The notes under the pieces were generated by a model. The model saw only the letters and a list, made by a program, of their open reading frames with translations, was not told where the DNA came from and made no database searches. Of a stretch of DNA of 37,942 nt, positions 1-37,942 are shown in pieces. The stretch comes from Campylobacteraceae bacterium (lineage in GTDB: Bacteria; Campylobacterota; Campylobacteria; Campylobacterales; Sulfurospirillaceae): NCBI GenBank assembly GCA_027013245.1, contig JALUXT010000148.1, forward strand, positions 1-37,942, in the 5' to 3' direction. Positions within the stretch are counted from its first letter, which is position 1, and each line of letters opens with the position of its first letter. A program made the position numbers and the translations under genes.

Positions 1-43
1 TTATATCACGAGCAAATTGCTCAACATCTATCTCTATGTTCAT
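1..43 (-). CDS. Partial transposase N-terminus (MNIEIDVEQFARDI...), IS256-like
   Basis: ATG at 43..41 preceded by an AAGGAG Shine-Dalgarno; truncated by the window edge. Confidence 0.55.
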   Translation of the reverse strand, partial: MNIEIDVEQFARDI

Positions 44-102
44 CTGTGTCTCCTTGGGTATTTGTTATTTTACTTAATTGACACAGATTTTTGAACGGTC
101 CC
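1..102 (-). mobile_element. Terminal fragment of an IS256-like insertion sequence, continuing left of the window
   Basis: Minus strand reads GGGACCGTTCAAAAATCTGTGTCAATTAAG (IS end-like), then AAGGAG and ATGAACATAGAGATAGATGTTGAGCAATTTGCTCGTGATATAA. Ends about 15 bp from the stop codon of the next gene. Confidence 0.6.
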
Positions 103-117
103 TAAAAAATTCCTAGA

Positions 118-2688
118 TCAAAACACTATATGTAAGATTTCTGGCTGAGAGTAATTTGGAACATTGTCATAAGTAAAAACACTATAATATTTATTTTTAT
201 CAAGTGAGCCAAAGGTATCATAAGTGTAGTCATCTTTGCCACCATATATCTTGACTCCATCCATAAAGTTTTTTGGAGGATGAAAAGAGTTTCTAACCAC
301 ATAAGCTCCTACGAAATCCTCATCTTTTGGGTTTGTCCATGAGAGTTTTATTAAGCCGTTTTTAATCGTATGCTTTAAGTTTTGCACTTTTTCCAAAGGC
401 TTTTTTCTTTTTTCTATGTACTCTATGATAAGCTTTGGATTGTTTTCCCATCTGACAATTCTGCCTGCTATGCTTGAGAATGAAGTAGTTGCATTTATGA
501 TGATATCAAGTTGCTTGTCATCTTCATGCACTTTTTCTAACAACAGTTCAGAGAGTGTATCAAACATAAAATAATGCTTCTTCTTTTTATTTAAACTACT
601 ATCTTGAAGCTCATATCCGATGTATTCAACTCTTTCTCTATTTTTTACATCTTCGTAGTTAGTGATATTTTCATCTTGGTCTAAAAGTTCCAAATAAAAG
701 CTTATGCCTTTTGATGTCTTGTAGGTTGTTTGATTTTTTAATTCGATATAAGCCCTTGTTATGACGGTAGTTTTAGGGTCAGGTAACACGGATAAATCAT
801 ATCTTAGATGCCCATAAATCTTATTGCCTTTTTTATCAAATCCACTCTCTAAAACATCTTTTTTTAAATTTATACTTAATTCTTGTGAGAGGGCAGGAAG
901 GACATCCACCTTTGTTTTTGGTATAGTATATTTTATCTCCAAGATTGGTCTGTAGTGCAAACCGCCACCAAAAGTACCGTAGCCTATGTCGTATTGCATC
1001 ATTTGAGAATCTTCACCATAAGGCAACTCTTTTGGCCCATCTATCCTAAAAATAGCTCCATTTTTTTGCAGTTGAGATTCTAGGAGTGAGCATTGATATG
1101 ATGAAAAATCCCAATAATTCCATATACCTTGTGTGAGATTTTGAGATTTGATAGCACCCCCTATGACTTGCATGCAAGGTGCATTTTCAACTTCTTCAAA
1201 ATCAGCCACATCGCTGATATCATCTTTATCTATCAAACATAAATTCCACTCTCCAAATCTCTCTATCTTTGCAGCGACTCTGTTCATAGGATAGAGATGA
1301 AATTTTGCTTGTTTAATAATGGCATTATTTGGAATAGAGCTCAAATTATAGCTAACAACACCATCACAAATCCCTTTAGATTTGTCTATTCCTATAAATA
1401 TAGAGTTATTCCCAAAATGCGCTCGGTTTGCTTCACTCATATTTTCACCAACATAACCAGTGCCATCCTTTAGAGCAAAAAGCATTTTTGAAAACTCTGC
1501 TCTTTTTAGGTTTGTTTTCACTTTCACTACTGGAGCAAATGGTGATTTTAGGTTTGTTTTTTTATTTACAGCTCTTATGGTGTAGTAGTAAGTTGTGGAT
1601 GATTCAAGTTCTATATTGGTAAAACTATGTTGTTTGGTGATTCCTACCATATTTTGTTCACCACAAGGTGCTTTATCTTTTGTATTTCTGTAGATTTCAA
1701 AGAAGAGGTCTTCTCTTAATTCATAATCCCATCTAAGATCTACACTATCAACCCCAACTTCTTTGATAGTAAAACTATCAACTCTTTTTGGTGCAAGCGA
1801 TGAGTAGTTTACACTCTCTTCCAAGGCTTTTAAAAGGGCTGGTATATTTTCATTGACAGAGCTGCTCATGACTTTCATATAATCTGGTATATTTTTAGTT
1901 CCAACCTCTGCTGTAACGCTGATGATGCCCCTAGAATAATAGTACTCCCTACCGCTTCCACTGATAAGTTTTGCAGGCGGTTTTCCTCTATGGATTCCAT
2001 AATTTCGCCCCGTTACTCTATTTATTTGTTCGCTCATATTTGCACAAAGTATATTTAAATCAGTTCCATCAATCTCACTTTCATGACGAAATCTATGTGC
2101 AGGGAAAAAGACATTTCCTTGAGAGTGATAATCAAGTGCTATGGTTATGTTTTTGTGGTCATCTACAAAATCTTTTATAGCTCTTGTCTCAGGCTCACTA
2201 AAAGGAGCTGTTCCACTATAGACATTGGAGCTCATATTTTGCACTTTCGTGTAGCCTACAGAAAAATTTCTGTTTAAATCTACTCCATATGAACCATCGC
2301 TGTTGAGCCTTCTGTTTTTTCTCCAAAAAGAAAAATGCTTTCTAGAGTATTCAAAACCGTCAGGATTCAAACAAGGCACTATATACAGAGTTGATCTTGC
2401 TAAAAACTTTTTTATCTTTGGATTTGTATCGTAATTATCCAAGATATACTCTATAAATTTTATAGCGAGTTCATGCCCTATCCACTCTCTTGCATGAATA
2501 GTACCTGTAAACAAAAGCGCTGGTTTTTCATCTGCATTTATTAGTGGCAAAGACAGAGTTGCTAAGATTATATCTCTGTCTTCGCAAGTTTTTCCGATTG
2601 TTTGGGTTTTTATTATATCAGGGTGTAGTTTGGAGTATTTTTCCAATAACTCTATACCCTCTTGGTATGAGATGTATTGATTTTTCAT
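118..2688 (-). CDS. M14-family zinc carboxypeptidase with FN3-like and DNRLRE-like C-terminal modules
   Basis: HAREW (HxxE) zinc motif, DYHSQGN and TAEVG motifs; FN3-like segment ending TTYYYTIRAVN; repetitive beta-rich C-terminus. Confidence 0.85.
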   Translation of the reverse strand: MKNQYISYQEGIELLEKYSKLHPDIIKTQTIGKTCEDRDIILATLSLPLINADEKPALLFTGTIHAREWIGHELAIKFIEYILDNYDTNPKIKKFLARSTLYIVPCLNPDGFEYSRKHFSFWRKNRRLNSDGSYGVDLNRNFSVGYTKVQNMSSNVYSGTAPFSEPETRAIKDFVDDHKNITIALDYHSQGNVFFPAHRFRHESEIDGTDLNILCANMSEQINRVTGRNYGIHRGKPPAKLISGSGREYYYSRGIISVTAEVGTKNIPDYMKVMSSSVNENIPALLKALEESVNYSSLAPKRVDSFTIKEVGVDSVDLRWDYELREDLFFEIYRNTKDKAPCGEQNMVGITKQHSFTNIELESSTTYYYTIRAVNKKTNLKSPFAPVVKVKTNLKRAEFSKMLFALKDGTGYVGENMSEANRAHFGNNSIFIGIDKSKGICDGVVSYNLSSIPNNAIIKQAKFHLYPMNRVAAKIERFGEWNLCLIDKDDISDVADFEEVENAPCMQVIGGAIKSQNLTQGIWNYWDFSSYQCSLLESQLQKNGAIFRIDGPKELPYGEDSQMMQYDIGYGTFGGGLHYRPILEIKYTIPKTKVDVLPALSQELSINLKKDVLESGFDKKGNKIYGHLRYDLSVLPDPKTTVITRAYIELKNQTTYKTSKGISFYLELLDQDENITNYEDVKNRERVEYIGYELQDSSLNKKKKHYFMFDTLSELLLEKVHEDDKQLDIIINATTSFSSIAGRIVRWENNPKLIIEYIEKRKKPLEKVQNLKHTIKNGLIKLSWTNPKDEDFVGAYVVRNSFHPPKNFMDGVKIYGGKDDYTYDTFGSLDKNKYYSVFTYDNVPNYSQPEILHIVF

Positions 2689-2702
2689 GATTTAGACTAT
2701 AT

Positions 2703-4130
2703 TTAGTCCTTTTTCTCCTTAAAATCTATCCATTTTTCAACTATCTTTTCAACTGTTTTGTCTTTTATGCCTTTTATACATGTAAAAGCACTTGGTTGTT
2801 GTTCTAAAACATCAACTATGGCAATGTCGCTAAAAATTTCAAATATCTTTTTTATTTTTTTTGCACCTAAACCTTTTATGGAAGCAAATAACTCCTCTAG
2901 CTCTTCTCTTGATATATTTAACTCTTGGCTTGCTTCATCGCCTGTTGGAATCTCTATGCGTGAGTTTTCTAAATTTTCAACTTTCATAGTTTTTACACTT
3001 TTAAGCGGAAATCTATCTTGAAAATTCCACTTCTCACTAGGCCACTCTTCATAATCTCTTGGCACAATATCCATCATAGGGTACTTGGCATCCAGCTCGT
3101 GTATATAATATTCTCCATCTCCATAAGCCTTTTTCTTGTCATCAAAATATGCCCCGTCATAACTAGGAGTGTATTTGCCAAAAGCGATATGTCGCATGGT
3201 CCTAAGAAGTGAGCTGTCTATCTTTCCTAACTCTTCCCAGTTAAACATAGGCATATGAGGTTTTCTAAACTTACCATTACTTAAGCTCCACATGATGTAT
3301 TGACCTATCCAATCTCTTATGTATGGAAAAGCAGCAAATGCTGTAGCACACTCTAAAATGCGAACCTTTCCATCTTTTCCATAAGCTACATCACAAGCCC
3401 AATACTCTGCGTTTGCAGCTTTGCTGACACTAACCGCCAAATCAAGTACATTTTTTGGGACATCTTGATAATCCATGCTCCCGCCTTGACTTGTATTGGT
3501 TAGCCAATCGCCCTCAGGAGGTCTTCTCCAAAATGCACAAACTGGTTTATGTCCTATAAGCATCACCCTTATATCTGCTTCCATCGGCACGAAATCTTGT
3601 GTATAGATAGGGTGATATTTTTTAGTTTCAAATAATTCTATAGCCTCATCCGCACTATCAACTTTATGGACAAAGTATCCGCCATAATTTGAAGGACCAT
3701 AACTTCTTTTTACTATTTTTGGGTACTTAGTGTTTTTGAAAAACTCATATCCCTTAGCTCTATCATAAAATATATGTGTTTGAGGAATTGGAAGCTTATA
3801 TTTCCAAGCAAATCTAGTGACATTTTCTTTAGATTTATTTGAAAATTGAGTATCCATAGAAGGTATAAATCTTACATGTGGAAGCTCTCTAGCTATCTCT
3901 CTAAAAGTTTCATATGCAGTCGCTGGAATATTTCCAATCAAAACATCAATCTTCTTTTTTCGAACCTCTTTGATAAATCTTTTTTTATCATTTTTCCAGT
4001 GATAAGTCACAGTTTCAATCTTATCTGGCCACCCTCTAAAGTTTGAGTGATCAAAAAACCTCAATACATAATCTAAATACAAAAATCCTAACTTTGGTAA
4101 CTTCTTCTTTCCTGCTTTTTTCTTTCCCAT
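2703..4130 (-). CDS. RimK-like ATP-grasp protein with C-terminal helix-hairpin-helix (HhH) region
   Basis: ATP-grasp features (YPKIVKRSYGPSNYGG, DIRVMLIG, ACDVAYGKDGKVRILECA). C-terminus SIKGLGAKKIKKIFEIF...FTCIKGIKDKTVEKIVEKW resembles tandem HhH. Confidence 0.75.
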   Translation of the reverse strand: MGKKKAGKKKLPKLGFLYLDYVLRFFDHSNFRGWPDKIETVTYHWKNDKKRFIKEVRKKKIDVLIGNIPATAYETFREIARELPHVRFIPSMDTQFSNKSKENVTRFAWKYKLPIPQTHIFYDRAKGYEFFKNTKYPKIVKRSYGPSNYGGYFVHKVDSADEAIELFETKKYHPIYTQDFVPMEADIRVMLIGHKPVCAFWRRPPEGDWLTNTSQGGSMDYQDVPKNVLDLAVSVSKAANAEYWACDVAYGKDGKVRILECATAFAAFPYIRDWIGQYIMWSLSNGKFRKPHMPMFNWEELGKIDSSLLRTMRHIAFGKYTPSYDGAYFDDKKKAYGDGEYYIHELDAKYPMMDIVPRDYEEWPSEKWNFQDRFPLKSVKTMKVENLENSRIEIPTGDEASQELNISREELEELFASIKGLGAKKIKKIFEIFSDIAIVDVLEQQPSAFTCIKGIKDKTVEKIVEKWIDFKEKKD

Positions 4131-4134
4131 GCTC

Positions 4135-5034
4135 TTATCCTTTTACTTTTCGCTCTATCATATTTACTATCAAATCAATCTTTTTATCGTTGAAATTTAG
4201 CCCCATCTTTTCTTGTTCTGGTGTTGCAAATGCTGGTATGCCATTTACTTCAAGCACAACATACTCTTCTTTTTCTCTATCATAAATGATATCAACCCCT
4301 GCTATGTCAGCACCAACTGCCGCGGCGGCTTTTTTTGCCAAATTTACAAGTTTGTCATTTGGCTCTCTTAAAAATACACTTCCACCACTTGTAACATTTG
4401 TTTTCCAACTGTCTTTTGGAGCTCGCCTACCGTAACACGAGATATATTCGCCATCAACGATATCAACTCGAAAGTCACTATTATCATAATCTATAAATTT
4501 TTCAACATAAAAAAATCTCAAATCGGCTTGATTTAAAAATGGCATTAAAACATCTAGTGTAGCTTCGTTTTCAATCTTTGTAAGACCGATTCCACCCCAA
4601 CCATCTACTGGTTTATAAACCATTTTTTTCCACTCATGCATAAAATTTTTAAGATAAAGTGCGTCATCTCTATGGCAAAGTCTAAAATCAGTGGAATTAA
4701 CTCCTTTGCTTTTTAAAGTAAAGGAAGTTAGAAACTTATCTTCGGTGATATTAAAAGCATCATAGCTATTAATTGTAGGCATCAATGAGTCTATAATCTT
4801 GTAAAGATAAACTTGGTATTGAGTTTGCTCTCCTGCATTGTAAGAAAAAAATAGATCCAAATTATTTATAAGAGTGTCGTGTATATACATCTTTTCATCT
4901 TTTGCGACTGCATACCTAAGATTTAAGTCTGCTATCGTATTTATGCCTCGCTCTTTTAGCTTATAAATCATCTTTTCTTGTATCTGCGTTCCGCCTCCAT
5001 TTTGATACATCCACATGCCGATTGTTTTACTCAT
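4135..5034 (-). CDS. RimK-like ATP-grasp ligase
   Basis: KMVYKPVDGWGGIGLTKIE, DFRVDIVDGEYISCYGRRAP, GVDIIYDREKEEYVVLEVNGIPAF (typical metal-binding ExN motif). Confidence 0.8.
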   Translation of the reverse strand: MSKTIGMWMYQNGGGTQIQEKMIYKLKERGINTIADLNLRYAVAKDEKMYIHDTLINNLDLFFSYNAGEQTQYQVYLYKIIDSLMPTINSYDAFNITEDKFLTSFTLKSKGVNSTDFRLCHRDDALYLKNFMHEWKKMVYKPVDGWGGIGLTKIENEATLDVLMPFLNQADLRFFYVEKFIDYDNSDFRVDIVDGEYISCYGRRAPKDSWKTNVTSGGSVFLREPNDKLVNLAKKAAAAVGADIAGVDIIYDREKEEYVVLEVNGIPAFATPEQEKMGLNFNDKKIDLIVNMIERKVKG

Positions 5035-5060
5035 GATGATATCCTTTATGATTAGTGGTT

Positions 5061-5098
5061 AAATTATACTTAATTTTTAGTAAATTTAAGTATAATTT
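5061..5098. promoter_or_regulatory. Divergent mirror-image promoter region: 13-bp inverted repeat with TATAAT in each arm
   Basis: AAATTATACTTAA-N12-TTAAGTATAATTT. TATAAT at 5091-5096 (+) and at 5068-5063 (-), both suitably placed before Shine-Dalgarno/ATG of the flanking divergent genes. Confidence 0.7.
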
Positions 5099-5122
5099 GG
5101 ACAAAAAATTTAGGGTGAAGTC

Positions 5123-6220
5123 ATGAAAAATTTTGATGAATTAAAAAAACTTATAGAGATGAACTCTTTTACAAAAAACAAAGAAGGAGTAGATGCAAAT
5201 GCCAAGGTCTATAAGAAGATATTTGATGATTTGGGCTTTGCATGTAAGACTTATGAGCGAAACGAGATAGGCAATCATTTGCTTTTTAAATCGAAAAAAG
5301 AAGAGGGCAAAAAGCTTCTTCTTTTGGGTCACATGGACACTGTTTTTCCTTCTGGAACATTTGAGAAATTTGATGAAGATGAAGAGTGGATATATGGGCC
5401 TGGTGTTTGTGATATGAAAGGCGGAAATATAGTAGCTATTGAAGCACTTAGAAATACATATAAAAAATATTGCGTAATCAAAAATATAGATTTTTTGCTA
5501 GTCAGCGATGAAGAGGGTGGAAGTGATGATTCAAAATTTGTCAGCTCTGCTATCGCTAAAGATTATGATTGTTGTATGGTATATGAAGCAGCTGGCAAAA
5601 ATCTGGAAATTGTAGTGGCTAGAAAGGGAGCAGGGACATTTTATATAGATGTAGAAGGAAAAGCAGCACATGCTGGAAATAATTACAAGCTAGGAATCGA
5701 TGCAAATTTAGAAGCGGCTTATAAGATACAAGAGTTGATAAAGTTGACAAATCTTGATGAGGGGACGACTGTAAATGTTGGAAAGATAGAAGGTGGTGTT
5801 GGAGCAAATACGATTTCACCTTGTGCGAAGCTCACTTTTGAAATCAGATATACCCATGCGAGTGAGCGAGATAGGGTTTTAAAACAGATAGATGAGATTG
5901 TAAAAGCCTCACATGTAAAAGGTACTATTTCGTTTTTAAGTGGCGGAATTCAAAGAGATGTTATGGAAGAAAATGAACCTCAAGCTCTGTTTTTAAAAAA
6001 CATAGAAAACTACACTAAAGAGAAACTACTAACTGAGGCGAGGGGAGGTGTGAGTGATGCAAATATAGTCTCATCTTGTGGAACTCCTGCACTTGATGGT
6101 TTTGGACCTTTTGGAGACGGAGATCACACAGCACACGAGAGGGCTTTAAAGAGTAGTTTTACGCAAAGAATCAATCTTTCAACAAAGATTTTTGAAGGTT
6201 TAATAGAGGGAAAAATATAA
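5123..6220 (+). CDS. M20-family peptidase (glutamate carboxypeptidase/ArgE-DapE-like)
   Basis: GHMDTVFP, GVCDMKGG, DEEGG, AHAGN and VGKIEGGVGANTI motifs. Confidence 0.88.
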   Translation: MKNFDELKKLIEMNSFTKNKEGVDANAKVYKKIFDDLGFACKTYERNEIGNHLLFKSKKEEGKKLLLLGHMDTVFPSGTFEKFDEDEEWIYGPGVCDMKGGNIVAIEALRNTYKKYCVIKNIDFLLVSDEEGGSDDSKFVSSAIAKDYDCCMVYEAAGKNLEIVVARKGAGTFYIDVEGKAAHAGNNYKLGIDANLEAAYKIQELIKLTNLDEGTTVNVGKIEGGVGANTISPCAKLTFEIRYTHASERDRVLKQIDEIVKASHVKGTISFLSGGIQRDVMEENEPQALFLKNIENYTKEKLLTEARGGVSDANIVSSCGTPALDGFGPFGDGDHTAHERALKSSFTQRINLSTKIFEGLIEGKI

Positions 6221-6221
6221 T

Positions 6222-7214
6222 TTAGCCGTTAAGTCCATAGTCAATAATCTCTCCATTTAATGTTTTAAAAAACTCTATGATATCGTTGATTTGCCCTTTG
6301 TTTAACTCTTTGTTTGTGTTAGCTTTGCCCTCTATTTTTATGACTTCAAAGAGGCTTTTTATGCTGCCATTGTGATAGTATGGTTTTGTTTTTATGATGT
6401 TTCTCAAAAGTGGAACACGGATGATTTGTTTATCATCTTTTCCTTTAAAGTTGCCTATATTTTTAAAAGGATAAGCTTTTACAAATTTTGGAAACTTTTG
6501 CATCGTTTGTCCGCCAAGAGTGGTTCCATAGTGGCATTTGGTGCATCCTTGTTTGATAAATTGGACTAAGCCTCTTTTTGCTTTTTTACTGATGGCATTA
6601 TCATTCCCATCTAAAAAATCATCAAATTTTCCTCTAGTTATTAGCGTTCGTTCATATGCTCCTATAGCTTTTTCTATATTCTTGAAAGTGATAATTCCAT
6701 CAAATGCATCTTTAAAAGCTTCTTGGTATATGACACTATTTTTTAGTCTTACAACTAGCTCTTCTGGAGTTAAATTCATCTCAAAATGAGCTTGGATTGG
6801 ACCTCCTGATTGCTCTTCTACACTTTTTGCTCTACCATCCCAAAACAGAAATCTTGACAAGGAAGCATCAAGAACGGTTGGAGAATTTAAATGCTTTGGA
6901 TTTGCTCTTTTTTTAAATCCTATAGCAGTTGGTAGATTGTCATCACCACCTTCGGAGAGTTTATGGCAAGATGCACATGTAAGCGTTTCATCTCTTGAGA
7001 GAAGTGGTTCAAAAAAAAGAGTTCTTCCTAGATTTATCTTTTGTGGTGTCAAAGGATTTCCAGCTTTTTTTGCTATAGTTTTTAACTCTTTATATGTAGT
7101 TGGTGCAGATTTTAATCCATTTTTCTTTGCTAATATTCTTAAACTTGCATCACTTATATCAAATGCATACAAAAAAAGTGAAGTTGTTAATATAAAAAAA
7201 AGTAGCTTTCTCAT
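6222..7214 (-). CDS. Di-haem cytochrome c peroxidase (MauG/CcpA family)
   Basis: Signal peptide; haem motifs CASCHK and CTKCHYG; FEPLLSRDETLTCASCH, LFWDGRAKSVEEQ. Confidence 0.9.
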   Translation of the reverse strand: MRKLLFFILTTSLFLYAFDISDASLRILAKKNGLKSAPTTYKELKTIAKKAGNPLTPQKINLGRTLFFEPLLSRDETLTCASCHKLSEGGDDNLPTAIGFKKRANPKHLNSPTVLDASLSRFLFWDGRAKSVEEQSGGPIQAHFEMNLTPEELVVRLKNSVIYQEAFKDAFDGIITFKNIEKAIGAYERTLITRGKFDDFLDGNDNAISKKAKRGLVQFIKQGCTKCHYGTTLGGQTMQKFPKFVKAYPFKNIGNFKGKDDKQIIRVPLLRNIIKTKPYYHNGSIKSLFEVIKIEGKANTNKELNKGQINDIIEFFKTLNGEIIDYGLNG

Positions 7215-8023
7215 TCTAACACATCAGTGAAAACTGCTTTTGCTCCTTCATTAAAGAGTTTCATCCTTTCATTTTTATCATTTACTGTAAATATGTTCAC
7301 AAAAATTCCAGCATTGCTTATATTTTTTATCAAATCTGAATCAGCAATTTTTAGTGAAGGATTATAGCTTCTTACTTTTAGTTTTTTTAAGCGCTTCACT
7401 AAATCTTTTGAAGGAACTTTCTCTTCTAGGGCAGCTGTGTCAATATGTGAGTTAATTTTAAAAGCTTGCCTAAGGTATTTATGGTTAAAAGACGAGAGTA
7501 GAACTAGGTTCGCCATAACATGTTCTTCTATAAGATCGATGATGGTTTTTACAGCTACTTTGTCGTACTCTGTCCTAGATACATTTTTTATCTCTATGTT
7601 TACAGGAAAATTATGTTTTTTAAAAAGTTTTAAAACTTGGTCTAATGTCAATATTCTTTGAGTTTTTAATGCTTTTAGCTCTTCTATCGTAACGGTACCA
7701 TTTTCTATCGTTTTAAAAGGGTCATCTCTTATAAACCAAGAACCAAAATCCAACTTTAGCAACTGTTTATATGTATAGTCCCTGACTCTATAAGGTTTTT
7801 TAAATTCTTTAAATTCTTTTACATTGCTCGTTCGCTCAAGCGTATTGTCGTGTATTATAACAGGGATACCATCCTTGCTAAATGCAACATCTAATTCTAT
7901 AAAATCACTACTTTTCATAGCCTCTTTAAAAGCGGATATGGTATTTTCAGCTCTTATTGACCTAGCCCCTCTATGCGCGACTATAAGCTTTTTGTTTTTA
8001 TCAAAATTTTCCCAAAATGACAT
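7211..8023 (-). CDS. Glycerophosphodiester phosphodiesterase
   Basis: AHRGARSIRAENTISAF, ELDVAFSKDGIPVIIHDNTLERT signature. Confidence 0.92.
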   Translation of the reverse strand: MSFWENFDKNKKLIVAHRGARSIRAENTISAFKEAMKSSDFIELDVAFSKDGIPVIIHDNTLERTSNVKEFKEFKKPYRVRDYTYKQLLKLDFGSWFIRDDPFKTIENGTVTIEELKALKTQRILTLDQVLKLFKKHNFPVNIEIKNVSRTEYDKVAVKTIIDLIEEHVMANLVLLSSFNHKYLRQAFKINSHIDTAALEEKVPSKDLVKRLKKLKVRSYNPSLKIADSDLIKNISNAGIFVNIFTVNDKNERMKLFNEGAKAVFTDVLE

Positions 8024-8207
8024 ATCTGCTATCCTATTTAAAATTTTGAAAATGTATCATATATATGCTTAATTTTTATTTTAAATTTTTATGTAATTTT
8101 TACTAGAAAACAAAATATCTAAGATAAAACAAGAAAGCTAATTTTCTTACTTACAAAATCTAAATTTTTATGCAACTAGTAGTTGAGAATCATTTATGAG
8201 TAAGTAA

Positions 8208-9068
8208 TTATTCTTTGTTTTTCACATTATTATAAATTAAATTGAAAACAGCCAGGAGAGAAGTTCCAAATATCAATAAAAATGATACAGCATTTAAAAC
8301 AGGGGTACTCCCGTCCCTAATACGAGAGTACAAATCTATAGGTAAAGTTGTATCTGAACCTACTAAAAATAGTGTTGTATTAAAATTTCCAAAACTCATA
8401 AGAAAAGAGACGATAAAAGAGCCTATGAGAGCAGGCTTCAGATAAGGAAGAGTGATGAGTCTAATCACATCAAATCTACTAGCACCTAAATTCAATGCTG
8501 CTTCTTCTAGCGTACCATCAAATTTCTTTAGTTTTGCAGAAACAACAAGCACTACAAAAGTTGTTATAAAAGAAAATTGTCCTAAGACAACAAGAGAGAA
8601 ACTAGGCCTTAAAAATGGTATATCTATGCCGAAATGTTGGTCGACAAAACCACCTGCTATGGTAGAGCTCAATAGTATAGAGATACCTAGTATAACGCCT
8701 GGTATAACCAATGGAGCAAGAGCCAAAAAGTATAAAGCTCCTTTAAATCTAAATTTTTCTTGCACAAATAGAAACGCACCCATCGTGCCAACGATCAAAG
8801 ACATTACAGAAACATAAAATCCTGTTTCAAAACTGATATACATACTGCTTAAAAGGTCGCTATCTTCAAAAACACCTACTCTTTGTCCATTGTTTGCGAA
8901 AAACCAATCAAGAGTAAATCCCTTCCATGGCAATGTTGGAAAATTAGAATTATTAAAAGCCAATACGCAGGTTACGATAAGCGGTGCAAATAAAAAAACA
9001 TAAAATAATGCTATAAATATGGTATAGCCGATCTTATAGGTTTTTGATGAGGGTAGAGTTCTTATCAT
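8208..9068 (-). CDS. potC: Spermidine/putrescine-type ABC transporter permease (PotC)
   Basis: Membrane-spanning; EAALNLGASRFDVIRLITLPYLKPALIGS EAA-loop; operon order. Confidence 0.88.
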   Translation of the reverse strand: MIRTLPSSKTYKIGYTIFIALFYVFLFAPLIVTCVLAFNNSNFPTLPWKGFTLDWFFANNGQRVGVFEDSDLLSSMYISFETGFYVSVMSLIVGTMGAFLFVQEKFRFKGALYFLALAPLVIPGVILGISILLSSTIAGGFVDQHFGIDIPFLRPSFSLVVLGQFSFITTFVVLVVSAKLKKFDGTLEEAALNLGASRFDVIRLITLPYLKPALIGSFIVSFLMSFGNFNTTLFLVGSDTTLPIDLYSRIRDGSTPVLNAVSFLLIFGTSLLAVFNLIYNNVKNKE

Positions 9069-9919
9069 GATACAGCCTTTTCAAAACTTTGATTGGTTAT
9101 CTTTAGTGCCAACCAGATTATAGATGTAGATAAGGCAAGTAGCAAAAATCCAAATGCTGCCCCTTCATTCCAATTAAAACTAGCTATAAATTCATTGTAT
9201 ATCTGTTCCGTAAACCATAACGCATTTTTTCCACCAAGAAGATCAGGAGTCAGGTAGTCTCCCAACACAAGCATAAACACTACTATACTTCCTGAAACGA
9301 TGCCAGGAGCTGCATGGGGGATAACAATCTTCCTTATAATAGTAAATTTTGAAGCTCCAAGATCACTAGCCGCCTCAATCAAAGAATCATCCATGCCCTC
9401 AAGAGAGGACATTATCGGCACTATCATAAAAAGCATAGACATATAAACCAATCCGATAATCATGCTGATATCATTATAGAGCATCTTAAGCGGAGTATCG
9501 ATAATTCCCATTTTTAACAAAAAGAAATTTATAATTCCACTTTCTCTTAAAAGTATCATCCATCCATAAACGCTTACTAGTTCACCTACCCAAAATGGCA
9601 TTAGAAGTAAAAGTGCTAAAAATCCACTAAATTTTACTGAAACAACTTTTGTGATATAAAAAGCAACAGGAAAAGTCACGATAAATGTTAAAAATGTTAC
9701 AAGTATGGAGTAAACAGCTGTTCTTACAAATGTGTACCAATAAACACTGTCACTGAAAAATGCTTTGTAATTTGCTAAAGACCAAATAGAATCACCAAGA
9801 TTATTTTGAGATCTAAATGAATTGACAAAAAGATCTATATGAGGAAATACTATGAGTAAAAATAGCCACAATAGTACAGGAATTAAAAATATATAAAAAC
9901 CCCATTTAATTTTTGACAT
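9065..9919 (-). CDS. potB: Spermidine/putrescine-type ABC transporter permease (PotB)
   Basis: EAASDLGASKFTIIRKIVIPHAAPGIVSG EAA-loop; overlaps potC. Confidence 0.88.
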   Translation of the reverse strand: MSKIKWGFYIFLIPVLLWLFLLIVFPHIDLFVNSFRSQNNLGDSIWSLANYKAFFSDSVYWYTFVRTAVYSILVTFLTFIVTFPVAFYITKVVSVKFSGFLALLLLMPFWVGELVSVYGWMILLRESGIINFFLLKMGIIDTPLKMLYNDISMIIGLVYMSMLFMIVPIMSSLEGMDDSLIEAASDLGASKFTIIRKIVIPHAAPGIVSGSIVVFMLVLGDYLTPDLLGGKNALWFTEQIYNEFIASFNWNEGAAFGFLLLALSTSIIWLALKITNQSFEKAVS

Positions 9920-9921
9920 TT

Positions 9922-10995
9922 TTATTCCTTATAACATTTAAGATCATTATGATGAACAGCAGCTTCCATCTCATCTCCAACAGCTATATTTTCAAATCGT
10001 GCATTTTGTGGAAGTGCTATGAGAATTCTTTCATCCCCGACTTTAGTATAAGCTGATATTTTTGTATTTGAGCCATCAAAAAGGATAGTTTTAACTTTAA
10101 TCATAAACCTACTTACATCTTTTAGCTTGTCATCTGGTTTTAAGATGATGGACTCTGGCCTGATAAAAAGAAAATTATGCTCTTCATCTTCAAAAAATCT
10201 TTTTTCTAATTTCCATCCTTTTTTGGTAGTTATATTCATCATGTTATTTTCAGTTTTTTGTGTTGAAATATCAAATTTATTGGTTTCTCCGACAAAACCT
10301 GCAACAAAGCTAGTAGCAGGAAATTTGTAAAGATTTTTAGGGGTATCTAACTGATCAAAATTCCCACTGTTCATGACCGCTACTTTGTTGCTCATGACTA
10401 GTGCTTCTGATTGATCATGCGTTATATATATAAATGTGGTGCCTAACTCTGCTTGTAAAAGTTTAAGCTCTATCTTCATGTGTTCTCTTAGCTTTCGATC
10501 AAGTGCACCAAGAGGTTCATCTAAGAGTAAAATAGATGGCCCTAAAACCAATGATCTAGCTATCGCTACTCTTTGCCTTTGACCACCTGAGAGTTGTGTA
10601 ACAGCTTTATTGCCATAATCCTCAAGCCCCACACGAGAAAGCATGGAAAATACCTTTTCATCAATCTCTTTATTGGTAAATTTTCTTCTTCTTAATCCAA
10701 AAGCAACATTTTCTTTAACATTCATCATAGGAAAAAGAGCGAGACTTTGAAAAACAATATTGACAGGTCTTTTATTTGGAGGAATTCCACTCATGTCCTC
10801 ACCTCTTATAATCACCTTGCCACTTGTTGGTTCTAAGAATCCCGCTATCATCCTAAGTAGTGTAGTTTTTCCACAACCTGATGGTCCCAAAATCGAAAAG
10901 AAATCACCTTCTCTTACACCAAAATTCAAATCTTTGATTACAGTGTGTCCTGCAAATTTTTTTGAAATATGTTGAACTTCTAAGATATTATCCAT
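9922..10995 (-). CDS. potA: Spermidine/putrescine-type ABC transporter ATP-binding protein (PotA)
   Basis: Walker A GPSGCGKTT, LSGGQRQRVAIARSL, LLLDEPLGALD; C-terminal TOBE-like region. Confidence 0.92.
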   Translation of the reverse strand: MDNILEVQHISKKFAGHTVIKDLNFGVREGDFFSILGPSGCGKTTLLRMIAGFLEPTSGKVIIRGEDMSGIPPNKRPVNIVFQSLALFPMMNVKENVAFGLRRRKFTNKEIDEKVFSMLSRVGLEDYGNKAVTQLSGGQRQRVAIARSLVLGPSILLLDEPLGALDRKLREHMKIELKLLQAELGTTFIYITHDQSEALVMSNKVAVMNSGNFDQLDTPKNLYKFPATSFVAGFVGETNKFDISTQKTENNMMNITTKKGWKLEKRFFEDEEHNFLFIRPESIILKPDDKLKDVSRFMIKVKTILFDGSNTKISAYTKVGDERILIALPQNARFENIAVGDEMEAAVHHNDLKCYKE

Positions 10996-11019
10996 TTTTA
11001 ACCTAAATATTTAAAGAAT

Positions 11020-11047
11020 CTTAAAGGCACCTGAGTGTGCCTTTAAG
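11020..11047 (-). other. Perfect 11-bp hairpin between potD and potA
   Basis: CTTAAAGGCAC-CTGAGT-GTGCCTTTAAG, without a strong minus-strand T tract. Confidence 0.7.
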
Positions 11048-11054
11048 TATTGTA

Positions 11055-12119
11055 TTAATTTGCTGCTCTGATATGATCTAGAACTTTTCCCTCTATTGAT
11101 TCAAGACCTGCTGGAACTGGTGGATACCAATTTATATTGTCTATATCAGCTTTTGAGAATGATCTCTCAAAGTTGCCTTTAATCTCTTTTTTAAGAAATT
11201 TGGTAGCTCCCTTAGATGCAGTTCCATAACCTGATTTGTTGGTAAAATATGCAGCATTTTTTGCATTCATTATGAAATTTATCCATTGGTAGGCTGCTTT
11301 CACATTTTTACTTTTTGCAGGGATTGCAAATGTATCTATCCATCCAAGAGCTCCGCTCTTAGGTGCAACAAAGTCTATATTTGGATTTTCTTTGTGGAGC
11401 TTCCATCCACCTCCATCCCAACCCATAGCTACAACAACTTCTCCACTTCTTAGCATAGACAGAAGTGAATCACCATTTGCCCAATAGTTATCAACCAAAG
11501 GTTTTTCCGCAATCAGTTTTTTTTCAACAGCCTTCATAATCTTTATATATTTTGCTTTGTTGCTATATGCTGCAAAGGGGTCATAACCTAGAGCAAAAGC
11601 AACAGCTATAAGTGTTGGTCGCTTAAGCCTGTAGCTAATTTTACCTTTATATGCAGGATTAAAAAGTGCTGTATAATCTTTTGCACCAGAAGCAAACTTT
11701 TTATTTACGATGAGCCCAGAAGTTCCATAAGCAAAAGGAACAGCATAAGATTTTCCATCAACAAGTGTATTTTTCTTAACTGCTTTTAGCATTGAAGGGA
11801 TAAGTTGTGCAGTTTTAATCTTTGAGTAATCTATAGCTTGATAAATTTTGAATTTCTTCTGCACAGAAGAGATTCTATCCTGACTTGGCTGAGCCAAATC
11901 AAATCCACCACCACGAGTTGCACGAAGTTTTGCGATCATCTCTTCGTTATTGCTATAAGTGATTTTTACTTTTATACCCGTCTTCTTTTCAAAAGCTTGA
12001 ACAAGTGCTTTGGGAGTATAACCTTTCCAAGTTAATATCCTAAGTGTTCCATTGCCTGCATATAGGCTTCCCGCTAGCAGTGTTGCAATCGCAACAGATG
12101 ATATAGCTAATTTTTTCAT
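11055..12119 (-). CDS. potD: Spermidine/putrescine-type periplasmic substrate-binding protein (PotD)
   Basis: Signal peptide; LRILTWKGYTPKALVQAFEKKTGIKVKITYSNNEEMIAKL; WDGGGWKLH; first gene of the pot operon. Confidence 0.87.
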   Translation of the reverse strand: MKKLAISSVAIATLLAGSLYAGNGTLRILTWKGYTPKALVQAFEKKTGIKVKITYSNNEEMIAKLRATRGGGFDLAQPSQDRISSVQKKFKIYQAIDYSKIKTAQLIPSMLKAVKKNTLVDGKSYAVPFAYGTSGLIVNKKFASGAKDYTALFNPAYKGKISYRLKRPTLIAVAFALGYDPFAAYSNKAKYIKIMKAVEKKLIAEKPLVDNYWANGDSLLSMLRSGEVVVAMGWDGGGWKLHKENPNIDFVAPKSGALGWIDTFAIPAKSKNVKAAYQWINFIMNAKNAAYFTNKSGYGTASKGATKFLKKEIKGNFERSFSKADIDNINWYPPVPAGLESIEGKVLDHIRAAN

Positions 12120-12203
12120 ACTTTCTCCTCGTAAATTTTTTGGGTTTTAACCCATAAGTGAAATTATATAACAATAAAATAACAAAGAGGTTACAAAATT
12201 GTT

Positions 12204-13784
12204 TTATATTCCATCATTTAAGAGCTTTAATGCCTCTTTTTGTTTTAAAGCAGACACTTCAGAACTCCAACCGAATGACTCTTTTAGCACCAATGTTACT
12301 TCTTCCAAAGATTCTTTTGCAGCGTTTAAGTCTATAAGTCCCAATCCAACACGACGAACCAAAAAATCTAGAGGATTTTTGACAAACTCGTGTTTAACAC
12401 CATAATAAATCTCAGCTTTCAAAACTGGATAATTTTTATGAATTTTTTCTTTGCCGTATTTTTGAATAAAATCTACAACAACCAAAGATTGCGAACCATA
12501 GGTCTTAATCAAATGAGTACGCAAATCTTTTTCTAATCCCAATTTATCTAAATTTCCTTTAACATGTTCTGTATTTCTTCTACTTCCCGATAATATATAC
12601 TCTTTCGTGCAACAATTGTGTAATTTTGTATCATTAGATAATTTTTGTATGACATCTACCGCGTCTTCCGCCATCTTTCTATAAGATGTCCATTTCCCAC
12701 CAGCTATACTTATGAGGTTTGATTTTGATTGTTCGATATAGTGCTCTCGCACAAGCCCTTTTGTGTCATCCGTGTGTTTTAATGATACAAGTGGTCTAAG
12801 CCCACACCAAGAAGAGAGGATATCGCTTTTTTTGATATCTATACTAAAATATTTTCTCATATGTCTTAGTAAGTATTCGATATCCCCAGCATCTACTTTT
12901 GGATGCTCTTGCGGATGTGATTCTTCATCTGTTGTGCCGACTAAGCACTTTCCCATCCAAGGAAGCATAAATAGAACTCTACCATCTTCTGTTTTTGGTA
13001 TCATTAAGCCTTCGTTGTTGGGCAAAAACTTTTTATCTAAAACTATGTGTATGCCTGAACTTGGCTCTACTATATTATGGGCTGATTTATCATCCATTTT
13101 TCTTATGCTATCGCAAAATATACCAGTCGCATTTATGACAAATTTTGTATTTACGGTATATATCTCTTCGCTGGTTTTGTCCTTTATGACTACACTAGAT
13201 ATTTTTTGGTCAATATATTTAAAGTTTGTAACCTCGCTATAATTTCTAACGATGCAACCTTTCTCTTTTGCACTTTGAAGAAGGGCTAAGGCCATCCTAG
13301 CATCGTTAAATGCTCCATCAAAATACCTAACTCCAGCCTTTAATCCATCTTTCTTAACAACAGGAAATATATCCATTATCTGTTTTTTTCCAACTATTTG
13401 AGTGCGACCTAAGCTTTTTTTGCCTGAAATCAAGTCATAAAGAAACAATCCAGCATATATATAAGGTATCTCATACCATTTGTAAAGTGGAGTAACAAGA
13501 GTGATGGCATGTGCTAGATGAGGCGCATTGTGTAAAATTCTATATCTCTCTTTAAGTCCCTCTTTAACTAAATCGTACTGACCTTTATCGAGCTTTTTTA
13601 TCGCAGTTTCTAAGTATCTGACTCCACCGTGAACTAGTTTGGTGCTTCTGCTACTTGTGCCCTCAGCAAAATCATTTTTTTCCAAAAGCAAACATTTAAA
13701 ACCTCTAAGTGTAGCATCAAGTGCTATTCCTGAGCCCGTAGCACCGCCACCAATGATGACGATATCATATGATTTATCATGCAC
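12204..13784 (-). CDS. glpD: FAD-dependent glycerol-3-phosphate dehydrogenase
   Basis: YDIVIIGGGATGSGIALDATLRG, TSSRSTKLVHGGVRYLE, LVGTTDEE, SWCGLRPLV, GGKWTSYRKMAE. Confidence 0.93.
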   Translation of the reverse strand: MHDKSYDIVIIGGGATGSGIALDATLRGFKCLLLEKNDFAEGTSSRSTKLVHGGVRYLETAIKKLDKGQYDLVKEGLKERYRILHNAPHLAHAITLVTPLYKWYEIPYIYAGLFLYDLISGKKSLGRTQIVGKKQIMDIFPVVKKDGLKAGVRYFDGAFNDARMALALLQSAKEKGCIVRNYSEVTNFKYIDQKISSVVIKDKTSEEIYTVNTKFVINATGIFCDSIRKMDDKSAHNIVEPSSGIHIVLDKKFLPNNEGLMIPKTEDGRVLFMLPWMGKCLVGTTDEESHPQEHPKVDAGDIEYLLRHMRKYFSIDIKKSDILSSWCGLRPLVSLKHTDDTKGLVREHYIEQSKSNLISIAGGKWTSYRKMAEDAVDVIQKLSNDTKLHNCCTKEYILSGSRRNTEHVKGNLDKLGLEKDLRTHLIKTYGSQSLVVVDFIQKYGKEKIHKNYPVLKAEIYYGVKHEFVKNPLDFLVRRVGLGLIDLNAAKESLEEVTLVLKESFGWSSEVSALKQKEALKLLNDGI

Positions 13785-14196
13785 TTATATCTAATCCTAA
13801 GGCTATTAGAAGATTATCACTACAAATCACAGGTGTTTTCTTGCCATCTTCATCTACTGAGACATAAGTAATGTCAGCACTTGTTACATGTACGCATCTC
13901 CTTGCACCTTGAAACAATCGTTCAGCAGTCACTTCGACCATGGTTTTTATGGAAGTTCTACCAACCTTTATAATCTTGGCATAAAAACTAACAACATCTC
14001 CGACAAAGATAGGCTCCCTGAATTCCAATGAGTTTACTTTTACTGTAACCACACTATAAAGTGGTAAATCTCTAGTCGCCAAAGAGCCTGCTATGTCTAT
14101 ATTGGACATAATCCATCCACCAAAGATTTTCCCTGAAGGATTTGTATCTTTTGGCATAGCAACTATTTTTATGCGGGGTTCACCCATATTGTTCAT
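13777..14196 (-). CDS. Hotdog-fold acyl-CoA thioesterase (YciA-like)
   Basis: PKDTNPSGKIFGGWIMSNIDIAGSLATRD hotdog signature. Confidence 0.85.
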   Translation of the reverse strand: MNNMGEPRIKIVAMPKDTNPSGKIFGGWIMSNIDIAGSLATRDLPLYSVVTVKVNSLEFREPIFVGDVVSFYAKIIKVGRTSIKTMVEVTAERLFQGARRCVHVTSADITYVSVDEDGKKTPVICSDNLLIALGLDISA

Positions 14197-14236
14197 TTAA
14201 CTGTCTCCTCTACCTGTAAGTGTCGTCGAAATTTAT

Positions 14237-16528
14237 TTACTCACTTATCGTGACTTTGTCTCTACCATTTTGTTTTGAAGTATAGAGGGCTTTATCTGCT
14301 TTTTCAAAGAGGGAGTCCAGGGTATCATCTTTTTCAAGCATTGCAATGCCCAAACTTACGGTTACATGTATCTCGTGATTTTGAAATTCCAAAATGTCTG
14401 TCTTAACTTGCATTCTTATCTTTTCTGCGATTTGAAGGGTTTTGTTTTTGTTTGTATTGTTGATGATGATAGCAAACTCTTCTCCTCCCACTCTTCCAAA
14501 TAGATCACTTTTTCGTATGTTTTTAGAGACTATGCTTGCAAAGTTTTTCAAAACAGCATCTCCAGTTATATGCCCGTAAGTGTCATTTATATTTTTGAAG
14601 AAATCTAAATCTAGCATTATAAAAGAGATGAGTTTATTCTCTCTTTTGGCGATAGATATATACTGCTCACCTATATCAAAAAAACTTCTGCGACTTCTAG
14701 CTCCTGTTAGCATATCTGTTGAGGCAAGTTTTTCTAGTTCACTATTTTTTTCTTGAAGAACCTTGTTGTATTTTTTAAAAGTTATTTCCCTAAAGATAAA
14801 CAAAAATACTCCAATAAGTATAAAAATACCTATATATAAAAAGATAGTATAGTTGATTCCTTTGTAGTATTTTACAGATATCCAGTGGTTTATGATATTT
14901 TGTTTCTGTTTCTCACTTATACTGTTTATAGCCTTGCTAAAAACATCCAAAAGTATAGAATCATCCTTTCTAACTCCTATTCCTAAATCCAAATTACCGT
15001 TTATCTTTCCAGCTATTTTTAGCTCTCCAAAGTAACTCTTTTGTATCTCGTATCTAGCAGAAAAAAAAGTATCTACAAAGCCATACAATTTTCCATCATT
15101 AACCATTTTCAAGCCTTGCTGGATAGAGTCAACTTTTATAATATTAATGTTAGGATATTTTTTCCTAAGAGTATCTATAAAACCATATCCTCTTGTTACA
15201 CCTAATTTTTTAGATTGGATAGATTTTAGATTACTCACAAAAAGTTTGTCTAGTTTTGTGATAAGGACAAGAGCAGTAGAAATATATGGTTTGGTAAAGT
15301 TTAGATATCTCTTTCTCTTTTTTGTGTTTGTGACAAGGGAGAGGATATCGCACTTTCTATTTTTTGCGTAAGTTAAAGATTGTGTCCAATTTTCAGTATG
15401 GACCAGCTTGATAGGGATTCCTATATATTTTTCTACTAGTTTGAGGTATTCGGCACTTATGCCTATGTGTTTTCCATCCTTTAACATCTCTAATGGCATC
15501 CAGTTTGGATCCACACACATTGTAACTACTTTTTTTGTATTGTGAAGATAATTTATCTCTTTTTGGCTCAATTTTGTTTCACGACTCTTTAAGTGATATA
15601 CAAAATCTTTTAAGTTGTCTATGTTTATCTTTTCCCCAACTATGCTGTACATGGTTATGATATTATTGAGTTTTATTTTCTCTATTTTTCCAAAATGACT
15701 GCTGTTGATATCACTTAATTTTTTCATTTGCATTGCTTCAAATTTTAGTTTGTCATAGCTAAAATGTTGAGAGTTATACTTTGTTTGTATTAATTTGATA
15801 GTTTCATCTATATGAGCAAAAGCGTATCGCCACCCCTTTAAAGACGCTCTTAAGAAGTTTCGCACTGCCTTCGGGTGGTTGTCTAACTCCTCTTGAGATG
15901 TGAAGAGTATATCGCTGTAAAAATTGGCATTAAAATTCATAGAGCCTATGAGATTGTATTTGATGCCTCTTTTTCTCATAGTGTATGGCTGATCTGTTAT
16001 ATAGACAGCATATGCATCTATTTTTTTATTTATAAGACTTTCAAGATTAAAACTAATCGGGATTTTTTTTAGATTTTTTGGGTCAATCATATTTGCAAAG
16101 AACATGGCGTTTATGTATGGATTTTTAAAAAACTCCTTTGTTGCCATTATTTTTTTGCCTTTTAGATCTGAAATTTTTGTTATATTTGAGTCTTTTAGAG
16201 TCATAAGTGCTAATGGAGAGTTTTGAAGTATGGCTGTTAAGGCAACAACGGGCGTCCCTTCTGATCTTTTTAAGACAAGAGATGAGTCTAGTATCCCAAA
16301 AGTCGTCTTGCCATTGATTACATCACTAACTGTATTTTGGTGATTAAAACTTTTTATTTTAACATCAAGTCCAGAGTTTCTATAAAAACCCTTCTCTTTT
16401 GCTATATAATACCCAGCAAACTGAAAAGCATCCTTCCACTTGAGTTGGAGTGATACTTTTTGCAAAGAAGTTGTGGCAAAGATATTTGATATGAGTATAA
16501 AAGACAATAATGCAAATATCCGTTCCAT
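14237..16528 (-). CDS. Diguanylate cyclase with NMT1/THI5-like and SBP_bac_3-like periplasmic sensor domains
   Basis: LQLKWKDAFQFAGYYIAKEKGFYRNSGLDVKI (NMT1-like); VTMCVDPNWMPLEMLKDGKHIGISAEYLKLVEKYIG (SBP_bac_3); TM helix; GRVGGEEFAII (GGDEF) with upstream RKSD (RxxD I-site spacing). Confidence 0.88.
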   Translation of the reverse strand: MERIFALLSFILISNIFATTSLQKVSLQLKWKDAFQFAGYYIAKEKGFYRNSGLDVKIKSFNHQNTVSDVINGKTTFGILDSSLVLKRSEGTPVVALTAILQNSPLALMTLKDSNITKISDLKGKKIMATKEFFKNPYINAMFFANMIDPKNLKKIPISFNLESLINKKIDAYAVYITDQPYTMRKRGIKYNLIGSMNFNANFYSDILFTSQEELDNHPKAVRNFLRASLKGWRYAFAHIDETIKLIQTKYNSQHFSYDKLKFEAMQMKKLSDINSSHFGKIEKIKLNNIITMYSIVGEKINIDNLKDFVYHLKSRETKLSQKEINYLHNTKKVVTMCVDPNWMPLEMLKDGKHIGISAEYLKLVEKYIGIPIKLVHTENWTQSLTYAKNRKCDILSLVTNTKKRKRYLNFTKPYISTALVLITKLDKLFVSNLKSIQSKKLGVTRGYGFIDTLRKKYPNINIIKVDSIQQGLKMVNDGKLYGFVDTFFSARYEIQKSYFGELKIAGKINGNLDLGIGVRKDDSILLDVFSKAINSISEKQKQNIINHWISVKYYKGINYTIFLYIGIFILIGVFLFIFREITFKKYNKVLQEKNSELEKLASTDMLTGARSRRSFFDIGEQYISIAKRENKLISFIMLDLDFFKNINDTYGHITGDAVLKNFASIVSKNIRKSDLFGRVGGEEFAIIINNTNKNKTLQIAEKIRMQVKTDILEFQNHEIHVTVSLGIAMLEKDDTLDSLFEKADKALYTSKQNGRDKVTISE

Positions 16529-16554
16529 TTCTATTTCCTTTGGTTATATTAAGT

Positions 16555-17271
16555 CTATTGTACCATAGATTTATTTATGCTTGTATTAGCACAGCTTTCC
16601 ATCTCATAAACCCATTGTTGCAAATCTTCTAAATCTGTATATATATCAAAAGCAAAATCTAAAAACTCTACACTAAAAAAAAGTTCATCTATTTTAAAGA
16701 CTTTATAAGCAAACATCGCTCCATATTGTGTCAGATATATAAAATCATCATCTTTGTCAAAGTCTCTTGGAACTCTTTTGTATTTTGGAGCCGGTAGGAT
16801 ATAACCTTTGGAAACCAAATCTTGAAGTATAAAATGCAGTTTTCTTCTGTTTTCTTCATTCTGTATATACTCTCTATATGTCTTTAATAGTGGTGGTTTG
16901 AAATTTCTTATGCCTGCGGCTATAAAATATTCGTGTTCATCATAGTGCATATAAAAACTACTGCTTTGCATGCGATGAGCAGTGCCCTGCCAAAAAAGAA
17001 GTCCGATTTTACTCTTCATGGGAGTCTTATCTTTGCTAAATCGAATATCTCTATATATGCGAAACAAAGAACCACCAACTTTTGGAAGAGCGTTTATGGT
17101 AGGCACAAGTATTTGAAGAGTTTCACCCATATCTTTTATGAAAGCTTGATTTGGTTTTAGTATATTTTGCTCCCACTCATGTCGGTGAAGCTCAAACCAC
17201 TCTTTGGAATTGTTTTGTTTTAATTTTTTTAAAAACTCAATTCCTTCTTTTTTAAAACCACTAAATTGCAT
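16555..17271 (-). CDS. DUF2461 family protein
   Basis: FSGFKKEGIEFLKKLKQNNSKEWFELHRHEWE, FRIYRDIRFSKDKTPMKSKIGLLFW signature. Confidence 0.85.
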   Translation of the reverse strand: MQFSGFKKEGIEFLKKLKQNNSKEWFELHRHEWEQNILKPNQAFIKDMGETLQILVPTINALPKVGGSLFRIYRDIRFSKDKTPMKSKIGLLFWQGTAHRMQSSSFYMHYDEHEYFIAAGIRNFKPPLLKTYREYIQNEENRRKLHFILQDLVSKGYILPAPKYKRVPRDFDKDDDFIYLTQYGAMFAYKVFKIDELFFSVEFLDFAFDIYTDLEDLQQWVYEMESCANTSINKSMVQ

Positions 17272-18309
17272 TTATATGACCAATGAGTATGCTTCTTTTT
17301 CGCAAATCTGAGCTATCACAGAGCTGTACAAGAAGCCTTCATTTTTTAACTCTTGCACTAGGTCATTTGCATCTTTTTCGCTAACAGATATAAGCAATCC
17401 GCCAGAAGTTTGGGCGTCATAGAAAAATATCTCGTTTTTATACTCTTTTGTCGTTTTTACTTTGTCTTCTATGTAGGACATATTGCTGTAAGTTCCACCA
17501 GGGATAATTCCCATATTTGCTAACTCATAAGCCTCACTCAACATAGGAATTGAGTCAAAAACAAACTTGATAGTGACTTTTTCATCGCTCATTTCACACG
17601 CATGACCAGCTAAGCCAAAACCTGTCACATCGGTGCAAGCACTTACATCGTACTTTTGCATGATGAGCGAAGGCTTATAGTTTAACTCACTCAATATTGA
17701 AGCCACTTTTTCTGTTGTCTTAATATCAACCATATCAGCTTTTATACCAGTTGTTAAAATTCCCATGCCAAGAGGTTTGGTAAGAACTAAAACATCCCCT
17801 ATGCGTGGGGTGTTGTTTCTATAAATCTTTTTAGGATGCACAAAGCCACTCACACTCAAACCGTAAAGCATCTCTGGAGTCTCAATAGTGTGTCCACCGA
17901 CTACAACTCCTCCACACTCTTTCACTTTGCTTTGCCCGCCATCAAGTATTTCTCTTAAAACTTCTTTTGGGTGATTGCACCCATCAAAGCCTACTATATT
18001 CATGGCTGTCGCTACTTTTGCACCCATAGCAAAAACATCACTTAGAGAATTTGCCGCTGCGATTTGTCCATATATGTAAGGGTCATCCACAACAGGTGTG
18101 ATGATATCAACAGTTTGTACAAGGGCATTGTTTTCATCTATCTTATATACGGCTGCATCATCACTGCTATCCATACCAACTAAAACATTTTCACTGCTAC
18201 AATCTATGCCACCAAGAGCCAATGTAAGCTCACCCGGAGCTAATTTGGCGGCTCAGCCTGCAGCTTTGACGAATTTTGTCAGTTTGTGTTCATTGTTTAA
18301 TTTTCGCAA
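17272..18309 (-). CDS. selD: Selenide, water dikinase, selenocysteine-containing (UGA at 18255..18253)
   Basis: The ORF track starts at an internal TTG (18222). In the same frame upstream: TTG CGA AAA TTA AAC AAT GAA CAC AAA CTG ACA AAA TTC GTC AAA GCT GCA GGC TGA GCC GCC AAA TTA = MRKLNNEHKLTKFVKAAG-U-AAKLAPGELTLALGGIDC, with AAGGA upstream. U sits at the canonical SelD Cys/Sec position. Confidence 0.92.
18218..18255 (-). promoter_or_regulatory. Candidate bacterial SECIS element in selD
   Basis: TGA followed by GCCAA-ATTA-GCTC-CGGGT-GAGC-TTACA-TTGGC; apical loop CGGGU 16 nt after the UGA. Confidence 0.75.
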
Positions 18310-18318
18310 ATTTATCCT

Positions 18319-18906
18319 TTATAGAGATACCATATCCGTGTTTAAAAGCATATCAACAGAATCATAAGCATTGCCGATTTCGCCTACTTTTAATTCATCT
18401 GCTGGAATTTTATAATAGTTTAGACAAAGTCCGCAACTATATATATTTACGCCTCTAATTTCAAGCTCTTTTAGATTTTCAATCAAATCAAGATTTTCAT
18501 CTTTTGTTGTTAAAAATACACCCTCATTTACAAAAACTAGATTTTTTGGAAGTGCTTTAAACTCAAGAATTGTTTTTAGAAAAGTTTTCATTAAAGTGTT
18601 TCCTAGCTCACCTTTTCCAATCTTATCTGTTTTTATAAATACAGATTTATTTAAAAATTTTTCTTCTTTGCTAGGGATTATAGCACACTCGTAGCCTTTT
18701 ATGATAGTGATGAGTGTTTTTCCGTCTTCTAACTCTTTGACTCTGCTATCATATCCTTGCTTAGTTGCAAATCTTTTAACATTTTCTTTAGATGAAACAG
18801 AATTTACTAAAATCTCAAGTAAAGAGTCATCTTCTAACTCCTCAAGTGCCTTTTTTGTTTTTAAAACTGGCTGGGGACAAGCCAAACCACAACAATCAAT
18901 CTTCAT
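18319..18906 (-). CDS. yedF: YedF-like selenium metabolism protein (TusA-like plus DsrE-like)
   Basis: DCCGLACPQPVLKTKKAL (TusA motif); C-terminal NIYSCGLCLNYYKI; immediately upstream of selD. Confidence 0.85.
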   Translation of the reverse strand: MKIDCCGLACPQPVLKTKKALEELEDDSLLEILVNSVSSKENVKRFATKQGYDSRVKELEDGKTLITIIKGYECAIIPSKEEKFLNKSVFIKTDKIGKGELGNTLMKTFLKTILEFKALPKNLVFVNEGVFLTTKDENLDLIENLKELEIRGVNIYSCGLCLNYYKIPADELKVGEIGNAYDSVDMLLNTDMVSL

Positions 18907-19057
18907 GAATTTTCCTTGATAAAAATTTTACTATATATTACATGTAAATAAAAAGCGAAGTATAAATGAAGTATGCTTTTTCATGTGCATCTGAACTCAG
19001 ATCTAATAGCATTACAAAATTATATAACTTTAAGTGTAAAGTTTAGATTAAATTTGC

Positions 19058-19063
19058 TATACT
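19058..19063 (+). promoter_or_regulatory. Candidate extended -10 (TGCTATACT) 8 bp upstream of an ATG
   Basis: TTTGCTATACTTTCACACGATG. Confidence 0.45.
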
Positions 19064-19071
19064 TTCACACG

Positions 19072-19572
19072 ATGATAAGAAAAATATTTAAAAAGAGAAC
19101 CGGAAAAACAAAATTAGATAAATTTATACAAAAATACAACATACCAAGAGAATTTTTATCAGTAAATAGAAGAGCTATTACAAAAGGTTTACTAGTTGGT
19201 ATTTTTTGGGGATTTATACCTATGCCTTTTCAAATGTTAGCAGTTCTTGCGATGACACCGATAGCTAGGTTCAATATCCCAATCGCCATCAGTATGGTAT
19301 GGCTAAGCAATCCAATCACTATGCCTTTTATGTACTACATGGAGTATCTAACAGGCTCTTTCGTTTTAAACAAGCCCCACTTAAGTGTAGAGCTAACAAT
19401 GCACTGGTTTGAAGATAATTTAGGCAATATCTTCATCCCGCTTTACACCGGAACTCTCATATATGCAATCTTCGTTTCCATCGGTGTTTATTATGGCGTA
19501 AACTGGCTTTGGATTCGCTCTGTCAAGACAGAGAAAAGACATGCAAAAAGAAAAAGAAATTCAAGAAAATAA
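19072..19572 (+). CDS. DUF2062 domain-containing small membrane protein
   Basis: RRAITKGLLVGIFWGFIPMPFQMLAVLAMTPIARFNIPIAISMVWLSNPITMPFMYYMEYLTG. ATG at 19072 preferred over the upstream in-frame start at 18973. Confidence 0.8.
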   Translation: MIRKIFKKRTGKTKLDKFIQKYNIPREFLSVNRRAITKGLLVGIFWGFIPMPFQMLAVLAMTPIARFNIPIAISMVWLSNPITMPFMYYMEYLTGSFVLNKPHLSVELTMHWFEDNLGNIFIPLYTGTLIYAIFVSIGVYYGVNWLWIRSVKTEKRHAKRKRNSRK

Positions 19573-19604
19573 TACCAATCTCCATTTTGGGAATTGGTAT
19601 TATT
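19568..19604. terminator. Bidirectional hairpin terminator between convergent genes
   Basis: AATAATACCAAT ... ATTGGTATTATT stem overlapping both stop codons. Confidence 0.7.
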
Positions 19605-20346
19605 GTTTTACTCTATTGTTTACAAATCTTATAGCTAGAAATATACATACCGAAACTAGTATCATGTCAGCTGCCACTGGAGCTGAATATTTTAATCCAA
19701 AGTTATTAAATCTGTCATATATCAACACTGGTGCTACCATCGGATGATAAGCTATGATGACTACCGCTCCAAACTCACCTAAGCCTCTGCTCCACATCAT
19801 CAAAGCTCCATTGATGAGGTCGTTTCTTGCATTTGGAAGGGCTATGGAAAAAAAGACTCGAAATCTATTGGCTCCTAGTGTTCTTGCTACATATTCGTAC
19901 CTGACATCTACTTTTTTAAAACCCTCTTTTGCTCCGTTTATCAAAAATGGTGCAGAGAGAAACATCATGGCACTTACTATACCAGTAGTTGTATCTATAA
20001 AATCAAAATATCCATTACTAAAGGCTATCAAAAGTGCGATTCCCGCAGCTGTGTGGGGTACCATGACTGGAATGTCAAGTATTGCTTCAAACATTGACTT
20101 TCCCCAAAAATCATATCTTGCGATGATGTAAGCTAACGGAATTCCTGTGATGCAAACAAAAACAACAGCATAAAAAGCACTTTTTAGAGTTAAAAATATA
20201 CTATCATATACTTCTTTGTCTTGCATAGTTTGGAAAATATTTGGAAAACCAACACTAAGAAAAAGTTTGATGAGAGGCACTGTTAAAAACAGAACTAAAA
20301 TCGAACTTAAGAAAATAAATACAAGCAGAAATCCTCTATCTTTCAT
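19600..20346 (-). CDS. wtpB: Tungstate/molybdate-type ABC transporter permease
   Basis: ARTLGANRFRVFFSIALPNARNDLINGALMMWSRGLGEFGAVVIIAYHP typical of ModB/WtpB. Confidence 0.82.
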   Translation of the reverse strand: MKDRGFLLVFIFLSSILVLFLTVPLIKLFLSVGFPNIFQTMQDKEVYDSIFLTLKSAFYAVVFVCITGIPLAYIIARYDFWGKSMFEAILDIPVMVPHTAAGIALLIAFSNGYFDFIDTTTGIVSAMMFLSAPFLINGAKEGFKKVDVRYEYVARTLGANRFRVFFSIALPNARNDLINGALMMWSRGLGEFGAVVIIAYHPMVAPVLIYDRFNNFGLKYSAPVAADMILVSVCIFLAIRFVNNRVKQ

Positions 20347-21320
20347 ATAAATGTCACATCCTTTTTATCGATATATATATTTGTTTCGTCACCCTCTTTT
20401 AAAATTTTACCATCAAATACACTTTCATGAACTTTGCAAAAAAATACCTCATCTCCAACTCTCGCAAATATTTTATAGTGATCACTTATGCCCAAAACAT
20501 TCTCAATCTTACAAGCAAAACAGTATAAATCTTCTTTTTTTTCATCTCCAAATTTTATGCGATTTGGGTCAACCGTGAAAAATTTATCTTTTTGATTAAA
20601 ACCCAAGATAGAAGTTGGAAAAACATTTTTAAATCCTAAAAATCTTGCTACTTTTATGTTTTTTGGTTCGTTTAAAACCTCATAAGCTCCACCCATTTGT
20701 AAAATTTCGCCATCTATCATGACTGCCACACGATCTGCCAAAAATGAAGCTTCTCTAAAGTTGTGTGTTACATGTAAGATTGTGATATTATATCTTTTGA
20801 TAAGGTCTTTCAAAGATTTCATGATAGAGTTTCGAAATGTCGGATCTACCGCACTTAGTGGCTCATCTAATAGTAGTAATCTTGGGCGAGAATATATAGC
20901 TCTTGCGATTGCTACTCTTTGCTTCTCCCCTCCGCTTAAATGTTTTATATCTCTTTGTAATATATTTTTAATATGTAAAAAATCTACTAAATCATCAAAA
21001 AGCTCATCTTTATCTTTTATCTTTTTAAATTTTGCTGAGTAAGTGATATTGTCTTTTACATTCATATTTGGAAAGAGTAAAAAGTTTTGATAAACAAACC
21101 CAAAGTTTCTTTTTTCAGGTGGAAGGTTTGTGATATCTTTGCCGTTAAAATATATATCGCCCTCTATGCTTTGCAACCCTGCAATCGATTCCAAAAGCAT
21201 AGTTTTTCCGCTCCCTGTTTGTCCTAAAAGTACAAAATATGAATTCTCCTTAATCTCAAAGGAGAGCTTATGCAGCACAAAATCACCTTTTTTTAAAAAT
21301 AGATTTTTAACTTTTAACAT
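20343..21320 (-). CDS. wtpC: Tungstate/molybdate-type ABC transporter ATP-binding protein
   Basis: GQTGSGKT, LSGGEKQRVAIARA, LLLDEPLSAVD; C-terminal TOBE-like. ATG at 21320 has GAGG upstream, preferred over the start at 21332. Confidence 0.85.
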   Translation of the reverse strand: MLKVKNLFLKKGDFVLHKLSFEIKENSYFVLLGQTGSGKTMLLESIAGLQSIEGDIYFNGKDITNLPPEKRNFGFVYQNFLLFPNMNVKDNITYSAKFKKIKDKDELFDDLVDFLHIKNILQRDIKHLSGGEKQRVAIARAIYSRPRLLLLDEPLSAVDPTFRNSIMKSLKDLIKRYNITILHVTHNFREASFLADRVAVMIDGEILQMGGAYEVLNEPKNIKVARFLGFKNVFPTSILGFNQKDKFFTVDPNRIKFGDEKKEDLYCFACKIENVLGISDHYKIFARVGDEVFFCKVHESVFDGKILKEGDETNIYIDKKDVTFI

Positions 21321-21332
21321 CTTTTTCCTCAA

Positions 21333-21373
21333 AAAAGTTTAAAAAAGGGGTCAGGCTCCTATTTTAAACTTTT
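21333..21373. repeat. Long imperfect hairpin with a GGGGTCAGG core (REP/MITE-like) between wtpA and wtpC
   Basis: AAAAGTTTAAAA-A-AGGGG-TCAGG-CTCCT-A-TTTTAAACTTTT: 12 perfect bp, one A-A mismatch, then 5 bp including one GU. Confidence 0.65.
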
Positions 21374-21379
21374 ACATTT

Positions 21380-22327
21380 TTATTTTAATATACTGTCATC
21401 GCCTGTGATAACTGGTGGATTTATAGGTCCTTGTCCATCTTTTTTCATGATCGCTTGTCCTGCTAGGGAAAGTATAAAATTGACAAATTTCACAGCACCT
21501 TCTTTGTTCATGGGCATCTTATCGCCGTGTTGTACCACTGTTATACCATAAATCATGGGTGACCCCTTTTTGACAATCCAAGTTCCTGGTTTTTTGCCAC
21601 TGATTTTAAATGACACTTTTTTGTAAAGATTAGCATATTTTGCACTTCCTAGAGAAACTTGAGGAGGAAGTGTAACATATTTCAGATGATGTTGCTCTGC
21701 GACTGACTTATAGATGTATAGATAATCAAAAGCTCCCACTTCTAAAAGTCCTAGTAAATCAGTTTCTTTTGGTCTTATGATCACTTTTTTTCTATTTTCT
21801 TCACCACTTTTGTAAAAATCGTTATATCCTAGTAATTTTTTAAATAATCCTGGCATTTTATAGTAAATTTCTGCTAATTTTGTAACAAGCATTGCCCTAT
21901 ATCCTGCTGGGTCTAGGTTTGGATTTGAGTGTCCTATCTTTACACCTGGTCTTAGCAGTATTTTTGGCCAATTTTTTGAATTGATTTCATTTGCATATTT
22001 TGATTTGTTTGTATAAACTATGGCTAACTCATTTGTTGCAAAATGTGCATTAAATTTAGCATATTTTGGAATCAACAAGTTATCTATAACTTTATATGCC
22101 GCACTTGCCATAACATCGGCAGGTTTTCCGATGTCGGTTATCTTTCTAGCAGATGCTCTACTACCCGCAGCTTCTAAGAGTACATTATATTCGGGGTACT
22201 TAGTCTCAAATGCTTTTTTTATGTCTTTAAACGGTACCGAGAGACTACCTGCGTGAAAAACTACTATATTTTGTTTAGCGTAAACCAAAGTTGTAAATAT
22301 AATTAAACCTAAAATCAATCTTCTCAT
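21380..22327 (-). CDS. wtpA: Tungstate/molybdate-type periplasmic substrate-binding protein
   Basis: Signal peptide; VVFHAGSLSVPFKDIKKAFETKYP, AAGSRASARKITDIGKPADVMASA, NPNLDPAGYRAML. Confidence 0.87.
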   Translation of the reverse strand: MRRLILGLIIFTTLVYAKQNIVVFHAGSLSVPFKDIKKAFETKYPEYNVLLEAAGSRASARKITDIGKPADVMASAAYKVIDNLLIPKYAKFNAHFATNELAIVYTNKSKYANEINSKNWPKILLRPGVKIGHSNPNLDPAGYRAMLVTKLAEIYYKMPGLFKKLLGYNDFYKSGEENRKKVIIRPKETDLLGLLEVGAFDYLYIYKSVAEQHHLKYVTLPPQVSLGSAKYANLYKKVSFKISGKKPGTWIVKKGSPMIYGITVVQHGDKMPMNKEGAVKFVNFILSLAGQAIMKKDGQGPINPPVITGDDSILK

Positions 22328-22346
22328 TCTTTTTCTCCTTGTTTTA

Positions 22347-22365
22347 ATATGCTATTTTGGCATAT
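22347..22365. promoter_or_regulatory. Palindromic operator candidate upstream of wtpA
   Basis: (A)ATATGC-TATTTTG-GCATAT(T); same arms and spacing as at 24005-24023. Confidence 0.7.
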
Positions 22366-22415
22366 TTGTATCCTTTATTTTTCATTTGAACACTCAAAAT
22401 GAACCTATGAGTGAA

Positions 22416-22435
22416 AAAGAGGATCTCTCCTCTTT
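22416..22435 (-). terminator. Rho-independent terminator after the fdhD-modE-like unit
   Basis: Minus strand AAAGAGGA-GAGA-TCCTCTTTTTC: 8-bp stem plus T tract. Confidence 0.75.
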
Positions 22436-22467
22436 CTAATATTCATATAAAAAATATAACATTTTCT

Positions 22468-23205
22468 TTAGTTCTTAAAATCTCTTTTATTTCTTGGTTT
22501 TAGGAACAATTCTTTAAATCTTTGATTTGCAAACTCTTCTATATCTGTTTGAAGTTGTTTATATTTATCTATATACTCATCTGCCAATGGGGTAAGTTTT
22601 GTCCCTCTGTCTTCCCCGCCTCCTTGAGTAGTTTGTACCAAAATATCTTTTAAGTTAGTTTGCAATAGTTTTATATGTGACCAAGTTTTTTTATAATTCA
22701 TCTCAAGATTCACGGCTGCTTGTGAGATGGAGCCTGTTTTTTGTATCTCTATTAAAACTTCAGTTTTGCCTTTTCCAAAAAGAAGTTCTTTTTTCTCATT
22801 TTCTATCCATGTTTTTGTTTTCAGATATAGTCTAGTCCTCTTTTTTTCTTTAAAACAGCCAAGTTCACAATAATTTACATCTATATTTTTAACTTCCAAA
22901 GTTCCTCTGATGACTTTAAGCCCGATTCCTCCCGCTATACTTCTTGCATGCTTACAAGTGATTTTATTTTGTTCATTTATAAAAGGTTTTAACCTCTCTT
23001 CGGCTTTTTTGGAATATTCGCCTTTTGGCAATTTTCCGAATTGACCAAGCCCACACTCGCTTATGCGAATGTCAAGCTCTTTTGCCTTCGCACCAATTTT
23101 ACCTATAGGTATCTTTGTTTTTGCAGAGATTTTATAGGCATTTGCACAGGTAAGCTTTCCATCTGTATTCACAGCATGCAGTATAAAACTATCTATTTCA
23201 GACAT
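22468..23205 (-). CDS. ModE-type winged-helix regulator with an N-terminal tandem Cys-containing repeat domain
   Basis: HTH region KTGSISQAAVNLEMNYKKTWSHIKLLQ...TQGGGEDRGTKLTPLADEYIDKYKQLQ (ModE/LysR-like). N-terminal repeats KLTCANAYKISAKTK...IRISECGLGQF and KITCKHARSIAGGIG...VNYCELGCF. Confidence 0.82.
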   Translation of the reverse strand: MSEIDSFILHAVNTDGKLTCANAYKISAKTKIPIGKIGAKAKELDIRISECGLGQFGKLPKGEYSKKAEERLKPFINEQNKITCKHARSIAGGIGLKVIRGTLEVKNIDVNYCELGCFKEKKRTRLYLKTKTWIENEKKELLFGKGKTEVLIEIQKTGSISQAAVNLEMNYKKTWSHIKLLQTNLKDILVQTTQGGGEDRGTKLTPLADEYIDKYKQLQTDIEEFANQRFKELFLKPRNKRDFKN

Positions 23206-23989
23206 TGATTCTCCTTGGATGTCGATAAATATTCATCTTATCGCCTCTTACAAATCCTATAAGAGTCAAGCCAAATTTATCGGCTATATTTACACCTCTA
23301 CAAGTAGAAGCTGTTCTTGAAGCTAAGATTGGTATTTGGTGCATCACTGCCTTTGCTACCATTTCCGAGCTTAACCTTCCGCTTACCATCAAAAAAGATT
23401 TACTTACATCAATTCCAGCCATAAGTGCTTTTCCGACGGCTTTATCTATGGTATTATGTTGGGCAATATCTTCGCCTATAAAGTAAGTATCTTTATCAAA
23501 ATAGAGCTTTGCAGTATGAACACAACCTGTTTGTTCATAAAGTGGGCATTGTGTGTAAAACTCACTCATCTCTTTAAACAAAAGAGAAGCATTTATACAT
23601 AAATCACCTGTGATGATTTTAGCTTCTATAGCTTTTTTTGAAATCTGAGTACTTTTGCCTCTACCACAACCACTAACAATCACCCCTTGGGTATCTAATC
23701 TATCAATATTTTTTTCATTTACTTTTGCTTTTATGTATACTTTAAATATCTTGTCATCTATGCTCTTGATTTCTGAGCTTTGAATATCTTTCACATTCTC
23801 GATGATGTTTTCACTTATGAGATACCCAACTGCTAGCTCTATTTGGTCAACTGGTGTTCCCATAAGTGCAGTAATGTATCTATCATTTACATAAATCTCT
23901 AATTTTATCTCACGAATAACAGTATCTTGTACTGTAAATTTTTGACTGCCCTTAATCTTGGTAATTTCAAATTCAAAAACTGGACCCAT
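23198..23989 (-). CDS. fdhD: Formate dehydrogenase accessory sulfurtransferase FdhD
   Basis: GVIVSGCGRGKST, TGCVHTAKLYF, EDIAQHNTIDKAVGKA, SGRLSSEMVAKA, ASRTAST. Start at 23989 favoured by GGAGGA upstream (track start 24001). Confidence 0.93.
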   Translation of the reverse strand: MGPVFEFEITKIKGSQKFTVQDTVIREIKLEIYVNDRYITALMGTPVDQIELAVGYLISENIIENVKDIQSSEIKSIDDKIFKVYIKAKVNEKNIDRLDTQGVIVSGCGRGKSTQISKKAIEAKIITGDLCINASLLFKEMSEFYTQCPLYEQTGCVHTAKLYFDKDTYFIGEDIAQHNTIDKAVGKALMAGIDVSKSFLMVSGRLSSEMVAKAVMHQIPILASRTASTCRGVNIADKFGLTLIGFVRGDKMNIYRHPRRINV

Positions 23990-24004
23990 TACATCCTCCA
24001 ATAT

Positions 24005-24023
24005 ATATGCTGTTTTTGCATAT
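24005..24023. promoter_or_regulatory. Palindromic operator candidate upstream of fdhD
   Basis: ATATGC-TGTTTTT-GCATAT; matches the wtpA site. Confidence 0.7.
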
Positions 24024-24046
24024 TTATTTATAATACTGCATTAATA

Positions 24047-24070
24047 AAAGAGGCATTTTACTGCCTCTTT
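24047..24070 (-). terminator. Rho-independent terminator after the fdh structural operon
   Basis: Minus strand AAAGAGGCA-GTAAAA-TGCCTCTTTTATT: perfect 9-bp stem with T-rich tail. Confidence 0.75.
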
Positions 24071-24076
24071 ATAGTT

Positions 24077-25000
24077 TTATATTTTATCCTCTTTTTTGAG
24101 TTTTTTATAAAATGAGCTATGCATATATTTGACTTCATCTTCACTTTTATTACCGCTTATCATACTGTCAAGTGAGCCTTTGATGGCAAATAGTGACATA
24201 TATAAGTGTGTAACAAAAAGTGCAGTAACTGCCATACCTAGGAAGTTATGGACAATCGCAGAGATTCTTAATATATCAATTTGATCAAGATTTAAGCTTT
24301 TTAAAATCGCTAAATCAAAATCTTCAAAATACATCGCAGCACCCGTGATTATCATCACAAACCCACCTAGAGTTGCAAGCCAAAACCACATCTTCTGACC
24401 AGCGTTAAATTGACCAGCAGGTACTACTACCTTTTTCTTGGTCAAGTAACCGCCCGCCATAAACAGCCATTTTACATCGTCAAATGTAGCTAACATCGGT
24501 ATAAGCCACATCAAGAACATAGGAATAACAGAAACTATAAATAAAACAGTTCCTATACTATGCAAATATCTTGCATCCAATACCAAAGTGCCACCACCAA
24601 GTTCTTTTCCAAATATCATCATAAAACCAGTTGGAATCACTATCACAAATGCCAAAGCGGCCATCCAGTGGATAATCCTTTTAAATAGGTTATACACATA
24701 AATAGCTTTGCCATCATGAGCGAATTTTTTCGGTCCAATGACAATATAATGCAAAAAGAAAACAACCAATACACCAACTGTTATACCAAAAAACAGTGTT
24801 CTAAACCAATGAATTTGAAGGTTTACAAAAAGTCCACCCCAGTTTTGATATAACATTATATTGTGCAATAACTCAGGGGAGTTTAGACGGCTTGTGCCGT
24901 CATAAACTCCTTGATTTTGAGATACTAATGGAACTTTGCCAGCATAACTTTGTGCAAATGCACTTATCATAGATAAGCAAAGTAAAATTACTTTCTTCAT
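24077..25000 (-). CDS. fdhC: Formate dehydrogenase cytochrome b subunit
   Basis: Multiple TM helices; YNLFKRIIHWMAALAFVIVIPTGFMMIFG; HNFLGMAVTALFVTHLYMSLFAIKGSLDSMISG. Confidence 0.88.
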   Translation of the reverse strand: MKKVILLCLSMISAFAQSYAGKVPLVSQNQGVYDGTSRLNSPELLHNIMLYQNWGGLFVNLQIHWFRTLFFGITVGVLVVFFLHYIVIGPKKFAHDGKAIYVYNLFKRIIHWMAALAFVIVIPTGFMMIFGKELGGGTLVLDARYLHSIGTVLFIVSVIPMFLMWLIPMLATFDDVKWLFMAGGYLTKKKVVVPAGQFNAGQKMWFWLATLGGFVMIITGAAMYFEDFDLAILKSLNLDQIDILRISAIVHNFLGMAVTALFVTHLYMSLFAIKGSLDSMISGNKSEDEVKYMHSSFYKKLKKEDKI

Positions 25001-25009
25001 GACATCCCC

Positions 25010-25612
25010 TTATTTTCCGTAAGCTTTACTCCAGCCATAAGGAGCACTTTGTACGCCATGACCTACTGATGCAACACGCTCACGATATATCTTAGAAACA
25101 CTCTGGGCATCTCCTACAATAAGTGCTTTTGTAGAACACATAGCAGCACATGCAGGGACTTTACCCTCAGCGATACGATTTTGTCCATACAATTTTCGCT
25201 CAGCATCAGAGTTTGTAGGCTCTGGTCCACCAGCACACATAGTACATTTATCCATAACGCCACGAGTTCCAAATGCACCGTCAGTTGGAAACTGAGGAGC
25301 ACCAAATGGACAGGCATATAGACAATATCCACAGCCTATGCATATATTTTTATCGTGAAGTACGATTCCGTCCTCTCTAATATAAAAACAATTTACTGGA
25401 CAAACTTGCTCGCAAGGAGCATCTGTACAGTGCATACAGGCAACTGAAGTTGAAAACTCTTTACCTTCGATACCTTCATTTAAAAGTATAACTTTTCTTC
25501 TGCTAATTCCCACTGGAAGCTCATGTGCTTCATCACAAGCAACACTACAACCGTCGCAATCTATACAACGCTTTTCATCACAGTAAAATTTCATTCTTGC
25601 AAAACTACTCAT
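25010..25612 (-). CDS. fdhB: Formate dehydrogenase iron-sulfur subunit
   Basis: Four Cys clusters (CIDCDGCSVACDEAH, CMHCTDAPCEQVCP, CIGCGYCLYACPFGAP, CTMC...CAAMC). Confidence 0.92.
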   Translation of the reverse strand: MSSFARMKFYCDEKRCIDCDGCSVACDEAHELPVGISRRKVILLNEGIEGKEFSTSVACMHCTDAPCEQVCPVNCFYIREDGIVLHDKNICIGCGYCLYACPFGAPQFPTDGAFGTRGVMDKCTMCAGGPEPTNSDAERKLYGQNRIAEGKVPACAAMCSTKALIVGDAQSVSKIYRERVASVGHGVQSAPYGWSKAYGK

Positions 25613-25622
25613 ATCTCACCCC

Positions 25623-28460
25623 CTACGCTTTTTCTATGCGGCATAATCCGCCTTTAGTTTCAGGAAGCTGAGTAACGATATCATAACCGTAGTTTGTAAC
25701 AGTATTTGCACTCTCGCCAACTGCATATGGTTTATGTCCCTTTGGATAGTGAGCTGACCTGTCTTCGCCTTGGAAATATCCCGCAAAGTGCATAGGTAAA
25801 AATACTCTATCTTCAGCAACGCTGTAAGTAAATCTAGCTTTTACTTTAATCTTTGTGTCTGATGGTGAGTGAATCCACATCATATCACCGTTTTTTATGT
25901 CATGATTTGCGGCAAGTCCTGGATTTATATCACAAAACATTTCAGGAGAGAGTTTAGCTAGATATTTTGAACTTCTAGTTTCAACACCTGCACCATTCAT
26001 ATTTACCAGTCTTCCTGTTATAAGATTGATTGGGAATTTTTTGCTCCAATCTTCCTTATCTTGCTCACTCGCATATCTTGTATCAACTCTGTAATGATTC
26101 GGCTTGTCTTTGTAAGTTGGATACTCTTTTACAAGATCTTGTCTTGGTGAGTGTAGCGGTTCTCTGTGCATTGGTATACGATCAGGGAAAGTCCAAACAT
26201 TTGCTCTTGCCTTCGCATTTCCATAAGGAGCCATTCCTCTTTCCATACATTTTTGGGCAATGATATTAGAAGTATCAACTTTCCAGTTTTTACCTATCCT
26301 TTTTTTCTCACTAGCACTTAAAGTGATACCAAGAACTTTTTCTATATTTTTAGCAGTGATTTCTGGATAACCATCAGGGTTTGCTGAGTCTTTTGGAGCT
26401 GAGCCTTTTCCTGCAAGTAAATCTACACCATCATGCATAAGACCAAATCTATTTCTAAATCCCATTCCGCCTTCTTTTACAGAACGGTTTATATCATAAA
26501 GAACAGGGCTGCCTGAATGAGTCTCTGTCCAACAAGGCCATGGAAGTCCATAATATTCACCCTTCATCGGTCCATATCCCATCAAGCTTACATGGTCGAA
26601 TTTATCCCAATTTTTTTGGTGATTTTTGAGTCTTTTTGAAGTCCAGCCAGTAAAGCCGATAGTTTTGATGATTCTTGCAAATTCATCAGTTGCGTCTTCA
26701 GGCCATTTGAAAGATTTTTTATTTTCCTTCATCAACATGCCTTTTGTAAACTCTTTATAAAAACCTAATCTTTTAGCAAGTTCAAACATTAGATCCTGGT
26801 CTGTTTTACTTTCATATAAAGGCTCGATAACTTGACTTCTCCACTGAGCTGAACGGTTAGTTGCTGTTACGCAACCACTTGTTTCAAACTGACTAGCAGC
26901 AGGAAGCAAAAATACATCGTCTTTTTTGTCTGTTAATACAACAGCTTCATTTACAAATGGATCTGCTATAACGATTAATTCGAGATTATCAAGTGCTTCT
27001 TTTACTTTTGCTTGTTGGTCTATAGAAGTGATACCATTTCCTAAAACAACTAAAGCTTTAAGATTTGTGCCAGCATTATGAATTTTATCTTCGCCTGCTT
27101 TTCCAGCTAGTACGCCTGCGTACCATCTTGCTAGCGTAAAGCCTTTTTTATTCATCCACTCTTTTGCTTTAAATCTTCCTTTGAGCCAATTATAATCAAC
27201 TCCCCAACTCTTAGCAAAATACTTCCAAGAGCCATCACTTAATCCATAATACCCTGGCAGCGTGTGTGAAAGACAACACATGTCAGTTGCACCTTGAACA
27301 TTATCATGACCTCTAAGGATATTACATCCGCCACCTTCTACACCCATGTTTCCAAGAGCTAATTGAAGGATTGGAGCTATTCTTGTGTTTGAGCTTCCTA
27401 TTGTATGCTGAGTTAATCCCATCGCCCAGAGTAGGGTTCCTGGGGTTTGTCTTGCATATGCATTTGTGATTTGTATCAATTTTTGTGTTGAAACACCTGT
27501 TACATCAGAAACACGCTCCGGTGTCCATTTTGCAGCTTCTTTTCTGATATCATCCATGCCATAAACTCTGTCATTTATAAACTCTTTGTTTTCCCAGCCA
27601 TTTTTAAAGATGATATTAAGCATACCATACATAAATGCTATATCAGTACCAGGTCTAATTTGTGCATATAAATCAGCATGAGCAGCAGTTCTTGTAAATC
27701 TAGGATCTACAACTATTATCTGTGCGTTATTTCTCTCTTTTGCTACCAAAAGATGTCTAAAACCAACTGGATGGTTCACCGCTGGATTTGCTCCAAAAAT
27801 AATTATAGCTTTAGCATTTTGAATATCATTCAAAGAATTCGTCATAGCGCCATAACCCCATGTATTCGCCACACCGGCGACTGTTGTGCTATGTCAAATT
27901 CGAGCTTGGTGATCTATATTATTTGTCCCATACATGGCAGCAAACTTTCTAAAATAGTAAGCTTGCTCATTGTTAAATTTTGCAGATCCTAAGAACATCG
28001 TAGAATCTGGACCACTTGTTTTTCTTAAATCTTCCAATTTTTTAGAAATACGATCAAGTGCACTATCCCAACTGATTCGTTTCCATTCACCGTTTTCTTT
28101 TACCATTGGATGTTTATTTCTTATCTCCGATCTGACCATATCGATCATATCAGCACCTTTACAGCAGTGACCACCTAAACTAACAGGATGATCTTGTGCT
28201 ACCTCTTGTCTTACCCAAACGCCATTTTGAACCTCTGCTATAACTCCACATCCAACTGAACATGAAGTACATATTGTTTTAACTAGCTTAGACCCAGGAA
28301 ATGGGTTTTTAACCTCTTCCTTCGTTGCTGCTCTTGTAACATTTCCACTTGCAAATGCGCTAGTAGCACCAAATGCACTGGCAACTGCTGCCATTTTTAG
28401 AAACGATCTTCGACCAATCCTAGTAGAAAGAGCTTTTTGAGTTGTGTTTTGCATACTCAT
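25623..28460 (-). CDS. fdhA: Formate dehydrogenase catalytic subunit, selenocysteine-containing (UGA at 27896..27894), Tat-exported
   Basis: Two track ORFs (27894..28460 and 25623..27872) join in frame through TGA: HQARI-U-HSTTVAGVANTWGYGAMTN. Tat signal GRRSFLKMAAVAS; CTSCSVGCG...CCKGADM cluster. Confidence 0.95.
27866..27896 (-). promoter_or_regulatory. Candidate bacterial SECIS element in fdhA
   Basis: TGA followed after 13 nt by TCGCC-GGTGT-GGCGA; apical loop GGUGU begins 18 nt after the UGA. Confidence 0.75.
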
Positions 28461-28472
28461 TATCTCCTTTTC

Positions 28473-28673
28473 CTATAAGGCAGTACGATAAAAATCGTCC
28501 CACGCCTTAGTTTTCTTGTAGAGTATCTCTTTTTTATTAGAGTGACCTACAACAACGCCATTTGAATCATATGCATCGCTTTTTGAGCTTGCAACTGCTG
28601 CTACGGTTGCCACTGTACTTACGGCACCGACAATCGCAGCTTTTTTCAAAAAGCTTCGTCTTTTCTCTTCCAT
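28473..28673 (-). CDS. Small Tat-signal protein associated with formate dehydrogenase
   Basis: EKRRSFLKKAAIVGAVSTVATVAAVASSK followed by a short soluble tail; directly upstream of fdhA. Confidence 0.8.
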   Translation of the reverse strand: MEEKRRSFLKKAAIVGAVSTVATVAAVASSKSDAYDSNGVVVGHSNKKEILYKKTKAWDDFYRTAL

Positions 28674-28723
28674 ATAATCCTCCTCGCTTGAATTTACTCC
28701 TTAACACTAAGAAGTTTGTAGAA

Positions 28724-28748
28724 TTAATTTAGAAAAACCCTAAATTAA
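28724..28748 (-). other. Intergenic 9-bp hairpin between the TorD-like gene and the Tat peptide gene
   Basis: TTAATTTAG-AAAAACC-CTAAATTAA. Confidence 0.55.
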
Positions 28749-28761
28749 CTCTGCAAATCTC

Positions 28762-29541
28762 TTACAAGTCTCCTTCTTCTTCAGTTCCTGTAAATACATC
28801 ATCTAATTTGCAAGACGAATGAAGCAAATCTCCTTCTCTTTTCTTTCTGTTTTCACTTCTTCTTTTCGCTTCAGCATCACTGATGACTTCTTTCATTTCT
28901 TCTTCTTTCTTTTGTATTTTTTCTTTAGCTTTAGGTTTTTGAACTTTATAATATAGTCTTTCAAATTCTATAAAAGCATTTAAAACGATAGCTAGAGACT
29001 TATATGCATTTGCCTTGTCATGTTCATATAATGCCACTATGAATTCATCAAAAAATTCATTTATTACCTCAGTATATAGGCAGTGTTCAACTGTTTCATA
29101 TTGCTTTTCTCCACTGCTGACTAGCTCAATCAATTCATGCATAAAAGTAACCAAAAAACCGATACTATCTTCATTGTCTGTAAAAACTTTTTCATTTCTT
29201 CTTATTCTTGTTTTTGCTAAAAAGTTTTTAACTTCTACTCTTTTTCTGCCACTCTCAACACCTTCGCTATAAAAAGAAGCTGTGTCTCGTACAGTTTGGG
29301 TGACAGGATTATTGAAAATATCATCAAATTCATCTGATAAACCCTGATTGCCGTAAGTTTTTATAAACTCTTTTATCTCTTTTAACGCCTCCCCAGAGTT
29401 TTCATCCAGCGGATTTTTTATCAATATATCTAAAGCCTCATCTACCCCTTCAAATCTGTCAATATTTGGTGTGAAAACAAACATTTTGCTAAAAAAACCA
29501 TAATAAATTGACCTAGCCGCATTAACTGCATGATTATCCAT
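28762..29541 (-). CDS. TorD-family molybdoenzyme chaperone
   Basis: ARSIYYGFFSKMFVFTPN, DTASFYSEGVESGRKRVEVKNFLAKTRIRR, ENEKVFTDNEDSIGFLVTFMHELIE-like context. Start taken at 29541 (TAATG overlap with the upstream gene). Confidence 0.82.
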   Translation of the reverse strand: MDNHAVNAARSIYYGFFSKMFVFTPNIDRFEGVDEALDILIKNPLDENSGEALKEIKEFIKTYGNQGLSDEFDDIFNNPVTQTVRDTASFYSEGVESGRKRVEVKNFLAKTRIRRNEKVFTDNEDSIGFLVTFMHELIELVSSGEKQYETVEHCLYTEVINEFFDEFIVALYEHDKANAYKSLAIVLNAFIEFERLYYKVQKPKAKEKIQKKEEEMKEVISDAEAKRRSENRKKREGDLLHSSCKLDDVFTGTEEEGDL

Positions 29542-31226
29542 TACATATTCCCTCTTGATTTCATTTCTTCGTTTATTTGTGCTTGAAGTAAAACTTTTGG
29601 CTTGCAATCAGCACAGCAATATAGAGTTTTTATCTTTATTTCATCATTTCCAAACATAGGTTTCATTATATTTGCTATTTTTTCTATTGCTTTTCTTGGT
29701 GCAAATTCTTTTCCACATTCTATGCACTTAAAAAGTTCATCTTTTGCCATTATATTTTGTACAAAATATTTCGGCTCTAAGTGTATTTCATCTCGTTTTA
29801 CACTAAGGCAATCAACTTCAGGACAAACAACTTCACAATAGGTACAATCCGTACAAATGGAAGGATTAAATCTAAGTGAATTATCCTCAGGATGAGCTGT
29901 TAGAGCCCTAACATTACAAGCACCAACACAGCTTAGACAAAGAGTACAATTGTCTTGATTTATCGTTATATTTCCATAGTGCACATGTTCGCCAGTTTTT
30001 ATAACTCCTAAATCATCTTCACCAACTAGATGTGCAAGTCTGGCTGAGAAAATCTCTCTTTTTCTTAAATCAGATTCATTTATGCCAAATTTACACTCAC
30101 TTATAGATTGCATATTTTTAAAAGCATTCTCTAGCTCTTCTTTGTCTTTACAAACAAAAACAGCTTTTTTCCCATACTTTCGCTCAAATGCTTCATTGAT
30201 GATGTGTATGCAATCACCAGTTCCTTTGGATATAAAATCCGTGTAAAAGATTATAGGATTTCCGCTGGTTTGGATCAAACTTATCATATGGGCTTCATGC
30301 AAATATTTTTCGCCCTCTATTGCAAGGGGCAAGATACCCTTTGGAAGAGGAATATTTAGATTTTCTATATTCATCTTTCTAGGAATTATCAGCGCAGTTT
30401 TATCTTCATATAGACTAACTATTTCACTAAAAGCAGTGCGTGGCATTTGTGTATAATCAAGTGCACCTGATGGACAAACACTGATACATCCACCACAACC
30501 ATGACAATCGACTTCTGAAAAAACCAAATGTTTTGTTTCATCTTCTTTTAATATCGATATAGTTGGACAAACTTCGGCACATTTTCCACATATCTCTTCA
30601 TTTCTTTCATGGTATTGACAAATTTTTGAATCATAAACTATAAAATTTTTATATTTATATCCATTAAGATTTTGGGTTATTGTTTTATAGACTTCATCTA
30701 AACATAAGATATTTGGATCATAAGTTCCGCTTTGTTTTGTAGCAAATTGTGGTGCATCTTCCCATATGATTTGGTCGCAATTTATCTCGTACTGTTCACC
30801 GTTTTTTTGCATAGTTACACTTAGCTCCCCTATATGACCCAAGACATCCAAAATCATATCTGGATTTAGAGTTATGGAAGTAAACTTATCGCTATTTAAA
30901 ATTTCTTCATATTTCTTTTTTTCTTCATCAGATGTTACAATTAGTAACTTATTATTCACCTCTTTTTCATAATCCATATCTTGTGCTAGGTCAAAAGTTA
31001 AAGACCTTGCATCATAAAGAGCTTTTATATTTTGGATCTTTTGACCTATATCATCTGTGCTATTTTGCGTATAAAAGTTTATCTCAGGAGCATATATTTG
31101 GGTAGTATCTATATCTGTATTTGCCACTATATAGTCGTTATTATCTAGCTTATCCAAAATTCTTATACTATCGTCTAATGGAAATGCTGATTTAGTATCA
31201 GTTAAAAATAAATATTCACTATTCAT
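29541..31226 (-). CDS. Multi-cluster 4Fe-4S ferredoxin-like protein, first gene of the fdh operon
   Basis: CGKCAEVCP, CHGCGGCISVCPSGAL, CTLCLSCVGACNVRAL, CTDCTYCEVVCP; C-terminal CIECGKEF...CCADC. Confidence 0.85.
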   Translation of the reverse strand: MNSEYLFLTDTKSAFPLDDSIRILDKLDNNDYIVANTDIDTTQIYAPEINFYTQNSTDDIGQKIQNIKALYDARSLTFDLAQDMDYEKEVNNKLLIVTSDEEKKKYEEILNSDKFTSITLNPDMILDVLGHIGELSVTMQKNGEQYEINCDQIIWEDAPQFATKQSGTYDPNILCLDEVYKTITQNLNGYKYKNFIVYDSKICQYHERNEEICGKCAEVCPTISILKEDETKHLVFSEVDCHGCGGCISVCPSGALDYTQMPRTAFSEIVSLYEDKTALIIPRKMNIENLNIPLPKGILPLAIEGEKYLHEAHMISLIQTSGNPIIFYTDFISKGTGDCIHIINEAFERKYGKKAVFVCKDKEELENAFKNMQSISECKFGINESDLRKREIFSARLAHLVGEDDLGVIKTGEHVHYGNITINQDNCTLCLSCVGACNVRALTAHPEDNSLRFNPSICTDCTYCEVVCPEVDCLSVKRDEIHLEPKYFVQNIMAKDELFKCIECGKEFAPRKAIEKIANIMKPMFGNDEIKIKTLYCCADCKPKVLLQAQINEEMKSRGNM

Positions 31227-31336
31227 ATTTTCATACCTTTGGTTAATTCTTATTTACCATATGATAATCTAATAGTCATTAAAGTCTTCTTAACAAGATA
31301 GATATACTCCTATTGTACAGTTTTTACAAATATTTC

Positions 31337-31345
31337 TGCTATAAT
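31337..31345 (+). promoter_or_regulatory. Extended -10 promoter (TGCTATAAT) for the SBP-HK-RR-selA operon
   Basis: TTTCTGCTATAATTGTTGTG, 15-30 nt upstream of the candidate starts. Confidence 0.6.
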
Positions 31346-31374
31346 TGTTGTGAAAATTAGTGAGGAATAATATT

Positions 31375-32523
31375 TTGGTAAAAAAAAGTTATATATATTT
31401 TCTTATTACTATAATTGTTATAGCTGCGATGTGGTTATTTCTAACCCAAAAATCTACTATGAAAGAGATAAGGCTTGGTGCTTCTTTGCCACTTAGTGGC
31501 ATCAATCAAAATTTGGGTGAAGAAGTAGTGATAGGCTCAAATATCTATTTCAACCATGTCAATGCAAAAGGTGGAATTGATGGCAAAAAGATAGATTTTA
31601 TATATTATGATGATAAGTATGAGCCCGAAATAACACAAACAAATATAAACAGACTCATAAAAAAAGATAAAGTTTTTGCTCTTTTTGATTTTGTAGGAAC
31701 TCCCACTGTTAAAAAAGTAATGCCGATTATAAAAAATAGCAAGATTCCTTTTATAGCTCCTTATACTGGTGCTAGTTTTTTGAGAAATCCACAAAATTCA
31801 AATATAGTAAATTTAAGAAGTTCGTACAAAGAGGAGATAGACGCACTTGTAGGATATCTCGTTATTAACAAAAAACTAAGTAAATTTTCTATTTTTTATC
31901 AAAATGATGATTATGGTAAAGAGGGCTACATTGCACTTTTGAGTGCATTAAAAAAGAGAAATCTGAATTTACAAAGTGAAGGAACATACAAGAGAAATAC
32001 ACTATTTATAAAACAAGCGATTTATGATATCTCACAAAAAAAACCACAGGCTATCATTTTGGTGGGTGCGTATAAACCGACAGCTAGGTTTATAAAAAAA
32101 GCGAGACTTAGTAGTCTAAAAAATGTAATATTTTGCCCCATCTCATTTGTAAATGCAAATGCTCTCATGAATGAGTTGGATGATAATGGTAAAAACATAC
32201 TGTTTTCCCAAGTCGTTCCCTCGTATAGCCAAAATACCAAAATTGCTAAAGAGTATAAAAAATTATTAAAATTTTATTATCCAACTCATAAACCTACCTT
32301 TGCGTCTTTTGAGTCTTTTTTGGCAGCTAAAGTTGTGGTACATGCTTTAAGAGAATCAAATAAAAATATAAATGCAAATAATTTTTTATACAATTTAAAA
32401 CATCCTGATAAAAATACATTGGGTGATATAAAGATTAATTATAAGCATACACAACTTTTAAATAGAGTGTATCTTTTAAAATATACCAAAGGTAAATTTC
32501 AAATATTAAGTGAAAAACCGTGA
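31375..32523 (+). CDS. Periplasmic ABC-type substrate-binding protein (branched-chain amino acid/amide-like)
   Basis: IRLGASLPLSGINQNLGEEVVIGSNIYFNHVNAKGGIDGKKIDFIYYDDKYEPEITQTNINRLI. TTG at 31375 with GAGG upstream is a likely start (track start 31360). Confidence 0.82.
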   Translation: MVKKSYIYFLITIIVIAAMWLFLTQKSTMKEIRLGASLPLSGINQNLGEEVVIGSNIYFNHVNAKGGIDGKKIDFIYYDDKYEPEITQTNINRLIKKDKVFALFDFVGTPTVKKVMPIIKNSKIPFIAPYTGASFLRNPQNSNIVNLRSSYKEEIDALVGYLVINKKLSKFSIFYQNDDYGKEGYIALLSALKKRNLNLQSEGTYKRNTLFIKQAIYDISQKKPQAIILVGAYKPTARFIKKARLSSLKNVIFCPISFVNANALMNELDDNGKNILFSQVVPSYSQNTKIAKEYKKLLKFYYPTHKPTFASFESFLAAKVVVHALRESNKNINANNFLYNLKHPDKNTLGDIKINYKHTQLLNRVYLLKYTKGKFQILSEKP

Positions 32524-34127
32524 AAAATTTTTTTCAATATGTAAATAAAAAAATTAAAAATATAAAATTTGCAAGTAAAACAAAAATACTAATATTTACG
32601 ATACTTGGGGGAATTATATTTACCAGTTTCTTGATGTTTATATCTATATTTGCATTAAAGTATGATTTTGAAGTTTTATTTCAAAATCATACATCTCCAC
32701 AGGTAAAACTTGAAGAGATAAAAGATATATATCAAGTTAATATTAAAGAGACTCTTAACGCTTTAAAAGAAAATCAAATCAGTAATGCTGAAGGAATAGA
32801 AATACTTAGCTTGGCAAATCAACTTGCAAATAGACAGTGGCAAGAGTACAAGAAGGATGTTAGTAAAAAAGTAGGCGGTTTGCCAGAATTTGCAAGTAAC
32901 TGGCTTAATTTTTTTCTTACAAATAATGACTCTTTGAAAAAAAGTTTGTTCGAGCAAAGGATAACTGACAATATAGAAAAAAAGATTGGCAGTATTGGGG
33001 AAAAGACGCAATCTCTCATATCTTTGCTAAAAAAAAATCAAGCAAAAATAGATATAAAATTAATCGACAATACTATCTTAGAGTCAAACTCTATAAATAT
33101 ATATCTTTCGACTCTCATAACAAACAATCTTAAACGGGCAATTTCTAAAAAAGAGGCAAATGACAAACTATTTGACACTAGCAGCATAATGCTTATTTTT
33201 CTTTTGAGTTTTGCGTTTGCTTTGATAATCTTGATATCTATCGCTATAATTAACAACTTTAAGGAACTTCATTATTCACTAGAAGAAAATATTTTAAAGA
33301 AAACGAAAGAGTTGCGAGTGCTAAATAGCTCCCTTGAACGAAGGGTTAAAAGAGAGGTTGAAAATAGTAGAAAAAAAGACAATATAATGTTTCAGCAAGC
33401 AAGACTTGCTAGCATGGGTGAAGTATTGCACAATATCGCTCATCAGTGGAGACAACCTTTAGGGGCTTTGATGATGATAATCCAAAGCTTTCAAAGTAAA
33501 TATGAGCTAGGTAAACTAAATGAAAAGTTTGTAGAAGACACTACAAATGATGCATTAAAGCTTGGTCAAAATATGTCTGAAACGCTAGATGATTTTAGAA
33601 ACTTTTTTATGCCAAATCGTGTAAAACAAAGATTTGATGTAAGAAAAGCAATACAAAAAGCGATCGAACTTTCAAAATATCAGCTGGAAAAGGAAAAAAT
33701 ATCGTTAGAATTTTCTAGCGATAAGTCACTAGTGATATACGGATTTAAAAATGAACTTATACATGTGGTATTGAATCTGATAAATAATGCGAAAGATGTT
33801 TTGACATCTCAAGTAGAACTAAAACAAAAGATGATATTGGTAATCTTAAAGCAAACGAAAAAAAATATAATCATAAATATCATAGACAATGGTGGTGGCA
33901 TAAAAGATGATATAATAACAAAGATATTTGATCCATATTTTAGCACTAAACACAAGAGTATGGGGACTGGAATTGGACTGTATATGTCAAAAGAGTTAGT
34001 GCAAAGGCATATGATGGGGAAAATTAGCTACAAAAATATAAAACATAAATTTGGTCAAATAAAATTTTACAACTCAGCTATGTTTAGTGTTGAGTTACCT
34101 TTGGAGGTTATGAAAGATTATGGATAA
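32520..34127 (+). CDS. Membrane sensor histidine kinase
   Basis: Two TM segments; SMGEVLHNIAHQWRQPLGAL H-box; NLINNAKDVL, DNGGGI, GTGIGLYMSK. Confidence 0.9.
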   Translation: MKNFFQYVNKKIKNIKFASKTKILIFTILGGIIFTSFLMFISIFALKYDFEVLFQNHTSPQVKLEEIKDIYQVNIKETLNALKENQISNAEGIEILSLANQLANRQWQEYKKDVSKKVGGLPEFASNWLNFFLTNNDSLKKSLFEQRITDNIEKKIGSIGEKTQSLISLLKKNQAKIDIKLIDNTILESNSINIYLSTLITNNLKRAISKKEANDKLFDTSSIMLIFLLSFAFALIILISIAIINNFKELHYSLEENILKKTKELRVLNSSLERRVKREVENSRKKDNIMFQQARLASMGEVLHNIAHQWRQPLGALMMIIQSFQSKYELGKLNEKFVEDTTNDALKLGQNMSETLDDFRNFFMPNRVKQRFDVRKAIQKAIELSKYQLEKEKISLEFSSDKSLVIYGFKNELIHVVLNLINNAKDVLTSQVELKQKMILVILKQTKKNIIINIIDNGGGIKDDIITKIFDPYFSTKHKSMGTGIGLYMSKELVQRHMMGKISYKNIKHKFGQIKFYNSAMFSVELPLEVMKDYG

Positions 34128-34803
34128 AAGAAACCTTGATATATTGGGAAATTTCAATATCTTATACATTGAAGATGAACCAGAGCTTTTAAAACATACA
34201 GCAGCGGTTTTAGAAGATTTTGTGAAAAATATCTTTGCCGTTCTTACATGTAAAGAAGCCTTAAGCGTCATACAAAAAAACAAGGTAGATATAATCATAA
34301 CAGATATAAATCTAAAATATGAAAACGGGATAGAGTTTTTAAAAGAATTAAAATATGACTTAGGTTATGATATTCCCTCAATCGTAGCCACGGCATATAC
34401 TGATACAGATTATCTAATAGATGCAATAAAATTAAAAGTAGAAGATTATATCGTTAAGCCTATCAACTTAAAGGATTTATTAAATGCGATTCATGACATA
34501 CTTTTACCAATAGCGCAAGAAAAAGAGATAAATAACTCATATAATATGATTAAAACGATTTCCGCTGTAACAGACGGAAAACAAGTGGAATTGGTTAAAT
34601 TTATACTAAAAAATTTAGATGATGAATCTATGTTTAACTACTCTTATGGAGATATTATGAACCATGTTGATGTTAGTAAGCCGACTGTTATAAAATTTTT
34701 TAGACAATTATCAGAAAAAGGAATTTTAACAAAAATTCAAAATAAAAGATACTTTTTTAACGAAAATAATCTACCAGACCCAAGCGAGGAAATAGATGAA
34801 TAG
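34120..34803 (+). CDS. Response regulator with C-terminal winged-helix-like output domain
   Basis: NILYIEDEPELLKHT, IIITDINL, ATAYTD, DYIVKPINLKDL; C-terminal MNHVDVSKPTVIKFFRQLSEKGILTKIQNKRYFF. Confidence 0.87.
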   Translation: MDKRNLDILGNFNILYIEDEPELLKHTAAVLEDFVKNIFAVLTCKEALSVIQKNKVDIIITDINLKYENGIEFLKELKYDLGYDIPSIVATAYTDTDYLIDAIKLKVEDYIVKPINLKDLLNAIHDILLPIAQEKEINNSYNMIKTISAVTDGKQVELVKFILKNLDDESMFNYSYGDIMNHVDVSKPTVIKFFRQLSEKGILTKIQNKRYFFNENNLPDPSEEIDE

Positions 34804-36133
34804 TAGCTTAAGGGCAATCCCAAAAATTGATAAAATTTTACAAGAAAAGTGTTTTGTTGAGTACAATCAAAAACTTCTTGCAAAAATAACAAAAGAAAAA
34901 ATTGAGACTTTAAGAGCAGGTATAATCTCTAAAATAACCCAAAGTGTGGATTATAATAAATTGGTTTGCGATATAGATAAAGCTTATGCAAAAGTATTTG
35001 AACCTTCCTTAAAGCCGCTAATAAACGCAACGGGTGTGATTTTGCATACAAATATGGGAAGAAGTCTTATAAGTGAAGATATTATAAAAAGGGCAATGCC
35101 TGTCATTTGTAATTATTCAAATTTAGAATACAATCTTGAACTTGGCTGTAGAGGTGAGAGGTATGCTCATGTCAGTACCCACTTAAAAGAGCTTTTAAGT
35201 GTAGAAGATGTTTTGGTTGTAAATAATAATGCAAGTGCTGTGTTTTTAGTTTTAAATACTTTTGCAAAAAACAAAGAAGTGGTGGTTTCAAGAGGTGAAT
35301 TGGTTGAGATCGGCGGAAGCTTTAGAATTCCAGAAGTGATGAGTCAAAGTGGAGCAATACTAAAAGAGGTTGGGGCTACAAATAAAACAAAATTGAGTGA
35401 TTACGAAAATGCCATTGGTGAAAACACAAAAATGCTTATGAAAGTGCATCAATCAAATTTTACCATTGAAGGCTTTAGCGAAGATACACCTTATGAAAAG
35501 CTTAAAGAGCTTTCTGTGCAAAATAACATGATAGATTACTATGATTTAGGGAGTGGGTATATACCAAAATTACCGTACAATCTAGGACAAAAAGAGCACT
35601 CACTTATGGAAATCTTAAAGTATAATCCTTCGCTTGTTAGTTTTAGTGGAGACAAGTTATTTGGGAGTGTTCAATCTGGGATAATTGTAGGAAAGAAAGA
35701 ATTAATCGATAAATTGAAGAAAAATCAATTATTGAGAATGTTAAGAATTGATAAGATCACTTTAGCACTCTTAGAAGAGAGTATTAAATCTTACTTAAAA
35801 GAAGAATTTGATGCAATTCCGACACTATCTATGCTTTTTGCCAGTGTAGATGAGCTTGAAAAAAGAGCTTTGCAAGTACAAAGTAAAATTGGCAAGGAAA
35901 AATGTGAAGTATTGCAAAGTGAAACTGTGATGGGCGGAGGTACTTTGCCTAATCGAAAATTTCCAACTATAGTTTTACACATAAAAGGAAAAGCTGACAA
36001 ACTAGAGAGAGAGTTTAGAAAAAAATTCATCATAGGAAGAATAGAGAGTGACAAGTTTTTGCTAGATTTTAGAAGCATACAAAAAAGAGATATAGAAAAA
36101 TTAATTAAAATAGTAGATGATTCTATATCATGA
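34796..36133 (+). CDS. selA: L-seryl-tRNA(Sec) selenium transferase
   Basis: [69 protein letters not shown]. Confidence 0.95.
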
Positions 36134-37632
36134 AAGTAAAACAGCAAGAAAGCATAGAAAAACAACTATGGAAAGCCGCCGATAAACTACGAAAAAACAT
36201 AGATGCCGCAGAGTATAAGCATGTGGTGATGGGGCTTGTATTTTTAAAGTATATTTCTGACAGTTTTGAAGAGCTTTACAATTCACTAAAAGTGGAAGTT
36301 AAGATGGGTGCTGACCCTGAAGATAGAGATGAATATAAGGCGGAAAATGTCTTTTTTGTCCCACAAAAGGCTAGATGGTCATTTCTTCTTTCCAATGCTA
36401 AACTACCAAACATAGGTAAGATTGTTGATGAGGCTATGGAGATAATCGAGAAAGAAAACAACTCACTTAAAGGGGTGCTACCAAAAGTATTTGCCAAAGA
36501 TAACTTGGATAGCAAGTCGCTTGGCGGACTTATAGACCTCATAGGAAACATCGCTTTTGGAGATGCCAAGGCAAGAAGTGCCGATGTTCTTGGTCATGTA
36601 TTTGAGTATTTTTTGGGTGAATTTGCACTTGCTGAGGGAAAACAGGGCGGGCAGTTTTATACTCCAAGATGTGTAGTTCGACTTCTTATAAAGATGCTAG
36701 AACCATACAAAGGGAGAGTTTTTGACCCTTGTTGTGGAAGTGGCGGTATGTTTGTACAATCTGAAAAGTTTGTAAAAGAGCATCAAGGGCGTATTAACGA
36801 TATATCTATCTACGGTCAAGAGTCAAATCAAACCACATGGCGACTAGCAAAGATGAATCTTGCAATTCGTGGGATTGATAGCTCTCAGGTCAAATGGAAC
36901 AATGAAGGGTCATTTTTAAATGATGTCCACAAAGACTTAAAAGCAGACTTTATCATAGCCAATCCGCCTTTCAATGTAAGCGACTGGAGTGGTGAACTTT
37001 TGCAAAATGACGGACGATGGAAATATGGCACACCACCTACTGGAAATGCCAACTATGCTTGGATACAACACTTTCTCTACCATTTAGCACCGACTGGAAT
37101 GGCAGGATTTGTTCTTGCTAAAGGAAGTTTGACTTCTAACACTTCAAATGAAGGCAAGATACGAAAAGCTCTCGTCGAAGCCAATTTGGTGGATTGTATA
37201 GTCAATCTACCTGCAAAACTCTTTTTAAATACCCAAATTCCAGCCTCGCTATGGTTTATGAAACGAGGTAGAAAGAAAAAAGAGATACTTTTTGTAGATG
37301 CCAGAAATCTAGGACACCTCATCAATAGACGAACCAAAGAGTTTAGCCATGAAGATACCGATCATATATCTAAAATTTATCATGATTGGAAAAACAAAAA
37401 AGAGTATATGGATATAAAGGGTTTTTGCAAATCTGCAAGCTTAGAAGAGGTTGGAGAGTTAAACTTCGTACTAACTCCAGGGCGATATGTAGGCTTGGAA
37501 GAGGTCGAAGATGAGTTTGATTTTAAAGAGAGGTTTAGTGAACTTCAAAAAGAGTTAAAAGAACAGATGAAAGAAGAACAAGAACTCAATAAAAAGATAA
37601 ATGAGAATTTAGCAAAGGTTATTTATGAGTGA
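36130..37632 (+). CDS. hsdM: Type I restriction-modification DNA methyltransferase (HsdM)
   Basis: [75 protein letters not shown]. Confidence 0.95.
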
Positions 37633-37942
37633 TATAGTTATCTATGAAGATGGAAAAGTTGAGTTAAAAGCTACTGTTGAAAACGAGAGTGTTTGGCTTA
37701 ATCAAAAGCAGATAGCTGATTTATTTGAAGTTAAAAGACCAGCTATCACAAAACATTTAAGTAACATATTTAAAAGTGATGAGCTTGATGAAAAAGTGGT
37801 ATGTTCCATTTTGGAACATACCACGCAACATGGTGCAATAGAGGGAAAAACTCAAACAAAGAGAACAAAATTTTATAATCTTGATGCTATTTTATCCGTA
37901 GGATATAGGGTAAGTGGCAAAAAAGCAACACAATTTAGAATA
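37625..37942 (+). CDS. RhuM-family protein, partial at the window end
   Basis: [106 protein letters not shown]; open at the 3' edge. Confidence 0.82.
37796..37824. repeat. Perfect 13-bp inverted repeat inside the rhuM-like ORF
   Basis: GTGGTATGTTCCA-TTT-TGGAACATACCAC. Confidence 0.85.

Follow-up and report, generated by a model that had tools for sequence, protein, structure and literature searches.

The 37,942-nt stretch of DNA analysed here (the window) contains the dyad ATATGC-N7-GCATAT twice, once in front of a tungstate transporter gene and once in front of a formate dehydrogenase accessory gene. Which protein recognizes these sites, and which genes does it control? The original prediction placed 19-bp dyads at 22347-22365 and 24005-24023, and their exact coordinates, perfect 6-nt arms and N7 spacers were verified.

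The two palindromes and the genes behind them

All features of the locus given below are on the minus strand. Candidate operator 1 (22347..22365) reads ATATGC-CAAAATA-GCATAT in gene direction and precedes wtpA (21380..22327), the gene for a tungstate ABC substrate-binding protein that matched NF003196 and TIGR03730 above cutoff. The locus also encodes a wtpC-like ATPase (20343..21332) and a wtpB-like permease (19600..20346), both named after the closest NCBIfam family. Candidate operator 2 (24005..24023) reads ATATGC-AAAAACA-GCATAT in gene direction and precedes fdhD (23198..23989), which encodes the formate dehydrogenase accessory sulfurtransferase, and the ModE-like regulator gene (22468..23205). 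The regulator ORF overlaps the end of fdhD by 8 nt, so the two genes are probably co-transcribed and control through the fdhD site would be autoregulation. The wtpA start, ATG 22327, is 19 nt from the end of its site and has the Shine-Dalgarno sequence AAGGAG at 22335..22340. A longer fdhD ORF begins with TTG at 24001, 3 nt from the site; the likely start is the in-frame ATG 23989, the start of the orthologues, which is 15 nt from the site and has GGAGG at 23995..23999. With this start both distances agree with the 15-20 nt that had been predicted. In the formate dehydrogenase alpha subunit gene (25623-28460) an in-frame UGA stands for residue 189, within ARI-U-HS, and the product is likely a selenoprotein.

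Exact copies of ATATGC-N7-GCATAT were found in 0 of 100 dinucleotide shuffles of the window, and among its 25 N7 palindromes ATATGC is the only 6-nt arm used twice. Five exact copies are present in the genome, which comprises 1.86 Mb in 207 contigs. Three are intergenic and precede wtpA, fdhD-modE and the gene for a tungsten-type aldehyde:ferredoxin oxidoreductase (AOR; its site is at C199:23167), and two are within coding sequence, inside a rimO-like gene and a permease gene. Nearly all one-mismatch genomic copies examined are intragenic; the intergenic copy C163:3919 scored only 12.6 bits and has no adjoining Mo/W gene. When a profile built from other genomes, with this one excluded, was used to rank the sites of this genome, the wtpA site scored 24.2 bits, the AOR site 21.3 and the fdhD-modE site 20.8, and the fourth match scored 16.6.

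The motif had not been recognised as the classical ModE box, and this is borne out. The consensus of the E. coli box is ATCGCTATATAN6TATATAACGAT (PMC2700814). Both are AT-rich dyads, but the E. coli box has ATAACG arms at N12, whereas the site here reads TAT-N11-ATA and has GC within its arms. In the window the E. coli pattern is no commoner than background, and it is absent from both promoters at up to 2 mismatches; the classical box was rejected.

Conservation of the site in Campylobacterota

In 80 named Campylobacterota loci (835 kb) there are 83 sites of at least 15 bits, compared with 1, 1 and 2 in simulated sequence. A total of 62 of the 83 fall within 20.7 kb (2.5% of the sequence) upstream of fdhD, wtpA or tupA, and many of the other 21 precede further Mo/W genes. 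In the checks that had been named as able to refute the prediction, the motif proved to be far above background, enriched at wtp, tup, fdh, AOR and XDH genes and conserved at orthologous promoters across families. In most Sulfurospirillaceae a site precedes fdhD by 1-47 nt or wtpA by 12-36 nt. It is also present in Sulfurovum, Sulfurimonas and Nautiliaceae, farther upstream of wtpA in the latter, and in the C. concisus/showae group it is located 125-137 nt before fdhD. The palindromes are probably conserved control sites before W/Mo genes in Campylobacterota, and the ModE-like protein probably binds them.

The genes preceded by the site are almost only Mo/W genes. In relatives these include tupA, AOR, XDH-type molybdo-hydroxylases (XDH/Mop-type) and formate dehydrogenase operons with a Tat small subunit, a TorD-like chaperone or an enzyme of the FdhF type. 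Further genes with an upstream site in relatives encode a FeS protein, a FIST-domain sensor and a FecCD permease. Gene names in relatives are based on reading the sequence and on BLAST between loci, except for AOR, wtpA and fdhD, which were scanned against families. In Sulfurospirillaceae (L178, L189, L191, L197, L198, L237, L238) the FIST-domain sensor gene adjoins an XDH/Mop operon and paired sites. The sensor, mostly found beside XDH, may share the XDH sites, and its location next to the XDH/Mop operon hints at a part in molybdenum-related signalling.

The ModE-like protein and its co-variation with the site

What binds the palindrome? The ModE-like protein encoded between the two sites has a probable ModE-type winged-helix domain at residues 144-237 (22495..22776), which matched TIGR00637 with E=2.3e-15 and 56.5 bits, below the curated cutoff of 98.5. 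Foldseek matched it to 1b9m with E=3.4e-6, and the protein is similar to PDB 2ijl (E=1.2e-7). The helix-turn-helix (HTH) is clearly homologous to the ModE family by these comparisons and falls outside the curated subfamily. The N-terminal half, residues 1-124 (22834..23205), is a duplicated domain, a tandem repeat with four cysteines (20, 51, 84 and 113) that are invariant in the aligned Campylobacterota sequences. A Pfam search gave no family match for this half, and a fold search gave no PDB match below E=1. Like E. coli ModE, the protein appears to carry a ModE-type winged helix; unlike E. coli ModE, its HTH is C-terminal and not N-terminal, and Pfam and NCBIfam scans found no Mop or TOBE molybdate-binding domains. 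E. coli ModE acts in both directions, as a repressor of uptake and as an activator of some Mo-enzyme genes. TunR of Desulfovibrio, from a different phylum, is a tungstate-responsive regulator of tungstate uptake with a ModE-like HTH.

The closer relative is in Campylobacter. According to PMC7011364, which cites Taveirne 2009, Cj1507c of C. jejuni represses modABC and the tungstate transporter, and it is described there as having no metal-binding domain. The window protein is an orthologue of Cj1507c and shares its features: modE follows fdhD, and a duplicated N-terminal Cys domain is joined to a C-terminal ModE HTH with no metal-binding domain. The two proteins are, however, about 47% identical, and the C. 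jejuni/coli clade, although it possesses the ModE-like protein, has neither the palindrome nor a clear conserved dyad at the fdhD promoters that were examined; no strong genomic site was found at its Mo/W genes. In the open-access papers searched, no description of an ATATGC-N7-GCATAT operator was found, and the operator and its regulon appear to be undescribed.

The naming of the ModE-like protein as the candidate binder gains support from the co-variation of the motif with its gene. Among 60 genomes, a best site with E<1e-3 was found in 34 of the 38 that carry the ModE-like gene and in 1 of the 22 that lack it (Fisher 3e-11; the lineages are not independent). Some of these lineages also contributed to the profile, and most training sites came from ModE-bearing loci, but the sites at AOR and XDH genes, and most of those at fdh genes, had not been used for training. 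The fdhD genes of G049 and G037, which have no ModE-like gene, have no site. In G016 the ModE-like gene stops after the N-terminal domain and the HTH, the DNA-binding half, is lost; its fdhD and AOR promoters have no site, with a best AOR score of 0.1. In four loci (L111, L112, L122, L133) the recognition helix NYKK is changed to TVQK, SVLR or DHDR and no site was found in the locus, and these altered proteins may use a different operator. In L097 and L099 the helix is unaltered, yet neither locus has a scoring site. G044 encodes the two halves of the ModE-like protein in separate, overlapping ORFs on the plus strand of L060, 2954-3391 for the Cys domain and 3375-3737 for the HTH domain, and it retains perfect sites.

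A second ModE, a canonical one with a molybdate-binding Mop domain, is encoded elsewhere in the genome (G000:C180; L052:5674-6444). Could this paralogue bind the palindrome while the ModE-like protein serves another purpose? Its presence in the genome would allow this, and G029 has canonical ModE only and nonetheless keeps sites. However, genomes with only canonical ModE otherwise have no strong sites, which includes seven order-level genomes with only canonical-type matches (G049, G050, G053-G056, G059), and the joint loss of the site and the ModE-like HTH in G016 argues against canonical ModE. The recognition helix of canonical ModE, SYKAAWDALNEM, which we take to resemble that of E. coli ModE, is also different from NYKKTWSHIKLL in the window protein. 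Binding by the canonical paralogue is unlikely.

It is also quite unlikely that another regulator, for example a GntR- or FNR-type dimer, binds the sites and that the ModE-like gene co-occurs with them through the same metabolism. The size of the dyad fits many dimeric regulators. In G029, which is 99% complete, the XDH operon still has paired sites and AOR a weaker one (L209, L275), and a search of this genome detected neither the ModE-like gene nor fdhD. Against a different regulator, most lineages have a site before the operon of the ModE-like gene itself, sites are missing where the HTH is truncated or the helix changed, and the C. jejuni orthologue is described in PMC7011364 as controlling Mo and W transport.

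Promoter geometry and a possible mechanism

At uptake and fdhD sites the spacer reads TAAAAT, AAAAAT or TATAAT in gene direction, and in several of them TGC-TATAAT forms an extended -10. The embedded -10 is found in gene direction 32 times and in the opposite direction twice at these sites; enzyme sites have no directional bias (15 vs 21). The original prediction had a -10 ahead of each palindrome. A -10-like element does occur at wtpA, but it is within the spacer and not upstream: the candidate CAAAAT (22354..22359), assigned to this copy from the gene-direction bias, follows TGC inside operator 1. The hexamer embedded in the fdhD site is weak (AAAAAC).

This geometry bears on whether the dyad might act in RNA, as a hairpin in the 5'UTR or a terminator, and not as a protein site. 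The perfect arms could pair as a 6-bp stem, but the spacer carries the -10, so that much of the dyad would be at or upstream of the transcript start, and the sites at enzyme genes occur at variable distances and in phased pairs. An RNA element was rejected since the window has no Rfam match, and a role in RNA is extremely improbable.

We propose, with a probability of roughly 0.8, that the ModE-like protein (22468-23205) uses the palindrome as its operator; it would repress wtp and fdhD-modE when metal is sufficient, and at enzyme genes it would probably activate or work through loops. Given enough tungstate or molybdate, or cofactor made from either, a dimer would occupy ATATGC-N7-GCATAT. At wtpABC and fdhD-modE the bound dimer would cover the -10 region and RNA polymerase would be excluded, because the dyad overlaps the predicted -10 and sits 15-19 nt before the start codon. 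Uptake and FdhD would be repressed, and the regulator would repress its own gene. At enzyme genes (AOR here; XDH-type, fdh and others in relatives) the site is found farther away, from tens up to hundreds of nt upstream, and frequently in pairs that share roughly one face of the DNA, and this arrangement makes activation or looping probable there. With no Mop domains in the ModE-like protein, sensing of the metal would fall to the duplicated Cys domain or to a partner protein. Counting against binding by the ModE-like protein are G029, with sites and no detected ModE-like gene, the C. jejuni/coli clade, with the protein but no site at fdhD and no strong one at Mo/W genes, L097 and L099, which have no scoring site, the weak AAAAAC hexamer and the lack of a known metal-binding domain.

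If true, this would provide an operator and a regulon for a regulator that in C. jejuni has been known simply as a repressor without a metal-binding domain, would lead one to expect that tungsten controls the aldehyde oxidoreductases and formate dehydrogenases of Campylobacterota, and would make tungstate or molybdate sensing by the ModE-like protein testable. A broader and more tentative proposal, which we hold at somewhat below even odds, is a phylum-wide W/Mo regulon with an operator of its own, under a ModE-like repressor/activator that senses the metal or its cofactor through an undescribed duplicated four-cysteine domain, without molybdate-binding domains. Such a protein would repress uptake where its operator encloses the -10, and would activate W/Mo enzyme genes from sites farther upstream.

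The enzyme-gene sites have a geometry of their own. Of 21 paired sites, 17 have a spacing that departs from an integral number of helical turns by no more than 0.2 turn, with phased spacings of 23, 33, 41, 62-63, 75 and 126 nt, and this near-integral spacing suggests cooperative dimers. AOR sites precede the ATG by 79-91 nt, and by 84 nt in this genome once the start is corrected. A -10-like hexamer is found 65-66 nt from the centre of the AOR site here and in four relatives, and a fifth has another hexamer at 65, which would place the AOR site near -75. The AOR promoters (L021 and relatives, e.g. L271-L275) also have a conserved GTGTGTAAAA just upstream of the ModE-like site. It is kept whatever the upstream neighbour gene, is missing in G016, as is the ModE-like site, and is perhaps the site of a second regulator.
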